From contig JAJEEE010000064.1 in NCBI GenBank assembly GCA_022821145.1, forward strand, positions 124,001-188,000: a stretch of 64,000 nt of DNA. The letters run 5' to 3'. The notes below the pieces were generated by a model, which had not been told where the DNA came from, made no database searches, and saw nothing but the letters and a program-made list of their open reading frames with translations. The translations under genes were made by a program, and so were the position numbers. Origin of the DNA: Acidobacteriota bacterium (GTDB lineage Bacteria > Acidobacteriota > Terriglobia > 20CM-2-55-15). Below are positions 1-64,000 of this stretch, piece by piece. Each line of letters begins with the position of its first letter. Positions within the stretch are counted from its first letter, which is position 1.

Positions 1-499
1 CGCGCGGGCCCAGAACTGGGGATTCGAGACCGAGTTCCGGCAGGGCCTGGCTCGCCTGGCGCCCGCGATGGGCAACTTCTCGTGGTCGGCCAACTATACC
101 TGGGTGGACTCCGACGTCGAGATCGGCGACCTGCTGCTCTCGGTCGTGACGTCGACGCGCCGCCCGCTGGCCGCGCAGTCCCGGCACGTGTTCAACTCGA
201 CCTTCGAATACGCCGACGCGGGGCGCGGCCACACGTCGCGGCTGCTCTACAACATGGTCGGCCGAAGGATCCACAACGTCGGCGCCCTGGGCCTGCCCGA
301 CATCTACGAAGAGGCCCAGCACGTCCTCGATTTCGTGATGCAGCAACGCATCGGCGGCGAGGACAGCCCGCTGGAGTTCAAGTTCTCGGCGGACAACCTG
401 CTCGACGACCGGAAGGAGTTGACGCAAGGCGGCGAGCCTTACCGCACCTTCCGGAACGGACGCAGCTTCAGCGTGGGGTTCGGCTACGACTTCTACTAG
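1..499 (+). CDS. TonB-dependent receptor, C-terminal part (5' end outside window)
   Basis: The reading frame is open from base 2, so the gene begins upstream of the window; about 165 residues are visible. They alternate polar and hydrophobic residues in the way of outer-membrane beta-strands (for example NFSWSANYTWVDSD and LEFKFSADNLLDDRKE) and end in an aromatic-rich strand, GFGYDFY, as expected for an outer-membrane barrel recognised by the BAM machinery. The SADNLLDDR stretch matches the conserved last strands of TonB-dependent receptors. Such proteins import large substrates across the outer membrane using TonB energy. The substrate cannot be told from this fragment. The secreted beta-helix protein that follows may be its surface partner, which is inference from adjacency. 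Confidence 0.8.
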   Translation, partial: ARAQNWGFETEFRQGLARLAPAMGNFSWSANYTWVDSDVEIGDLLLSVVTSTRRPLAAQSRHVFNSTFEYADAGRGHTSRLLYNMVGRRIHNVGALGLPDIYEEAQHVLDFVMQQRIGGEDSPLEFKFSADNLLDDRKELTQGGEPYRTFRNGRSFSVGFGYDFY

Positions 500-594
500 G
501 CGCACGACAGCGGCGCACCCATGCAGTCTCGCCCCGGGCGGACCGGACCGCCGGCGCCCGGCGGCATTCTTCTCAGACACCTTGGAGGACCACG

Positions 595-2319
595 ATGACC
601 CACAACGGAAACCGTTCCGGACGGCGGCTCCCGGCCGTCCTCATCCTGGCGCTGCTCGCCGGGCTGGCCCATCCCCTGGGCGCGCAGACGCCGCCCGACA
701 ACGACGCGAACGCGCAGGTGCTGCTCACTCCCGGCGAGGTCGTCTACGCGGCGGGCGACGAGTTCACCTTCACCTACGACTCGGCGAACCCGCAATTCGA
801 CGCGAACACCCAGAACGAACCGACGGCCGAGGAATACACCTGGTTCATCTACGTTCAGCACATGGAAACCGGAGAGCGGCTGTACTACCCGGACTTCACC
901 ACCGACGCCACCGACATGTGGGGCAACTCCGACAACTTCACGGTGAACCAGATCGTTCCGGTCACGGACTTCCTGATGCTCGGCGACGGCGGCTGGTTGG
1001 GCAACCGCGTCATTCCCAACGCTCTCGGCGGGGGCATCGGTGGCGGCATCGACAAGGTCGGCCGGTACAACCTGGTCATCGAGTTGCGTGACGCCTCGGG
1101 CGCGCGGGTGCGCAAGAGCTCGCGCGCCCATTTCTCACTCGTCCGCTCCGTCGAGGTCCTGACGGGAACCATCTCCAACGACCGGACGCTGACCAACGAC
1201 CGGGCCTACCTGCTCAGCGGTACGGTCTTCGTCGGGAACGGCGCCACGCTGACCATCGAACCCGGCACGCACGTCCTCGGCGAGAGCGCCACCAACGGCA
1301 CGCTCGTGATCTCGCAGGGCGGCAAGATCGAAGCCAACGGCACCCGGGGCCAACCCATCGTCTTCACCAGCGACCAGTCCGTCGGTTCCCGGGCGCGCGC
1401 CGACTGGGGCGGCCTGATCATCAACGGCTACGCCACGATCAACATCCCGGGCGGATCGGGACTCGGCGAAGGCGACACGGGCGCCTACGGCGGCACAAAC
1501 GACGACGACAGCAGCGGCACGCTCCGTTATGTCCGCGTCGAGTACGCCGGCACGGAGTTCACGCCCGACAACGAGCTGAACGGCATCGCGTTCCAGGGCG
1601 TGGGCCGCGGCACGGTCGTCGACCACGTCCAGGTGCACTTCAACCAGGACGACGGCGTCGAGTTCTTCGGCGGCACGGTCGACGTCAAGCACGTGCTGTT
1701 GACCAACATCCGCGACGACAGCATCGACTGGACCGAAGGCTGGCGCGGCCGCGGCCAGTTCCTGGTCGTGCAGCAGAACGGCGCGGAAGCCGATCAGGGC
1801 ATCGAGGCGGACAACAACGCCGAGAACAACAACCTGACGCCGCGCGCGAACCCGACGCTGTACAACCTGACGCTGATCGGCGACCCGGACACGAACGAGG
1901 GCACCGAGAGCGACCACGGGATCCTGGTCCGCGAGGGCACGGCCGGGACGTTCCGGAACTTCATCGTCACGGGCTTCAAGGAGCGCGGCATCGACATCGA
2001 CCACGACGCCACGACCGCCCAGGCCCAATCCGGCGCCCTGTCCTTCGCGAACGGCATCGTGTACAACAACAACCCGAACTTCGCCGACGACGTCACGGCG
2101 TTCACCGGCTCCATCGCGGTCGTCGATCCGATGCTGGTCGCCCCCTACAACCTGTTGCTGCCGGACTTCCGGCCGGCATCCGGCTCGCCCGCTCTCGACG
2201 CCCGGCGCGTCGCGTCGCCTCCGGACGACGGGTTCTTCGATTCCACCGTGGATTACCTCGGAGGCATCGACCCGACGAACGACTGGACGCGCGGCTGGAC
2301 CACGTCCCACCTGGACTGA
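595..2319 (+). CDS. Secreted parallel beta-helix repeat protein
   Basis: 574 residues. The ATG at 595 is chosen because a GGAGG lies 7 bases upstream and a signal peptide follows at once (hydrophobic LPAVLILALLAGLAHPLGAQ, cleavage near residue 30). Residues 30-185 form a distinct N-terminal region. From about residue 187 there are short strand-turn repeats with Asn/Gly/Asp turns (GTVFVGNGATLTIEPGTHV, DDGVEFFGGTVDVKH, DDSIDWTEGW), the pattern of right-handed beta-helix surface proteins. Related proteins are often encoded next to TonB-dependent receptors, as here. No catalytic residue set is recognisable, so a polysaccharide-binding, adhesive or lyase-like role is undecided. Confidence 0.7.
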   Translation: MTHNGNRSGRRLPAVLILALLAGLAHPLGAQTPPDNDANAQVLLTPGEVVYAAGDEFTFTYDSANPQFDANTQNEPTAEEYTWFIYVQHMETGERLYYPDFTTDATDMWGNSDNFTVNQIVPVTDFLMLGDGGWLGNRVIPNALGGGIGGGIDKVGRYNLVIELRDASGARVRKSSRAHFSLVRSVEVLTGTISNDRTLTNDRAYLLSGTVFVGNGATLTIEPGTHVLGESATNGTLVISQGGKIEANGTRGQPIVFTSDQSVGSRARADWGGLIINGYATINIPGGSGLGEGDTGAYGGTNDDDSSGTLRYVRVEYAGTEFTPDNELNGIAFQGVGRGTVVDHVQVHFNQDDGVEFFGGTVDVKHVLLTNIRDDSIDWTEGWRGRGQFLVVQQNGAEADQGIEADNNAENNNLTPRANPTLYNLTLIGDPDTNEGTESDHGILVREGTAGTFRNFIVTGFKERGIDIDHDATTAQAQSGALSFANGIVYNNNPNFADDVTAFTGSIAVVDPMLVAPYNLLLPDFRPASGSPALDARRVASPPDDGFFDSTVDYLGGIDPTNDWTRGWTTSHLD

Positions 2320-2330
2320 CCGGGACGCCG

Positions 2331-2849
2331 ATGCAACCGCGTGGATTCCCCCTGGGCGTTCTGCTCGCGTGTCTGGTGTGCGTCCCGATCGTTCGGGCCG
2401 CGCAGGACACGCGGGCGGAACGCCGCCTCGCGGACGGGGCGGGCTCCCCGGAGGAGCTGGCCCGCCGCTTCCTCGACGCGCTGGCGCGGAACGAGATCGA
2501 AGACGTCCGGCGCCTGGCCATGACCGAAGAGGAGTTCCGGACGCGGGTGTACCCGGAACTGCCGGTGTCCGACCCGGCGCGCAACGCGTCGTCCGAGTTC
2601 GTATGGAACATGCTTCACATCCGGAGCGAATCCAACCTCCACTCCGTGATGCGGCAGTCGGGCGGCCGGACCCTGGCGCTGGAGGACATCCGGTTCCGCG
2701 GAGAATCGGAAGCCTACGACACCTTCCGCGTTCACCGCGAGTCCATGCTCGTGCTGACGGACGACGCGGGCGAACGGCAGACGGCCAGCCTCTTCGGCTC
2801 CGTGCTCGAGATGGACGGGCGGTTCAAGATCTTCAGCTTCAATCGCTAG
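2331..2849 (+). CDS. Small secreted protein, unknown function
   Basis: 172 residues starting 11 bases after the beta-helix gene, so probably in the same operon. Residues 1-24 are a signal peptide (LGVLLACLVCVPIVRA, cut before AQD). The mature part begins SPEELARRFLDALARNEIEDVRRL, which looks like the first helix of an NTF2-like alpha+beta fold, and ends FGSVLEMDGRFKIFSFNR. I do not recognise a named family. The context suggests a periplasmic or surface accessory of the upstream receptor and beta-helix proteins. Confidence 0.6.
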   Translation: MQPRGFPLGVLLACLVCVPIVRAAQDTRAERRLADGAGSPEELARRFLDALARNEIEDVRRLAMTEEEFRTRVYPELPVSDPARNASSEFVWNMLHIRSESNLHSVMRQSGGRTLALEDIRFRGESEAYDTFRVHRESMLVLTDDAGERQTASLFGSVLEMDGRFKIFSFNR

Positions 2850-2937
2850 TATTCGGTTCGCGAAAGTCCGTCGGCTTGTTCCGACGGGTGTGACGGCGCG
2901 CCGTACCCGCAGCGAAATCAGTGGCCCGAATGTGAGT

Positions 2938-3055
2938 CTACGGCCGCAGGTGCGGCACCCTCAACCAACCTTCGGTCAGGTCCGTCTCCGACTCGCATCC
3001 GATGACGACCGTGGACGTCTGGGCAACCCGGGGCGCGGGTTGCGAACGCAGTTGA
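2938..3055 (-). pseudogene. Decayed 3' fragment of the secreted protein family of 5606-6145
   Basis: Read on the minus strand this stretch gives TSTVVIGCESETDLTEGW followed by a stop at 2938. It aligns with TLTVDIEYESESDFTPGW near the end of the intact protein at 5606-6145. At DNA level the plus-strand pieces tccgtctccgactcgcatcc and tccgactcggactcgtactc correspond. Only the last 35-40 codons remain and no start or signal peptide is left. The piece lies just upstream of the ATPase/DUF4276 pair. The rest of the 2850-3142 gap shows nothing I recognise. Confidence 0.6.
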
Positions 3056-3142
3056 GGCCGGATATCCTCGCCATAGCCGGGAAAAACACTTCGCAGTGCG
3101 TTGCGGTTGGGACGGCCAAGGTTCAGGAGAGGAATCCACTTC

Positions 3143-4432
3143 ATGGCTGGGATAGAAGGCATCGGCATTCGCAACTACCGCGTTCTGAAGGACGTCACGC
3201 TGGGGAAACTCTGGAACACGCAGGCCGCCCAACCCTTGACGCCCATGACGGCCGTGATCGGCAAGAACGGAGTGGGTAAGAGTTCGTTGTTCGACGCCTT
3301 CGGTTTTCTCGCAGACTGCCTCAGGCTGGGAGTCGAGGAGGCTTGCGACGCGCGGGGCCGCGGCGGATTCGATCGAATCCGCTCGCAGGGCAGCAAGGCC
3401 GCCATCGAACTTGAGGTGTACTACAGAGAAGAACCGAACTCGCGTCCGATTACGTACGAACTGGCGATCGACAAGGACATTTCGGGTCGTCCGTTCGTTT
3501 CGCGCGAACGCCTTCGCCAACGGAGGCGGGGTCAAACCCATGGCCGGCCCTTCTCGTTCCTGATCATGGAGGCCGGCCGGGGAGCGGCTTGGCAAGGCGA
3601 CGCTCAAGGGTGGCGGGGCGACGACACCGACGACCGTGCGGAATTCGATTTCAGCGCACTCCTGAAAGAATTGACGGATGACGAGGAGAGTGCGGAAACC
3701 GAGTTTGTCGAGCTAGACGACAAACGCAAACTCGGTATCGCCACGCTTGGAGCGCTGAAGCAACACCCAAGGATATCGTCCTTCCGGCGGTTCATCGAGG
3801 GATGGTATCTGAGCTACTTCACTCCGGACGCCGCTAGGGGATTACCGCTCGCCGGTCCCCAAAGACGTCTCAACATGCACGGAGACAATCTCGGCAACGT
3901 CGTTCAGTTCATGAAGCGTGAGCATTCCATCCGGTTCGAACGTATCCTGGAGCGGATCGCTGCGAAAGTCCCCGGTATTGACCGGATCGGAACCGAACGG
4001 ACACTTGACGGGCGATTGCTACTCTGCTTCAACGACCAGGGATTCGACGACCCCTTCTACGCGCAGCAGGTATCCGACGGCACGCTGAAGATATTCGCTT
4101 ACCTGCTCATGCTCGAAGATCCGCAGCCACCACCGTTCATCTGTATCGAAGAGCCGGAGAATGGCCTCTATCACAAGCTGTTGGAGGTTCTAGTCGAGGA
4201 ATTCCGAAACCACGCTACGGGGAGAAAACAGGCGCCCCAGATTTTCGTCACCACGCACCAACCGTATTTCGTCGACGCGTTGAGTCCGAACGAAACATGG
4301 ATTTTGGAGAAGGAAGCCGACGGCTTTTCCTCGATCCGAAGGGCCAGCGACGATTCGATCGTCAAGTCCATGGTGGACGAGGGGCTCGGGTTGGGCAGCC
4401 TCTGGTACAGCGAGTATCTGGATCGGATCTGA
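3143..4432 (+). CDS. AAA ATPase of the RecF/OLD-like (ABC-type) class, first gene of a two-gene module
   Basis: 429 residues from ATG 3143, preceded by an AGGAGAGG at 3125-3132. Walker A is GKNGVGKSS (about 40-48), the ABC-type signature is VSDGTLKIF (about 310-318), Walker B is FICIEEPEN (about 332-340) and the H-switch is THQP (about 370). This is the layout of single-chain SMC/RecF-like ATPases used in several anti-phage systems (OLD, PtuA, RloA relatives). It lies 3 bases before the DUF4276 gene, and such ATPase plus TOPRIM-like pairs are commonly defensive. AT content looks a little higher than in flanking genes, which hints at acquisition. An anti-phage role is inference; no specific named system is claimed. 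Confidence 0.8.
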   Translation: MAGIEGIGIRNYRVLKDVTLGKLWNTQAAQPLTPMTAVIGKNGVGKSSLFDAFGFLADCLRLGVEEACDARGRGGFDRIRSQGSKAAIELEVYYREEPNSRPITYELAIDKDISGRPFVSRERLRQRRRGQTHGRPFSFLIMEAGRGAAWQGDAQGWRGDDTDDRAEFDFSALLKELTDDEESAETEFVELDDKRKLGIATLGALKQHPRISSFRRFIEGWYLSYFTPDAARGLPLAGPQRRLNMHGDNLGNVVQFMKREHSIRFERILERIAAKVPGIDRIGTERTLDGRLLLCFNDQGFDDPFYAQQVSDGTLKIFAYLLMLEDPQPPPFICIEEPENGLYHKLLEVLVEEFRNHATGRKQAPQIFVTTHQPYFVDALSPNETWILEKEADGFSSIRRASDDSIVKSMVDEGLGLGSLWYSEYLDRI

Positions 4433-4435
4433 CCC

Positions 4436-5098
4436 GTGCATTTTGAGATCCTGGTCGAGGACAAGTCCGGCAGCATTGCGCTTGAAGCCATTCTTGAGCA
4501 CATTCTCGGCCCCAACGGCACACCTCACACCCGGCGGGTCATTTCCTACAAGGGCCTCGGTCACATACCCAAAGGTTTGAGCGGCGTCGTGGATCCGAAA
4601 AAGCGGATCCTTCTGGATCGCTTACCGAGCCTGTTGCGCGGTTATGGGAAAAGCCTCAAACACCTCGGAGATTCTACGGCAGTGGTCGTCGTCGTGGACT
4701 TGGACGACAAGCAATGCGTCGAGTTCAAACAGCAGTTGCTCTCCGTGTTGAACGCGTGCGAACCGCGCCCAAGGGCCTTGTTCAGAATCGCGATCGAAGA
4801 AAGCGAGGCGTGGTTGTTAGGGGACCCCGACGCCGTCAAGGCAGCCTACCCTGGCGCAAGGGACTCCATTCTGGATGGTTACGCACAAGACAGTATCTGC
4901 GGCACGTGGGAAGTGCTCGCTGACGCTGTCCATCAGGGCGGCGCGGCTCGCCTGGCAAAAACAGGCTACCCGGCAATCGGGATCGCGAAATGCGAATGGG
5001 CGCGGATGATCGCTCCTCTAATGGACGTGGAAAAAAATCGATCGCGAAGTTTCCGTTTGTTCCGGGACACGGTAAAACAACTCGCCGGTACGGTGTAG
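4436..5098 (+). CDS. DUF4276 family protein (TOPRIM-like), partner of the ATPase
   Basis: 220 residues, GTG start 3 bases after the ATPase stop, so almost certainly co-translated. The N-terminus HFEILVEDKSGSIALEAIL carries the acidic residue expected for a TOPRIM fold, and AVVVVVDLDD supplies the DxD motif on the next acidic strand. Other family landmarks are YKGLGHIPK, RLPSLLRGYGK, IAIEESEAWLLGD and DSICGTWEVLADA. TOPRIM proteins of this kind are usually metal-dependent nucleases. With an ABC-type ATPase they form two-component effector systems. Nuclease activity and target are inferred from the fold. Confidence 0.8.
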   Translation: MHFEILVEDKSGSIALEAILEHILGPNGTPHTRRVISYKGLGHIPKGLSGVVDPKKRILLDRLPSLLRGYGKSLKHLGDSTAVVVVVDLDDKQCVEFKQQLLSVLNACEPRPRALFRIAIEESEAWLLGDPDAVKAAYPGARDSILDGYAQDSICGTWEVLADAVHQGGAARLAKTGYPAIGIAKCEWARMIAPLMDVEKNRSRSFRLFRDTVKQLAGTV

Positions 5099-5204
5099 GC
5101 ACTCTCAACGCAAAGATTTCCGGAACCGCGCGAGTTCCTGTTCCAACCCGGCCGGCAGGTCGCCCGGGAATACCTCGGTAGGGGCGACGTCGACTTCGGG
5201 ATGC

Positions 5205-5425
5205 TCGGAGACTGCGGCCGGAGCCCGATGCCGAACACGCGAGCGAGTTGCGACCTCGACCGGGCGTCGGTAAGACCCAAATCCAACTCGTATCCGATGA
5301 CGACCGTGAAGGTCGGAATTGCCGCCAGCGGAATGCCAGTGGAGTGTGGCGTCGGGCGGGACATGCAGACTTCGTTGGCAAGGGTCAGGACCACTTGGTC
5401 GTCGCGGACATGAACGTCTTCGAGC
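5205..5425 (-). pseudogene. Second decayed fragment of the secreted protein family of 5606-6145
   Basis: On the minus strand this encodes DVHVRDDQVVLTLANEV, then PTFTVVIGYELDLGLTDARS and QLARVFGIGLRPQ. These match VAVADRAVVVRLVY, PTLTVDIEYESESDFTPGW and QLERAFRIEAEPE of the intact downstream gene in the same order. A stop codon lies just upstream in frame, there is no signal peptide, and the reading continues past the usual end. It is a broken copy on the other side of the ATPase/DUF4276 pair. The remainder of the 5099-5605 gap holds no recognisable gene or site. Confidence 0.6.
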
Positions 5426-5605
5426 AGGGACCTGCCGCGCGTCTACTGAGGGCTCCCGAGTCCGGTTCCGGGCGGCAGCCGTGGCCGGGCCGGCCAGGAT
5501 TGGCCAGGATCGGCAGCCTGCGCGCCGCGGTGTTCACACGATCGGTTACGTCGCGGGGACGCGCGCCAGAAGGCGTTTTTTAGCCCGGAACGAGGGGTGA
5601 GCGAA

Positions 5606-6145
5606 CTAGCGCGGCAGGCCGGTCTCCGGCTCGGCCTCGATCCGAAAAGCGCGCTCGAGCTGTTCCCTCACCCAGCCGGGCGTGAAGTCCGACTCGGACT
5701 CGTACTCGATATCGACCGTCAACGTCGGGGCCTCCACCGGCGGCTCGCCTCGGCTCGGCGGAGGCGGAAAGCCCGTGCGGGTGGTGTAGACCAGCCTCAC
5801 GACCACCGCGCGGTCCGCGACGGCGACGCCCGCGAGCCGGAAGGTGTCGCTGGCGCGCGCGTAGTACCCCCGCTCCCGGTCACCTGCGTCCACGGGCCGC
5901 ACGTCGACGTCGACGCCGATGACGACGCCGGGGCTGCGAAACGGCGTTTCCCGGAGCGGAACCAGCTCGACGGATTGGAGACCTTCCATGATCGGCCGCA
6001 GCCGCGGCGGCAGCGGCGGCGGTGGGGGCGGTGGCGGCGGCGGAAAGCGCCGGCCGAACTGGGCGGGCAAGACGGCTACAGGAAACATGCCGGCGGCCAC
6101 TTGCGAAACGACCAGAACCAGGACAATGACGGCCGCGGCTTTCAT
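5606..6145 (-). CDS. Secreted proline-rich protein, unknown function
   Basis: 179 residues. Residues 1-19 are a signal peptide (MKAAAVIVLVLVVSQVAAG). A run of ten prolines begins near residue 36 and is followed by LPPRL, a likely rigid linker. The C-terminal part is a small beta-rich domain (PGVVIGVDVDVRPV, DRAVVVRLVY, PTLTVDIEYESESDF) that ends in a charged helix, WVREQLERAFRIEAE. I do not recognise the family. Two decayed relatives lie upstream on the same strand at 5205-5425 and 2938-3055, so this is the surviving member of a local tandem family. Confidence 0.55.
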   Translation of the reverse strand: MKAAAVIVLVLVVSQVAAGMFPVAVLPAQFGRRFPPPPPPPPPPLPPRLRPIMEGLQSVELVPLRETPFRSPGVVIGVDVDVRPVDAGDRERGYYARASDTFRLAGVAVADRAVVVRLVYTTRTGFPPPPSRGEPPVEAPTLTVDIEYESESDFTPGWVREQLERAFRIEAEPETGLPR

Positions 6146-6292
6146 GGAACAGATTGTTTCACGACCCGTGGGCCGACGCCACGAATCGCGAGCGTCTCGA
6201 CGCCGGCCGGCAAGGCCGGCGGACCTCCGTCCGAAAACCGGGTCCGCCGAGCACCCTACGCTTGTGGAACGCGCGCCGCTCGGGCGAGGGGG

Positions 6293-7645
6293 CTATCCCT
6301 CGTCGTCGAGAGGCTTGTGGCGGAGTCCGAAGTAGAGCACGGCCACGAGGAGCAGCAGCGCCAGGGCGATGGCGGGCGCGCGCCAGTCTCCGGCCGCGAC
6401 CCGGACCGTGAACATCACCAGGCAGACCACGGCGCCGAGCCCCGGCACCACGATCGGCAGCTCGAACGCGCCCCGGGGCTCGTTGGGCCTCAGCTTCAGG
6501 ATGACCAGCGCGCTGTTCACCACCGAGAACACCAGCAGCAGCAACAACACGGTCGCCGAGGCCAGTTGCGAGATGTCGCCCGACAGGATCAGGGCGAATA
6601 TGACGACGAAGATCAGGCCGATCGCGAAATGCGGCGTGCGCCTCTCCGGGTGGACGCGTGACAGTTGCGGCGGCAGGTGCCCGTCCCGCGCCATGCCGAA
6701 GAGCAGGCGCGACGCCGTGACGTAGTTGATCAGACCCGTATTGGCGACCGCGAACACGGTGATCGCGATGAACACCCACGCCGGGAACCAGGGCGCCGCG
6801 CGCGCCACGACTTCCGCCAACGGCGCGTTGGCTTCGGCCAGCTCCTGCCAGGGCACGACCGAGACGGCGCTGATGGCCACGCTCATGTAGATGATGACGG
6901 TCAGGCAAAGCGCCATCACCAGGCCGAGCGGCATGTCGCGCCGCGGGTTCTTCAACTCCTCGGCGACGTTGAGCGAATCCTCGAACCCGAGGAAGGCGTA
7001 GAAGGTCAGCACGATGCCCTGTACCAGGAACACGAACGGCAGACCGGAATCGGTTTCCGGCGTCGGCGGAAACTCCATCAGGTTCGTCGAGCCCCAGAAA
7101 CGCAGGCACACGGCGATGACCAGCAGCAGTCCGCCCGCCTCGACCAGCGTGAAGACGACGTTGGTCCACATCGATTCGCGGATGCCGCGATAGACGATGC
7201 CGCCCACGATGGCGAGATAGACCAGCGCCAGCGCGTTCGTCGGCAGGCCCTCCAGCATGGGCACGGCTTGCAGGTTCTCGCCCACGACGCGCGCGCCGGC
7301 TGCGATCGACGTGAACCCGGAACAGGCCACCGTGAGGCCGACGACATGGGTCAGCATTCGCCGCCGATAGGCGCGATGCGTGACGTAGGCGGCGCCCCCC
7401 GCTCGCGGGTAGCGCGAACCCAGCGAGGCGTAGGACAACCCGGTCAACCCCGCCGCGACCAGCGACAACGCGAAGGCCAGCCAGATGGCCGAACCCATCT
7501 CGGCGGCCACCTGCCCGATCAGCCCGTAGATTCCGGCGCCCAGCATGCCGCCGGCGCCGTACAGCGTCATCTGCCAGAGGGTGACGCTTTTCCGAAGCCC
7601 GGGTTCGCCGGCGCCGGAAGCGGCCGGCTCGAGATTCCGTTCCAT
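6293..7645 (-). CDS. APC-family amino acid permease
   Basis: 450 residues with about twelve hydrophobic segments. The first (LWQMTLYGAGGMLGAGIYGLIGQVAAEMG) carries the glycine-rich unwound helix GAGIYGLIG that binds substrate in APC transporters, and YASLGSRYPRAGGAAYVTHRAY follows as usual. FYAFLGFEDSLNVAEELKNPRRDMP is the conserved sixth-helix and loop motif of the family. The protein should import amino acids at the inner membrane with a cation gradient; the substrate is not predictable. Its neighbours on the same strand do not clearly belong to one pathway. Confidence 0.85.
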   Translation of the reverse strand: MERNLEPAASGAGEPGLRKSVTLWQMTLYGAGGMLGAGIYGLIGQVAAEMGSAIWLAFALSLVAAGLTGLSYASLGSRYPRAGGAAYVTHRAYRRRMLTHVVGLTVACSGFTSIAAGARVVGENLQAVPMLEGLPTNALALVYLAIVGGIVYRGIRESMWTNVVFTLVEAGGLLLVIAVCLRFWGSTNLMEFPPTPETDSGLPFVFLVQGIVLTFYAFLGFEDSLNVAEELKNPRRDMPLGLVMALCLTVIIYMSVAISAVSVVPWQELAEANAPLAEVVARAAPWFPAWVFIAITVFAVANTGLINYVTASRLLFGMARDGHLPPQLSRVHPERRTPHFAIGLIFVVIFALILSGDISQLASATVLLLLLVFSVVNSALVILKLRPNEPRGAFELPIVVPGLGAVVCLVMFTVRVAAGDWRAPAIALALLLLVAVLYFGLRHKPLDDEG

Positions 7646-7708
7646 GGACCCGTCCTTGCTGTTTGGAGGTGTTCCGATTCCGCAGCGGCCCTGGGAGTCG
7701 CCGCGGCC

Positions 7709-8713
7709 CTAGTAACCGCCGTCGGCGTAGTAGCCGGACCCGACGAGAATCGGCAGGCCGAAGACCACGACGCGCTTCACGAACGCCACCTTGGGCTCGA
7801 TGTTCCCGGTCGCCGGGTTGCGCGCCGCGTAGTGGAAGAAGGCCTCGCCGAACGCGTCGCCGAGCGGGACGACGTTCCGGCCGCCGAACGGGCCGTCCGG
7901 GTAGTTGTTCAACTCAGGCGCCGCCCCGCCGAACCACGGGCTGTCGGCGTCGCCCGTGAAGACCGTGTTGCCGTAGGCGTCGATACCGAACACGTAGATC
8001 GATGAGCCCCGCCAGCGCGGGTCGCTTGCGAGGGTCCGGCCGGCGAAGTAGCCCTTCGATTCCATCTCCATCGCCGCGCAACGGACGAACTCCTGAAGCC
8101 GTTCCTCGGACGGATCGGCTTCCAGCCCCGCCGCGTGGACCTCGGCCGGCTCGCACGTGCTGGGCAGGTCGCGGCGGTAGACGCCGGCGCCGATCGCCGC
8201 CAGGTTCCCTTCCCACTCGATGCGCTTGATGTAGGAAAACTTCGGCTCGTCCCGCCCGGTGGCCGGATTGGTGAACGAGTAGTACACCCAGCCCTGGCCG
8301 AACTGGGTCACGATGCGGTGCTGTTCCTTGTAGTAGTCGTTGCCGAAAGCGTCGATCAGCAGCCCCAGCGACGATCCTTCCCGTTCCCGCGCGGGCGGGA
8401 AGACGAAGAGCCGCGCCTGGTCGCTCATCGGCGTCGCCTCGGAGACGAAGACGTAGTTCGGGCCGCTGTTCCAGCGCTCGTCCTCGTTGAACGCCCGGCG
8501 GGCTTCGGTGAACCCGTGCTCCTGGACGAACTCGTAGGCGCATTGGACGAACGCCCGGGCGTCCTCCGCGGTGCGGACGGCGCGGGCCGTCACGGAACGA
8601 TCCGCGCAGGTCAACGGCCCGGACGCATCCTGGGCGGCGAGCGCTTGCGGGGCAACGGCGCATGTCAACGGGATCCAACTGCAAGAGAGCAAGTAAAACA
8701 TTCGGCGTTTCAT
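7709..8713 (-). CDS. Secreted protein with two Cache-like sensor domains
   Basis: 334 residues with a signal peptide (LSCSWIPLTCAVAPQALAA). Two matching halves are visible. The first includes FVQCAYEFVQEHG, DAFGNDYYKEQ, YYSFTNPATGRDEPKFSYIK and AAIGAGVY. The second includes FVRCAAMEMESKG, DAYGNTVFTG, FFHYAARNPATGNIEPKVAFVK and ILVGSGYY. The pattern of entry helix, then DAxGN, then NPATG..EPK..(Y/F)(I/V)KR is that of single-Cache periplasmic ligand-binding domains, here duplicated in one soluble protein without a transmembrane or output domain. Its start codon overlaps the stop of the upstream dipeptidase gene by four bases (ATGA). Confidence 0.7.
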   Translation of the reverse strand: MKRRMFYLLSCSWIPLTCAVAPQALAAQDASGPLTCADRSVTARAVRTAEDARAFVQCAYEFVQEHGFTEARRAFNEDERWNSGPNYVFVSEATPMSDQARLFVFPPAREREGSSLGLLIDAFGNDYYKEQHRIVTQFGQGWVYYSFTNPATGRDEPKFSYIKRIEWEGNLAAIGAGVYRRDLPSTCEPAEVHAAGLEADPSEERLQEFVRCAAMEMESKGYFAGRTLASDPRWRGSSIYVFGIDAYGNTVFTGDADSPWFGGAAPELNNYPDGPFGGRNVVPLGDAFGEAFFHYAARNPATGNIEPKVAFVKRVVVFGLPILVGSGYYADGGY

Positions 8714-9468
8714 TGTCCTGATGATCCTCTCGATTCGCGTATTTGAAGTTCTTCGAACGTCAGGTTAAGAATCGGATAATCGGCCGCACCCCGGAAATCG
8801 AAGTGCCACCACTCGTAAGGGTAGACCGTGAAGCCCGCGGCTTCCATGGCCGCTCTCAGTCGATCCCTGTTGCTCCGTTCCTCGGCCGTCAGATCCGGAT
8901 AGTCCGGGTACGCGCGTTCGGTGAACTCGTCGTAGTCGGTTCCCATCGCGGCGGGCCGACCCGACTCCAGGTCGTACAGCGTGACGTCGACGGCGGCGCC
9001 GCGGTTGTGCCGCGACCCCTCGGACGGATCCGCCACGAAGCGCCGCAGATTCTCGGGCGTGGCTTCCCAGAACATCCAGGTCACGTACCAGGGCCGGTAC
9101 GCGTCGAAGACCATGACGCCGAAACCCGATGAACGCAAACTCCGGTGCGCGGCGAGCAGTGCCTCGGCGGCCGGCCGCTGGAGGTACGCCTTCGCCTGTC
9201 GGTAGAACGGAGTCCCCATGAAGTTGTTCGATCCCGCGTATCGGATGTCGAAGCCGAGCGTCGGATCCAGCGTGGCCAGGTCGACCAGAGCGGAAGAGCG
9301 CGCGCCCGCGGCTTTCGGCGGCGGCGAGGCGAGACGGGCCTCCACCTCCAGTTGGGAGACCGGACGTTCGGGCTGAATGCGGAACGGTTGCTCTTCCGAC
9401 GAACCCCCGCAACCGGCCGCAGCCAGGCAAACGGAAAGCAAGGGCGCGGCGCTGGTCCTCGGCTTCAT
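8710..9468 (-). CDS. D-alanyl-D-alanine dipeptidase, VanX-like (peptidase M15D), probable lipoprotein
   Basis: 252 residues. The N-terminus LLSVCLAAAGC resembles a lipoprotein signal with Cys20, although the residue at -3 is Ala and not Leu. The M15D zinc site is visible: SRHNRGAAVD supplies His154 and Asp161, and EWWHFDF supplies Glu219 and His222. DAYRP (122-126) and the N-terminal D(I/L)RYAGSNNFMG are also family landmarks. The enzyme hydrolyses D-Ala-D-Ala. Without vanH, vanA or a VanRS pair nearby, a role in periplasmic peptidoglycan recycling is more likely than vancomycin resistance. Confidence 0.85.
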   Translation of the reverse strand: MKPRTSAAPLLSVCLAAAGCGGSSEEQPFRIQPERPVSQLEVEARLASPPPKAAGARSSALVDLATLDPTLGFDIRYAGSNNFMGTPFYRQAKAYLQRPAAEALLAAHRSLRSSGFGVMVFDAYRPWYVTWMFWEATPENLRRFVADPSEGSRHNRGAAVDVTLYDLESGRPAAMGTDYDEFTERAYPDYPDLTAEERSNRDRLRAAMEAAGFTVYPYEWWHFDFRGAADYPILNLTFEELQIRESRGSSGQ

Positions 9469-9492
9469 GCTGTTCGAGCCAGGACTCGAGTT

Positions 9493-10053
9493 TCAGAACT
9501 CGACGGTCGGAGCGACTTCGGCGCCGGCGTCGGCCTCGAAGAATTCCCGGGGACCGAACCCGGTCATGCCCGCGATGATCACCGCCGGGAACTGCTGGAC
9601 CCGCGTGTTGTAGGCCTGAACCGAATCGTTGAATCGGCGGCGCTCGACGGCGATGCGGTTCTCCGTGCCCGCCAGCTCGTCCTGCAGCGCCAGGAAGTTC
9701 TGGTTGGACCGCAGTTCCGGATACCGCTCCGCGACCAGCATGAGGCGCCCGATCGCGCCCTCCAACTGGTTCGCCACGGCCGCCTGGTCCTGCTGGGTGC
9801 GGGCTTCACCCCATTGGCTCCTCAAACGGGTGACTTCGGTCAGAACTTCCCGCTCCTGGGCCGCGAAACCCTGCACGGTGTTGACCAGGTTGGGAATCAG
9901 GTCGTAACGCCGCTGGAGCACGGTCTGCACCTGCGCCCAGGAGCCGTCGACCTGCTCGTTCAATCCGACGAGGCCATTGTAGGAGCCGACGACGCTGAAG
10001 AAAGCGATGACGATGACCAGTGCGACGACGCCGAGTGCGATCCAGACTTTCAT
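9493..10053 (-). CDS. lemA: LemA family protein
   Basis: 186 residues. The start is the ATG at 10053, preceded by a perfect AGGAGGT Shine-Dalgarno; the open frame upstream is an artefact. One N-terminal membrane segment (IALGVVALVIVIAFFSVVGSYN) is followed by the LemA helical domain: NEQVDGSWAQVQTVLQRRYD, LIPNLVNTVQGFA, then coiled helices ending VAERYPELRSNQNFLALQDE. The domain faces the cytoplasm or periplasm depending on species, and its molecular role is unsettled. It is the last gene of an operon with a TPM-domain protein, a frequent partner, and a nucleotidyltransferase; the ATGA overlap with the latter argues for translational coupling. Confidence 0.9.
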   Translation of the reverse strand: MKVWIALGVVALVIVIAFFSVVGSYNGLVGLNEQVDGSWAQVQTVLQRRYDLIPNLVNTVQGFAAQEREVLTEVTRLRSQWGEARTQQDQAAVANQLEGAIGRLMLVAERYPELRSNQNFLALQDELAGTENRIAVERRRFNDSVQAYNTRVQQFPAVIIAGMTGFGPREFFEADAGAEVAPTVEF

Positions 10054-10799
10054 GGACGGGCCACCTCCTTCCGCGCCTTCCATGATACGGGATTTCCGTG
10101 GACGTGGGCATCGACCGCGTCGACGACGATCTCGACGTTGCGGAGGTACCGCTCGAACAGCTCGACGGCGTCGACATCCCGGCCCCGTGCGCGGCCTTCC
10201 TTCAGGTCCTCGATGACGGCGAACACGCCCTCGTCGAACCGGATGTGCCGGGCCAGGCTCTTCAAGGCCTGCATCTTCCGCGTGGGCACCGGGCTTTCGT
10301 AAAGCCGGAGCGACGCCCGGAACAGCACCAGAACCGTGGACAGGGATTCGATCATCAGGTCGACGACCTTGCCCGGCTTGCCCTCGGTCAGCAACAGGCC
10401 TTCGCGCAACTGGATCAGGCTGGACTTGAGCTGGTGCTCCAGGATCAGCCGCAGGTTCTCGGGACGGATCTCGATCCGGTCGAGCACGTTCTCGCCGTAG
10501 AGCACGCGATGGGATTCGGTGATGTCCATCAACTCGATCGGAAAGACGTCGGCCGACCGTTGGAGCCGCTCCATGGTGAAGAACAGCGGCAGCGGGTTGC
10601 CGGCCTTGCGCCACTCCAGCGCGGGCTTCGACAACGCCATCAACTCCCGCGTGCCGAGCGGTTCGGCCACAACGAGGATGTTGTAGTCGGAACGCTTGCC
10701 GGTGTGGTCTCCCGCGGCCGCCGAGCCGTACAGGATCACCGAACGGACCCCGGTTCCAAGCGCAGCCTGCAATCTAGCGATGAGCTTCTCTGGCTTCAT
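10050..10799 (-). CDS. Nucleotidyltransferase-fold protein with altered metal site
   Basis: 249 residues. VILYGSAAAGDHTGKRSDYN contains the GS motif (25-26) and, eleven residues on, SDYN where the MNT/pol-beta family normally has DxD. Asp38 is present but the second acid is Asn40. The C-terminal two thirds are helical (LKSSLIQLREGLLLTEGKPGKVVDL, ESLSTVLVLFRASLRLYE), similar to HEPN or substrate-binding helical domains. It sits between the TPM and LemA genes and overlaps lemA by four bases, so it likely works with them at the membrane, but substrate and activity are unknown. Confidence 0.75.
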   Translation of the reverse strand: MKPEKLIARLQAALGTGVRSVILYGSAAAGDHTGKRSDYNILVVAEPLGTRELMALSKPALEWRKAGNPLPLFFTMERLQRSADVFPIELMDITESHRVLYGENVLDRIEIRPENLRLILEHQLKSSLIQLREGLLLTEGKPGKVVDLMIESLSTVLVLFRASLRLYESPVPTRKMQALKSLARHIRFDEGVFAVIEDLKEGRARGRDVDAVELFERYLRNVEIVVDAVDAHVHGNPVSWKARKEVARP

Positions 10800-10838
10800 G
10801 TCTCACAGTCTCCGTCGGAAGCGCACGCCACGGCGCGC

Positions 10839-11597
10839 CTACCACGACCGCCCGGCGCCGCCGCCTCCGGACATGCCCCCGCCGAATCCGCCGAACCCCC
10901 CGCCGGCGCCGCGCCCGAAACCGCCGCCCCCGGCGAATCCGCCGCCGCTGGACAGAAACAGCAAGGCCAGCCAGGGATTCTTGATCAGGACGGGGATCAG
11001 GACGATGAGGAACAACAGCCGGAGCAGGCCGCCCAGCGGGCTGCGCGACTGCGGTTGCGGCGCCGGCGCTGCCTGAACAGCCCCCGATCCGGTCAGCTCC
11101 ACGCCGGCGTCGGCGGCGACGATGGCCGCGACCGTGGCGGCGCCGGAGGCGAGGCCCTCGCCGAACCGCTCCTCCCGGAAGAACGGCAGCATGCGCTCGT
11201 CCTGGATGCGGCCGGCCAGCCCGTCGGGAATGATCGGCTCGAGGCCGTAGCCCACCTCGATGCGGACGGTGCGGTCCTCGATGGCCGTCAATATCAGGAC
11301 GCCGTTGCCCTCGCCCGCCCGCCCGATGCCCCATCGCTCGAACAGGCGCACGGCGAAGTCGGCCGGCTCGCCGCCGTCCAGCGACGGCAACGTCACGACG
11401 GCCACCTGGGCGCCCGTCGCCCGCTCCAACTCCGCCAGGAGCGCTTCGACGGCGGCGCCCTGCCCGCCCATGACCCCGGCAAAGTCGTTGATGTAGCCCC
11501 GGGGCTCCAGGCTGTCCAGCAGCGCATCGGTCTGCGCCGCGGCGAACGGAGGGGCCGCCAGCAGGACGAGTGTCAGAGTTGCGAGAACGCGGCGCAT
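10839..11597 (-). CDS. TPM-domain (YgcG-like) membrane-anchored protein
   Basis: 252 residues. A signal peptide (LATLTLVLLAAPPFAAAQ) is followed by the TPM domain (GYINDFAGVMGGQGAAVEA, TGAQVAVVTLPSLDGGEPADFAVRLF, WGIGRAGEGNGVLILTAIEDRTVRIEVGYG). A hydrophobic segment (LLFLIVLIPVLIKNPWLALLFL) then leads to a glycine-rich tail of about 35 residues ending GGGGAGRSW. TPM domains were described from plant TLP18.3/Psb32 as phosphatase-like folds. Pairing with LemA is a recurring arrangement. A -10-like TACAAT with an upstream TGn lies 9 bases before the start, so the operon may be leaderless. Confidence 0.85.
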   Translation of the reverse strand: MRRVLATLTLVLLAAPPFAAAQTDALLDSLEPRGYINDFAGVMGGQGAAVEALLAELERATGAQVAVVTLPSLDGGEPADFAVRLFERWGIGRAGEGNGVLILTAIEDRTVRIEVGYGLEPIIPDGLAGRIQDERMLPFFREERFGEGLASGAATVAAIVAADAGVELTGSGAVQAAPAPQPQSRSPLGGLLRLLFLIVLIPVLIKNPWLALLFLSSGGGFAGGGGFGRGAGGGFGGFGGGMSGGGGAGRSW

Positions 11598-11606
11598 GCG
11601 AAGTGC

Positions 11607-11612
11607 ATTGTA
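11607..11612 (-). promoter_or_regulatory. Probable extended -10 box of the TPM/lemA operon
   Basis: On the minus strand TGTTACAAT reads as an extended -10 element (TGn plus TACAAT) ending 9 bases before the ATG at 11597. Transcription would start 1-3 bases before the start codon, giving a transcript with almost no leader. Confidence 0.45.
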
Positions 11613-11758
11613 ACAAGCGGCGGCGGCATTTATTCCCGGCAGAACCGAGCCACACCAGGGGCCGGCACTCGCTCAACCCTCTGTCGATGGACTACATTGA
11701 GGCCCAAGATGAAAGCCGACGCCCGAATGCCGTCGATCACTCACCGGGAGGACGCGGG

Positions 11759-12897
11759 GTGAAGCTCCCCGAAGACATACGCCTCATCTCGTTGAGATAT
11801 GCCGGACGTTGCGCGTCGTGCGGATCGAGCTTGGCAGCCGGCAAGCGCGCCCACTGGTCACCATCGTCCAAGAAGGTGTGGTGCATCGGTTGCGCCGGTG
11901 ACTCGAAGTCTTCGGTGATGATCGAATCGGGCGTGTCGCTAAACCCAAAGACCAAGACACGCCCCACCCGTTCGAACTCGTCGCAACCGGCCGACGACGG
12001 CCCGCAGGCTGTCTGGCGGCAACTGTGCGTCTACTTGCAACGGTGCCTTGAAGCCGAAGCAGCGGAATCCCTGGTCCCGTACGTAGGCGGTTGTCCCGGA
12101 CATGGTGGTTCCGCCGATACCGCGCACGGCGCCTACGCGGGCAACTCGGCTGCCTGGAAACAGCTCCATTGCTCCAACTCGCGTCCTGGGCCCGCATGGA
12201 TCAGCGTCTGGCGACGCTGGGTTTCCAACTGGACGGCAAGCGATCCGAGCGGCATCGACTGGAAGCCGCGGTCGGCGATCCAGCGGCCCGCGTGCAGGAC
12301 GCCGAGCGAAGGTGGGCCGACGCAAGCCTTGAAGCGATCCGAGCGGATTTTGCGGCGCGGATCGACAGCGGCGGCGGCGCTCTCGCGGCATTCAACACCG
12401 TTCCGGCCGACAGCTACCGTTTCAAGAAGGCAGTCGCAAACTCCTTTCGTCATTTGAGAGGCTGGGCGTGCACGGCGCTAACGGCCGAGTCGAACTTCCC
12501 ACTGGAATCACTATTGTTCGACCTGGTGATCGTCGACGAGGCCAGCCAGTGCAGCCTCGCGGCCGTGCTTCCGATGGCCTACCGCGCCGAACGCCTGGCG
12601 GTCGTGGGAGATCCCGTTCAACTGAACCCGATCGTGTCCCTCGGCGACCGGCTTTTGGAAGAAATCGCCACGCAAACCGGGCTCCACGACGGCGACCTGC
12701 GGGAACGCGGAATCCACCACAAGTCGGGTTCGGGTTACTCCGCGTTCGAATTCGCGGCGAAACCCCGGTTGCCGGTTCTTCTCAATGAGCACTATCGCTG
12801 CCACCCGAACATCGCCCGTTGGTTCAACCGAACGTTCTACAACGGCCAACTGACCGTGCTCACGAGGGACCGGTTGGTAGAAGAATTCCTCGTCTAG
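11759..12897 (+). pseudogene. Broken superfamily 1 helicase gene with N-terminal zinc-ribbon-like domain
   Basis: Two reading frames together give pieces of one gene. The first (from GTG 11759 to about 12090) encodes RYAGRCASCGSSLAAGKRAH and KKVWCIGCA, a four-cysteine metal-binding domain typical of NERD/helicase proteins, then AVWRQLCVYLQRCLEAEAAE. The second, one frame over (about 12187-12897), encodes a helical spacer and then helicase motif II/III (FDLVIVDEASQCSLAAVLP, LAVVGDPVQLNPIV) and LLNEHYRCHPNIARWFNRTF. The Walker A segment between them and everything after that motif are missing. The gene therefore carries an internal deletion, a frame change and a truncated end, and cannot make an active helicase. 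Confidence 0.75.
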
Positions 12898-12933
12898 AAG
12901 CTGAGGCGCAATCGCGCCCGAGTCGGCTCGTTC

Positions 12934-13365
12934 TTACTCACGCATCCCGGCATATTCCGACAACGTGATCACCGCATCGCCGTGTTCCGTCTGTGCGAGA
13001 GCGTTGGCGAACTTCAGGTCCGCTGTCACCATGGACGCATCGATTCGGTGTGCAAGCGCCAAGTAAACGCAGTCGTAGACGGGTCGATCAAGCGCCAGCG
13101 CAATCCGGACCGCATCGGCACAGACCGTCTCATCGGCGCTCCATCGGATGGGCATCGCCGACACTGCCATCATCATGTTACGGGCCGCGCGGCGGTCAAT
13201 TTCGCCCAACCGCTCCTTACGCCAAAGCGTGTGGGCGACTTCCGACGCCATCAGGCGCGGTGCGTGCAAGTCGTCGTCACCGGCCGCGAGGTCGCGCGCC
13301 GCATCCGAGTCGCCTTCCTCGATCAGCCACTTGACAGCCACACTGGCATCCACCACCAAGCGCAT
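12934..13365 (-). CDS. PIN-domain toxin ribonuclease (VapC/FitB type)
   Basis: 143 residues. LVVDASVAVKWLIEEG gives the first catalytic Asp (D6). Further PIN-fold acids lie in LMASEVAHTLWRKERLG, DRPVYDCVYLALA and ASMVTADLKFANAL. PIN toxins cut RNA, often tRNA, when released from the antitoxin. The ATG overlaps the antitoxin stop as TGATG, the usual coupling in these pairs. The length is typical for the family and no catalytic residue appears lost. Confidence 0.88.
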   Translation of the reverse strand: MRLVVDASVAVKWLIEEGDSDAARDLAAGDDDLHAPRLMASEVAHTLWRKERLGEIDRRAARNMMMAVSAMPIRWSADETVCADAVRIALALDRPVYDCVYLALAHRIDASMVTADLKFANALAQTEHGDAVITLSEYAGMRE

Positions 13366-13622
13366 CAGGAATCACGGTGGCCGTGGTCACGGTCTTCGCG
13401 GATCAGCACCTCGGCCGGCGTTTGCGACCGTCCTTCCGTCATGCGGCGAAGTTCTGCAGCCAACTCCAGGAAGGAGGCCCGCTTGGCCGCCATGTCATCT
13501 TCGACCGCGCGTTCGAGAATGTACCGCACCTCCCCTTCCAGGGAACGGTTGTTGACGGCGGCGCGCCGCTTCAGGCTCTGCACGACACTGTTGTCGAGTC
13601 GCCGGACATTGATCGTCGCCAT
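13365..13622 (-). CDS. Ribbon-helix-helix antitoxin, FitA/VapB type
   Basis: 85 residues. ATINVRRLDNSVVQSLKRRA is an Arc/MetJ-type strand plus first helix, and NNRSLEGEVRYILERAVED is the second helix of the DNA-binding ribbon-helix-helix. The rest is a toxin-binding tail (FLELAAELRRMTEGRSQTPA). A GGAGG precedes the ATG by 8 bases. It should bind and neutralise the PIN toxin encoded directly downstream and repress the shared promoter through the inverted repeat at 13638-13668. Confidence 0.88.
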   Translation of the reverse strand: MATINVRRLDNSVVQSLKRRAAVNNRSLEGEVRYILERAVEDDMAAKRASFLELAAELRRMTEGRSQTPAEVLIREDRDHGHRDS

Positions 13623-13637
13623 CAGTATCGCCTCCGC

Positions 13638-13668
13638 CGGTTGCCATCAAATTGATAGCACGCAACCG
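13638..13668. promoter_or_regulatory. Candidate operator of the PIN toxin-antitoxin pair
   Basis: Just upstream of the antitoxin start lies a nested inverted repeat: CGGTTGC (13638-13644) and GCAACCG (13662-13668) enclose the palindrome ATCAAATTGAT (13646-13656). Position and symmetry fit autoregulation by a dimeric ribbon-helix-helix antitoxin. This is inferred from sequence only. Confidence 0.5.
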
Positions 13669-13774
13669 TTGCACTGGCAAGCAGCATCCGTTCGTCCAGC
13701 GAGCGGGCAGTTCCAGGGCGATCCACGCCGAAGCCCTCAAAAGCCGGCAAGCCCACCGCGCGGCAACTTGAAAA

Positions 13775-13819
13775 GAAACGATCGTTTCCTAATAATTGTC
13801 TTTAGGAAAGGAGCGTTTC
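13775..13819. promoter_or_regulatory. 18-bp inverted repeat covering the fic ribosome-binding site
   Basis: Arm GAAACGATCGTTTCCTAA (13775-13792) and arm TTAGGAAAGGAGCGTTTC (13802-13819) are reverse complements at 16 of 18 positions, with a 9-base spacer. The first arm also holds a perfect 14-base palindrome (GAAACGATCGTTTC). The second arm contains the AGGAAAGGAG ribosome-binding sequence of the Fic gene starting at 13826. It may be an operator for a dimeric repressor, possibly the winged-helix end of the Fic protein itself, or an RNA hairpin that hides the ribosome-binding site. Confidence 0.6.
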
Positions 13820-13825
13820 TTAACC

Positions 13826-14983
13826 GTGCCGCGTACGACAGGCCAATACCGTATCGTCCACGCATTCGGCGAGGACTTGAATGCGTTCGTTCCCTATCCC
13901 CTGCCTCCGGCCGATCCGCCGTTGGCTATGGATCCGCGGACCCGGGAACTCCACGACGCGGCGCGAACGGCTCTGGTCCGTTTGCGGGCCGCCGGCACGA
14001 TGGCGCCCGGCATCGACTGGTTCCTCTACGGTTTCGTGCGCAAGGAAGCGGTCATCACTTCGCGAATCGAGGGGACGCAGGCTACGCTCCGCGACCTCCT
14101 CACTTTTGAAACGGGGCAACCCGGCAATTACCCGGACGATGTTCGCGAAGTCTCCAACTACCTGGACGCCCTCGCGCACGCGCGGGAACAACTGGCCGAG
14201 ACGCGCGGGTTGGCCCTCAGTGTCCGACTGCTGCGAGATGCGCACCGCGTCCTGATGCGGGACGGCCGCGGCGCGGACGCGATGCCGGGCGAGATCCGCA
14301 GGTCGCAGAACTGGATCGGCGGCCGCCGGCCCGGGCGCGCCCTCTTCGTCCCGCCTCCGGCCGACGAGGTTCCCGGGGCGCTCTCGGCGCTGGAACGATG
14401 GTTGCACACCGGCAGCGACCTTCCGCCGCTGGTCCGGGCCGGACTCGCCCATGCCCAGTTCGAGACGATCCACCCGTTTCTCGACGGCAACGGGCGCGTT
14501 GGCCGCCTGCTGATCGCGCTGCTCATCGAGCATTGGGGTCTGCTCGAAACGCCGTTGCTGTACATCAGCGTGGCGTTCAGGCGCGAACAGCAGAACTACT
14601 ACGCCCGGTTGGGAGCCATTCGGACGGAAGGTGATTGGGAGAGTTGGACCCGCTTCTTCCTCGACTGCGTGCGCGACGCCGCCGACGACGGCGTGCGTGT
14701 CGCGCAGGCGCTCAATGCCGTGGTCGGGCGTGATCGCGACCGCGTCGTCAACCACGACGGAACGACGGTGGCCGCCGTGCGGCTGCTCGAACGCCTGCCA
14801 TCCCATCCCATCGTCGACGTTCCGCGAGCCGCGGCGCTGCTCGGACTGACGCCGCCCCCGGCGCGCAAGGCGATCGAGTTGCTGGAGCAGACCGGCGTGC
14901 TGAACGAGATCACGGGCCGGAGGCGCGGCCGTGTCTACGCCTACCACGCGTATCTTGAAACTCTGGCCGGAGGCGAGGCTTGA
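13826..14983 (+). CDS. Fic-domain protein (probable AMP-transferase) with N-terminal inhibitory motif and C-terminal winged helix
   Basis: 385 residues from GTG 13826, chosen because AGGAAAGGAG lies 7 bases upstream; a TTG at 13796 is possible but lies inside the inverted repeat. The Fic active site is HPFLDGNGRVGR (216-227), with the catalytic His216 and the phosphate-binding loop intact. SRIEGTQ (79-85) is the inhibitory helix motif S/T-x-x-x-E-G/N, placing Glu82 to block ATP as in class II Fic proteins. The C-terminal 110 residues (HPIVDVPRAAALLGLTPPPARKAIELLEQTG) form a winged-helix-like DNA-binding domain. The target protein is unknown. The family has both stand-alone regulators and toxins. 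Confidence 0.88.
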   Translation: MPRTTGQYRIVHAFGEDLNAFVPYPLPPADPPLAMDPRTRELHDAARTALVRLRAAGTMAPGIDWFLYGFVRKEAVITSRIEGTQATLRDLLTFETGQPGNYPDDVREVSNYLDALAHAREQLAETRGLALSVRLLRDAHRVLMRDGRGADAMPGEIRRSQNWIGGRRPGRALFVPPPADEVPGALSALERWLHTGSDLPPLVRAGLAHAQFETIHPFLDGNGRVGRLLIALLIEHWGLLETPLLYISVAFRREQQNYYARLGAIRTEGDWESWTRFFLDCVRDAADDGVRVAQALNAVVGRDRDRVVNHDGTTVAAVRLLERLPSHPIVDVPRAAALLGLTPPPARKAIELLEQTGVLNEITGRRRGRVYAYHAYLETLAGGEA

Positions 14984-15045
14984 ACCGGACGAAGTCGGAT
15001 CGGAACGGTGGAGATCGCTGAGCTGAACCGCGACCGCGCCCGTCG

Positions 15046-15073
15046 TTGACTTCGCTTGCGGCTGCGATATAGT
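15046..15073 (+). promoter_or_regulatory. Probable sigma-70-type promoter of the DUF6152 operon
   Basis: TTGACT (15046-15051) and TATAGT (15068-15073) are separated by 16 bases, close to consensus for both boxes, 33 bases before the ATG at 15107. It is one of the clearest two-box promoters in the window. Confidence 0.6.
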
Positions 15074-15106
15074 CGATTCGTTTCACCCGTTGATCCTGGA
15101 GGCGGC

Positions 15107-15529
15107 ATGAAGAGGGGCACCGCGACGATTTCATGGGTGCGATGGAGCGCGATCGCGGTTGTCGCCGCGGCCGTGGCTATACCCGCCATGGCCCATCACG
15201 CCTTCGAAGCGGAGTATGACCGGAATCAGCCGGTGACCTTGACCGGGACCGTGACGGTCATGGAGTGGATGAACCCGCACATCTACTTTTTCGTCGACGT
15301 CGAGGACGCGGAGGGCAACGTCACCAACTGGGCCGTGGAGGGCGGCGCGCCGAACGGGCTGTACCGGCGCGGGTGGCGCCGGGACTCGCTCAAGCCCGGC
15401 GAGCGGGTGACGATCGAAGGGTGGCTGGCCCGCGACGGGTCGAACTCCGCGAACTCCGGCAGCGTCGTCCGGTTGTCCGACGGCCTGCGGCTGTTCGCCG
15501 GGACGTCGAATCCGGACGCGGCGCGGTAA
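15107..15529 (+). CDS. DUF6152 family secreted protein
   Basis: 140 residues from ATG 15107, with GGAGG about 7 bases upstream. A signal peptide (WSAIAVVAAAVAIPAMA) ends just before HHAFEAEYD, the conserved mature N-terminus of this family. VTLTGTVTVMEWMNPHIYFF, VEGGAPNGLYRRGW and LKPGERVTIEGWLARDGSNS are the other hallmark segments. The fold is probably a small OB-like beta barrel; the function is not known. A paralogue is at 48669-49061. It heads an apparent operon with a second secreted protein and a DASS-type transporter. Confidence 0.85.
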   Translation: MKRGTATISWVRWSAIAVVAAAVAIPAMAHHAFEAEYDRNQPVTLTGTVTVMEWMNPHIYFFVDVEDAEGNVTNWAVEGGAPNGLYRRGWRRDSLKPGERVTIEGWLARDGSNSANSGSVVRLSDGLRLFAGTSNPDAAR

Positions 15530-15538
15530 CGGGGCGTC

Positions 15539-16231
15539 ATGCGCACGCGGACCACCTTGACGATTGCCGCGGCGGCGCTCGCGATGGCGCCCGCGGCGTG
15601 GGCGCTGCAGGCGCCGGCCGACCTCAGCGGCCTCTGGGAAGGCGGCGCCCGGGACATCGGCGCGGAGATGGAGCGGCGGGGACAATCCATTCCCTTCACC
15701 GAGCTGGGTCGCGAACGATATCAGAACGTCGACCTGGCCCTGAACCCGAACGGCTACTGCTTGCCGCCCGGGCCGTCCCGCGCCATCACCGGCCCGTCGC
15801 CGTTCCTGATCGTGCAGAGCGACGACGTCGTCGCCCTGCTCCACGAGAACCACGGCGTGTACCGCCCAGTCTACATGGACGGCCGCGAGCATCCGGCCGA
15901 CATCATGGACTACCCGCAGTTCATGGGCCACTCCATCGGACGCTGGGACGGCGCCACACTGGTCATCGACACGGTCGCCATCAACGAACGGACGTGGCTG
16001 GACAGCTACGGCCTGGAACACTCCGGCCAACTGCGCCTGGTGGAGCGTTTCCGCCTGCTCGACGCCGACACGCTGGAATACTCGGTCACGTACGAAGATC
16101 CCGAGTTCTTCACTGAACCGTGGACCTTCACGCTCGAGCTGGAACGGCTCATCGGCTCGCGCCTGATCGAATACGTCTGCAACGAGAACGAGCGCGACCT
16201 GGTGCGGCTCCGCTCCACTCCGGCACGGTAA
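15539..16231 (+). CDS. Secreted protein of a family often found beside DUF6152
   Basis: 230 residues, starting 9 bases after the DUF6152 gene. A signal peptide (TIAAAALAMAPAAWA) precedes LSGLWEGG. The core contains PFLIVQSDDVVALLHENHGVYRPVYMDGREHP, GHSIGRWDGATLVIDTVAINERTW, LRLVERFRLLDADTLEYSVTYEDPEFFTEPWTF. The protein at 18894-19730 has the same blocks in the same order (YGHSVGWWDGDTFVVDSVGF, DTLEYEVTIDDPGAYTEPW), so they are paralogues. It is a beta-rich, lipocalin-like extracytoplasmic protein with no assigned function that I know. Confidence 0.7.
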   Translation: MRTRTTLTIAAAALAMAPAAWALQAPADLSGLWEGGARDIGAEMERRGQSIPFTELGRERYQNVDLALNPNGYCLPPGPSRAITGPSPFLIVQSDDVVALLHENHGVYRPVYMDGREHPADIMDYPQFMGHSIGRWDGATLVIDTVAINERTWLDSYGLEHSGQLRLVERFRLLDADTLEYSVTYEDPEFFTEPWTFTLELERLIGSRLIEYVCNENERDLVRLRSTPAR

Positions 16232-16265
16232 ACGGCGGAACCGCGGAAACCAAGGAGCGACGGCC

Positions 16266-17756
16266 GTGTCCGATGCCCAGGCGCCAGCCGGGTCCGCACC
16301 CCCGTCCGGGAACCAGACGCTCTCCATCCTGCTCCGGATTCTGGCCGGGCCCGCCGCGTTCGCTCTGGTCCGGCTTGTCCCTTTCGAGGGTCTCGACACG
16401 GCCGGCCACGTCGGTCTCGCCTGTTTCGCCTGGGTCGTGGCGTGGTGGGCCACGCGTCCCGTTCCGTGGGCGGTGGCCGGCCTGCTCCCGCTGCTGCTCT
16501 TCCCGCTGCTCTCGGTCATGCCGTTTCGAGACGCGGCGGCCCTGTACGGCCAGCGCGTGTTTCCCTTCCTGGTGGGCGTCATGCTTTTCGGCCACGCCTT
16601 CCGCAAGCACGGGCTGGCCAAGCGCTTCGCGTTCGGCATCCTGAGCCTGCCGGGGGTCGCGGCGTCGGGCCCGCGGCTGGTCCTGATGATGATGGTGGTG
16701 ACGGCCGCGCTCTCCGCTCTGATCGACGACGCGGCCGCGGTGGCCATCATGATCCCGATCGCGCTTTCGGTCACCCGGTTCGTCAACGACGCCGGCGCGG
16801 GAGACGGCGCCTCGGTCCCGCGGACGCCGCGCCTGCAAACCGCCACGTGCCTGGCCGTGCTCTACGGCTCGGCGGCCGGAGGGATGGCCACGCCCGTGGG
16901 GGTGCCGTTCAACCCGCTGGCGATATCGCTTCTGGACCAGTTGACGCCGTACCGCATCAGCTTCGCGCAATGGACGATGACGGGCGTGCTGTTGGCCGTC
17001 GCCGTCGTTCCCGTCTACTACGCGGTCCTCCGCTTCATGAGCGCTCCGGAAGTCTCCCGCGTGGCGGGCGGCGCCGCGTTCTTCGCCGCGCGGCGGCGGG
17101 AGCTGGGCGCCCTCGCACCCGGGGAACGGAACGTGCTGGCCGTCCTGGTCATCATGATCGCGTTGTGGTTGGCGCCGTCGGTGGCGCCGGTCACCGTCCT
17201 GGACCTGTGGGTCGTGCCCACGATCGGTATGGTGCTGCTGTTCCTGCTCCCGATCCGCTGGAAGACGCGGAAGATGACGCTCGAGGCGGGCGATTTCCAG
17301 GACGGTGTGCTGTGGAACGTCGTGTTCCTCGTGGTCGGCGGCACGGCCATGGCGGGCGCGCTCACCCAGCTCGGCGTCGCCGAATGGCTCGGGGGCCGGA
17401 TCGAAGGCGGCGTCTCCGCGTCCGCCTTGCCGTGGTTCGCCGGGCTGGTGACCCCCGCCCTGAGCCATCTGACCAGCGGGACGGCCACGACTGCCATGGT
17501 GTCGACCGTGTTGTACCCGGTCGCCGACAACCTCGGCTACAACCCCGCGATCCTGGCGCGCATCATCGCCGGAACCGCGCTGGCCGTGTCGCTGCCATGG
17601 GCGGGCGCGGCGTCGAGCACCGCGTTCGCTTCCGGCGCCATCAGCTTCGGCGACATGTTCCGCATCGGCGTCGTCGCGACCGTGCTGACCATGGTCGTCA
17701 TCACGGTGCTGAGCATGATCCTGGTGCCCGCCCTGGGCGCCTACTCCACGCCTTGA
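16266..17756 (+). CDS. DASS/SLC13-family anion or dicarboxylate transporter
   Basis: 496 residues, GTG start with AAGGAG 8 bases upstream. About eleven membrane segments are visible. The two inverted-repeat signature regions of the divalent anion:sodium symporters are ALIDDAAAVAIMIPIALSV in the first half and LSHLTSGTATTAMVSTVLYP in the second, each carrying the substrate- and sodium-binding residues. The protein should import a di- or tricarboxylate or sulfate at the inner membrane. It follows two secreted proteins in an operon and converges on a decarboxylase-like gene, so an organic acid is plausible but unproven. Confidence 0.85.
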   Translation: MSDAQAPAGSAPPSGNQTLSILLRILAGPAAFALVRLVPFEGLDTAGHVGLACFAWVVAWWATRPVPWAVAGLLPLLLFPLLSVMPFRDAAALYGQRVFPFLVGVMLFGHAFRKHGLAKRFAFGILSLPGVAASGPRLVLMMMVVTAALSALIDDAAAVAIMIPIALSVTRFVNDAGAGDGASVPRTPRLQTATCLAVLYGSAAGGMATPVGVPFNPLAISLLDQLTPYRISFAQWTMTGVLLAVAVVPVYYAVLRFMSAPEVSRVAGGAAFFAARRRELGALAPGERNVLAVLVIMIALWLAPSVAPVTVLDLWVVPTIGMVLLFLLPIRWKTRKMTLEAGDFQDGVLWNVVFLVVGGTAMAGALTQLGVAEWLGGRIEGGVSASALPWFAGLVTPALSHLTSGTATTAMVSTVLYPVADNLGYNPAILARIIAGTALAVSLPWAGAASSTAFASGAISFGDMFRIGVVATVLTMVVITVLSMILVPALGAYSTP

Positions 17757-17789
17757 AGCGCCTTGCCGGGCAGGCTTCGCGCGGCGGCC

Positions 17790-18848
17790 TTACAACTCCA
17801 ACGTCGCGGGATGAAACACGTCGTCCAGCGCCATCTTCCGGGGGGTGAGGCCCTGCTCGTGGGAGAACGCCGCCAGGGTCTCCAGCGCCGCGCGGTTGGC
17901 GTGGATCCCGTAGGCGTACAGGTCCACATCCAGCACGTCCCGCCGGTCCCCGGGCAGTAGGTCCAGGTCGAAGTACTCGGCAACGGCCTCGCCCCCCTGC
18001 CGGCGCACCCGGGTCTTGGCTTCCTCGAACGCCTTGTACACGTTCAGCGCGATCCATGGATTCCGTTCCACGACGTCGCGCTTCAGGACGATGCAGTGGT
18101 TCATCGGAAAGAAACCGGTCTTCGCGAAGTAGCGCCCGCCCTCGGCCACCGGATCGAAAAGCGGCGCGATGTCGGACCGGCCCCGAAGGTCCACGCGGCT
18201 CCGGTCCACGAGGTTCGGCGTGTTCAGGTACAACAGCGACGCGTCGATCGCGCCGTCGACGAGCATGGATCCGATGTCCCGGTCCTCGGGTATCCGGTGC
18301 AGCGTGACGCCCTCCGGCGGGGAGAAACCGGTCGCGCCGCCGTGGCTCCGATCCTCGGTGCGTTCCATGTACCACTCGATGTTGGACGGATGGACGCCAA
18401 ACTCGTGCTGCAAGGCGCCCCGCGCCCAGACGGCCGCCGTCTGCTGGTACTCGGGCACCGCCACGCGCTTCCCCTTCAGGTCGGATGGCGCGTGGATGCC
18501 CCGGTCGGTGCGAACCAGGACGAGCGTGTGATAGACGCGCCGCGAGGTGAACACCGGCAAGGCCGCCCAGCGCCGGTCGCCGCGGGCGACGGCGATCAGC
18601 AGGGACGACAGCGACATCTCCGACACGTCGAACTCCGCGAACCGGAGTTGCCGCCAGAACATCTCGGACGGGTGCAGCGTCGTGACGACGAAGTCCACGC
18701 CGTCGGCCCGGACCTGCCCCTCGCGGAGCGGCCGCGTGCGCGCGTTCTCCGAGAGCGCCACGCTGAGCCGCACGTTGGGCGCATCCGACGGCCCCGCGCT
18801 ATCGCGCGCGGGGGATCGGCCCGGGTCCGGCGGAGAAAAGGCGTCCAT
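17790..18848 (-). CDS. 4,5-dihydroxyphthalate decarboxylase-like / periplasmic-binding-fold protein
   Basis: 352 residues from ATG 18848. No signal peptide is present. NVRLSVALSENARTRPLREGQV, FDVSEMSLSSLLIAVARGDRRWAALPVF, DLKGKRVAVPEYQQTAAVWARGAL and FPMNHCIVLKRDVVERNPW are the landmarks of the Pht5 branch of the NMT1/substrate-binding fold. Absence of an export signal favours a cytoplasmic enzyme over a transporter subunit. The known member decarboxylates 4,5-dihydroxyphthalate to protocatechuate. No other phthalate genes are in the window, so the actual substrate is open. A TACTCT hexamer 7 bases before the ATG suggests a leaderless message. Confidence 0.7.
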   Translation of the reverse strand: MDAFSPPDPGRSPARDSAGPSDAPNVRLSVALSENARTRPLREGQVRADGVDFVVTTLHPSEMFWRQLRFAEFDVSEMSLSSLLIAVARGDRRWAALPVFTSRRVYHTLVLVRTDRGIHAPSDLKGKRVAVPEYQQTAAVWARGALQHEFGVHPSNIEWYMERTEDRSHGGATGFSPPEGVTLHRIPEDRDIGSMLVDGAIDASLLYLNTPNLVDRSRVDLRGRSDIAPLFDPVAEGGRYFAKTGFFPMNHCIVLKRDVVERNPWIALNVYKAFEEAKTRVRRQGGEAVAEYFDLDLLPGDRRDVLDVDLYAYGIHANRAALETLAAFSHEQGLTPRKMALDDVFHPATLEL

Positions 18849-18855
18849 TACGAAT

Positions 18856-18861
18856 AGAGTA
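18856..18861 (-). promoter_or_regulatory. Candidate -10 box for a leaderless message (decarboxylase-like gene)
   Basis: TACTCT on the minus strand lies 7 bases before the ATG at 18848. There is no purine-rich ribosome-binding sequence between them. Confidence 0.35.
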
Positions 18862-18893
18862 CTCGACAAGCGGCGGCCGAACGCGCCGGCCGA

Positions 18894-19730
18894 TCATGGA
18901 GTGATGCCGTTGTCGCGCGACAGGGGCAACCCGTCGTCGCCGACGGTCATCATCGGGTTCTGGTTGTTGTCCTGGCAGATGTACTCGAAGATCTCCGCGC
19001 CCTCGCTCCATCGCAGCAGGAACCCCGCGGTCCACGGCTCGGTATAGGCGCCGGGATCGTCGATCGTCACCTCGTATTCCAGCGTGTCGAAGTCCAGCCG
19101 GGTGAAGCGTTCGACCTGGTGGAGCCGGTCGGTGTGCAGCAGGCCCTGCGTGTCGATCCACGACCGTTCGTTGAAGCCGACCGAATCCACGACGAACGTG
19201 TCGCCGTCCCACCACCCGACGGAGTGTCCGTAATACGTGGGGGTGAAGTCCTCCGGGTGCGGCCGCCCGTCCATGTAGACCGTTCGGAAGCTGTGCGGCC
19301 CCCCGATGTCGAAGATGATGGCGCGTTCCAGGTGGGGCAGCTCGACGATCTCGAAGCCGTACGCCGTGCCGATCTGCCGCGGTCCGGCCGAGGGTTTGCA
19401 GCGGGCGTGAGGCGCGTCCCGGTCGGCGTGCACGCGGTTGTATTCCCACATCGCCCGGGTCCACGGCTGGAAGGGCACGTCCTCGAGGCGCCGGTCCTCG
19501 GGCCGATGGGTCTCGGGCGAGTTCTCCGCGTCGCCGATTATCAACTCGCGCCGCATGCGGCGCCAGTGGCCCTTCTCGCCTTCGTGCGGGCCCAGGTTGA
19601 TTCGGCCGTCCGCCCGGCGCGGCGCCGGGCGCGCTTCGGCGTCGTCCGCGTCCTGGGCCTTGGCGGGCGCGGGTGACAACGCACATGCGACGGCGATCGA
19701 GAAACAGAGGATCACGACGCGTATCCGCAT
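18894..19730 (-). CDS. Secreted protein, paralogue of 15539-16231
   Basis: 278 residues from ATG 19730, chosen because GGAGG lies about 9 bases upstream and a signal peptide follows (VVILCFSIAVACALSPAPAKAQ). After an acidic, low-complexity stretch the shared core appears: RQIGTAYGFEIVELPHLERA, FRTVYMDGRPHPEDF, YYGHSVGWWDGDTFVVDSV, FTRLDFDTLEYEVTIDDPG. It differs from its paralogue in a longer N-terminal region (EGEKGHWRRMRRELIIGDAENSPETH, here split across two blocks). The function is unknown; it is probably periplasmic. It lies upstream of the decarboxylase-like gene on the same strand. Confidence 0.7.
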   Translation of the reverse strand: MRIRVVILCFSIAVACALSPAPAKAQDADDAEARPAPRRADGRINLGPHEGEKGHWRRMRRELIIGDAENSPETHRPEDRRLEDVPFQPWTRAMWEYNRVHADRDAPHARCKPSAGPRQIGTAYGFEIVELPHLERAIIFDIGGPHSFRTVYMDGRPHPEDFTPTYYGHSVGWWDGDTFVVDSVGFNERSWIDTQGLLHTDRLHQVERFTRLDFDTLEYEVTIDDPGAYTEPWTAGFLLRWSEGAEIFEYICQDNNQNPMMTVGDDGLPLSRDNGITP

Positions 19731-19945
19731 TCCGACGAAGCCTCCGTTGGGAATCAAAAGCTTACGGAGCGCCCGTTGGCCTGTCAATCGACGGAGACAA
19801 CGGACTCGGGGCGTAGTATCGCAGCCGATGCGCGCACCGACTCGAAGGCGGCTCCTTCGCCCGCGACCACCCTCGCGCCCCCAGGCCGTGATGTAGAATC
19901 CAAGCGCCCGATCGGCGCGAAACCGGGTCGGGCGAGAGTCCCCAA

Positions 19946-22900
19946 GTGCGGCATCGATACACGCGGTTTCAACGGGCCGGTACGGTTTTGGCGTCCCTGG
20001 CCGCGGGCGTCTTGCACACCGCACCCGCCGCGGCGCAAGATGAGGCCACCTACCGGGTCCAGTTCCAGGGCAACTGGACCACGGCGTCCACGCCTGGCGG
20101 CGTCGTCGGGGGCGCTCATTTCACGACGCTGATCGGCGCGGTGCACGGGAGCGGCGTCACGTTCTGGCAGTCGGGCGGCACGGCGAGCCCCGGTGTGGAA
20201 GCCGTGGCGGAGCTGGGCGCCATCAGCACGTTCCGCAGCGAAGTGCAGGCCAGCGCGCACACGCGGTCCGTCATCCAGCGCGGCGTCTCCGGGGGCGGCA
20301 CGGGCAGCGCAACCTTCACGATTACCGCCACTCGCACACATCCGTTGGTGACGCTCTTGTCGATGATCGGGCCCAGCCCCGACTGGTTCGTCGGGGTTTC
20401 CGGGGTGTCGCTGCTCGACAGCAGCGACGAATGGCGGGACAAGTACGTGGTGGACCTGTTTCCCTACGACGCCGGCACCGAGAACGGCACCGAGTTCACG
20501 CTGTCCAACACCGCCACCAACCCGCAAGGCGTCATCACGAGCATCGCGGGGACGGGCAAGTTCTCGAACGTCCGCATGGCGCGGCTGACGTTCACCGACC
20601 AGACACCCGACCCGGAGCCGGAGGCGTCGTTCGCCTCGTCCTCGTCGCGAGCCGGCGAGGGGCTGGGGACGCGCAACGTGGTGGTGGGCTTTTCGCCGGC
20701 CCCGACATCGAACATCACCTTGAACTACACCGTGGGGGGCACGGCGACGGAGGGCAGCGACTACGGCATCAGCGGCTCCGGGTCGCTGCCGGTGTCCTCG
20801 GGCGCGACGACGGCGACAATTGCGGTGGCGATCACCGACGACAACGCCGAGGAGAGCAGCGAGACCGTCGTCCTGAGGCTCACCAACGGCACGGGTTACA
20901 CCGTGGGCAGCCCCAACCGCCATACGCTGACCATCACGGACAACGACGGCGAAGAGCCGCCGCCCGGTATCCCCTCGGTGAGCCTGGAGGTTTCCCCGAA
21001 TCCGGTCAGCGAAGGCCGGTCCGTGACGGTGACGGCGTGGCTGTCCGAAGCGCTCTCGAGCAGCGTGACGATCCCGCTGACGCTGACGCCGGGGACCGCC
21101 GAGACGGACGACTTCGGGTTGCTCGGGTCCATCACCATCGACGGCGGGCACATTCGAGGTTCGGGCGCGATCGCGACGGCGCGGGACGCCGACGACGACG
21201 ACGAGACGTTCGCGGTGGGGCTGGGGCGTCTGCCGGACGGTTTGGCGGCGGGCGACCCGTCGTCGGTGACGGTGATCATCGCCGACGCGGATGCCGGCGA
21301 CAGAGGTGCGACGCCGCCGAACCGGCCGCCCGCCGTGACCCTTTCGTGCGCCCCGTGCTCGGTGATGCCGGGGGGCGAGGTCAGCTTGACCGCCACGGCG
21401 ACGGATGCGGACAACGATCCACTGACATACTCCTGGAGCGCGGGGCAGGGGTCCTTCGCCGGCGCGGCCGGCGAAGCGGCGGCGCGTTGGACGGCGCCGG
21501 AGGACACCGGGCCGGTCACCATCCGCGTGGAGGTCTCCGACGGCGAAGGGGGACGGGTCGCGGCCGCCATCGCCGTCGATGTCGTTCTGGTTCCTCCCGA
21601 GGAAGCGGCCTTCAAGATCCCCAATCAGGGCGTTGCCGCCTTCGACACCGGAGGCAAGGCGGAGTCCCTTCGGGCCGGCTACGCAAGGATTCGCGCCGAC
21701 GGCGGATCGTCCACGCCTTCGGGAATCGCCGTGTTCCAGTTCCGCGACGGCGAGGGCGTCCTGATCACCGAAGCCGGCGTCCCGGCGTCCGGGCTCGTTC
21801 GCAGGGGGCGTTTCTTCGCCGAAGTCCACGGGCCGGTCGATACCGCCGTCGCGTTCGCCAACCCCCACTCGACCCCGGCCGACATCGAGTTCCATCTCAC
21901 CGACACGAATGGGAACCGGGCCGCCGAGGGAACCTTCACGCTGGACGCCCACCAGCACGTGGCGACGTTTCTGAGCGCGGCGCCGTTCGACGTCGAACGC
22001 GTAGAGGGCGCTTTCACGTTCAGCGCGTCGGCGCCGTTGGCCGTCATCGCCGTGCGGGGATTGACCAACCAGGCCGGCGAATGGCTGATGACCACGCTGC
22101 CGGTCGGACCCATTCTGCCGCCCCCGTCTCCGTTCACCGGCACGTCGATCGCCCCGGTATCGTTTCCCCACTTCGCCGACGGTCTCGGCTGGACTACGCA
22201 GGTCATCCTCGTCAACCCCACCGACGAACCGATCGCCGGAACCGTGGAGTTCCTCGACCCGGACGCGGCGCCCGCCGTCCTGACGCTGACCGACGGCCGT
22301 ATGGGAGCGAAGTTCGACTACGCGATCCCGGCCGACGGCGCCCGCCGTTTCACCACGTCGAACGCCGCCGGTCCGCTCTCGTCCGGCTGGGTGCGGGCCA
22401 CGCCCTCCCGAGGCGCCTCGCCCTCCGGCCTGCTCGTGTACTCCTACATCGCGGACGGCAAGACCGTCTCGGAGGCCGGCGTTCCGGTTCTCGGGACCTC
22501 GACCGCGTTCCGGGCGCCGATCACGGCCGTCGGCGAGCCGAACCGGCCCGGCTCGATCCGAACCGCTCTCGCCATCGCCAACACGGTCGATACGCAATCC
22601 ACGATCGCTCTGGAAATCACACGTCCGGATGGTTCGCTGGTGCGTCCCATGGCCATCCTGACGCTGCCGCCGCTGGGCCAGGCGGCTCGCCTGCTCGACG
22701 AGATCGTCGAATTGCCGGACGACTTCACGTCCGGGCTGCTGCGGGTGAGAGCCACCGGCGAGGTCGCGGTCATCGCCCTGAGGATCCGGATCAACGCGCG
22801 AGGGGAACTGAAGGCGACGACGACGTTGCCATCGAACGAGATCGCCCGAGCGACGTCGGAGGACCGGTTCTTCGCGCACCTGGCCGACTCGGAGGGCTGG

Positions 22901-22984
22901 ACCACCGAACTGATCCTGTTCAGCGGCACGGTGGGCGAGGCCTCTTCGGGCACGTTGGGCGAGTACTGGTTTCCCGTCCCTTGA
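19946..22984 (+). CDS. Large secreted protein: Spondin_N, Calx-beta-like and Ig-like domains plus duplicated C-terminal module
   Basis: 1012 residues from GTG 19946. Signal peptide to about residue 31 (LASLAAGVLHTAPAAAQ). Residues 35-225 match Spondin_N: VQFQGNWTTAS, AHFTTLIGAVHGSGVTFWQSG, then HPLVTLLSMIGPSPDWFVGV and LFPYDAGTENGTEF. Residues 227-335 are Calx-beta-like (VVVGFSPAPTSNITLNYTVG, AITDDNAEESSETVVLRL), followed by a second similar domain and an Ig/PKD-like domain at about 457-550 with calcium-type DADNDPLTY. Residues 556-1012 are a duplicated module also found in the convergent gene. It is probably an exported adhesin or matrix protein. No membrane anchor or sorting signal is seen at the end. 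Confidence 0.8.
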   Translation: MRHRYTRFQRAGTVLASLAAGVLHTAPAAAQDEATYRVQFQGNWTTASTPGGVVGGAHFTTLIGAVHGSGVTFWQSGGTASPGVEAVAELGAISTFRSEVQASAHTRSVIQRGVSGGGTGSATFTITATRTHPLVTLLSMIGPSPDWFVGVSGVSLLDSSDEWRDKYVVDLFPYDAGTENGTEFTLSNTATNPQGVITSIAGTGKFSNVRMARLTFTDQTPDPEPEASFASSSSRAGEGLGTRNVVVGFSPAPTSNITLNYTVGGTATEGSDYGISGSGSLPVSSGATTATIAVAITDDNAEESSETVVLRLTNGTGYTVGSPNRHTLTITDNDGEEPPPGIPSVSLEVSPNPVSEGRSVTVTAWLSEALSSSVTIPLTLTPGTAETDDFGLLGSITIDGGHIRGSGAIATARDADDDDETFAVGLGRLPDGLAAGDPSSVTVIIADADAGDRGATPPNRPPAVTLSCAPCSVMPGGEVSLTATATDADNDPLTYSWSAGQGSFAGAAGEAAARWTAPEDTGPVTIRVEVSDGEGGRVAAAIAVDVVLVPPEEAAFKIPNQGVAAFDTGGKAESLRAGYARIRADGGSSTPSGIAVFQFRDGEGVLITEAGVPASGLVRRGRFFAEVHGPVDTAVAFANPHSTPADIEFHLTDTNGNRAAEGTFTLDAHQHVATFLSAAPFDVERVEGAFTFSASAPLAVIAVRGLTNQAGEWLMTTLPVGPILPPPSPFTGTSIAPVSFPHFADGLGWTTQVILVNPTDEPIAGTVEFLDPDAAPAVLTLTDGRMGAKFDYAIPADGARRFTTSNAAGPLSSGWVRATPSRGASPSGLLVYSYIADGKTVSEAGVPVLGTSTAFRAPITAVGEPNRPGSIRTALAIANTVDTQSTIALEITRPDGSLVRPMAILTLPPLGQAARLLDEIVELPDDFTSGLLRVRATGEVAVIALRIRINARGELKATTTLPSNEIARATSEDRFFAHLADSEGWTTELILFSGTVGEASSGTLGEYWFPVP

Positions 22985-24690
22985 AACGGGGACCGCGTGG
23001 AGGGTGTCGAATCCGGGCGTGTTGTTCCATCCACCGGTCTGCACGCGGTCGGGGGACCGCCTCGACAGCGGGATCCTGTGCCGTCGCCTCCCGGGGATTG
23101 GCGTCGCGGCAGCGGCCGCCGGCCAACCCCTGCGTGACGCTTCCCATGGCTCTGGAAGCGGGTTCCGGCAACCCCATCTTCACGACGCCGCCGATCGCAG
23201 CGCCGTAGCTTCGAGCGCGTTCCGTCCCTGTGTTGTCGTATGGACAGGTGTGTTCACGGACTGGCCGGAACCGTCGTCGGGGCGGCGAACAACTCCAGGG
23301 GCTGACCGTCCTGTCCCGTGAATCGGATCAACCCGTTCGTAGTCCGGCCCGCGGACCGGCTGAACAGGATGAACTGGGTCGACCAGCCGCCGGAGTCCAC
23401 GAGATGGGGGAAGAACAGGTCGGATTCGGCCGGCGCCGCGTTTTCGTCCGCCGGCGGCGTTGTCGTGACCACGATGTCGTGCCGTTGGTTGATCGTCAAC
23501 CGCAGTCCGACGACGGCGATGCCGGAGGCCGAGGAGGCAATCCGGAGAACGCCCGAGAACGGCGTCGTCAACGCGGGAAAGAATTGGTCGATGGACCGGG
23601 CCACGTGGCCCGATCCGGGAATGGTGAACGACTCCGGGAGTCCTGCGGGGTTCCCATCCAGGTCCGTCAATTCGAGCGAGACGGTCGTCGGCGTACTCGA
23701 CGTGTTGGTCACGGCGATGCCGCTCGTCACCGAGTGGGGCTGGCCGAACGTGCCCCTCGCCTCGACATGCACGCGGAATGCGTCGCCCGAGGTGGATGCC
23801 GGGACACCGGCTTCCGACACGGTCATGCCGTCCTTGTGAAACGCGAAGATACTGACCCCCGACGGCGGGGTCTGGCCGGACTCGGGCGCCACGCGCACCG
23901 ATCCGACCTGCAGTAGACCGGCGGGATCGGAAGTCCGGAGGCGTGTCGCGCTGCGGGGGGGAATCGAATACGGGAACGTCGATCCGTTCCTGCCGTCGGC
24001 GAGCGTGAGCGTCGCTGGAGCAGCCGCTTCCGTCGCGCTGCCTGGACCCAGGAATCGTACGTTTCCGGCGATGGGGGCGTGCGTGGGGTTGATGAGAATG
24101 ACCTGCGTGGTCCAGCCGCCGCCCGCCGCGAAGTGCGGAAAGTAGACCGTGTCGGCGGGGCCGGCCGTGAGTGGCCCGACGGGAAGCGTCGTCATCAGGA
24201 ATTCGGAGCGTTCGTTGGTGAACCCGCGCAGCGCCATGCCCGCGACCGGAACATCGGAACTGAAGGTGAAGGTGCCCCGCATGGCGTTGCCGCTATCGAA
24301 GGGAGCGTCGTCCAGAAATCGCGCCATCTGTGCCCGGGGCCCCAAGGAAAGTCTGCCATGTCCGAAGTCGACGCTGTCGCCGTCGGTGAAATAGAACGCG
24401 ACGTTGGCGGCGGTATCGTTGGGATTGGCCAGGGCGAGACCGGTTCGGACAGGCCCGTCGATCTCGGCGAAGATCCTTCCCTCCGTAACGGGCGCCGACG
24501 CCGGGACACCGGCTTCGGAGACGAGAATTCCGTTCATGCGGAAACCGATAATGGCCAGTCCGGCCGGAGCCGTCGCCCCGACACCGGTCTGCACGCGCCC
24601 ATATCCGGCACGGAGCGCGGGCGACGCGCCCTGGGGGGCCAGGGAAATACCGCCGCCACCGGGAACGGAAAAGCGCGTCAACGCTCCCGG
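21610..24690. repeat. Imperfect inverted duplication encoding the shared C-terminal module
   Basis: About 1.35 kb at 21610-22975 (plus) and about 1.4 kb at 23260-24690 (minus) encode the same module in two convergent genes. Each copy holds two units with EAGVPAS, FPHFA-GxGWTTQVIL-NPT and LMTTLPVGP motifs. A by-eye comparison of one segment suggests DNA identity near 70 percent, so this is an old duplication and not a recent one. The 269 bases between the two stops hold nothing I recognise. Confidence 0.6.
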
Positions 24691-27600
24691 GGCGGGCGGA
24701 GTCACATCGACGATGTAAAGTTCATTCCCGGCTCCGAAGGCGACGCAGTTCTCGCCGCAGGCCGCCATCGAACCCGCATCGGAAGACGTGACGCCGATGA
24801 CCTTGCTGTCCAACGGCAGTAGCGACGGCGTGTCGAAAGAGCGCAGCGTCAGGTTCGTCCGGTCCGAGCCCGCAACTGCAGACGGCAGATCGAGCCAGAA
24901 TACGCGGTCATCCACCATCGCAACGGGCCCGTTCACTTCAAGGCGGCCAAGAACACGCATCGCCTCGGTATCGATCACGACTCCGGTATCCGCGTATAAC
25001 CGCCCGTGGCTCCACACCATGGATCGCGGCGGGACGTCACCGATGTCCAGCGTGACCGAGGACTCCACGGATACGCCTCCGCTATCGAGCCGCAACGTCT
25101 GAAGCGTCTCCTCCGAGACGCAATACAATTCGGACGAACCCGGCGTCGCCGCGAACGCCGTGCATTCGAACGCCGCGTCCTCGATCGTTGTGGCCCGCTC
25201 GACCCCGCCGTCGAATACGCGGATCGAGGTCGGACCCAGATCCAGGAGCGGCTCTCCCCGCGACGGGTTTCGGCCGAACAGGCGGTCGACGACCACAACC
25301 GATTGCGGCTGCCCTTCGAGCCCGATCAGATCCAGAACGCCGTAGGATTCATCCTGCCGGTCCTCCCTGACGGCGAAGGCCGGAGTCAGTTCGCCCGTTG
25401 CAAGATCCAGAGTTCGAACCGACTCGGATGTAAACGAAAAACCACCGTGAACGACGTTGTCCACCCGGCCGTGACTGAGATGAAGCTGCGAGGCGTCGCC
25501 GCTCAAGACGAGGGTGCGAGGTTCCAAGCCCGCCGGATAGACCGCTTCCAGGTTCCCTGACGCCGGGTCGATCGCAACCACACGGTCACCCATGGCAGCT
25601 TCGCTGTTCGGGGTTGCGGCATAGATCAGACCACGAAGCCGATCGAAACCGAGATCCCGGGTTGCGATATCCACCACCCGCACGCCGGGCGTTTGCGGCA
25701 GAGTCGGCTGCGGTGACGGAATCGGGGGGCCGTCCATCGGAATCGCCGTCGTATCGACCAGAAACACATCGCCGGCGAAACTCCGAATCGCCAATCCGGA
25801 ATCGCCGAGTTGAACCATGCTCTCGAGTGCGTTGCCTCCCGGAAAAATCACTTCATGAACGGCCAGCAAGTCATGCGTTTCCATGTCGAACACCGCGATG
25901 CGTTCGTTCGACGCGAAATAGATCCGGCGTGTGTCGACGATGGGACGGACGACGTCGAACACCCACGACGGGTCCGGAAACGCGAACAGACCCACGACGC
26001 GTGAACGTTCCGGGTCGATCACGCGTCCGCTCGGCACGTAGACCCGGCCATCGACGACGCTCATGTCGCGTTCAAGGATTCCCAGCAGGCCGCCCGCACT
26101 CGACAACCAGCGAACGCCATCGGGAGAAACGGCCATACGCTTGAGTTCGTACAACGGCGCCGCGCCCGCGTATCGAGCACCGTAGAGCATGGCGCCGGAC
26201 GAATCGAACTCCAGGTCGAATAGAGCGTAGTCCAGTCCGATCGGCGCGAACGGCCCTTCGTGGTTGGCGTCGATGCCGCCGGCGGCCGCACCGTCCACGA
26301 AAGCGGCCACGGCGCCATCCCGATAGGACACGGCAAGCATCCCATTCGCACCGACGGCCATGTCAAAGACTTCGGATCGACCCCGCCCGGCCGGGATGGA
26401 AGAAAACTCGAGATCGATATCGTTGCTCGCCAAGTCGATCCTGGCGATCTTCCTCGAGTGTTCGACGAGCGTGTAGGCAACCGATCCGTCGGCGGCCGCC
26501 ACCACCCGGCCGGGAAACAAGCCGGCGAAGACCGTACGTTCGATGCGTCGGGTCGAGGCATCGAGCGTCGCGACCATGTTCTCCATTCCGCCCTCGGTGA
26601 GCGGCCCCATCGTCAACAGGAGACGGTCCGTGCCGGGAACCGCGCTGATCCCGTCCGCTCGAAGATGGAGTTGCTCGATTCCGGGCGCCACCGTCTCGAA
26701 CCGTGGCCATGACGGAAGGTCGGCAAGGTCAACAAGGCGAATCGCGCCATCCATTGCCAACGCGACGGTCGACGGCCCGGCCCCCACGGCGTCGAAACGT
26801 GTCGCGGGATGTGGGCCGAACGCGCCGGTGGCCGGCTTCAACGGCAACGTGTGAGTCAATTGGCCGGTGGATATCGTGAACCGCCAGACACCATCACGCT
26901 GAACGTAGACCACCGTGTCGAGATCGGAAAAGACGACGGGTATGCCGTCGGAACCGAAGCGCCGCAACATCTGCGCGGTATCGGCCGTCCACATCTCTCC
27001 GGCGCTCGTGAACAGGCGGCCGTCATCGTAAATTACGTCGGCCCCCCAATCGTTGAGTCTGATCCGTGTCAGCGGCCGGTCGACGCCAACCCCGCTCGCA
27101 TCGATCCGCATTCTGTAGAACCCGTGCGTATCGTTGCCGGAGACGCTCCGCGTATTGGCGGCATATAGAGAGTCCGGCGCGTCGCCGGGATAGATGCCGG
27201 TCAACTGTAACGCGAGGTCATAGTAGCCGTCCGTGTCGGGCACGAGGTTCTCGAATACCCGAGGGCGCGGAACGCCGCCGTCATAGACGGTCATCCGGCT
27301 GCCGTATATGACGCCGGTCAGAACGCCGGCCACGACCACGCTCTCCGCGGATCCTGGAACCGCAACCAGTCCGGTGGGACTCATGTCCGATCCGGAGAGG
27401 CGAAAGGACTGGACCCGGGTCACGGTGGACAGATCCACCATGCTGACGGATCGGGTACTGGCCGAGAGTGCGAACAGACGGCTGCCGTCGGAACTGAGGG
27501 CCAACCGGTCCGGATCGCTCTCGACCGGAACGATGTCCCGGATAACGCCGGTGCGTGGATCGATCGAGACGACGCTGTTGGCCGTTTCGTTGGCGTTGCC

Positions 27601-28737
27601 CGGGATCGCCGCCCAGATGACGTTGCGATGCTCGTCGAACACGAGATCGGCGGCATGGAGCGGCAACATGACCGCGCCCGATGACTCCGACACCGGGCTC
27701 GGCGGAGGATCGAGCGGCACAGGCTCCAATCCGGAGGTCCGGAACAACACCAGGTCACCGTACGAACTGTGGTAGGTGGCGACACCGTCGTCTCCCCATG
27801 CCCAGGCGATCCCCTCGCAGGCCGCTCGAAGAAAACCGTAGTAGTCGTCCTCCGGCCAGGTCACGTCGGCCGTCTCGAGTCGCACGAATCTTCCGGTGGC
27901 GTATCGTGCGACCTTCCCCGCGACGCGGGTGCCTTCGGCGATCAGGACACCGCCGGCGGCGTCCGGCCCCAACACGCAACCCCCATCGGGTACGTTGACC
28001 CGGCCGGTCACGCTTTCGCGTTCGACGTCGAATACGGCGCCGCCCCAGTGGACATCCCGTCCGACGGCCAGATTGCCGTTCCACACCGGCTTGCCGAACG
28101 TTGGCGGGATCGTGAACGAAGCGGCCGCTTCCAGACCGGAGGCGAAGTCGAACCGGTAAACGTTCCCGACTCCCAAGCCGAAAACAGCTCCGTCACCCGG
28201 CCTCGAATGAAAGGAACCGACGTCGATCGCGATGCGGCCCCGCTGGGTCTGGTCCCGATAGAGCGCGACATCTTCCCCACGCAATAGCCACGGAACGCCG
28301 CCCGGAGGCGCAAATACGTTCCGCGCCATCAGCACATGGTCCGGCCGCCCCGGCGGCACGATCAACGCCGTGGGCTTCAGACCCGCCCCCAGCACGATCT
28401 CGAGGTCGAGGGCGTTGTCGTCAAGTCGGTACCTCTGGACGACACCGCGGGTTTCGAGGGCGGCATAGAGGTACCGGCCGTCGTCGGACACGGCGGCCGT
28501 GCGGACGCCTTCGCCCTCCGACACGGTCCGCTCCACCGTCCCGGTGTCCGGGTTTACCATCACGATCCCTGTCTCCGTGCTCACGAACAGTCGTGATCGC
28601 GTCGCGTCCCAGACAACGTCTCGAACGCCCCGGATCGGGGTCATCGTGGGGACGATCACGCCTTGCCCGAACGCCGCCGCAACCCAAATCAGAAGCGCGG
28701 AAAGCGCTTTCAGGCAATGTCGCGGCCGAACGTTCAT
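23254..28737 (-). CDS. Giant secreted beta-propeller protein with the same C-terminal module
   Basis: 1827 residues from ATG 28737, chosen because a signal peptide follows directly (CLKALSALLIWVAAAFGQG). Residues 25 to about 1345 are repeated blades of the type VRDVVWDATRSRLFVSTETG, TGTVERTVSEGEGVRTAAVS, PRTGVIRDIVPVESDPDRLA and DRLRGLIYAATPNSEAAMGD, similar to YVTN/NHL-like or lactonase-like propellers. Residues 1350-1827 carry the duplicated module shared with the convergent gene (GYGRVQTG, LVSEAGVPAS, FPHFAAGGGWTTQVILINPT). No clear ribosome-binding site precedes the start. It is likely exported to the periplasm or surface; substrate and function are unknown. Confidence 0.75.
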   Translation of the reverse strand: MNVRPRHCLKALSALLIWVAAAFGQGVIVPTMTPIRGVRDVVWDATRSRLFVSTETGIVMVNPDTGTVERTVSEGEGVRTAAVSDDGRYLYAALETRGVVQRYRLDDNALDLEIVLGAGLKPTALIVPPGRPDHVLMARNVFAPPGGVPWLLRGEDVALYRDQTQRGRIAIDVGSFHSRPGDGAVFGLGVGNVYRFDFASGLEAAASFTIPPTFGKPVWNGNLAVGRDVHWGGAVFDVERESVTGRVNVPDGGCVLGPDAAGGVLIAEGTRVAGKVARYATGRFVRLETADVTWPEDDYYGFLRAACEGIAWAWGDDGVATYHSSYGDLVLFRTSGLEPVPLDPPPSPVSESSGAVMLPLHAADLVFDEHRNVIWAAIPGNANETANSVVSIDPRTGVIRDIVPVESDPDRLALSSDGSRLFALSASTRSVSMVDLSTVTRVQSFRLSGSDMSPTGLVAVPGSAESVVVAGVLTGVIYGSRMTVYDGGVPRPRVFENLVPDTDGYYDLALQLTGIYPGDAPDSLYAANTRSVSGNDTHGFYRMRIDASGVGVDRPLTRIRLNDWGADVIYDDGRLFTSAGEMWTADTAQMLRRFGSDGIPVVFSDLDTVVYVQRDGVWRFTISTGQLTHTLPLKPATGAFGPHPATRFDAVGAGPSTVALAMDGAIRLVDLADLPSWPRFETVAPGIEQLHLRADGISAVPGTDRLLLTMGPLTEGGMENMVATLDASTRRIERTVFAGLFPGRVVAAADGSVAYTLVEHSRKIARIDLASNDIDLEFSSIPAGRGRSEVFDMAVGANGMLAVSYRDGAVAAFVDGAAAGGIDANHEGPFAPIGLDYALFDLEFDSSGAMLYGARYAGAAPLYELKRMAVSPDGVRWLSSAGGLLGILERDMSVVDGRVYVPSGRVIDPERSRVVGLFAFPDPSWVFDVVRPIVDTRRIYFASNERIAVFDMETHDLLAVHEVIFPGGNALESMVQLGDSGLAIRSFAGDVFLVDTTAIPMDGPPIPSPQPTLPQTPGVRVVDIATRDLGFDRLRGLIYAATPNSEAAMGDRVVAIDPASGNLEAVYPAGLEPRTLVLSGDASQLHLSHGRVDNVVHGGFSFTSESVRTLDLATGELTPAFAVREDRQDESYGVLDLIGLEGQPQSVVVVDRLFGRNPSRGEPLLDLGPTSIRVFDGGVERATTIEDAAFECTAFAATPGSSELYCVSEETLQTLRLDSGGVSVESSVTLDIGDVPPRSMVWSHGRLYADTGVVIDTEAMRVLGRLEVNGPVAMVDDRVFWLDLPSAVAGSDRTNLTLRSFDTPSLLPLDSKVIGVTSSDAGSMAACGENCVAFGAGNELYIVDVTPPAPGALTRFSVPGGGGISLAPQGASPALRAGYGRVQTGVGATAPAGLAIIGFRMNGILVSEAGVPASAPVTEGRIFAEIDGPVRTGLALANPNDTAANVAFYFTDGDSVDFGHGRLSLGPRAQMARFLDDAPFDSGNAMRGTFTFSSDVPVAGMALRGFTNERSEFLMTTLPVGPLTAGPADTVYFPHFAAGGGWTTQVILINPTHAPIAGNVRFLGPGSATEAAAPATLTLADGRNGSTFPYSIPPRSATRLRTSDPAGLLQVGSVRVAPESGQTPPSGVSIFAFHKDGMTVSEAGVPASTSGDAFRVHVEARGTFGQPHSVTSGIAVTNTSSTPTTVSLELTDLDGNPAGLPESFTIPGSGHVARSIDQFFPALTTPFSGVLRIASSASGIAVVGLRLTINQRHDIVVTTTPPADENAAPAESDLFFPHLVDSGGWSTQFILFSRSAGRTTNGLIRFTGQDGQPLELFAAPTTVPASP

Positions 28738-28937
28738 CGTCTGCGTCGTGGTCGTGGAACCGGATTTCCTTTCGAACCGTTCGAGCATCGACAGGGTAGA
28801 CGATCGACGGCCGCGGTGAGCGGGCATTCGGACCGCCGCCACCCTTGCGATCGAGGAAGCCATCTCGGAGATCCCGCATCGTTGGGGGGCGGCGCCGGCG
28901 AACACTCGACCTGGGGGGACGTGCAAGGCGGGCTGAA

Positions 28938-29009
<72 letters not shown>

Positions 29010-29114
29010 ACACCGACTCCGCGGGGCGCGTCCGCGCCGCGCCGGTTTCAGCGCCGATTCAGATTAGCAAAGGGCCTGGCAAAAATCCACCGGACCGCGG
29101 GCGCGGCGCGGCCT

Positions 29115-29363
29115 TCACGTCCTCAGGCGCGCCACCGTCGAACCGCGGTCGGGCCGGTCGTGGTACTCGACGACGTCCGGGTGCTTCGCCAGCACGGAAT
29201 GGACGATGCCGCGCGCGACGCCGATTCCGCGGCCATGGATGATCCGCACCTCGCCGAACCCTTTTCGCACGGCCTGGTCGAGGTACTCCTCGACGACGGC
29301 CTTGAAGTCTCTGGGCTGGAACGCGTGCAGGTCGATCGTGTCCTCGATCGGCACCTCATGCAT
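29115..29363 (-). CDS. Small Smr-domain protein
   Basis: 82 residues from ATG 29363. IDLHAFQPRDFKAVVEEYLD is the Smr domain's first strand and helix with the DLH motif. GFGEVRIIHGRGIGVARGIV contains the characteristic HGRGxG loop and is followed by LRT at the end. Stand-alone Smr proteins are thought to bind or nick nucleic acid and some act in ribosome rescue or recombination. Its start faces miaB with only 22 bases between the two start codons, and both share one promoter core. Confidence 0.85.
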   Translation of the reverse strand: MHEVPIEDTIDLHAFQPRDFKAVVEEYLDQAVRKGFGEVRIIHGRGIGVARGIVHSVLAKHPDVVEYHDRPDRGSTVARLRT

Positions 29364-29385
29364 TCCTGGTATTCTATGGCGTCCG
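29364..29385. promoter_or_regulatory. Bidirectional promoter with overlapping -10 boxes between smr and miaB
   Basis: The symmetric core TATTCTA (29370-29376) reads TATTCT on the plus strand, preceded by TGn as an extended -10, 10 bases before the miaB ATG. It reads TAGAAT on the minus strand, 7 bases before the smr ATG. Both transcripts would begin at or within a few bases of their start codons. Confidence 0.55.
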
Positions 29386-30681
<1,296 letters not shown>

Positions 30682-30753
30682 CGGGCGGCAGTCTGTCGAC
30701 TCATCGGATCGTCTTCGTGGGCTGCGCGCACCGCTGCGGCCATAGCCGTGACG

Positions 30754-31185
30754 ATGAGCTTGTCATCGATACTCACGGCCGTGCCGTTGGGCCTCTACTT
30801 CTACTTCGATAGCGCGTCCTTTTCAGGCGCGGAGCCGGTCGCTGTTTCGACGTCGGTAGCCGTAGCGATGGCGGTCGCCTTGGCGGGCGGATTGACAGGT
30901 TGGGTGCGCTTCCTCCGGACATGCCGGCGACTGAAGGTGGCAGGCTTCGAGCCCGCAAGGAGTTGGGGTAGACGCTTTCAGTGGTTCTTGACGGGTTTCC
31001 TTGTCGTCCTCTCGGTTGAAACGCTCATCGTGAGCTGGATGGGCTGGTCCTGGAACGATGTGCCGGGCAGCGCTCCGATGTTCGGAGGCCTCGCATTCGC
31101 ATTGATCGGACAACACTTGGGCCCGATCTCGACACCGGACGAAATCGAGAGACCGACAAGTCTCTTCGATCGGGGCCGACGGTAA
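30754..31185 (+). CDS. Small membrane protein, unknown
   Basis: 143 residues from ATG 30754 (a GTG at 30748 is also possible). Hydrophobic stretches SILTAVPLGLYFYF, VAVAMAVALAGGLTGWVRFL, FLTGFLVVLSVETLIVSWMG and FGGLAFALIGQHLG suggest three or four membrane spans with a basic loop (RTCRRLKVAGFEPARSWGRRF). It resembles no family I can name and has no strong ribosome-binding site. It is kept because its reading frame is open and membrane-like, and no better gene occupies the stretch. Confidence 0.4.
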   Translation: MSLSSILTAVPLGLYFYFDSASFSGAEPVAVSTSVAVAMAVALAGGLTGWVRFLRTCRRLKVAGFEPARSWGRRFQWFLTGFLVVLSVETLIVSWMGWSWNDVPGSAPMFGGLAFALIGQHLGPISTPDEIERPTSLFDRGRR

Positions 31186-31219
31186 CGCCGGAAGGACCTC
31201 AGGCTTTGGGGCCCGCCCG

Positions 31220-32158
31220 TCAACGCGCAGCGGCGGAATGCTGGACCGTAGCCCCGGTCATTACGACGTTGCCCCCCGCGTCCACCTGGAATCCTCCCTC
31301 GGGCATGGCGGCGCCATCGTGGTCGCGGAAGTAGAGGGGGAGTCCCTCCGCAAAGTTGAGCGGGAAATCCAGCGGGTCCTGCCGTTGATGGTGAATGTGG
31401 ATGTGCGGCTCGCTCGTGTTGCCGGAGTTGCCGCAGGCGCCGATGGGTTCCCCTTCCTCCACTTCGCCGCCGGCTTCCACCTCGACGCTCCCCGTCTGCA
31501 GGTGCGCAATGACCAGGTAGGTTCCGCCCTCGAGACGCAGTACGACGGTGTTGCCCGTCGGATTCTCCAGGTCGTTGCTGGTCCGCCCCGGCGGGTGGTC
31601 CGGCGCGCCGTCCGTCGCATGATGGACGCGACCCGAAACGGGCGCGACGACGGGCGTCCCGTAACAACCGTAGTCGTCCAGGTTCTCCGAACCGTGCACC
31701 GCCGGCTCGACGACCAGATCATAGGCCCAACGCTGGTCCGGCGTTGCCGCGTGATAGTAGTTGGTCGCCAACCGGTCGCCTCCCCACAAGACCCGCAACC
31801 GCTCGTTCGAAGGCAGGCGGACGGTGGCCGCCGGCTCCGCCCTCTCCAGGCTGTAGGGGAAGGCAATCGTCAGCAGGCCAAACCCCCATAGGGCCGGCCA
31901 AAGCCCGAACAGGGCCAGCGCCAGCGTGGCCCACATGGGGCGGCTGAACCTGCGCTTGCGGATTCCATGGACAGCCAGCGCGAGCAGGGACAGCGGCGCG
32001 AGCAATTGCCCCACGCTGATCAGGAGCACCCAGCCCAAAGCGGCCGCCAGGCCGCCCGACAGAAACAGGCTCCACGACCCGACCAGCGCGAGGAAGAGCC
32101 CGGCGGGCAGGGTCCAGCGCAGAACGGATCGCAATCGCGTGCGAGGCTGTGCGGTCAT
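31220..32158 (-). CDS. Membrane-anchored M23-family metallopeptidase
   Basis: 312 residues from ATG 32158. Three to four N-terminal membrane segments (WTLPAGLFLALVGSWSLFL, LGWVLLISVGQLLAPLSLLA, MWATLALALFGLWPALWG) precede an extracytoplasmic M23 domain. WAYDLVVE holds the first-strand Asp zinc ligand position, GTPVVAPVSGRVHHATDG and LVIAHLQTGSVEVEAGG follow, and GNSGNTSEPHIHIHHQ holds the HxH zinc ligands. M23 enzymes cut peptide cross-links in peptidoglycan. The polytopic anchor is less common than a single helix. Together with the nearby PBP4-type enzyme it suggests local wall remodelling. Confidence 0.85.
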   Translation of the reverse strand: MTAQPRTRLRSVLRWTLPAGLFLALVGSWSLFLSGGLAAALGWVLLISVGQLLAPLSLLALAVHGIRKRRFSRPMWATLALALFGLWPALWGFGLLTIAFPYSLERAEPAATVRLPSNERLRVLWGGDRLATNYYHAATPDQRWAYDLVVEPAVHGSENLDDYGCYGTPVVAPVSGRVHHATDGAPDHPPGRTSNDLENPTGNTVVLRLEGGTYLVIAHLQTGSVEVEAGGEVEEGEPIGACGNSGNTSEPHIHIHHQRQDPLDFPLNFAEGLPLYFRDHDGAAMPEGGFQVDAGGNVVMTGATVQHSAAAR

Positions 32159-32282
32159 GTCTCGCACGGTATTCTGCCACGGACAGGCCAACCCCAGCGC
32201 ACCGCGTTCAATGCGATTGCGACCGCGAAACCCTGGATCGGTTGCCGACGTGCTTGGGGGACCGCCTTTCGTTCGGGGGTGA

Positions 32283-32874
<592 letters not shown>

Positions 32875-33060
32875 GCCGGCCTCACAGCAGCAGTCGAACG
32901 GCATTGTCTCGGTCTGTTGCTCACATTGACGGGCTCGGGCGCCTGGATATCGCCTCCAGCCTATTCGCGTTTGGGCAACTGGAAATCCCTTCATCGCGGA
33001 AGGGGGCGGAAGACGCAGCGAACGTGTGCGTGTCGCGCCGCGAACGACCGCGACGCCCTC

Positions 33061-33975
33061 TCAGATCTCGATTTCCTGGAGGTCCCGCGCGATCGTGATG
33101 TTCTCGTAGACGGGGCGGGCGGCGTCGGCGATCTTCTTGACCTGCTTGCGGTCGTAGCGGCTGCTGAAGTGCGTGGCGATCAGCCGGTCCGTACCCGCCT
33201 CGCGGGCCACCCGCGCGGCGTCCTCCATCGTCGAGTGCTTCCGCTCCCGCGCCATGGCCACGCCGTCGGGCCCGAACGTCGTCTCGTGAATCAGCACGGT
33301 CGCATCGCCGGCCAGGGCGATGGAGCGCTCGGAGAACTGCGTGTCCAGGCAGTAGGCGATCGACTTCCCCGGACGCGCCGGCCCCAGCACGTCGCCGGGA
33401 CGGATCGTTCGCCCGTCGTCCAGCGTCACCGGATGCCCGTTCTGCAGCTTGCCGTAGAGCGGACCGCGGGGGATTCCCAACGCCTCGGCCCGCTCCAGGT
33501 CGAAGACGCCGGGCCGGGGCTTTTCCTGGAACCGCCACCCGAGGCAGAAGATGGAATGGTCCAGCGGCATGGCGTCGACGTGGAACTCCGTCTCGTCGAG
33601 CACGCGCCCGCGGAACCCGCGCGGGAACTCCCTGACCGTCACCGGGTAGTTGAGCTTCAGGCTCGTCGTCCGGAACGACGCGTGCAGGAACGTCAGCAGG
33701 CCCTGGGGACCGAAGACGTTGAGCGGCGCCTCCCGGTTGTCCAGGTGCATCGTGCTCATCAGGCCATTGACGCCGTAGAGATGATCGCCGTGCAGGTGAC
33801 CGATGAAGATCGAGTGGATCCGGTTGCGCCGGATGCCCGAACGCATGAGCTGCAACTGCGTGCCCTCCCCGCAGTCGAACAGAAAGACGTCGCCTTCCCG
33901 GATCAACGCGGTCGAGGACAGGCCGCGATAGAGCGTGGGAACGGCCGAGCTGGTGCCGAGCGTCACGATCTTCAT
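33061..33975 (-). CDS. rnz: Ribonuclease Z (tRNA 3'-processing endonuclease)
   Basis: 304 residues from ATG 33975. KIVTLGTSSAVPTLYRGLSS is the N-terminal signature of tRNase Z. FIGHLHGDHLYGVNGLMSTM is the HxHxDH zinc motif of the metallo-beta-lactamase fold, further ligands lie in LIHETTFGPD and TDRLIATHFSSRYD, and AIALAGDATV contributes the bridging Asp. It cuts the 3' trailer from pre-tRNAs, which matters here because the tRNA-Asn gene lacks an encoded CCA. A TAATCT with TGn lies 9 bases before the ATG. Confidence 0.93.
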   Translation of the reverse strand: MKIVTLGTSSAVPTLYRGLSSTALIREGDVFLFDCGEGTQLQLMRSGIRRNRIHSIFIGHLHGDHLYGVNGLMSTMHLDNREAPLNVFGPQGLLTFLHASFRTTSLKLNYPVTVREFPRGFRGRVLDETEFHVDAMPLDHSIFCLGWRFQEKPRPGVFDLERAEALGIPRGPLYGKLQNGHPVTLDDGRTIRPGDVLGPARPGKSIAYCLDTQFSERSIALAGDATVLIHETTFGPDGVAMARERKHSTMEDAARVAREAGTDRLIATHFSSRYDRKQVKKIADAARPVYENITIARDLQEIEI

Positions 33976-33984
33976 GGACAATCG

Positions 33985-33990
33985 AGATTA
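33985..33990 (-). promoter_or_regulatory. Candidate extended -10 box of rnz
   Basis: TGCTAATCT on the minus strand is an extended -10 (TGn plus TAATCT) ending 9 bases before the rnz ATG, consistent with a nearly leaderless message. Confidence 0.45.
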
Positions 33991-34173
33991 GCAGTCCGCG
34001 GGGTCCGGGCGCCAGAGGACGTGAACGTCGAGACGGTGGTTCAAGGGAAGTCCGCCCGCAGGTCGCACACGGTCTCCGTGGTGAGCGGCGGGAGTTTTTC
34101 GGGCGCGGCCGGCGTCCCGGTCATCACCGGACGAACATGGCCGGCATGGACAACCGCCGGTTACACGGCGCGT

Positions 34174-35367
34174 CTAGCTCGCCGTCCGGTGGGCGCGGGC
34201 GTCGAAGTCGGCGCGTCCGCCGTATTCGTCGATCAGGTCCCGGATGAACGCGTCCTGGAAACGCCGGTACTGGAGAACCGGCCCGGTCCGATTGAAGACC
34301 GCGAAGAGCAGGGGTCCGCGATCCTGTGTATAGACGATGCCGGCCAGCGTGCTGACGCCGTCGTCGGCCCGCACCAGCGTGCCCGTCTTGGCCACGACGG
34401 CCCCGCGGTACGAAGCGTTGTTGAAGCGCAGCCGCGTGGTTCCCGAGTCGACGCCCGCGACCGGCATCACGTCTTCAAGGCGCATGCCGGCCCCGTCGAG
34501 CAAACGCGCCAGTTGCCGCAGGATCCGGACGGCGCCTTCGGGCGTCATCCGGCCCCGGCCCAGCCCCGACGCCCGTCCGACACGGACATCGCCGGCCTGG
34601 AGTCCGACCTCTTCGATGAGATACGCCTCCAGCGCCCGGCGGCCGCCGACGGCCTCGCCCAGCCGGTCGGCCGTGGGATTGTCGCTGCGCGCGTTCTGGT
34701 CGAATACGATCTCGGACAGCGGGGAGGACCACCGGCGCACGATCTCGGCGCCTCGCGGCTCGCCGTACCGCACTTCGGCGGGGACACGGACACCCGCACG
34801 CGCCAGCGTCCGGACCACATGGCTCGCGACACGGTCGCGCCGATGGAGGTTGCCGACCGTGAACGTCCCGGCGATCACGAGCGCCCCGTCGACGCGGCGG
34901 ATGCCGGCCTGGGTCACGGCGCGCGCCATGCGGGTCAACTCGGCGGTTCCCATCTCCGGGTCGCCGTCCCCGGCCAGGACCAGTTCGCCGTGGAGCGTTC
35001 CGCCATCGACGGAGCCTTCGATGAGGAATGCCGTCTCGAAACGGTGGCCGGGGCCGAAGCGGTCCAGCGCGGCCAGCGTCACCGCCGTCTTCATGACCGA
35101 TGCCGGATTGAAGGTATCGCCGCCGAAATGGTCGGCGTAGATGACGTCGCCCTGAAGCGACTCCACCCGGACGCCCTGATCGGCGGCGTCGAGTCCGCGG
35201 CCGGTGAGCACGTCCAGGTAGTCTCCCACGGCCCCCGTCTCGACCCGGACGGGCCGGCGGATGTCGGCGAGAAGGGCCGTGGACTCGTCGGTCGGGCTGG
35301 GCCAGCCGAGTACCGCGGCCAACAGGAGCAAACAGACGAGACGCCTCGTAATGGACTTCATGCTCAT
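34174..35367 (-). CDS. D-alanyl-D-alanine carboxypeptidase/endopeptidase, PBP4 (S13) type
   Basis: 397 residues with a signal peptide (LVCLLLLAAVLGWPSPTD). The three penicillin-binding motifs are in order: PASVMKTAVT (SxxK), SDNPTAD (SxN) and VVAKTGTLV (KTG). LVLAGDGDPEM and GALVIAGTF belong to the S13-specific insertion. It trims or cuts peptidoglycan stem peptides in the periplasm. At 397 residues it is shorter than the usual 450-480 of DacB, with a reduced insertion between SxxK and SxN. An alternative ATG two codons downstream is equally possible. Confidence 0.88.
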   Translation of the reverse strand: MSMKSITRRLVCLLLLAAVLGWPSPTDESTALLADIRRPVRVETGAVGDYLDVLTGRGLDAADQGVRVESLQGDVIYADHFGGDTFNPASVMKTAVTLAALDRFGPGHRFETAFLIEGSVDGGTLHGELVLAGDGDPEMGTAELTRMARAVTQAGIRRVDGALVIAGTFTVGNLHRRDRVASHVVRTLARAGVRVPAEVRYGEPRGAEIVRRWSSPLSEIVFDQNARSDNPTADRLGEAVGGRRALEAYLIEEVGLQAGDVRVGRASGLGRGRMTPEGAVRILRQLARLLDGAGMRLEDVMPVAGVDSGTTRLRFNNASYRGAVVAKTGTLVRADDGVSTLAGIVYTQDRGPLLFAVFNRTGPVLQYRRFQDAFIRDLIDEYGGRADFDARAHRTAS

Positions 35368-35598
35368 CGCCCGCGGCGGGCCCGGCGCCGGCCGATCGTC
35401 CGGCCAACCCGTCCCACGCCCGCGAACGACCGTATTCTGCCAGAACTGCGCGCGCGAAAAAACACAAAAGACTCACGCGACGGCCCCCGGGGCGGCCCGT
35501 ACGACGGAACCGGCGGAGACGCGCCCCGTCAACGCGTCAAGCCATTTGGAATCAAGTTGTTCTGCGGCTACGGGCCGGGGCCGTACCGGGCCCCCGTC

Positions 35599-35626
35599 TT
35601 GACTTTGGGCGCCGCCTTCATATAAG
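35599..35626 (+). promoter_or_regulatory. Probable sigma-70-type promoter of the basic TPR gene
   Basis: TTGACT (35599-35604) and TATAAG (35621-35626) with a 16-base spacer lie 31 bases before the ATG at 35658. This is the same box and spacer arrangement as at 15046-15073. Confidence 0.55.
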
Positions 35627-35657
35627 TTCCGACTCGATACGCGCTCAGGCGGACCCC

Positions 35658-36359
35658 ATGGCGGCCACGAAAAGAACCCCCGCGAGAACGGGCACACCCG
35701 CGCCCGGCAAGGCCAAGGCCAAGTCCGGGCGGTCCAAGGCCGCGCGAAAGAAGACTCCGCGGAAATCGGCTCGAAAACCCGCCGCATCGAAACAGCCCAA
35801 GTCGGAGGAGCCGCCGCGCGCCTCCGCGTTCACCGACGCCGTCAAGCTCTACGAGACCGGGTTCGAGTTGATCAACGCCGAGGACTTCGAAAAGGCCCGC
35901 GACGCGTTCTCCACCCTGGTCGAAGCGCTGGACGCGGACTCCGCCCCGGCGAACGGGCCGCGGGGAAGCGCCTCGGAGCGGAAAGCCCTGATGGACCGGG
36001 CGCAGGTGATGATCCACGTCTGCAGGAAGCGGATCCGCGAAGCCAAGAAGAACATCAAGCTCAAGAGCGCGGACGACTACTACGAGGTCGGCGTCGCGGA
36101 GATGAACCGCCGCGAGTTGGACGACGCGCTGGAGAACCTGCAGCATGCCCTCAAGATGTCTCCACGGGCCGATCACGTGCTGTATGCGTTGGCGGCGGTG
36201 TCGGCGTTGCGGAACGAGCGCGACGAGGCCCTGGAGTTCCTCGAGAAGTCGATCAAGTACCGCGACGAGAACCGGTACCTGGCCATCAACGACCCGGACT
36301 TCGAGTCCCTTTCCGACGACCCCGAATTCATACAGTTGATCACGCCCGACGAGGGTTGA
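35658..36359 (+). CDS. TPR protein with a histone H1-like basic N-terminal tail
   Basis: 233 residues. The first 50 are Lys/Arg/Ala/Pro-rich (KSGRSKAARKKTPRKSARKP), like bacterial histone H1-like tails, with no signal peptide. Residues 55-225 are helical repeats: AVKLYETGFELINAEDFEKA, DDYYEVGVAEMNRRELDDAL, NLQHALKMSPRADHVLYALA and DEALEFLEKSIKYRDENRYL, which read as degenerate TPRs. The tail may bind DNA, RNA or acidic membranes, and the repeats bind a protein partner; both are inferences. It precedes glmU by 72 bases and has its own promoter-like boxes. Confidence 0.65.
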   Translation: MAATKRTPARTGTPAPGKAKAKSGRSKAARKKTPRKSARKPAASKQPKSEEPPRASAFTDAVKLYETGFELINAEDFEKARDAFSTLVEALDADSAPANGPRGSASERKALMDRAQVMIHVCRKRIREAKKNIKLKSADDYYEVGVAEMNRRELDDALENLQHALKMSPRADHVLYALAAVSALRNERDEALEFLEKSIKYRDENRYLAINDPDFESLSDDPEFIQLITPDEG

Positions 36360-36431
36360 TCCGATGGCCGGCGGAGAGGCAGGCCGTTCCGCGCCCTTCC
36401 GGCCCGTCCCGTCGCGGGTGAGACGCCCTTC

Positions 36432-37799
36432 ATGAACGATCCCGCAGTCCTGATTCTGGCGGCCGGGAAAGGCACGCGCATGCGGTCGTCGCGGGCGAAG
36501 GCGCTCCACCCCGTGGGCGGCGTGCCGATGCTGGAGTGCGTGGTTCGATCCGTGCGCAAGCTCGGCGGCGGCGTGCATGTCGTGGTGGGCCACCAGGCCG
36601 ACGCCGTCCGCAAGTCCGTGCGGGATGTATCGTTCATCGATCAGGGCGAACTGCTCGGCACCGGCCACGCCGTGGCCGCGGCCCGCGACGCGCTGGCCGG
36701 CGCGCCCGGCCCGATCCTCGTCCTGCCGGGCGACGTCCCGCTGATCCGTCACGAGACGCTGGCCGCGTTCTGCGCGTTCCATCGCGGCGGGGGGTTCCAG
36801 GGATCGGTACTGACGGCCGAGCCCGACGACCCCGACGGATACGGACGCGTCGTCCGCGGGCCGGATCACGCCGTCGACCGTATCGTCGAGCACCGCGACG
36901 CGGGTCCCGACATTCTCCGCGTTCGCGAGGTCAACTCGGGCATCTTCGCCTTCGAGCCCGCGGCGCTCTTCGACGCGCTGGCCCGCGTCCGCGACGACAA
37001 CGCGCAGGGGGAGTACTACCTGACCGACGTCGTCGGAGTATTGACCGGCGGCGGCCGCCGGTTCGGCGCGTTCCGGATCGAAGACGCCGCCGAGGCCGCC
37101 GGCGTCAACTCCCGGGCCGAGCTGGCCGCGGCCGACGGCGCGCTCCGCCGCCGGAAGTGCGCCGCGCTGATGGCGGCCGGCGTTGCGGTGATGGACCCGG
37201 AGACCGCCCGCATCGACCTGGACGCCGCGATCGGGCCCGAGTCGGTGATCCATCCGTGGGTGACCATCGAGGGCGCGTCGGCGCTGGGCGAAGGCGTGAC
37301 CGTCCGGTCTCACTCCCGCGTGACCGGCAGCCGGATCGGGAACTTCTCGGTCGTCCTGGACGGTTCCGTCGTGGCGGACTCGACGATCGGCGCCGATGTG
37401 CGCGTCGGACCGCGCGCGCACCTGAGGGACGGGACCGTCCTGGAAGACCACGTCCGGGTCGGCAACTACGTGGAAATCAAGAAGTCGCGTCTGGGCGAAG
37501 GCACCAAGGCGATGCACCTGGCCTACATCGGCGACGCCACGATCGGCAAGAACGTCAACGTCGGCGCCGGCGTGATCACGTGCAACTACGACGGAAAGCG
37601 GAAACACCCGACCGTCATCGGCGACGGCGTGTTCGTGGGCAGCGACACGCAGTTGATCGCCCCGGTCACCATCGGCGACGGCGCCTACATCGGGGCGGGG
37701 TCGACGATAAACGAGGACGTCCCGCCCGGCGCGCTGGCGATCGGCCGCTCCCGGCAGGTCGTGAAAGCGGATTGGACCGACCGGAACACCGGTTCGTGA
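36432..37799 (+). CDS. glmU: Bifunctional UDP-N-acetylglucosamine pyrophosphorylase / glucosamine-1-phosphate acetyltransferase GlmU
   Basis: 455 residues, the usual length. LILAAGKGTRMRSSRAKALH is the nucleotide-binding signature, LGTGHAVAAAR and LPGDVPLI line the uridyltransferase site, and EVNSGIFAFEP and GEYYLTDVV follow. The C-terminal half is a left-handed beta-helix of hexapeptides (VTGSRIGNFSVVLDGSVVAD, DATIGKNVNVGAGVITCNYD) ending with the acetyltransferase part (IGDGVFVGSDTQLIAPVTIG). It makes UDP-GlcNAc for peptidoglycan and lipid A. glmS follows after 48 bases. Confidence 0.97.
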   Translation: MNDPAVLILAAGKGTRMRSSRAKALHPVGGVPMLECVVRSVRKLGGGVHVVVGHQADAVRKSVRDVSFIDQGELLGTGHAVAAARDALAGAPGPILVLPGDVPLIRHETLAAFCAFHRGGGFQGSVLTAEPDDPDGYGRVVRGPDHAVDRIVEHRDAGPDILRVREVNSGIFAFEPAALFDALARVRDDNAQGEYYLTDVVGVLTGGGRRFGAFRIEDAAEAAGVNSRAELAAADGALRRRKCAALMAAGVAVMDPETARIDLDAAIGPESVIHPWVTIEGASALGEGVTVRSHSRVTGSRIGNFSVVLDGSVVADSTIGADVRVGPRAHLRDGTVLEDHVRVGNYVEIKKSRLGEGTKAMHLAYIGDATIGKNVNVGAGVITCNYDGKRKHPTVIGDGVFVGSDTQLIAPVTIGDGAYIGAGSTINEDVPPGALAIGRSRQVVKADWTDRNTGS

Positions 37800-37847
37800 C
37801 CTTCGAGGACCTGGCTGCCGGCCGCGCGCCGGCGGGTATCCATCGAC

Positions 37848-39698
37848 GTGTGCGGCATCTTCGGCTATATCGGACGGCGTGACGCGGTCCCCCTCGTCCT
37901 GGAAGGGCTGCGCAGCCTGGAGTACCGCGGGTACGACTCGGCCGGCATCGCGGTGCTCGACGGCGGCGAGGTCGACGTCCGGCGGTCCGAGGGCAAGCTG
38001 GGCAACCTGGAAGCGGCCGTGGCCCGCGCGCCCCTCGGCGGCTCGTGCGGCCTCGGCCACACCCGGTGGGCGACCCACGGACGCGGAACGGAAGAGAACG
38101 CCCATCCCCACCGCGACTGCACGGGCCGGATCGTCGTCGTCCACAACGGCATCGTCGAGAACTACCTCGAGCTCCGGCGCGCTCTCGGCGCCGAAGGACA
38201 CCGGTTCGCGACGGAGACCGACACCGAGGTCATCGCGCACCTGATCGAGAAGCAGTTCGACGGCGATCTCGAGTCGGCCGTGCTCCGGGCCCTCGGCCGG
38301 CTGCGGGGCGCGTTCGCCATCGCGGTCGTCTCGGCCGACGATCCCGGAAAGATCGTCGCCGGGCGATACGGGCCCCCGACCGTCGTGGGACGCGCCGACG
38401 GCGAGGGCTTCGTGGCTTCCGACATTCCCGCGCTGCTGCCCCACACGCGCGACCTGCTCTTCCTGGACGACGGCGAAGCCGCCGTGATCGAGGCCGGTGC
38501 GATCCGGCTGATGGACTTCTCCGGACGCGCCCGGGAACCGCGATTCGAGCGGATCGCGTGGGACCCGGTCCGGGTGCAGAAGGGCGGCTACAAGCACTTC
38601 ATGCTCAAGGAGATCCACGAGCAGCCCCTGGCCCTCAGCGAGACCCTGGACGGACGGCTGGCGCTGGACTCCACCGAGGTCCGCCTGGACGACGCCGGTT
38701 TCACCGCCGCGGAATGGGACCGCTTCGAGCGCGTCTGCCTGATCGGCTGCGGCACGAGCTGGCATGCGGCGCTGGCCGGCAAGTACATGATCGAGGCCAT
38801 GGCCCGGATCCCCGTGCACGTGGACTACGGCAGCGAGTTTCGATACCGGAGCCCGGTCGTCGAGGCGGGGACGCTCGGCGTCGTGATCACGCAGTCGGGC
38901 GAGACCGCGGACACGGTGGCCGCCCAGCGGCTGGCGCGCGGGATGGGATTGCCCATACTGGCCGTGACCAACGTCGCGGGGTCGATGGCGACGCGCATCG
39001 CCGACGGCGTCCTATACACGCGCGCCGGGCCCGAGATCGGCGTGGCCTCGACCAAGGCGTTCGCCACGCAGTTGGCGGCCCTTTACCTGGTGGCCCTTCG
39101 CCTGGCGCAGTCGCGCGGCGCCATGCCGCCGCGCGACGTCGAACGCGCCATGACGGAGTTGACCGCGCTGCCCCACAAGATCGAGCGCGTGCTCCAGCTT
39201 GAGCCCGCCATCGAGGCCGTCGCCCGCCGCCTCTTCCATGCCCGCGACTTCCTGTACCTGGGCCGCGGCATCCACTTCCCGATCGCGCTGGAAGGGGCCC
39301 TGAAGCTGAAGGAGATCTCCTACATTCACGCCGAGGGGTATCCGGCCGGCGAAATGAAGCACGGGCCGAACGCGCTGATCGACGGCGATCTGCCGGTCGT
39401 CTTCGTCGCCACCCGGGACCGGAACCGGGAGGACTCCCGGCGCATCTACGAGAAGGTGCTCCACAACGTCCGCGAGGTGAAATCGCGCGAGGGCATCATC
39501 GTCTCGATCGGCGTCGAGGGCGACAGCGAGATCGCCGAGGCGTCGGACCATTGCATCGCCGTGCCGGCGGTCAGCGATTTCCTGCTGCCGCTGGTCGAGA
39601 TCGTGCCGCTGCAACTGCTCGCCTACCACATCGCCGTGCTGCGGGGCTGCGACGTGGACCAGCCCCGCAACCTGGCCAAGAGCGTGACCGTGGAATAG
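37848..39698 (+). CDS. glmS: Glutamine-fructose-6-phosphate aminotransferase GlmS
   Basis: 616 residues, GTG start giving CGIFGYIGRRDAVPLVLEGL, in which the cysteine directly after the initiator is the glutaminase nucleophile. GLGHTRWATHGRGTEENAHP and VVHNGIVENYLELR complete the N-terminal amidotransferase. The C-terminal part holds two SIS domains (CGTSWHAALAGKYMIEAMAR, ITQSGETADTVAAQR, and YLGRGIHFPIALEGALKLKE) and ends in the conserved KSVTVE. It makes glucosamine-6-phosphate, the precursor used by GlmU upstream. Its stop overlaps the GTG of the next gene (TAGTG). Confidence 0.97.
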   Translation: MCGIFGYIGRRDAVPLVLEGLRSLEYRGYDSAGIAVLDGGEVDVRRSEGKLGNLEAAVARAPLGGSCGLGHTRWATHGRGTEENAHPHRDCTGRIVVVHNGIVENYLELRRALGAEGHRFATETDTEVIAHLIEKQFDGDLESAVLRALGRLRGAFAIAVVSADDPGKIVAGRYGPPTVVGRADGEGFVASDIPALLPHTRDLLFLDDGEAAVIEAGAIRLMDFSGRAREPRFERIAWDPVRVQKGGYKHFMLKEIHEQPLALSETLDGRLALDSTEVRLDDAGFTAAEWDRFERVCLIGCGTSWHAALAGKYMIEAMARIPVHVDYGSEFRYRSPVVEAGTLGVVITQSGETADTVAAQRLARGMGLPILAVTNVAGSMATRIADGVLYTRAGPEIGVASTKAFATQLAALYLVALRLAQSRGAMPPRDVERAMTELTALPHKIERVLQLEPAIEAVARRLFHARDFLYLGRGIHFPIALEGALKLKEISYIHAEGYPAGEMKHGPNALIDGDLPVVFVATRDRNREDSRRIYEKVLHNVREVKSREGIIVSIGVEGDSEIAEASDHCIAVPAVSDFLLPLVEIVPLQLLAYHIAVLRGCDVDQPRNLAKSVTVE

Positions 39699-41881
39699 TG
39701 GCGATCGACCTGGAACGGCACTTGAACCCCCGCCAGCTCGAGGCGGTGGAGACCGTCGACGGCGCGCTGCTCGTCCTGGCCGGCGCCGGCAGCGGCAAGA
39801 CGCGGGTGATCACCTACCGCGTCCTTCACATGATCGACAACCTCGGCATCCGGCCCGAGTCGATCCTGGCGGTCACGTTCACCAACAAGGCGGCCGACCA
39901 GATGAAGTCGCGCATCCGCGCGCGGCTGCCCGCGGGACGGTCCGCCGACCCCTGGGTTTCCACGTTCCACTCCCTGTGCGTGCGCCTGCTCCGCCGCGAA
40001 ATCGAATCGCTCGGCTACGGGCGCGACTTCGCCATCTACGACGCGGACGACCAGTTGAAGGTCATCCGGGAACTGTTGAAGACGGCCGGCGTCGATCACG
40101 TCAAGCCGCGTCTGGTCCAGTCCCGGATCGGGTGGGCGAAGAGCCGCGGGGTCGCGCCCGACCAGATGGCCGAGCACGCGCTCCGCGCCGAGGACGAGGC
40201 CGTCGGCCGGATCTACGGCGACTACGAGCGGCGGCTGCGCAAGGACAACGCGCTGGACTTCGACGACCTGCTGATCCGGACCGTGGAGCTCTTCGAGACC
40301 TTCCCCGACACGGCCGCGCGGTACGGCGAGCGCTTCGGCCGCGTCATGGTCGACGAGTACCAGGACACGAACCGCGCGCAATACGCCATCGTCCGTCATC
40401 TCACCCGTTCCCACGGCCACGCGTGCGTCGTCGGCGACGAGGACCAGTCGATCTACGGCTGGCGCGGCGCCGAGATCCGGAACATCCTGGATTTCGAGAC
40501 GGACTATCCCGGCGCGCGGACGATCCGGCTGGAGCAGAACTACCGCTCGACGCGGACCATCCTGGCCGCCGCCGGCGCCGTGGTCTCGAACAACCGGATG
40601 CGCAAGGGCAAGGAGCTCTGGACCGAGAACGCCCAGGGGTCGAAGATCCGGTACTTCGAGGGCGACGATCCCGGCGAGGAAGCCGCGTTCGTGGCGGACC
40701 GCGTTCTGTCGCGGCGGCGCCGGGACCCGGGCGCCCGGATCGCCGTGCTGTATCGCACGAACTTCCTTTCGCGAACCCTGGAGGAGACGTTCCGCCGCTT
40801 CGACATCCCCTACCAGGTCCTGGGCGGTTTCAGCTTCTACGAGCGCGCGGAGGTCAAGGACATCGTGAGCTACCTGGCGGCGGCCCTGAACCCGCGCGAC
40901 TCGGTACGGCTGGGACGGATACTGAACACGCCGCCGCGCGGCATCGGCCGCACGACGGCGGACGCGCTGCAGGCCTGGGCGGCGGCGCACGACGCGTCCC
41001 TGTGGGACGCGATCCGCGCGGTGGCCGACGACCCGGACGCTCCGGTGCGTTCCCGGCGGGCGCTGGCGGCCTTCCGGACGCTGATCGAGTCGCTCGCCGC
41101 ATCGGCGGCCGAGGGGGCGCCGGCCATCGCGCTGATCCGCCAGGTCATCGAGACGACCGGCTACGTCGACGCGCTCGAGGACGAAGCCACCGACGAGGCC
41201 CGCAACCGGATCGACAACCTGAGGGAGCTGGCCAACGCGGCCGAGGAAAGCGCCGAACGCGGCGAGAGCCTCCGGGACTTCCTGGACAACGCCGCCCTGG
41301 TCTCCGACCAGGACGCCTACGACGAAACCGCCCGCGTGACCCTGATGACGCTGCACACGGCGAAGGGCCTGGAGTTTCCGGATGTCTTCATCATCGGCAT
41401 GGAGGACGGATTGTTCCCGCACTCCCGCTCGGTCGTCGACGCCGGCGACGAGGAGGAGGAACGCCGCCTCTTCTACGTGGGCATGACCCGGGCGGAGGAA
41501 CGGCTCTATCTCACATGCGCCCGCTTCCGACGCGTGTTCGGAACCGAGGAATCCGCGGTGAGCTCGGTGTCCCGCTTTCTCCGCGAGATCCCGGACGAGC
41601 TGGTCGAAAGGTACTCCGACGCGCCCGTCTCCCACACCGCCCCGCGGACGCGGACAGCCTTCCAGGGCGCATCCTACGACACCCCGGACGCGGTTCGGAA
41701 TCTGCTCGGCAAGAAGGCCCCGAAATGGAAACAAGGGGCGAGGGTCCGGCACCCGAAGTTCGGCGTCGGCACCGTGCTGCGGATCGAGGGCGACGGCGAG
41801 GACGCCAAGCTGACGGTCAGCTTCGTCAACCACGGTCTCAAGAAGCTGATCGGGAAGTACGCGACGCCCGAGTCCGCATAG
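39698..41881 (+). CDS. UvrD/PcrA-family DNA helicase
   Basis: 727 residues from GTG 39698, which overlaps the glmS stop. LERHLNPRQLEAVETVDGAL is the Q-motif region, GAGSGKTRV (29-37) is Walker A, and VDEYQDTNRAQYAIV is Walker B with DEYQD. VVGDEDQSIYGWRGAEIRNI is motif III, LEQNYRSTRTIL motif IV, VTLMTLHTAKGLEFPDVFI motif V and RRLFYVGMTRAEERLYL motif VI. The C-terminus GARVRHPKFGVGTVLRIEG is the Tudor-like domain that PcrA/UvrD use to contact RNA polymerase. It is a 3'-5' repair helicase; length and domains are complete. pcrA or uvrD are both reasonable names. Confidence 0.95.
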   Translation: MAIDLERHLNPRQLEAVETVDGALLVLAGAGSGKTRVITYRVLHMIDNLGIRPESILAVTFTNKAADQMKSRIRARLPAGRSADPWVSTFHSLCVRLLRREIESLGYGRDFAIYDADDQLKVIRELLKTAGVDHVKPRLVQSRIGWAKSRGVAPDQMAEHALRAEDEAVGRIYGDYERRLRKDNALDFDDLLIRTVELFETFPDTAARYGERFGRVMVDEYQDTNRAQYAIVRHLTRSHGHACVVGDEDQSIYGWRGAEIRNILDFETDYPGARTIRLEQNYRSTRTILAAAGAVVSNNRMRKGKELWTENAQGSKIRYFEGDDPGEEAAFVADRVLSRRRRDPGARIAVLYRTNFLSRTLEETFRRFDIPYQVLGGFSFYERAEVKDIVSYLAAALNPRDSVRLGRILNTPPRGIGRTTADALQAWAAAHDASLWDAIRAVADDPDAPVRSRRALAAFRTLIESLAASAAEGAPAIALIRQVIETTGYVDALEDEATDEARNRIDNLRELANAAEESAERGESLRDFLDNAALVSDQDAYDETARVTLMTLHTAKGLEFPDVFIIGMEDGLFPHSRSVVDAGDEEEERRLFYVGMTRAEERLYLTCARFRRVFGTEESAVSSVSRFLREIPDELVERYSDAPVSHTAPRTRTAFQGASYDTPDAVRNLLGKKAPKWKQGARVRHPKFGVGTVLRIEGDGEDAKLTVSFVNHGLKKLIGKYATPESA

Positions 41882-41925
41882 GGCGGGCCCCAAGCAAAAA
41901 TCCATCCGAACGCGGCATTAGCCCC

Positions 41926-41931
41926 TATAAT
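41926..41931 (+). promoter_or_regulatory. Consensus -10 box of the microcompartment operon
   Basis: A perfect TATAAT ends 11 bases before the ATG at 41943. No good -35 is visible at the usual distance. Initiation would leave a leader of about five bases, without a ribosome-binding site. Confidence 0.5.
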
Positions 41932-41942
41932 TCTCACGTCCC

Positions 41943-42716
41943 ATGCCGACGGAAACGGAGCTCCGGCAACAGATCGCGGATTTTTCCCGGTTGTGCTACC
42001 AGAAGGACTACCTGGCGGCCACCGACGGAAACCTGAGCGCGCGCCTTCCCGACGGCAACGTCCTCTGCACGCCGACGCGCACCAACAAGGGATTCGTCCG
42101 GCCCGAGGATTCGGTGGTCGTGGACCTGGACGGCCGGCTCGTGCGCGGCGACCGGAAGGCGTCCAGCGAGATCGAAATGCACACGCTCGTCTACCGGCTG
42201 CGGCCCGACGTTCACGCCGTCGTGCACTGCCACCCGCAGGCGGCGACGGCCTACGCGGCCGCCGGGTTGCCGCTCAACAAGGCGCTGATCTCCGAGGTGG
42301 TGCTCGCGCTGGGATGCATCCCGATCGCCAACTACGGCACGCCGGGCACGCCGGAACTGTCCGAACAGCTCACGCCGTTCGTCGAGCACTACGACGCCCT
42401 GCTGATGGCCAATCACGGGGTCGTGACCTACGGCGCCGACATGATGGACGCCTACAACCGCATGGACACGGTCGAACACTTCGCCAAGATATCCATATAC
42501 ACCCGGATCCTGGGCAAGGAGCAACTGCTGTCCTCGGACGATGTCGAGAAACTCTGGGTTCAACGGCAGAAATACTTCGGCCTGGAGACCGCGGACGCGG
42601 CGCGCCCCAAGGACCCGATGTGTCCGGTCACGGCCGGACCATCGGACACGGTGTCGATGTCCAAGGCCGATCTGGTCGACCTGATCACCGAGGTCGTGTC
42701 GCATCTGGAAAAGTAA
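41943..42716 (+). CDS. Class II aldolase (fuculose-1-phosphate aldolase-like) of a microcompartment locus
   Basis: 257 residues. TDGNLSARL, SSEIEMHTLVYRLRPDVHAV and VVHCHPQAATAYA give the phosphate-binding and zinc residues (His95, His97), with His158 in MANHGVVTYG. The enzyme class splits sugar phosphates such as fuculose- or rhamnulose-1-phosphate to dihydroxyacetone phosphate and lactaldehyde. Residues 210-240 are a Pro/Gly/Ser-rich linker and the last 18 residues, SKADLVDLITEVVSHLEK, form an amphipathic helix of the kind that directs enzymes into microcompartments. Shell genes begin 30 bases downstream. Substrate and encapsulation are inferred. Confidence 0.85.
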   Translation: MPTETELRQQIADFSRLCYQKDYLAATDGNLSARLPDGNVLCTPTRTNKGFVRPEDSVVVDLDGRLVRGDRKASSEIEMHTLVYRLRPDVHAVVHCHPQAATAYAAAGLPLNKALISEVVLALGCIPIANYGTPGTPELSEQLTPFVEHYDALLMANHGVVTYGADMMDAYNRMDTVEHFAKISIYTRILGKEQLLSSDDVEKLWVQRQKYFGLETADAARPKDPMCPVTAGPSDTVSMSKADLVDLITEVVSHLEK

Positions 42717-42746
42717 GCCGCCGCGATCCGATCCAAGGAGCAAGGA

Positions 42747-43049
42747 ATGGCACAACAGGAAGCGATGGGCGAAGCCCTGGGCATGATCGAGACCCGGGGC
42801 CTGGTGGCGTTGATCGAGGCGTCGGACGCGATGGTGAAAGCCGCCAAGGTCAGCCTGATGGGTTGGGAGAAGATCGGTTCCGGGTACGTCACCGCGATCG
42901 TCCGCGGCGACGTCGCGGCCGTCAAGGCGGCGACCGACGCCGGCGCCGCCGCGGCTCGCCGCGTGGGCGAGCTGATCAGCGTCCACGTGATCCCGCGCCC
43001 GCACTCCAATCTCGAGGACGTGTTCGCCATAGGCAAGGCCGCCAAGTAG
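42747..43049 (+). CDS. BMC-H microcompartment shell protein (hexamer)
   Basis: 100 residues with an AAGGAGCAAGG before the [63 protein letters not shown] and [10 protein letters not shown]-like ending ([17 protein letters not shown]) are canonical PduA/EutM features. KIGSG forms the central pore loop of the hexamer. It should tile the facets of a protein shell. It is the only hexamer gene in the window and no trimer (BMC-T) gene is present. Confidence 0.96.
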
Positions 43050-43061
43050 GCCCCGCGGGCG

Positions 43062-43328
43062 ATGCAACTGGCACGGGTCATCGGCACCGTCGTGGCCACC
43101 CGCAAAGATGCACGGCTCGAAGGCAAGAAGCTGCTGATCTGCCGCCCGGTCGACATCGACGGCGGCGACGAGACCGGGTACGTGGTCGCCGTCGACACCG
43201 TGTCCGCCGGTTACCGCGAAACGGTACTCGTGGTCCAGGGCAGCTCCGCCCGCATGTCGTCCGGTTGCGAGGACCGTCCCGTCGACGCGGCGATCGTCGG
43301 CATCGTCGACGAAGTTTCGAAGGATTAG
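43062..43328 (+). CDS. BMC-P shell vertex protein (EutN/CcmL family), copy 1
   Basis: 88 residues, 12 bases after the hexamer gene. LARVIGTVVATRKDARLEGK is the conserved N-terminal strand pair. LLICRPVDIDG, VVAVDTVSAGYRETVLVVQG, SSAR and PVDAAIVGIVDEV complete the small beta barrel that forms pentamers. Pentamers close the vertices of the icosahedral shell. It is the most typical of the three copies. Confidence 0.95.
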   Translation: MQLARVIGTVVATRKDARLEGKKLLICRPVDIDGGDETGYVVAVDTVSAGYRETVLVVQGSSARMSSGCEDRPVDAAIVGIVDEVSKD

Positions 43329-43332
43329 TGTC

Positions 43333-43584
43333 GTGTATCTCGGTGACGTCATCGGGCGCGTCGTCGCCACGGCCAAGGACGAGACGCTCGTAGGCCGCAC
43401 GCTGCTGCTGGTCCGCCGCCGGGCGGACGGCCGCGCCGTGGTCGCCATCGACGCGGTCGGCGCCGGCGCCGGCGAGTGCGTCTACGTCTGCCGCGGCCGC
43501 GAATCCTCGTTCGCCTTCTTGCCCGGCCGCGCGCCGTCGGACGCCACGGTCGTCGGCATCGTCGACCGGATGGATCCGTCATGA
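43333..43584 (+). CDS. BMC-P shell vertex protein, copy 2
   Basis: 83 residues from GTG 43333. YLGDVIGRVVATAKDETLVG, LLLVRRRADGRAVVAIDAVG and GECVYVCRGRESSFAF, ending ATVVGIVDRM, show the same fold with a shorter 30s loop. The GRESSF stretch replaces the usual GSSAR, so its vertex pore or interface may differ. It overlaps the next pentamer gene by four bases (ATGA). Confidence 0.93.
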   Translation: MYLGDVIGRVVATAKDETLVGRTLLLVRRRADGRAVVAIDAVGAGAGECVYVCRGRESSFAFLPGRAPSDATVVGIVDRMDPS

Positions 43585-43886
43585 TCCTGGGCCGCGTCGT
43601 GGGCACGGTCGTCGCGACACGCAAGCACGCGAGCCATGAGGGCCGGAAGGTGTTGACGGTCCAGCCGATCGATCCCGAGGGCGCCGACGCGGGCCACCCG
43701 GTGCTGGCCCTGGACGGGGGCCCCGGCGTGGACGCCGGCCCGGGCGACCGGGTGCTGGTGGTTCAGGAAGGCTGGTCCGCCGCGACGACGGTCGGGCCCG
43801 AGGGCGCCCCCATCGACGCCGCCATCGTCGGCGTCGTCGACGAAATCCAGTTGGCCGAACCGGCCCCGGAGGCGGCCACGCCGTGA
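43581..43886 (+). CDS. BMC-P shell vertex protein, copy 3, with extended tail
   Basis: 101 residues from ATG 43581, overlapping copy 2 by ATGA. ILGRVVGTVVATRKHASHEG, VLTVQPIDPEG, AGPGDRVLVVQEGWSA and PIDAAIVGVVDEI fit the family. It adds an Ala/Pro/Glu-rich tail ([12 protein letters not shown]) absent in the others. Its stop overlaps the GTG of ruvA (GTGA at 43883-43886), so the shell operon is translationally coupled to a DNA repair gene. Confidence 0.93.
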   Translation: MILGRVVGTVVATRKHASHEGRKVLTVQPIDPEGADAGHPVLALDGGPGVDAGPGDRVLVVQEGWSAATTVGPEGAPIDAAIVGVVDEIQLAEPAPEAATP

Positions 43887-44461
43887 TCGGACGGCTTCGC
43901 GGTCAACTCTTCGAGAAGAAACCCGGCCACTTGATCGTCGACGTCCACGGCGTCGGGTACCAGGTCTTCGTGGCCGTTCCGACCTACGCCGCGGCGCCGG
44001 ATCCGGGCGGCGACGTCGCCCTGGAGATTCACACGCACGTCCGTGACGACGCCATCCAGCTCTACGGCTTCGCGAGCGCCCGCGAGCGCGCCGTCTTCGA
44101 GCGCCTCGTGGGAATCTCGGGAATCGGCCCCCGGCTGGCGCTGACGATCCTGTCGGGCGGATCCGTGGACGGCCTGATCCGGTCGATCCGGAACGGCGAC
44201 CTGGCCCGCCTGACCTCGATTCCGGGAATCGGGAAGAAGACGGCCGAACGGATCCTGCTGGAGCTCAAGGACGCGCTCCGCGGCCTGGACGTCGAAGACG
44301 AGACGGCCGGGAGCGAAGGCGACGTCGTCTCGGCCATGGAGAACCTGGGGTACAACCGCGCCGCGGTCGAGGCCGCCGTCCGCCGCGCGATCGACGGGGC
44401 GTCCGATCCCGGCTTCGACGCGTTGTTCAAGCGCGTCCTGCAGATCCTGACCCGGGAGTGA
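43883..44461 (+). CDS. ruvA: Holliday junction DNA helicase subunit RuvA
   Basis: 192 residues, GTG start. [20 protein letters not shown] and [13 protein letters not shown] form the N-terminal OB fold. [21 protein letters not shown] and [20 protein letters not shown] are the paired helix-hairpin-helix motifs that hold the junction, and the C-terminal three-helix domain ([20 protein letters not shown]) contacts RuvB. It recognises the four-way junction. It overlaps the third pentamer gene and is followed by ruvB after 7 bases. ruvC is not in the window. Confidence 0.96.
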
Positions 44462-44468
44462 AGCGGCC

Positions 44469-45491
44469 GTGACCGATCGCATCGTCGCCGGCGCCGCCTC
44501 CCGCGACGAGATCCCGTTCGAGCTGTCGCTCCGGCCGAAGACGCTGGACGAGTACATCGGCCAGGGCCTGGTCCGGGAGAACCTGGAGGTGTCCATCGGC
44601 GCGGCCCGGCAGCGCGGCGAGCCCCTCGACCATATCCTGCTCTACGGTCCGCCCGGACTGGGCAAGACCACGCTGGCCTCGATCATCGCCAACGAGATGG
44701 GGGCGCATTTCCGGCCGTCGGCCGGCCCGCTGATCCAGATCAAGGGCGACCTGACCGCGATCCTGACGAACCTGGACAGCGCGGACGTCTTCTTCGTCGA
44801 CGAGATCCACCGGCTGCAGCCCAACATCGAGGAGATCCTCTATCCGGCGATGGAGGACTTCAAGCTGGACATCATCATCGGTCAGGGCCCCAGCGCTCGC
44901 ACCCATCGACTGGAGCTGGGCCGCTTCACGCTGATCGGCGCGACGACGCGCATCGGCTTGATCACGGCGCCGCTCCGTTCCCGTTTCGGCATCGTGCACC
45001 GCCTCGACTTCTATTCCCGCGACGACATCGACGTGATCGTCCGCCGGTCGGCCGACATCCTGGGCGCCCCGATCACGCCGGACGGCGCCGGCGAGATCGC
45101 CCGGCGGTCCCGCGGCACGCCGCGCATCGCCAACCGGTTGCTGCGGCGGACGCGCGATTTCGCCCAGGTGCGCGGCGACGGCCGAATCACCGGCGACATC
45201 GCGCGGGACGCGCTCAAGCTGCTCGACGTGGACGAGCACGGGTTCGACGAGACCGACCGGCGGCTGCTCGGAGCGATCATCGAGAAGTTCGGCGGGGGAC
45301 CGGTGGGCCTGAACACGCTGGCCGCCGTCCTGTCCGAGGAAACCGACGCGATCGAGGACATCTACGAGCCGTTCCTGCTTCAGATCGGGTTCATCCAGCG
45401 GACGCCCCGGGGGCGCGTGGCGACGAAGCTGGCCTATGACCATCTCGGGATCGAATACAGGCCCGGCAACCCGCAAGCCGGACTATTCTGA
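44469..45491 (+). CDS. ruvB: Holliday junction branch-migration ATPase RuvB
   Basis: 340 residues, GTG start. [20 protein letters not shown] starts the family core, [20 protein letters not shown] is Walker [21 protein letters not shown] is Walker B, and [20 protein letters not shown] carries sensor 1 and the arginine finger. The winged-helix end is [19 protein letters not shown] and [20 protein letters not shown]. It drives branch migration with RuvA. The usual first methionine region is short, and TTRIG takes the place of the common TTRAG. Confidence 0.97.
45484..45489 (+). promoter_or_regulatory. Candidate -10 box inside the ruvB end
   Basis: TATTCT overlaps the last ruvB codons and ends 6 bases before the ATG at 45496, as at the other presumed leaderless starts. 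The gene could also simply be read through from ruvB. Confidence 0.35.
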
Positions 45492-45495
45492 ACGC

Positions 45496-46464
45496 ATGTC
45501 CCGTTCGATGGGAGGGGCCGTGTCCCGCCGCGCCGCGCGATGGGCCCTGTTGTCGGGCGCGCTGCTGGCGGCGGCCCCGGGCGCCCGGGGGCAGTCCTGC
45601 GTCTGGGATGCCCCGGTCCGGGCCGGACAACTCGACGCCGCCGTCATCGACGAAGCCAGCGGGCTGGCCGTTTCGTCGCAGTTCCCGGGCCGGCTCTACC
45701 ACGTCAACGACTCCGGCGACTCCGGGCGCTTCTACGTGACCGACACGCGGGGCGCCGGCGTCCGCGTCATCGACGTCGCCGGCTTCGATCCGGTGGACAC
45801 GGAGGACCTGGCGCTCGGCCCCTGCGGGTCGGTGGACGGATCGTGCCTGTTCATCGCCGATATCGGAGACAACGCCCGCGTTCGGGACACGCTCCGGATC
45901 GTCCGCGTCCCCGAGCGCGAACGGTTCGAGAGTCCAGCGGCGGCGCTCGACACGATCCGTGTCCGGTATCCCGACGGCGCGCGAGACGCCGAATCGATCG
46001 CCCTCCACCCCGGCGGCGACCTGTTCATCGTCAGCAAGGGGGGCCGGACGGCGCTGCCGGCGGCGTCGCCGTCGACCATCTACCGGCTGCCGGCCGAGGC
46101 GTGGGTCCACGCGGACGGAGGCGTCCACGCGATGGAACGCCTGGGCGAGATCGACTTCAACGCGATCGGCGGCGACGCGTTCTCGGGAAGCCTTCCCACG
46201 GCCTTCGACATCAGCGGCGACGGACGGCGCTTCATCGTGCTGACCTACGTGAACGCGTTCGAGTTCTACATCGACCTGTCCCTGGGCGCGATGCCGTCGA
46301 CGGAGGAACTGGAGCCCGGCGTCGACTTCCGGGAGATACGCCTGTTCCCGCTCCGGCAGCAGGAAAGCATCGCGTACCTGGGTCCGAACGCCTTCCTCTA
46401 CGACACCGAGGCTTCCGGAGGCGAGGCGCCGATCATGCGCGTCCGCTGCACCCCGCCGCGATGA
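45496..46464 (+). CDS. Secreted beta-propeller-like protein, unknown function
   Basis: 322 residues from ATG 45496. A signal peptide (WALLSGALLAAAPGARGQ) precedes CVWDAPVRAGQLDAAVIDEA. Repeated strand groups such as EASGLAVSSQFPGRLYHVND, FDPVDTEDLALGPCGSVDGS, LFIADIGDNARVRDTLRIVR and DAESIALHPGGDLFIVSKGG look like propeller blades with DxGDN calcium-like loops. Cysteines in CGSVDGSC may form a disulfide. I recognise the fold, not a function. It overlaps the acylase gene by ATGA, so the two are probably made together. Confidence 0.65.
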   Translation: MSRSMGGAVSRRAARWALLSGALLAAAPGARGQSCVWDAPVRAGQLDAAVIDEASGLAVSSQFPGRLYHVNDSGDSGRFYVTDTRGAGVRVIDVAGFDPVDTEDLALGPCGSVDGSCLFIADIGDNARVRDTLRIVRVPERERFESPAAALDTIRVRYPDGARDAESIALHPGGDLFIVSKGGRTALPAASPSTIYRLPAEAWVHADGGVHAMERLGEIDFNAIGGDAFSGSLPTAFDISGDGRRFIVLTYVNAFEFYIDLSLGAMPSTEELEPGVDFREIRLFPLRQQESIAYLGPNAFLYDTEASGGEAPIMRVRCTPPR

Positions 46465-48632
46465 CGCCCGCCCGAATCGCGTGGACGGCGTGCGCGTCGG
46501 TCTGGCTCTTGCCGTCCGCGGCCTGGAGCGGACAGGCGTCCGGAGTCGGAATCGATCTCGCCGAACAGGTCGAGGTGATCCGAACCGAATACGGCGTCCC
46601 CCACATCTACGCGGAGGACTTCCGCGCGCTGGGTTACGCCCTGGGGTACCTCCAACTCGAGGACTACGGCGAACGCGTTCCGATGGGCATGGCGCGCAAT
46701 CGCGGCGACCTGGCGCGCCACGTGGGACCGGACGCGCTCGATTCGGATTTCGAGAATCGCCCCCGCCACGATATCGCCGTCGAGGTCTACTCCCGGCTGG
46801 ACGAGGACACGCGCGCCGTCTACGAAGGCTTCGCCGAAGGCGTGAACCGCTACATCGCGCTCCATCCGGACGAGTTCCCCGAATGGATGCGTCCGGCCTT
46901 CGACGGACATGACGTGGCGGCGCTCTACGTGTACACGCCCTCGAACGCCCTGCTGAACCGATGGCGGCGGCGGCTGGCCCAACCGGACGCCGAGGCGGCG
47001 CCCGAGGCGCAGGCGGCGTCCACGGTCGACGGCTCCAGCGCATGGGCGCTGGCGCCGGGCCGCACGGTGTCGGACGCGGCCATCCTGATGCGCAACCCGC
47101 ACCTGTCGTGGGACGCCGGATACTGGGAGGTGCACGCCGTCGTTCCGGACCGCCTCGATTTCTACGGCGACTTCCGCATCGGCGGACCGCTGGGCATCAT
47201 CGGCGGATTCAACCGGAACCTCGGGTTCGCAACGACGAACAACGACGTGAACGGGACCGAGGTGTACGCGCTCCCCGTCGACCCGGCCCGCCCGGACGCG
47301 TATCTCATGGACGGACGTTCCGTTCCCATCGAACGGAGATCGGTCACGATCGAGTATCGCGATGGCGACGGCTACGGGGCGGAAACCCGGGAACGCGCGA
47401 CGACCGCCCTGGGACCGGTCGTCCATCGAACCGACGAACGCATCTACGTCCTGCGGACCGCGGACGACGGCGAGTTCCGGGCCGGCGAGCAGTTTCTCCG
47501 GCTGATCCGGGCGGGAAACCTGGATGAATGGACCGAAGCCATGCGGCTCCGCGCGCATCCCGGCTCCAACTTCATCTATGCCGACGCCGACGGCAACATC
47601 TTCTACATCTGGAACGCCGCCATCCCCGTGCGCCCGCACGCCGCGGGCGAGGGCCGGCCCGTTCCCGTCACCCGCATGGAACAGGTCTGGACGGAGCTGC
47701 ATCCGCTGGAGGACCTGCCTCAGTTGCTGAATCCGGTGGGCGGGTACGTCCGCAACGAGAACGACGGCCCCTGGCTGACCAATCTCGAGCGGCCGCTGGA
47801 TCCCGCCGGCTATCCGGACTACTTCGAGGAGAACGAGCTGCGGCTGCGAAGCCAGCACTCGCTGCTGCTCGTCGGCAACGACGACCGGTTGTCGCTCGAG
47901 GACGTCGTCCGGCTCAAGCACAGCGATCGCGTGCTATTGGCCGACCGGGTCAAGGACGATCTGACCCGGGCCGTCCGCGCGGCCCTGGCCGGCCGCCGGA
48001 TCGCCAACACGGACGAGGCGCCGACGGCGGCGGCGCTGCTGTTGCTGGAGCGATGGGACAACCGGGCGGCGGCGGACAGCCGCGGCGCCGTGCTCTTCGC
48101 GGAGTGGTGGCGGACCTACAACGGACGGTTTCGGGGTGACGAGGAGCCGTTCGCCGAATCGTGGACCGCGGCGGCGCCGATGGCGACGCCGCGCGGTCTG
48201 GCCGACACGGACCTGGCCGTCGACGCGTTCGCGGACGCGGTGGGGACGACCGTGGAGCGGTTCGGCGCTTTCGACGTGGAATGGGGCGCCGTGCACCGGG
48301 TGCGGCGCGGCGGCGTGGACGCGCCGGTCGGCGGGTGCGCCGGCGCGATGGGGTGTTTCCGCGTGCTGAACTTCGAAACCGGGACCGACGGCCGGCGAAC
48401 GGTCGACGGCGGTGACGGATGGGTCCTGGCGGTGGAATTCACCGATCCGCCGCGCGCCTTTTCCGTGCTGGGTTATGGTCAGAGCGCGAAGCCGGACTCG
48501 CCGTACTACGCCGACCAGGCCGACATGTTCGCGCGGGGCGTGATGAAACCCGTGCGGTACACGCGCGAGGACGTGGAGCGGCACGCCGTCCGGCGTTACC
48601 GCCCCGGTCTGGAACGACCGAGCGGACCGTAG
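46461..48632 (+). CDS. Penicillin acylase / acyl-homoserine lactone acylase family hydrolase
   Basis: 723 residues from ATG 46461. A signal peptide (ACASVWLLPSAAWSGQA) precedes the alpha chain (VEVIRTEYGVPHIYAEDFRA, GYALGYLQLEDYGERV). DGSSAWALAPGRT contains the autocleavage site before Ser192, which becomes the N-terminal nucleophile of the beta chain. MRNPHLSW, GGFNRNLGFATTNNDVNGTE and EFRAGEQFLRLIRAGN follow as in the family. It is a periplasmic Ntn-hydrolase for amides of acyl side chains. Substrates across the family range from beta-lactams to quorum-sensing lactones, and the one here cannot be read from sequence. Confidence 0.88.
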   Translation: MTPARIAWTACASVWLLPSAAWSGQASGVGIDLAEQVEVIRTEYGVPHIYAEDFRALGYALGYLQLEDYGERVPMGMARNRGDLARHVGPDALDSDFENRPRHDIAVEVYSRLDEDTRAVYEGFAEGVNRYIALHPDEFPEWMRPAFDGHDVAALYVYTPSNALLNRWRRRLAQPDAEAAPEAQAASTVDGSSAWALAPGRTVSDAAILMRNPHLSWDAGYWEVHAVVPDRLDFYGDFRIGGPLGIIGGFNRNLGFATTNNDVNGTEVYALPVDPARPDAYLMDGRSVPIERRSVTIEYRDGDGYGAETRERATTALGPVVHRTDERIYVLRTADDGEFRAGEQFLRLIRAGNLDEWTEAMRLRAHPGSNFIYADADGNIFYIWNAAIPVRPHAAGEGRPVPVTRMEQVWTELHPLEDLPQLLNPVGGYVRNENDGPWLTNLERPLDPAGYPDYFEENELRLRSQHSLLLVGNDDRLSLEDVVRLKHSDRVLLADRVKDDLTRAVRAALAGRRIANTDEAPTAAALLLLERWDNRAAADSRGAVLFAEWWRTYNGRFRGDEEPFAESWTAAAPMATPRGLADTDLAVDAFADAVGTTVERFGAFDVEWGAVHRVRRGGVDAPVGGCAGAMGCFRVLNFETGTDGRRTVDGGDGWVLAVEFTDPPRAFSVLGYGQSAKPDSPYYADQADMFARGVMKPVRYTREDVERHAVRRYRPGLERPSGP

Positions 48633-48668
48633 CCGCCGGTCGCGGTGCGAGCGAAGGTCGCCAGCGTA

Positions 48669-49061
48669 TCAGTTCGCGCTTCCCGCGAACATCCGCGTCC
48701 CGTCTTCGGTGAGGATCGTGGCCTGCCCGACGTTCATCGACTCCGGGTTCTTGGCCTGGATCCCCTCGACCGTGACCACCTGTCCGGGCTGCAGCGAATC
48801 CGCCCTCCATCCTCTCCGAAACAGGGAGTTGGGCGGGCTGCCTTCCACCTTGTAGGTCACCGTGGTCCCGTCGGCCTGCTCGACCGTGACGTGCGTGTAG
48901 ATGTGCGGGTTCAGCCAATCCACCTGGGCGACGGTTCCCGTGAACTCGATGGGCTTGTTCACGTCGAACTCCGCGGAGATGGAATGGTGGGCCGCCGCGG
49001 AATGGGCCGCCGCGACGAGCAGGGCCGCTCCCAGGACGGACAGCAGCAAGTTCCGTGTCAT
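48669..49061 (-). CDS. DUF6152 family secreted protein, second copy
   Basis: 130 residues with GGAGGAGAA directly upstream. A signal peptide (LLLSVLGAALLVAAAHSAAA) ends before HHSISAEFDVNKPIEFTGTV. QVDWLNPHIYTHV, KVEGSPPNSLFRRGWRADSL and GQVVTVEGIQAKNPES match the family blocks of the protein at 15107-15529. It stands alone here between the acylase and enolase genes, without the sister secreted family. Confidence 0.85.
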   Translation of the reverse strand: MTRNLLLSVLGAALLVAAAHSAAAHHSISAEFDVNKPIEFTGTVAQVDWLNPHIYTHVTVEQADGTTVTYKVEGSPPNSLFRRGWRADSLQPGQVVTVEGIQAKNPESMNVGQATILTEDGTRMFAGSAN

Positions 49062-49150
49062 CTAGAGTTCTCCTCCACGATGTGAAGATTTCGGCATGTG
49101 ATTATTGGAGATGACGATGCGATCCGTCAAGGTTTCGCGCGGCCAGGTCT

Positions 49151-50777
<1,627 letters not shown>

Positions 50778-50825
50778 ACGATCTCTTCCGTCCGCACGAA
50801 CCTGACCGCTACCCACTTTACACCA

Positions 50826-50853
50826 TTGCGCGGGCGCGAACGTCTGGTATGAT
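50826..50853 (+). promoter_or_regulatory. Candidate promoter of the GspE/PilB-type gene
   Basis: TTGCGC (50826-50831) and TATGAT (50848-50853) with a 16-base spacer lie 36 bases before the ATG at 50890. The -35 is weak. It is just outside the palindromic element. Confidence 0.4.
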
Positions 50854-50889
50854 CGACGGGCCCTCCGGTTCCCTTCGCCCTTTGATCGG

Positions 50890-52341
50890 ATGCCTCAGAC
50901 AGATCTCGTCCGGTCGCTTCAACCCGAGGCCGACGCACTCGCGCTCGTTCCCGAGGAGCGCGCCCGGCAATACCGGGCCGTCCCGCTCCGCCGCGAGCAC
51001 GACCGCCTCGTCGTGGCCATGTCGGAACCCTCCAACCTGGCCGTCGTCGAGGAGATTCAGTTTCTCACGGGCCTGCGCGTGGAACCGGTCGGCTCGACGT
51101 GGGCCGAGATCGAACGGGCCATCGAGGGCGCCTACGCGCCGGGCGGATTGACCGCCCGCGCCAAGGCCGACGCGGCGCCCGTCGCGTCGGACCCCCCCGT
51201 GGTGCGGGTCCAGCGGCTGCTGTTTCGCGAGGCGCAGCGGCTCGGCGCCAGCGACATCCACCTGGACCCGGGCGCCCGGTCCACGCGCGTCCGTTACCGG
51301 ATCGACGGCGCCATCGACGACCGTTTCGCGTTGCCGCGCTGGTTGCACGAACGGCTGATCTCGCGTATCAAGATCATCGGCAAACTGGACATCAGCGAGC
51401 ACCGCCGCCCCCAGGACGGGTTGATCGTCGACCCCGCCGAGGGCGTCGAGGCCCGGCTGTCCACGATTCCGACCGAGCGCGGCGAAGCCGCGGTGATCCG
51501 GCTGTTCCAGGAACAGAAGGCCGCCCCCACGCTGGCCGGACTGGGCGGCCCTCCGGACGTCGAGGAACGGTTGCGGGCGATGGGCCACCGCCCACAGGGC
51601 ATGGTCGTCGTCGCCGGACCGACCGGCAGCGGCAAGACGACGACGTTGTACGCCATGGTTCACGAGCTGCGGCAGCGCCCCGTGAACATCGTCACCATCG
51701 AGGATCCCGTCGAGTACCGCGTCGACGGCGTGCGTCAGGTCCAGGTCGACACGGCGTCCGGTTTGACCTTCCAGACGGCCTTGCGGTCGATCCTCCGGCA
51801 GGACCCCGACGTGATCCTCGTGGGCGAGATCCGAGACGCCGAAACCGCCCGGATCGCTTTCGAGGCCGCCCTGACCGGACACCTCGTCCTGTCCACGCTG
51901 CACGCCTCCGACGCGGCCTCGGTCCTGGTCCGCTTGACAGAGCTGGGCGTCGGACCCCACGTGGCGTCGGCGGCCCTGATCGGTTCCATCGCGCAGCGGC
52001 TCGTCCGGACCAACTGCCCGGCCTGCCTGCGTCCCGACACCCCGTCGGAGCTCTTCGTGCGCCGGCTGGGGATCGCCGAGGACGAGGGCCGTCTGTTGGG
52101 ACGCAGCCCGGGGTGCGCGGAGTGCCGGTTCACCGGGGTCTCCGGCCGCCGGCCCTTCTTCGAGATCCTGGAGGTGGACGAGGAGATCCGCGCGCGGTTG
52201 ACGCGCCAGGACTACGCGGGGCTCGGCGGGGGGCGCGCGAGTTACCGGACGATCCTCGCTCAGGTTCTGGACCGGGTCCGCCGGGGCGAAGTGTCCGTCG
52301 AGGAAGCGTATCGGACCTGCTACTTCGGAGGCGCCGCGTGA
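50890..52341 (+). CDS. Type II secretion / type IV pilus assembly ATPase (GspE/PilB family)
   Basis: 483 residues. [20 protein letters not shown] with [20 protein letters not shown] is the end of the N-terminal T2SSE_N domain, with its first part missing or reduced. [20 protein letters not shown] starts the ATPase core, [20 protein letters not shown] is Walker [21 protein letters not shown] is the Asp box, and [20 protein letters not shown] is Walker B. The zinc region is TNCPACLRP and [13 protein letters not shown] (four Cys). It powers pseudopilus or pilus assembly from the cytoplasm. No other secretion or pilus gene is in the window. Confidence 0.9.
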
Positions 52342-52931
52342 GGGACTACTACCGGATCCTGGACCTGCCGCACACGGCCGCGGCCGGCGAGATTCAACGC
52401 GCCTACCGGCGGCTCGCCCGGCGCCACCACCCGGACCGGAACCCCGCCCCCGGCGCCGCCGAACGGATGGCCCTGATCAACGAAGCCTACGAATGGCTGG
52501 GCGACGCCGACAAGCGCTCCGTCTACGACCGCCGGTTCGTGGCGGCCGAACCGGCCGAGCTGCAGACGGCCGTGCTCGACGCGGTCCGGGACCTGCTGAA
52601 ACAGCGGTCCACTCGATGGCTCGACTCCGACGGCGCCGACGCGATCCTCGAAACCGGCGGCCGGCGCGTCGCCGTCCGCTTCCTGGGACTGCTCGGAAGC
52701 GTGGAACTGGACGACTGGAAGCGCGCGCTCGACGGCCTGGTGCGGCGCGGTCTCGCCGAAGGCGGCGTCTGCATCGCCTACCGGGTGTTCGTCGACGCCG
52801 ACGCGTTGTCCGCGAAATCCCCGCGTGCGCAACCGCTCGCGGTCCTCGACCTGGTCGAGGCGCGCCTCTACCGCCGCGGAGACTCCGAAGTCGGCATCGC
52901 CGCGTTGCTGGAACCGCTCGTGCTGGAGTGA
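52338..52931 (+). CDS. DnaJ-domain protein
   Basis: 197 residues, GTG start overlapping the ATPase stop (GTGA). [20 protein letters not shown] and [20 protein letters not shown] with the HPD tripeptide, then [20 protein letters not shown], form a full J domain. There is no Gly/Phe or zinc region. The C-terminal 120 residues ([40 protein letters not shown]) are not recognised. It should recruit and stimulate an Hsp70, perhaps during assembly of the upstream ATPase's machine. Confidence 0.85.
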
Positions 52932-52948
52932 GCTCTCGCCGCGCGTGA

Positions 52949-52954
52949 TATCAT
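52949..52954 (+). promoter_or_regulatory. Candidate -10 box of the TPR gene at 52964
   Basis: TATCAT ends 9 bases before the ATG, with no ribosome-binding sequence between them, in the same arrangement as the other presumed leaderless starts. Confidence 0.35.
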
Positions 52955-52963
52955 CGGCGCCAA

Positions 52964-53527
52964 ATGGCGGCGAAGAGGGTCTTGCAAGTCACGTTCGGCT
53001 TCCTCGTCGCGTTCGCGGTCCTCTATCCACTGTTCCGCGGCGTGGAGTTCGGCCCGTTCATCGTCCGGGACGCGGGGAACCGCGGCGACGACGGGCCGAG
53101 CTTCGCCGAGCAGCGCCGCATGATCGACGCGCTCGAACAGCGGCTCGAGGTGAACCCGTCCGATCCACGGCTCCTGACCGACCTGGCGGACCTGCACATG
53201 GACATCGAGGACTACGCCGGGGCCGCCGGCTACTACCGGCGGGCGCTGGCGCTGGCGCCCGGCGACGTGAGCCTCCGCACGCTGATGGGAACCGCCATGT
53301 ACCTCTCCGACCGGCCGCTGGAGGCCATGGCCGAGTTCGAGCGCGCCCTGGAGACGGACCCGGCGCACCCGCAGGCCCTGTTCAACATGGGCGTCATCCT
53401 GCTCGAGAGCCGCAGCGACGTCGAAGGCGCCGTCGAGCACTGGGAACGCCTGATCGCCATGAACCCCGGATACCCCCAGAACGCGATGGTGCAGGCCGAG
53501 ATCGACCGCCTGCGCGGCGTCGAGTGA
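52964..53527 (+). CDS. Membrane-anchored TPR protein (NrfG/CcmH-like)
   Basis: 187 residues. One N-terminal membrane helix (VTFGFLVAFAVLYPLFRG) is followed by a short linker and tetratricopeptide repeats: EVNPSDPRLLTDLADLHMDI, YAGAAGYYRRALALAPGDVS, RPLEAMAEFERALETDPAHP and NMGVILLESRSDVEGAVEHW. The organisation matches the C-terminal part of CcmH/CcmI and NrfG proteins. No cytochrome c maturation genes are nearby, so a general scaffold role is as likely. Confidence 0.75.
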   Translation: MAAKRVLQVTFGFLVAFAVLYPLFRGVEFGPFIVRDAGNRGDDGPSFAEQRRMIDALEQRLEVNPSDPRLLTDLADLHMDIEDYAGAAGYYRRALALAPGDVSLRTLMGTAMYLSDRPLEAMAEFERALETDPAHPQALFNMGVILLESRSDVEGAVEHWERLIAMNPGYPQNAMVQAEIDRLRGVE

Positions 53528-53551
53528 CGGCGCCGGGCCTCGTTGCGCCCC

Positions 53552-55030
53552 ATGAAGCCGGAAGTTATCGACAAGCTCCGGGACATCGTCGGCGCCGACG
53601 GCGCGACCGACGACGCCGCCGAGCTCCTCGTCTACGAGTGTGACGCGCTGACGCTGTTCAAGAACAGCCCGGACGTCGTCGTGTTCCCCGCCGACACCGA
53701 GCAGGTCGCCGCCGTCGTCCGGCTCGCCAACGAATACGGGATCCCGTTCCTCCCGCGCGGCGCCGGCACGGGGCTGAGCGGAGGCGCGCTGGCCCTGGAA
53801 GGCGGCATCATCATCGAGCTCCAGCAGTTGAACCGGATCCTGTCGGTGGACGCCGAGAACCGCACGGCCGTGGTCCAGCCCGGCGTGGTCAACCTGCACC
53901 TGTCGCAGGCCGTGGCGCACCTCGGTCTCTACTACGCGCCCGACCCGTCCAGCCAGGTGGCGTGCAGCATCGGCGGCAACGTGGCCGAGAACGCGGGCGG
54001 GCCCCATTGCCTCAAGTACGGGATGACGACCAACCACGTACTGGAGGTGGAGGCCGTCGTCGCCGACGGAACCGTCGTCCGGCTCGGCTCGAAGACCGGG
54101 GAGCGGATCGGCTACGACATGGTGGGCGCGCTGGTGGGATCGGAGGGCACCTTCGCGATCGTCACCGAGATCACCGTCCGCCTCCTGAAGAAGCCCCAGT
54201 CCGTCAAGACCCTGCTCGCGGCGTTCCGTTCCGTCGAGGACTCCAGCCGGGCCGTCTCCGACGTGATCGCGGCGGGAATCGTGCCGGCCGCGCTGGAGTT
54301 CGTCGACCGGCGGACGACCGAGGCCGTGGAGGCGTCGGTCTACGCGGCGGGTTATCCGCTGGACGCCGCGGCCAGCCTCCTGATCGAGATCGACGGGTTC
54401 GAGGTGGCCGTCGAGGACACTCAGGCGTCGATCGTCGACGTCTGCCGGCGCAACCACGCGTTCGAGGTCCGCCTCGCGCGGAGCGAGGCCGAGCGCGCCC
54501 GCCTGTGGATGGGCCGCAAGGGCGCTTTCGGCGCCATGGGACGCATCAGCCCGGACATGATCACGATGGACGCGGTCATTCCCCGGACGCGGCTGCCCGA
54601 AGTCCTGACCGCCATCGAACGCTTGTCCGAGCAGCACGCGATGCCCGTGGCCAACGTGTTCCACGCCGGGGACGGCAACCTGCATCCGCTGATCCTGTAC
54701 GACGGACGGGACGCGGACCAGGTGGAACGCATCCACGCGCTCGGCGAGGCCATCATGGAAGTCTGCGTCGGCGTCGGGGGCGCGCTCAGCGGCGAGCACG
54801 GCATCGGCGTCGAGAAGAAGGACTTCATGTGCATGATCTTCAACGACGACGACCTGGCCGCGATGCGCCGGGCCAAGGGCGTCTTCAACCCCGATGGGCT
54901 CCTGAACCCCGGCAAGGTGTTTCCGTCGCGCCCCAGTTGTTCCGAGGTCGGACCGGGCGTCACGCGCACGGCCGAGGCGGCGCGGCGGATCGATGAGTAC
55001 GTTCGCGGCGCCGGCGAGGCGCGGGCGTGA
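53552..55030 (+). CDS. glcD: Glycolate oxidase FAD subunit GlcD
   Basis: 492 residues from ATG 53552. PDVVVFPADTEQVAAVVRLA, PFLPRGAGTGLSGGALALEG and IGGNVAENAGGPHCLKYGMT form the PCMH-type FAD-binding domain, with GSEGTFAIVTEITVRLL at its end. The C-terminal oxidase domain holds ANVFHAGDGNLHPLILYDGR and LSGEHGIGVEKKDFM, with histidines at the flavin and metal site. It oxidises glycolate (or D-lactate) to glyoxylate. It is followed without a gap by glcE and glcF, giving a complete three-subunit enzyme. Confidence 0.93.
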   Translation: MKPEVIDKLRDIVGADGATDDAAELLVYECDALTLFKNSPDVVVFPADTEQVAAVVRLANEYGIPFLPRGAGTGLSGGALALEGGIIIELQQLNRILSVDAENRTAVVQPGVVNLHLSQAVAHLGLYYAPDPSSQVACSIGGNVAENAGGPHCLKYGMTTNHVLEVEAVVADGTVVRLGSKTGERIGYDMVGALVGSEGTFAIVTEITVRLLKKPQSVKTLLAAFRSVEDSSRAVSDVIAAGIVPAALEFVDRRTTEAVEASVYAAGYPLDAAASLLIEIDGFEVAVEDTQASIVDVCRRNHAFEVRLARSEAERARLWMGRKGAFGAMGRISPDMITMDAVIPRTRLPEVLTAIERLSEQHAMPVANVFHAGDGNLHPLILYDGRDADQVERIHALGEAIMEVCVGVGGALSGEHGIGVEKKDFMCMIFNDDDLAAMRRAKGVFNPDGLLNPGKVFPSRPSCSEVGPGVTRTAEAARRIDEYVRGAGEARA

Positions 55031-56145
55031 TCGTCGATTCGCGCGCCGTCGACCGGGTGCTCGCGCCGGCGTCGGCCGGGGAACTGGCCGAGATGATGCG
55101 TTCCGAGACCGGGACGATCGCCCCCGTCGGCGCCGGCACCGAGTTGTCGCTGGGAAACCCCCTCGAGCCGATCGACGCCGCGATCGACACGCGCCGGCTG
55201 GACCGGATCACCGAGTACGTTCCGGCCGACCTGACGATCCACGTGGAGTCCGGGGTCCGGCTCGGCCAGCTCGCCGGGGCGCTCGCCGAACACGGACAGA
55301 TGCTGCCGCTCGATCCGTGGAACGGCCCCGAGGCGACGATCGGCGGCGTGGTCGCCACCAACGCGCAGGGGCCGCTTCGGGCCGTCGGGACGGTGCGCGA
55401 CTGGATCATCGGCATGCAGGTCGTCGACTCCGGCGGGCGGGCGTCCAAGACGGGCGGCCGCGTCGTCAAGAACGTCTCCGGCTACGACCTGGCCAAGTTG
55501 TACACGGGGTCCCTGGGCTCCCTGGCCGTGATATCCGAGATCAGCTTCAAGCTGCGCGCCGCCTTCGCGGCCACGGCCTCGGCGCGCCTCCGCCCCGGCG
55601 GCCTCGCCGAGGCCGCCGACGTCATCCGGGAGATTCGCTCCGGCCCGCTCGAGCCGGTCTCGCTGGTCTGGGCCGGACCCGAAGACCCGTTCGTCGCCGT
55701 GCGCTTCGGCGAACATCCGCGGGCCGTCGAGTGGCAGCTCGATCGACTGCCCGGCGAGGGCTGGGAGCGGTTCGACGCGGAGACCGAGTCCGCGGTCTGG
55801 GACGCGGTGCGGGACCGGTACCGCGCACTGGCCGAACCGGTGGTCCGCGTGGCCGCGCCGCCCTCCGAGGCGCGGGCCGTGATCGAGCGGTTCCGGCCCG
55901 AGTCGTGGCTCGTCCACGCGGCCAACGGGACGATCCTGATGACGGCGGGCGTGGACGCCATCGCCCGGCTGCGCGAGCGCCATCCCACCCTCGTCGAACG
56001 GGCGCCCCGGGAAGTGCGGCTTCAGGCCGGCGTGTTCGGGCTGACGGGCGCCGAGTACGACCTGATGCGCCGCGTGAAGACCGCGTTCGACCCGGAGGGC
56101 CGCCTGAACCCCGGCCGCCACGTCGACGGAGAACGCCCGGCATGA
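55027..56145 (+). CDS. glcE: Glycolate oxidase FAD-binding subunit GlcE
   Basis: 372 residues, GTG overlapping the glcD stop (GTGA). APVGAGTELSLGNPLEPIDA, LTIHVESGVRLGQLAGALAE, PEATIGGVVATNAQGPLRAV and KTGGRVVKNVSGYDLAKLYT are the conserved FAD-domain blocks of GlcE, followed by GSLGSLAVISEISFKL. The C-terminal half is shorter and more variable, as is usual. It forms the membrane-associated glycolate dehydrogenase with GlcD and GlcF. The next gene overlaps by ATGA. Confidence 0.92.
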   Translation: MIVDSRAVDRVLAPASAGELAEMMRSETGTIAPVGAGTELSLGNPLEPIDAAIDTRRLDRITEYVPADLTIHVESGVRLGQLAGALAEHGQMLPLDPWNGPEATIGGVVATNAQGPLRAVGTVRDWIIGMQVVDSGGRASKTGGRVVKNVSGYDLAKLYTGSLGSLAVISEISFKLRAAFAATASARLRPGGLAEAADVIREIRSGPLEPVSLVWAGPEDPFVAVRFGEHPRAVEWQLDRLPGEGWERFDAETESAVWDAVRDRYRALAEPVVRVAAPPSEARAVIERFRPESWLVHAANGTILMTAGVDAIARLRERHPTLVERAPREVRLQAGVFGLTGAEYDLMRRVKTAFDPEGRLNPGRHVDGERPA

Positions 56146-57392
56146 GCCCGGCCGTCCAGGAAGAACCCCGAACCACGCGGCAAGGCTACCTGGACTGCAT
56201 CCACTGCGGCCTGTGCCTGTCCTCGTGCCCCACCTACCGCGTCCTCGGCAACGAGATGGACTCCCCCCGCGGCCGCGTGCACCTGATGCGCGCCTACGAC
56301 GAGGGGCGCACCCCGATCACCGACACGTTCGTCGAGCACATGTTCCGCTGCCTGGACTGCCGGGCCTGCGAAACGGCCTGTCCGTCCGGCGTCCAGTTCG
56401 GAACGATGATGGAAGACATGCGGGGCGCGATCCTGGACGAGCGCGGCGCCGACCCCCTCACGCGCTTCGTCATGAACCACGTGTTCCCGTATCCGTGGCG
56501 CTTTCACCTGGCGGCCCGCCTGCTGCAGTTCTACCGGCAGTCCGGGCTGCAAGGCCTGGTCCGGGCCACCGGAGTGCTCGCCCGGATCGCCCCCGGATAC
56601 GCCGCCGCCGAGGCCATGACGCCGGAAGCGCCGCTGCAGACCGGGGTCCAGACTGGACACACCTACCGCGCCGCCGGGCGGGCGCGCGGCACGGTCGCGT
56701 TGTTCTCGGGCTGCGTGATGAACTCGCTGCTCGGCGACGTCAACCGCGCCACGGTGGCGCTTCTGAACCGGGCCGGATTCGACGTCGCCGTGCCGGACGG
56801 CCAGGTCTGCTGCGGCGCGCTGGCCAACCACGCCGGCCTCAGGGACACGGCCCGCGGCATGGCCCGCGAGAACCTGGGACGATTCCCCGTCGACGGCGTC
56901 GACGCCGTCATCGTCAACGCATCCGGATGCGGCGCCATGCTCGCCGAGTATCCGCTGCTCGTCGAGGGCGCCGAGGCGTTCGCCTCGAAGGTCCAGGACG
57001 TGTCCGCGTTCCTGGCCCGGGCGTCGTTCGACGACGCGCTGACCCGCCCGGTCCGCGCCCGGGTCGGCTACGACGACCCGTGCCACCTGATTCACGCCCA
57101 GGGCGTCTCCCGCCCGCCGCGGGACCTGCTCCGGGCGGTCCCCGGCGTCGAGTTCGTCGAGGTCGCCGGCGCCGACGAGTGCTGCGGCAGCGCCGGCGTC
57201 TACAACCTGACGCACCGCGAGCTGTCGATGGAGATCCTGGACCGCAAGATGGAACGCGTCCGCGCCGCGAACCTCGACATCCTGGTCACCGGCAACCCGG
57301 GCTGCCTGTTCCAGCTCCGGTACGGCGCGCGGCGCCACGGACTCGACCTGGAAGTCACACACATCGCGGAGTTCCTCCACCGGGCGGTTTGA
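56142..57392 (+). CDS. glcF: Glycolate oxidase iron-sulfur subunit GlcF
   Basis: 416 residues from ATG 56142. CIHCGLCLSSCPTYRVLG and CLDCRACETACPSGVQFG are two 4Fe-4S ferredoxin motifs. The C-terminal half has two CCG domains: VALFSGCVMNSLLGDVNRAT with QVCCGALANHAGL, and YDDPCHLIHAQGVSRPPRD with DECCGSAGVYNLTH. It passes electrons from the flavin subunits to quinone. The sequence at 57291-57332, near the end, recurs as a fragment at 58164-58205 beyond hicAB. Confidence 0.94.
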   Translation: MSPAVQEEPRTTRQGYLDCIHCGLCLSSCPTYRVLGNEMDSPRGRVHLMRAYDEGRTPITDTFVEHMFRCLDCRACETACPSGVQFGTMMEDMRGAILDERGADPLTRFVMNHVFPYPWRFHLAARLLQFYRQSGLQGLVRATGVLARIAPGYAAAEAMTPEAPLQTGVQTGHTYRAAGRARGTVALFSGCVMNSLLGDVNRATVALLNRAGFDVAVPDGQVCCGALANHAGLRDTARGMARENLGRFPVDGVDAVIVNASGCGAMLAEYPLLVEGAEAFASKVQDVSAFLARASFDDALTRPVRARVGYDDPCHLIHAQGVSRPPRDLLRAVPGVEFVEVAGADECCGSAGVYNLTHRELSMEILDRKMERVRAANLDILVTGNPGCLFQLRYGARRHGLDLEVTHIAEFLHRAV

Positions 57393-57523
57393 AGCGAACC
57401 GCGGCTTCGCAGCCACGAACGTGTGCACGGCCGGCATCGCAGCCGTTTTCAGCCGCGAGCCGCCCGACGGGCGCCCGGCAGCCGCGGCGCACTTGGATAT
57501 CGGTTCGTGATATCTTTTCCGGG

Positions 57524-57778
57524 TTGCGAAAGCAGCACCGCAAGACCTTGGCAGCGATATTCACGCGGCCCACCCGATCGGGAATCCTCTGGGCGGACGT
57601 CGAATCCCTGTTCCTCGCCTGCGGCGCTTACATCGAGGAACGGAAAGGGTCCCGGGTCTACGTCGAACTGAACGGCGTGGCGGGCCACTTCCATCGGCCC
57701 CACCCTGCGAAAGAAGCCCGAAAGGGGTTGGTCGAAGCGGCGCCGCGGTTCTTCGAGGAGGCGCAAGTCCGACGATGA
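57524..57778 (+). CDS. hicA: HicA-family mRNA interferase toxin
   Basis: 84 residues from TTG 57524, the only start that gives the normal HicA N-terminus. LRKQHRKTLAAIFTRPTRSG and ILWADVESLFLACGAYIEER lead to KGSRVYVELNGVAGHFHRPH, with the catalytic His in FHRPHP, then KGLVEAAPRFFEEAQ. The double-stranded-RNA-binding-like fold cuts mRNA. It overlaps the antitoxin gene by ATGA. A TTG start would keep toxin translation low. Confidence 0.85.
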   Translation: MRKQHRKTLAAIFTRPTRSGILWADVESLFLACGAYIEERKGSRVYVELNGVAGHFHRPHPAKEARKGLVEAAPRFFEEAQVRR

Positions 57779-58110
57779 TGGAACACAAGGGATACCGCGC
57801 GACGGTGACTTTCGATGACGCGGCCGGCGTCTTCCACGGAGAAGTGATCGATACGCGGGACGTGATCGTATTCGAAGGCCGGTCGGTGGCTCAACTCCGG
57901 AAGGAATTCAAACACTCGGTCGACGACTACCTGAAGGCATGCCGCGAACGCGGCCGGACTCCCGACAGACCTTTTTCGGGAAAGATCCCGTTGAGGATCC
58001 GACCCGAGATTCACAGGGCGGCCGCGGCCGCCGCCAAGGCTCAGGGGACGAGCCTCAACGCCTGGATCGCCAAGACGGTAGAAGAGGAGGCCCGGGAGTT
58101 CGCGCGTTGA
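57775..58110 (+). CDS. hicB: HicB-family antitoxin
   Basis: 111 residues. YRATVTFDDAAGVFHGEVID, TRDVIVFEGRSVAQLRKEFK and HSVDDYLKACRERGRTPDRP are the HicB partial RNase H-like fold. GKIPLRIRPEIHRAAAAAAK and AQGTSLNAWIAKTVEEEARE form a C-terminal ribbon-helix-helix DNA-binding domain. It blocks HicA and represses the pair's promoter. Confidence 0.92.
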   Translation: MMEHKGYRATVTFDDAAGVFHGEVIDTRDVIVFEGRSVAQLRKEFKHSVDDYLKACRERGRTPDRPFSGKIPLRIRPEIHRAAAAAAKAQGTSLNAWIAKTVEEEAREFAR

Positions 58111-58163
58111 GCGGTCGATTCAACGCTCGAATTGGTGCCGCGCGCGACGGCAACCGGTAGAAT

Positions 58164-58205
58164 CGGGAAATCCCGGCTGCCTGTTTCGGCTCCGGTACGG
58201 CGCGC
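58164..58205 (+). repeat. Duplicated fragment of the glcF 3' end
   Basis: These 42 bases read GNPGCLFRLRYGAR in frame and match glcF 57291-57332 (GNPGCLFQLRYGAR) at 37 of 42 bases. Similarity stops sharply on both sides. Together the two copies flank the hicAB genes as diverged direct repeats. The rest of the gap 58111-58390 has no recognisable gene. Confidence 0.6.
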
Positions 58206-58390
58206 GGCTGTCCGCCGCAATCTCGTACAGCGGACGCAGACTTGCGCCGCACGTACCTGGTCCTTCAGCCGTGACCGCGTGGCGCCCGGACTATCCCACG
58301 CCAGACATCGCCGTACCCGACAATAGCCGGATGCCTTCCGCCAATCGACGAACCTGTCAAGCATCGCCCTCGGCGTTCCCGCTCCCCTGC

Positions 58391-59164
58391 CTACCAGCCC
58401 ACCGGCTTGACCGCCGCGGCGCCCGCCAGAGCATCCGGAAATTGCGCCGCCCGCAGCATCGCCGGGCGGATGTGGCGGACATGGCTTGCGGCCTGCCGTA
58501 GCTGCGGCGCGATCTGCCACCGGCCGGGGCACACGACGAACACGGGCCGCTTCCGTTCCTTCGTCACCATGCGGATCGGCGCCACCAAATCGGTGTCGTT
58601 GGAAATCACCACCGCCGCATCGAACAGGTCCTGCCACGCGTCGTTCAACAGATGTGCCGCGAGGTTCACGTCCGAACCCTTCTCTTCCATGGTGTGGAAC
58701 TCTGCGATCACGGCGTCCGGGATCGGTTTCCCGGAGCCGCGGGGCGCGCCATCATTCCCGCCGCGGCGGTCCGGATAGACGCCCACCGGCAGCCTCTGGG
58801 GCCGTCCGCCAAGGACTCGGTGGTCTCCTCGGGGCAGTGTAACCGGCCTCGGCGCGTCGATCCGTCGCCCGGCGACCGGCAGGTTGGCGAGCGGCCGCCA
58901 GGCGGTCCTGGCAAGGAAACGGCCGTAGTGGATCTCGACCTCGGCCAGTGTGGCCAGCGCCTTAAGTTAGACACGCTGGCGGGCGGGCGCCTGCGGATCG
59001 AACTTGCCCGAAACCCGCGCCGTGAAGTATCGGAGCCGCTCGATCTCGTACTTGGGGGGCAGCAGGAGAGAGGTTAGAAGGACGGGATCGAGCCACTTGA
59101 AGGGCGTGCCCTTCAGCGCTCCGTAATACAGGTTGAAGCCGTCGACATAGACCCGCGTTCTCAC
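58391..59164 (-). pseudogene. NYN-domain (PIN-like) nuclease gene interrupted by one stop codon
   Basis: From GTG 59164 (AGGGAG upstream) the frame encodes RTRVYVDGFNLYYGALKGTP, where VDGFN is the first acidic motif of NYN nucleases, and runs to DPQAPARQRV. It then meets TAA at 58967-58969. The same frame continues open with LKALATLAEVEIHYGRFLAR and, further on, EEKGSDVNLAAHLLNDAWQD and AAVVISNDTDLVAPIRMVTK, the remaining conserved acidic motifs. The residue expected at the stop is Tyr (TAC or TAT), so a single base change broke the gene. Everything else appears intact to 58391. Confidence 0.8.
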
Positions 59165-59388
59165 GTCCGCTCCCTGAAATAGCAAGGGCCGCTCCGGAGA
59201 GCAGCCCTTGAGCCGACAGCATGCTGCCGGCGGGTAACTGTGGAGACATTACGCCCGATGGCTCTCATCTGCAAGCTGCTGTTCCGACAGTGATGCTCCG
59301 ACAACCGGAAATCAGACCCGCGGTAGCGAATCGGGCGCCCGGATGGGCCTCGTCCGGGCGATTTCCGACGGCGGGCATGGCGGGCTGC

Positions 59389-59394
59389 TAGAAT
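59389..59394 (+). promoter_or_regulatory. Candidate extended -10 box of htpX
   Basis: TGCTAGAAT is an extended -10 (TGn plus TAGAAT), 23 bases before the htpX ATG. Here a normal leader with a GGAGG ribosome-binding site follows, unlike the leaderless group. The rest of 59165-59388 shows no clear feature. Confidence 0.4.
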
Positions 59395-59417
59395 AGGAAA
59401 CACGCGGAGGTAGTGCG

Positions 59418-60296
59418 ATGAATACGGCGAAGACGGGAATCCTGATGGTCGGGCTGACCGTGCTGCTCGTGATGGTGGGCGGCACGCTGGGCGGGATCTA
59501 CGGCGGCGAGGGCGGCGCAACGAGCTTCGCGCTCATCGCCTTCGTCATCGCGATGGCGATGAACGGCTTCTCGTACTGGTTCAGCGACAAGCTGGTCCTG
59601 AAGATGTACAAGGCCGAGGAAGTCACCGAGCAGTCGTCGCCCGAGTTCTACCGGACCGTGCGGAACCTGGCCCAGCGGGCCGACCTGCCGATGCCCAAGG
59701 TCTACATCATCCCGTCGGACGCCCCCAACGCCTTCGCGACGGGACGCAACCCGCAAAACGCGGCCGTGGCCGCGACGCGGGGCATCCTGAAGATCCTCAG
59801 CCGCGACGAACTGGCCGGGGTCATGGCCCACGAGCTGGCGCACGTCAAGAACCGCGACATCCTGATCGGCACGATCGCCGCCGCCGTGGCCGGCGCCATC
59901 AGCATGATGGCGACCATGGCCCAGTTCGCCATGATCTTCGGCGGCGGCCGGCGCGACGACCGGGACGGCGGCAGCATCATCCCGCTGCTGGCGACGGCGA
60001 TCCTGGCCCCGATCGCGGCCGCCCTGATCCAGATGGCGATCTCGCGTTCGCGCGAGTACCAGGCCGACGCGACGGGCGCGAAGATCTGCGGCAACCCGCT
60101 CTGGCTCGCCAACGCGCTGGAGAAACTGGACAAGGCCTCGCGGCGCGTGGCCATCGACGCGAACCCCGCCACGGCTCACATGTTCATCGTCAACCCGCTG
60201 CGGGGCGGCGGCATGAGCCGGCTGTTCAGCACGCACCCGCCCATGGACGACCGGGTCCAGCGCCTCCGGGACATGGCCTACGGGGGGATCGGGTAG
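59418..60296 (+). CDS. htpX: HtpX zinc metalloprotease (M48)
   Basis: 292 residues, with GGAGG 8 bases before the ATG. Two N-terminal membrane helices ([20 protein letters not shown] and [20 protein letters not shown]) precede [11 protein letters not shown], with the zinc ligands His138 and His142 and catalytic Glu139. Two further helices ([20 protein letters not shown] and [20 protein letters not shown]) precede [17 protein letters not shown], which holds the third ligand Glu. HtpX degrades misfolded membrane proteins at the inner membrane, usually under heat or envelope stress. Confidence 0.95.
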
Positions 60297-60378
60297 CGAC
60301 CCCGACGCCGGTTACGAGTCGCGACCGCATCTCATCCGTCCCACTCGTCGTGGGCAACGACGACACTCATCGGTGCGG

Positions 60379-60609
60379 TCACCGGGCGTTGGCTTCCTCT
60401 CGATCGAACGCATAGTCTTCCGGAACCGACCATGCGCGCGTACGCATTCGTTCCACCGCCGGCGCTCGGCGTTCGTCTCTCGCCAACACGATGCGTTCCG
60501 TCTTGGCGGACACCACCTCCAAAGCGTCACCGGGCTTCAGGCCAAGTTCCTCGACCAGCGCCTTGGGCAGCCGCACCGCGAGACTGTTGCCCCATTTCGA
60601 GACTTGCAT
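60379..60609 (-). CDS. AbrB/MazE-type antitoxin without an evident toxin
   Basis: 76 residues. QVSKWGNSLAVRLPKALVEE and LGLKPGDALEVVSAKTERIV form the swapped-hairpin AbrB DNA-binding fold typical of MazE/VapB antitoxins. The tail (RAPAVERMRTRAWSVPEDYA) is the toxin-binding part. A PIN or MazF toxin normally follows directly on the same strand, but here only about 80 bases remain before the end of htpX on the other strand and no toxin sequence is visible. It is likely an orphan left by toxin loss. Confidence 0.8.
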   Translation of the reverse strand: MQVSKWGNSLAVRLPKALVEELGLKPGDALEVVSAKTERIVLARDERRAPAVERMRTRAWSVPEDYAFDREEANAR

Positions 60610-60702
60610 AGTGTCTCTAATGATATTCGGCAGTGATATACGTTCCTATAGCATATTGCCGGAGCGAGTCCGGGGGGTTCAGCTCCGGCCTGGTCGGCCG
60701 CC

Positions 60703-61629
60703 TCAGTACAGCGGCGCCTCGCCCTCGGGCCGCGTCTTCCATCGCCGGTGGATCCACAGCCACTGGTCGGGATACTTCCTTACGAAGTCTTCGACGATCC
60801 GGTTGAACCGGGCCGTGTTGGCCAGCACGTCCGCGCGGCGGTCACCGGAACGGATGAGCGGCTCCGGCGGCTGGAACTCCAGGACGTGCCGGCCGCGCGC
60901 CTCGTCCCAGCGGATGAAACCCGGCACGACGGGCGCGCCCGTGCGCAGGGCGAACATCGCCAGGCCCGGCGTCGTGGCGGCCGGGATCCCGAAGAAGTCC
61001 GCGAAGACCCCGTCGCCGCGCGTCGTGTTCTGGTCGACGAGGATGCCCACGGCTTCCTTGTCGTCCAGCGCCTTCAGGACGCCGCGCACCGCGTCGGTCC
61101 GGCTGATGACGGCGTTCCCGGCCCGCGTGCGGTAGCGCGCGATCAGGTCTTCGACCAGCGGATTGTCGATCGGGCGCGTCAGGAACTTCATCGGGTACCC
61201 GTAGACGGAATGGGCGAACGAGGACAGCTCCCATGCCCCGACGTGCGCCGTGAGGACGAGAACGCCCCGGCCCTCCGCCAACGCCCGTTCGTAGTGCTCG
61301 AGGCCCTCGTACTCCACCAGGTCCTCGATGTCGTCGCGGGTGAGTTTCGGAAAGCGGCTGAACTCGACCAGCAGGCGGCCGAGGTTCCGGAAGACGCCCC
61401 GGACGATGCGCGTCCGTTCGGGTTCGGACAGCTCCGGCAGGGCCATCCGGAGGTTGCGGCGCGCGACACGCCGTTGGCGCGCGGCCGCCGCGTAGCCGAC
61501 ATACGCCAGCAGGCGCCCGGCGCCCAGTGCCGCCCGCCGGGGGAGAACTCCCAGGAAACCCAGCAGCAGACTTGCTAGACTGTACTGGATACGGGCTTGG
61601 AAGCCGGCCCTCATCCCGGGCATTTTCAC
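60703..61629 (-). CDS. Lipid A biosynthesis-type acyltransferase (LpxL/HtrB family)
   Basis: 308 residues from GTG 61629 (ATG 61623 is also possible). LLLGFLGVLPRRAALGAGRL is the N-terminal membrane segment. TAHVGAWELSSFAHSVYGYP carries the HxxxxE motif (His129, Glu134), VGILVDQNTTRGDGVFADFF and GLAMFALRTGAPVVPGFIRW are the substrate blocks, and PDQWLWIHRRWKTRPEGE is the conserved end. It adds a secondary acyl chain to lipid A or a related glycolipid at the inner membrane. The divergent glycosyltransferase starts 13 bases away. Confidence 0.9.
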   Translation of the reverse strand: MKMPGMRAGFQARIQYSLASLLLGFLGVLPRRAALGAGRLLAYVGYAAAARQRRVARRNLRMALPELSEPERTRIVRGVFRNLGRLLVEFSRFPKLTRDDIEDLVEYEGLEHYERALAEGRGVLVLTAHVGAWELSSFAHSVYGYPMKFLTRPIDNPLVEDLIARYRTRAGNAVISRTDAVRGVLKALDDKEAVGILVDQNTTRGDGVFADFFGIPAATTPGLAMFALRTGAPVVPGFIRWDEARGRHVLEFQPPEPLIRSGDRRADVLANTARFNRIVEDFVRKYPDQWLWIHRRWKTRPEGEAPLY

Positions 61630-61642
61630 ACACTTCCCAGCA

Positions 61643-63217
61643 ATGAGACCGCGGCGCGATCGTCAACTCGACTACCTCATGCCCGCCGCGCTGGCGATTC
61701 TCTGCTACGTCCTCTTCTTCCACCAACTCGGCGGCATCGGCCTGATGGGACCCGACGAGCCGCGCTACGCCGGCGTGGCGCGCGAAATGTACGCCAGCGG
61801 CGACTACGTCACGCCGCGCCTGGGCGGGGAGACCTGGTTCGAAAAACCGGCGCTGATGTACTGGCTGGCCGCCGCGGGCTTCGCCGTCGTCGGCGTCGGC
61901 GAGACGGCGGCCCGCCTGCCTTCCGCCCTGGGCGCCGCGTTGTCGGTCTTCCTGTTGTACTGGAGCGGCCGCCGCGTCTTCGGCCGCGCCGTCGGGTTCG
62001 CCGCGGCCGTGATCACGGCCACCTCGGTGGGGTTCTTCGCGCTCGCCCGCGCCGCGTCGATGGACATGCCCCTGACCGCCGCGCTCACGGCGGCGCTGGC
62101 GTTGCTGCTCGTGGCGCTGGACGCGGAGGGCGGGCGCCGCCGCGCGTACTTCTACGCGTTCTACGCCGCGCTGGGTTTCGGCCTGCTCGCCAAGGGGCCG
62201 GTGGCCGTGCTGCTGCCCGCGTTGGCGGTGGGCGCGTTCATCGTGGCGCGCCGCGGTTGGCGCGAGTGGCGGCGGTGGCACCCGGAGGGGATCCTGGCCA
62301 CCGTCGCCGTGGCCGGCCCCTGGTACGGGGCCGTGACCTGGATCCACGGCCGCGAGTTCATCGACGTGTTCGTGCTCAACCACAACCTCCAGCGATTCAC
62401 CTCGGAGGTGCACGGGCATCCGCAGCCGTTCTACTTCTACGCGCCCGTTCTGCTCCTGTTGTTCTTCCCCTGGAGCTTCCTGCTGGTTTCCGCCATCCGG
62501 CGGCGTTCGAGTGCGGCCGAGCTTCTCGTGTTGCTGTGGGCCGCCGCGCCTCTGGTGTTCTTCTCGCTGTCGGGCTCCAAGCTGCCCGCCTACATCCTGC
62601 CGAGCCTGCCCCCACTGGCCCTGCTCACGGCGCGGGAGATCGCCCGAGGCGATTCCACGTTGGGATACCGCGTCGCGGTGTGGCTTCAATCCGCGCTGTG
62701 GCTGGCCGTGGGCGTGACGTTCGGCTTCTTCGGGGACGCCCTGAACTTCGACCTCCAGGTGGACGGCCTGGTGGCGCTCGCGCCCGCGCTGGTCGCGGCG
62801 GCCGCGCTCGCGGCCACGGCGCGCTGGTTCCCGCCCCCGGTACTGGGCGCCGTCAACGCCGTCGCTATCGCCGTGCTGGTCGCGGCCATCACCGTCGTCG
62901 TGTTTCCCCGGGCTCAGAGCGTGGAGAGCATGCGCCCGTGGGGGCCCGAGCTGGACCGGCTCGTCGCGGACGGGTCGGGCATCATCCTGTACAAGCCCGA
63001 GCCCTGGATGGAGTACGGGTTCCAGTACTACCGCGGCGCCGCTCCGCTCGTCGCCGCGTCGCCGGAAGATCTCGCCGCGCTGACCGCGTCCGGCGCACGC
63101 ACGCTGGGCATCGCGCAGGATCACCTGCTGGAGGAGCTCGGCGACAACGACACCGTCCTGGTCGAGGTGGTCGCGACCGTCGGCGACCAGTTCGCCTTCT
63201 GGGCGTGGCAACCCTAG
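61643..63217 (+). CDS. GT39/ArnT-like membrane glycosyltransferase
   Basis: 524 residues with about eleven membrane segments. MGPDEPRYAGVAREMYASGD carries the acidic residues of the first periplasmic loop, and YVTPRLGGETWFEKPALMYW, PSALGAALSVFLLYW and FALARAASMDMPLTAALTAA follow as in ArnT and other GT-C enzymes. ALGFGLLAKGPVAVLLPALA and AAPLVFFSLSGSKLPAYILP are later landmarks. ArnT-type enzymes move a sugar from undecaprenyl phosphate to lipid A or proteins. Divergence from an LpxL-type gene supports lipid A modification; the sugar is unknown. Confidence 0.88.
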   Translation: MRPRRDRQLDYLMPAALAILCYVLFFHQLGGIGLMGPDEPRYAGVAREMYASGDYVTPRLGGETWFEKPALMYWLAAAGFAVVGVGETAARLPSALGAALSVFLLYWSGRRVFGRAVGFAAAVITATSVGFFALARAASMDMPLTAALTAALALLLVALDAEGGRRRAYFYAFYAALGFGLLAKGPVAVLLPALAVGAFIVARRGWREWRRWHPEGILATVAVAGPWYGAVTWIHGREFIDVFVLNHNLQRFTSEVHGHPQPFYFYAPVLLLLFFPWSFLLVSAIRRRSSAAELLVLLWAAAPLVFFSLSGSKLPAYILPSLPPLALLTAREIARGDSTLGYRVAVWLQSALWLAVGVTFGFFGDALNFDLQVDGLVALAPALVAAAALAATARWFPPPVLGAVNAVAIAVLVAAITVVVFPRAQSVESMRPWGPELDRLVADGSGIILYKPEPWMEYGFQYYRGAAPLVAASPEDLAALTASGARTLGIAQDHLLEELGDNDTVLVEVVATVGDQFAFWAWQP

Positions 63218-63245
63218 GCGCCTCCGCGCCGCGCGCTCCGGCCCG

Positions 63246-64000
63246 TTACTCGAACAGCGACAGCCGGAGCTTCTCCGACAGGGCCGTCAGCGCCGCCAAC
63301 CCGGCCACGCTGTTGCCGTTCGGATCGAGTTCCGGACTGTAGACGGCGATGGTCATGCGGCGCGGCGCCACGGCCATGATGCCGCCGCTGACGCCGCTCT
63401 TGCCCGGCAGCCCCACACCGACGGCGAATCGTCCGATCTCGTCGTACAGGCCGCACGTCGCCATCAGCGCGACGATCAAGCGGTTGGATTCCTCGTCCAG
63501 GACGCGGCGCCCGGTCACGGGATCGACCCCCTTGTTGGCCAGGAACAGGCTCATCCGCCCCAGTAGTCGCGCCGTGGCGCGGATCGCGCACTGACGGAAA
63601 TACGTGTCCACCGCGACGGCGGAATTCTCGACGGTTCCGTGGTGTTTCATGAAGTGCGCCAGGGCGCGGTTCCGGTTCCCGGTTTCCGCCTCGGAACGGT
63701 AGGCGTTGTTGTCGACGTCGATCCGATCGGACCGCGCAAGTTCCCTGAGAAAACCGAGAACGCCGTCGATCTTTTCTTGCGGACTCCTTCCCGGAAGCTG
63801 CTCGCTGACCAGAATCGCGCCGGTGTTGATATAGGGATTCCGCGGCCGGCCCTGTTCCTGTTCCAGTCGGATGATCGAATGGAAGGCGTCGCCGCTCGGC
63901 TCCATCGACATCCTGCTCAGGAAACCGTTACCGACCGACCGGAGCGCGTACGCCAGCGTGAAGACCTTGGAGATCGACTGCAACGTGAAGGGTTCGTCGA
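63246..64000 (-). CDS. glsA: Glutaminase GlsA, C-terminal part (5' end outside window)
   Basis: The frame is open to the window edge; about 251 residues are visible. FTLQSISKVFTLAYALRSVG holds the serine beta-lactamase-like SxxK site (SISK). EPSGDAFHSIIRLEQEQGRP and RNPYINTGAILVSEQL follow, then YFRQCAIRATARLLGRMSLF, KSGVSGGIMAVAPRRMTIAV and PELDPNGNSVAGLAAL. The enzyme turns glutamine into glutamate and ammonia. All visible motifs are intact. It converges with the glycosyltransferase gene. Confidence 0.95.
   Translation of the reverse strand, partial: DEPFTLQSISKVFTLAYALRSVGNGFLSRMSMEPSGDAFHSIIRLEQEQGRPRNPYINTGAILVSEQLPGRSPQEKIDGVLGFLRELARSDRIDVDNNAYRSEAETGNRNRALAHFMKHHGTVENSAVAVDTYFRQCAIRATARLLGRMSLFLANKGVDPVTGRRVLDEESNRLIVALMATCGLYDEIGRFAVGVGLPGKSGVSGGIMAVAPRRMTIAVYSPELDPNGNSVAGLAALTALSEKLRLSLFE

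Follow-up and report, generated by a model that had tools for sequence, protein, structure and literature searches.

Where an aldolase gene heads a cluster of bacterial microcompartment shell genes, the question arises whether the enzyme is carried into the shell by its own C-terminus. Such a cluster was analyzed in a window of 64,000 nucleotides, the whole stretch of DNA under study, from contig JAJEEE010000064.1 of an Acidobacteriota bacterium whose genome is 99% complete. The gene order is aldolase, BMC-H, three BMC-P, ruvA and ruvB, and the order glmU-glmS-uvrD-[BMC]-ruvAB, in which the bracket stands for the aldolase, BMC-H and the three BMC-P, is retained in near relatives. The features of the window considered here are as follows:

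41943..42716, +, class II (FucA-type) aldolase with a C-terminal extension, 257 aa (PF00596, E=1.5e-47; fold match to FucA structures)
41943..42581, +, aldolase catalytic domain, residues 1-213 (free FucA structures stop at the equivalent of residue 213-215)
42582..42659, +, aldolase linker, residues 214-239 (AlphaFold2 pLDDT < 50 over 217-239)
42621..42623, +, linker cysteine codon, Cys227 in DPMCPVT (tail cysteine conserved in BMC-H genomes)
42660..42713, +, encapsulation-peptide-like helix SKADLVDLITEVVSHLEK, residues 240-257 (predicted helix 241-256; motif shared by relatives)
42747..43049, +, BMC-H shell protein, 100 aa, with AMVKAA and a second 10-residue motif (PF00936, E=7e-30)
43062..43328, +, BMC-P shell vertex protein 1 (PF03319, E=1e-29)
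43333..43584, +, BMC-P shell vertex protein 2 (PF03319, E=1e-22)
43581..43886, +, BMC-P shell vertex protein 3, overlapping the ruvA start (PF03319, E=1e-22)

The third BMC-P gene (43581-43886) overlaps the 5' start of ruvA (43883-44461), the cluster lying between uvrD and ruvAB. Genome-wide, three BMC-P genes (PF03319) were found, all in the window cluster, and two PF00936 genes, the second BMC-H being located on another contig beside an AldDH gene.

The catalytic part of the aldolase resembles FucA-type structures both by sequence and by fold. The Pfam Aldolase_II match spans residues 9-184, and homologue comparison showed Glu76, His95, His97 and His158, the metal and catalytic residues of FucA, to be invariant. 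Assignment of a substrate via NCBIfam, including equivalog status as an L-fuculose-1-phosphate aldolase, was dropped, since no model reached its cut-off; the best family scores fell well short of it, for example 127.5 bits where 250 are required and 121.2 where 264 are. Solved free FucA proteins (PDB 1fua, 4c24) share the catalytic fold and the metal-site residues with the window aldolase but align with it only up to about residue 213-215, so that some 42-44 residues of the latter are extra. The tail that the preliminary description had placed beyond the catalytic domain is real, consisting of about 44 additional residues that form a linker and an 18-residue terminal helix, and the alignment with free aldolases that it had proposed confirmed that these have neither linker nor helix.

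Encapsulation peptides (EPs) are recognized by a terminal amphipathic helix of 15-20 residues and a disordered linker to the cargo domain, both of which were found in the aldolase tail. In AlphaFold2 predictions with 13 homologues, a low-confidence linker (pLDDT < 50 at 217-239) is followed by a terminal helix of modest confidence at 241-256, within the segment SKADLVDLITEVVSHLEK that ends the translated ORF (41943-42716). The linker, LETADAARPKDPMCPVTAGPSDTVSM, had been described as a Pro/Gly/Ser linker; it is present, but these residues make up only 7 of its 26 positions, a weak enrichment. The helix had been likened to amphipathic helices that load enzymes into microcompartments, a likeness upheld by the family more than by the single sequence. 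Taken alone, the window helix is marginally more amphipathic than shuffled sequences (p about 0.04), so the case for it rests on family conservation, the pattern [T/S]-[R/K/Y/H]-x-[E/D/Q]-L-x-x-L-I being common to 80 of 86 BMC-linked relatives.

The idea of an aldolase EP is not new, because the window matches a published arrangement. The ACI type, defined in Acidobacteria by Sutter et al. 2021 (PMC8217296), comprises a class II aldolase with a C-terminal EP, a hydroxyacid dehydrogenase, a BMC-P triplet, BMC-H and an AldDH at a satellite locus. Shared with it are the PF00596 aldolase with its C-terminal EP-like tail, the BMC-P triplet, the presence of one or more BMC-H genes (PF00936; two in the source genome), an AldDH at a satellite locus, where it adjoins the second BMC-H (BMC-H2) on another contig, and confinement to Acidobacteria, the BMC-linked relatives belonging to Acidobacteria, Terriglobia or Ca. 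Sulfopaludibacter. The locus differs in being a compact cluster of five genes between uvrD and ruvAB, in having relatives (gp5, Ca. Sulfopaludibacter) outside subdivisions 4 and 6 emphasized in that study (PMC8217296), and in that no hydroxyacid dehydrogenase (PF00389/PF02826) was seen in the window or in five other loci, by motif scan only. This published, experimentally uncharacterized organelle type is now seen in a further acidobacterial lineage. The PVM and GRM5 (L-fucose/L-rhamnose) types also have a PF00596 aldolase as aldehyde-producing lumen enzyme; they differ from the present system in that the source genome has no PduL (PF06130), which leaves the usual metabolosome core incomplete, and in that the window cluster contains neither a glycyl radical enzyme nor a lactaldehyde reductase. 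With the EPs of Pdu cargo (PduP, PduD, PduL) the tail shares a terminal amphipathic helix of about 18 residues and a disordered linker, but it is C-terminal, carries a conserved linker cysteine and has a type of helix that is also retained in some shell-less relatives. EPs dock in a groove of the shell hexamer, and groove motifs are known in PduA (PMC11157265); the window BMC-H has both, AMVKAA and the second 10-residue motif.

At the satellite locus, the AldDH (573 aa; L021:8356-10077, (-), contig C34 of the same genome) adjoins BMC-H2. This enzyme was present in 16 of 17 BMC-bearing genomes tested versus none of 8 shell-less ones; in genome G222, the only AldDH relative was a 45% identical paralogue within a 934-aa frame. 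From its motif FDNGTLCSSEQ, we take the satellite AldDH to be acylating.

The distribution of tail and shell was analyzed in 396 Acidobacteriota genomes, which were searched for aldolase relatives and PF00936; 122 aldolase loci were read, including a few near-duplicates and 12 from separate searches. A C-terminal tail of 38-103 aa was present in all 88 loci from BMC-H-positive genomes, and in 83 of these BMC-H lay within the fetched flank. The 34 loci from genomes without a BMC-H match comprised 27 tailless ones, three from partial MAGs with BMC-P and four tailed ones. Genomes G060, G068 and G091 were discarded as tailed shell-less exceptions, since they are partial MAGs in which BMC-P is present. 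The 27 aldolases of a shell-less Terriglobia clade have no EP-like tail; a remnant behind premature stops, to which read-through matches had pointed, was considered and rejected, since no EP-like sequence followed the stop in 20 loci read on. Genome G301 and the related MAGs L012-L014 kept the tail, with BMC-H, BMC-P and the satellite AldDH all absent. On the tree of catalytic domains there is a single change in the tail and there are two in shell presence, so that the phylum sample alone is no proof of coupling between them. Rooting with the free aldolases L015-L017 was abandoned as unreliable, given very long outgroup branches and the placement of L017 inside the ingroup, and gain versus loss of the tail therefore rests on parsimony.

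The family of G301 comprises 61 genomes, 51 with the aldolase and 45 with BMC-H. With the same aldolase occurring in members that have a shell and in members that do not, the family amounts to a natural experiment on the encapsulation tail. Together with L012-L014, 49 aldolases were read, 39 from BMC-H genomes and 10 from genomes without BMC-H; for six of these ten, the genome-wide search covered BMC-H only, and G452 is 89% complete. The shell-less aldolases descend from or sit among shell-bearing kin. A helix of the same kind was found in eight of the ten (G301, G440, G441, G452, G461 and L012-L014), and the aldolases of G415 and G456 stop short of it. The same tail on FucA-type aldolases of genomes without BMC genes, which the preliminary description had named as evidence against its own proposal, therefore exists in eight cases devoid of BMC-H, although it is absent from the 27 Terriglobia. 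Because the helix is retained in these eight, it is by itself insufficient evidence for encapsulation, and its persistence without a shell calls for caution in inferring encapsulation from a tail alone. In the G301/L012 lineage, identity is 65% in the catalytic domain, 63% in the linker and 75% in the last 20 residues, and the linker value lies above the maximum of 56% among 138 shell-bearing pairs at 60-70% catalytic identity. Compared with L012-L014 together, G301 shows 35% catalytic divergence, yet 70-75% of the last 20 residues are shared. Judged from these alignments, the helix appears to be under selection in at least one shell-less lineage. Helix residues E246 and V251 (numbering of reference L222) drift in the shell-less rows, which suggests a relaxed or changed partner.

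Besides the helix, the linker cysteine seems to form a second component of the tail, one that matters only in the presence of a shell. A tail cysteine was present in 87 of 88 loci from BMC-H genomes, the first one located 6-15 positions past the catalytic domain. In the G301 family plus L012-L014, the linker cysteine was found in 38 of 39 rows with BMC-H, counting L273 (PGCPAALED), versus 0 of 10 without; in the G301 family it lies within a PGCP[VL] motif. Its replacements in the shell-less rows are R, A, P, A, M, M, N, W, W and W, six different residues, and the flanking P, A and E are unchanged. The single BMC-H genome that lacks it is G434, in which the fetched aldolase flank has no shell gene and the BMC-H genes are in other loci. 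Among 257 alignment columns, which were not preselected, that of the linker cysteine ranked top (Fisher 1.3e-9, with related rows), and of 94 highly conserved columns no other was lost in all seven shell-less lineages. Next came the columns of two catalytic-domain cysteines, at L222 positions 125 (39 of 39 with shell versus 2 of 10 without) and 162 (37 of 39 versus 2 of 10), and of a helix Glu, so that three of the top four shell-tracking columns are cysteines. Parsimony gave five shell changes and six cysteine changes, with about six shell losses inferred; only two independent pairs fall on well-supported branches, and the association of cysteine and shell consequently has no formal significance after phylogeny is taken into account. 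No conserved partner cysteine was found in the shell proteins, in which no column exceeds about half Cys. We found no report of a linker cysteine of this kind in the literature searched, beyond which one may exist. Within the G301 family, the presence of the linker cysteine appears to be the best indicator of a shell, predicting it better than that of the helix. What is new here is this shell-tracking cysteine, together with helix retention without a shell.

The best reading of these sequences is of a kind already known: the tail is very probably a C-terminal encapsulation peptide, which would make the FucA-type aldolase a lumen enzyme of an ACI-type microcompartment. The tail itself, its conservation, the gene context, the satellite AldDH with its BMC-H and the co-distribution with shell genes support it. 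The amphipathic helix would bind shell hexamers, and probably also other such helices, and disordered linker and helix would together bring the aldolase into the shell lumen. There, the enzyme would cleave a ketose-1-phosphate to dihydroxyacetone phosphate and a short aldehyde, which the satellite acylating AldDH would trap as acyl-CoA; docking on the hexamer groove, lumen localization, the substrate and the hand-over of the aldehyde are steps that we infer. Points against encapsulation are the eight helix-keeping shell-less aldolases, the small number of shell losses (about six) and the lack of formal significance after phylogeny, and also the marginal amphipathicity of the window helix, the missing PduL and the failure of the motif scan to reveal a hydroxyacid dehydrogenase in the window. 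As an extension, we consider plausible, if somewhat short of probable, a two-part tail, in which the helix could serve in the absence of a shell and the linker cysteine would be required only inside one, disappearing whenever the shell is lost. The cysteine would then be a lumen-dependent element, such as an inter-tail disulfide cross-link, a ligand for a metal, or a cap that covers the metal site and silences the enzyme until encapsulated, candidates for its chemistry that are speculation.

Retention of the helix without a shell may also be viewed differently. EPs have been reported to assemble into trimeric bundles and to cause condensation even when no shell is present (PMC12339742), and also to aggregate cargo (PMC7221423); through such self-association the helix would still be useful to relatives that have no shell. 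On these grounds, the helix could serve primarily in self-assembly, gathering aldolase tetramers, together with partners, into condensates whether a shell is present or not; encapsulation would be an added use in lineages that have shell genes. This would fit the eight shell-less aldolases that retain it and the one shell-less lineage in which it is as conserved as the enzyme, but the shell-less Terriglobia clade has no tail, G415 and G456 have a truncated one, and E246 and V251 drift; as the primary function, we hold it to be rather unlikely. Also doubtful is the notion that the shell was lost recently and the helix is a relic not yet decayed. Sister genomes are mostly shell-bearing (45 of 61), the helix has already disappeared from two shell-less members and none of the ten retains the linker cysteine, whereas the similarity of the last 20 residues between G301 and L012-L014, across their catalytic divergence, is above expectation for a decaying relic if the shell loss was shared. 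Neither of these two explanations is exclusive of encapsulation, and both mainly address the shell-less relatives.

If the tail were an ordinary C-terminal part of aldolases of this subfamily, serving in tetramer packing or as an active-site lid and unrelated to the shell, it would co-occur with shell genes through shared ancestry. Tail retention without a shell, the few independent shell losses and the want of formal significance after phylogeny are compatible with such an element. However, free FucA structures lack the tail, the linker is predicted to be disordered, a length varying from 38 to 103 aa is unlike a packed element, the tail was lost in the shell-less Terriglobia clade and the EP assignment is already published (PMC8217296), all of which makes this explanation highly improbable.

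Some further observations concern the loci described. Contig C22 of genome G434 carries another tandem BMC-H cluster (C22:1048230-1052378), some 3 kb from which lies a more distant aldolase, and the ACI-type aldolase of the same genome is without the linker cysteine. Roughly 10 kb downstream of its shell genes, the window encodes a glycolate oxidase set of GlcDEF-like type (an FAD oxidase, a second FAD subunit and an Fe-S/CCG protein; 53543-57389); proximity is its only link to them, and it could be relevant should the aldehyde be glycolaldehyde. In the satellite AldDH, the C-terminus is much extended: the EP-like segment RRERITAIVDGWLDRR and a linker rich in Pro and Ala are found there together with a conserved end segment, KTIITPAARDLGE, which is common to most satellite AldDHs aligned. 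Directly upstream of the satellite BMC-H and AldDH pair is a gene for a cytochrome P460 family protein (PF16694; L021:10459-11136, (-)).
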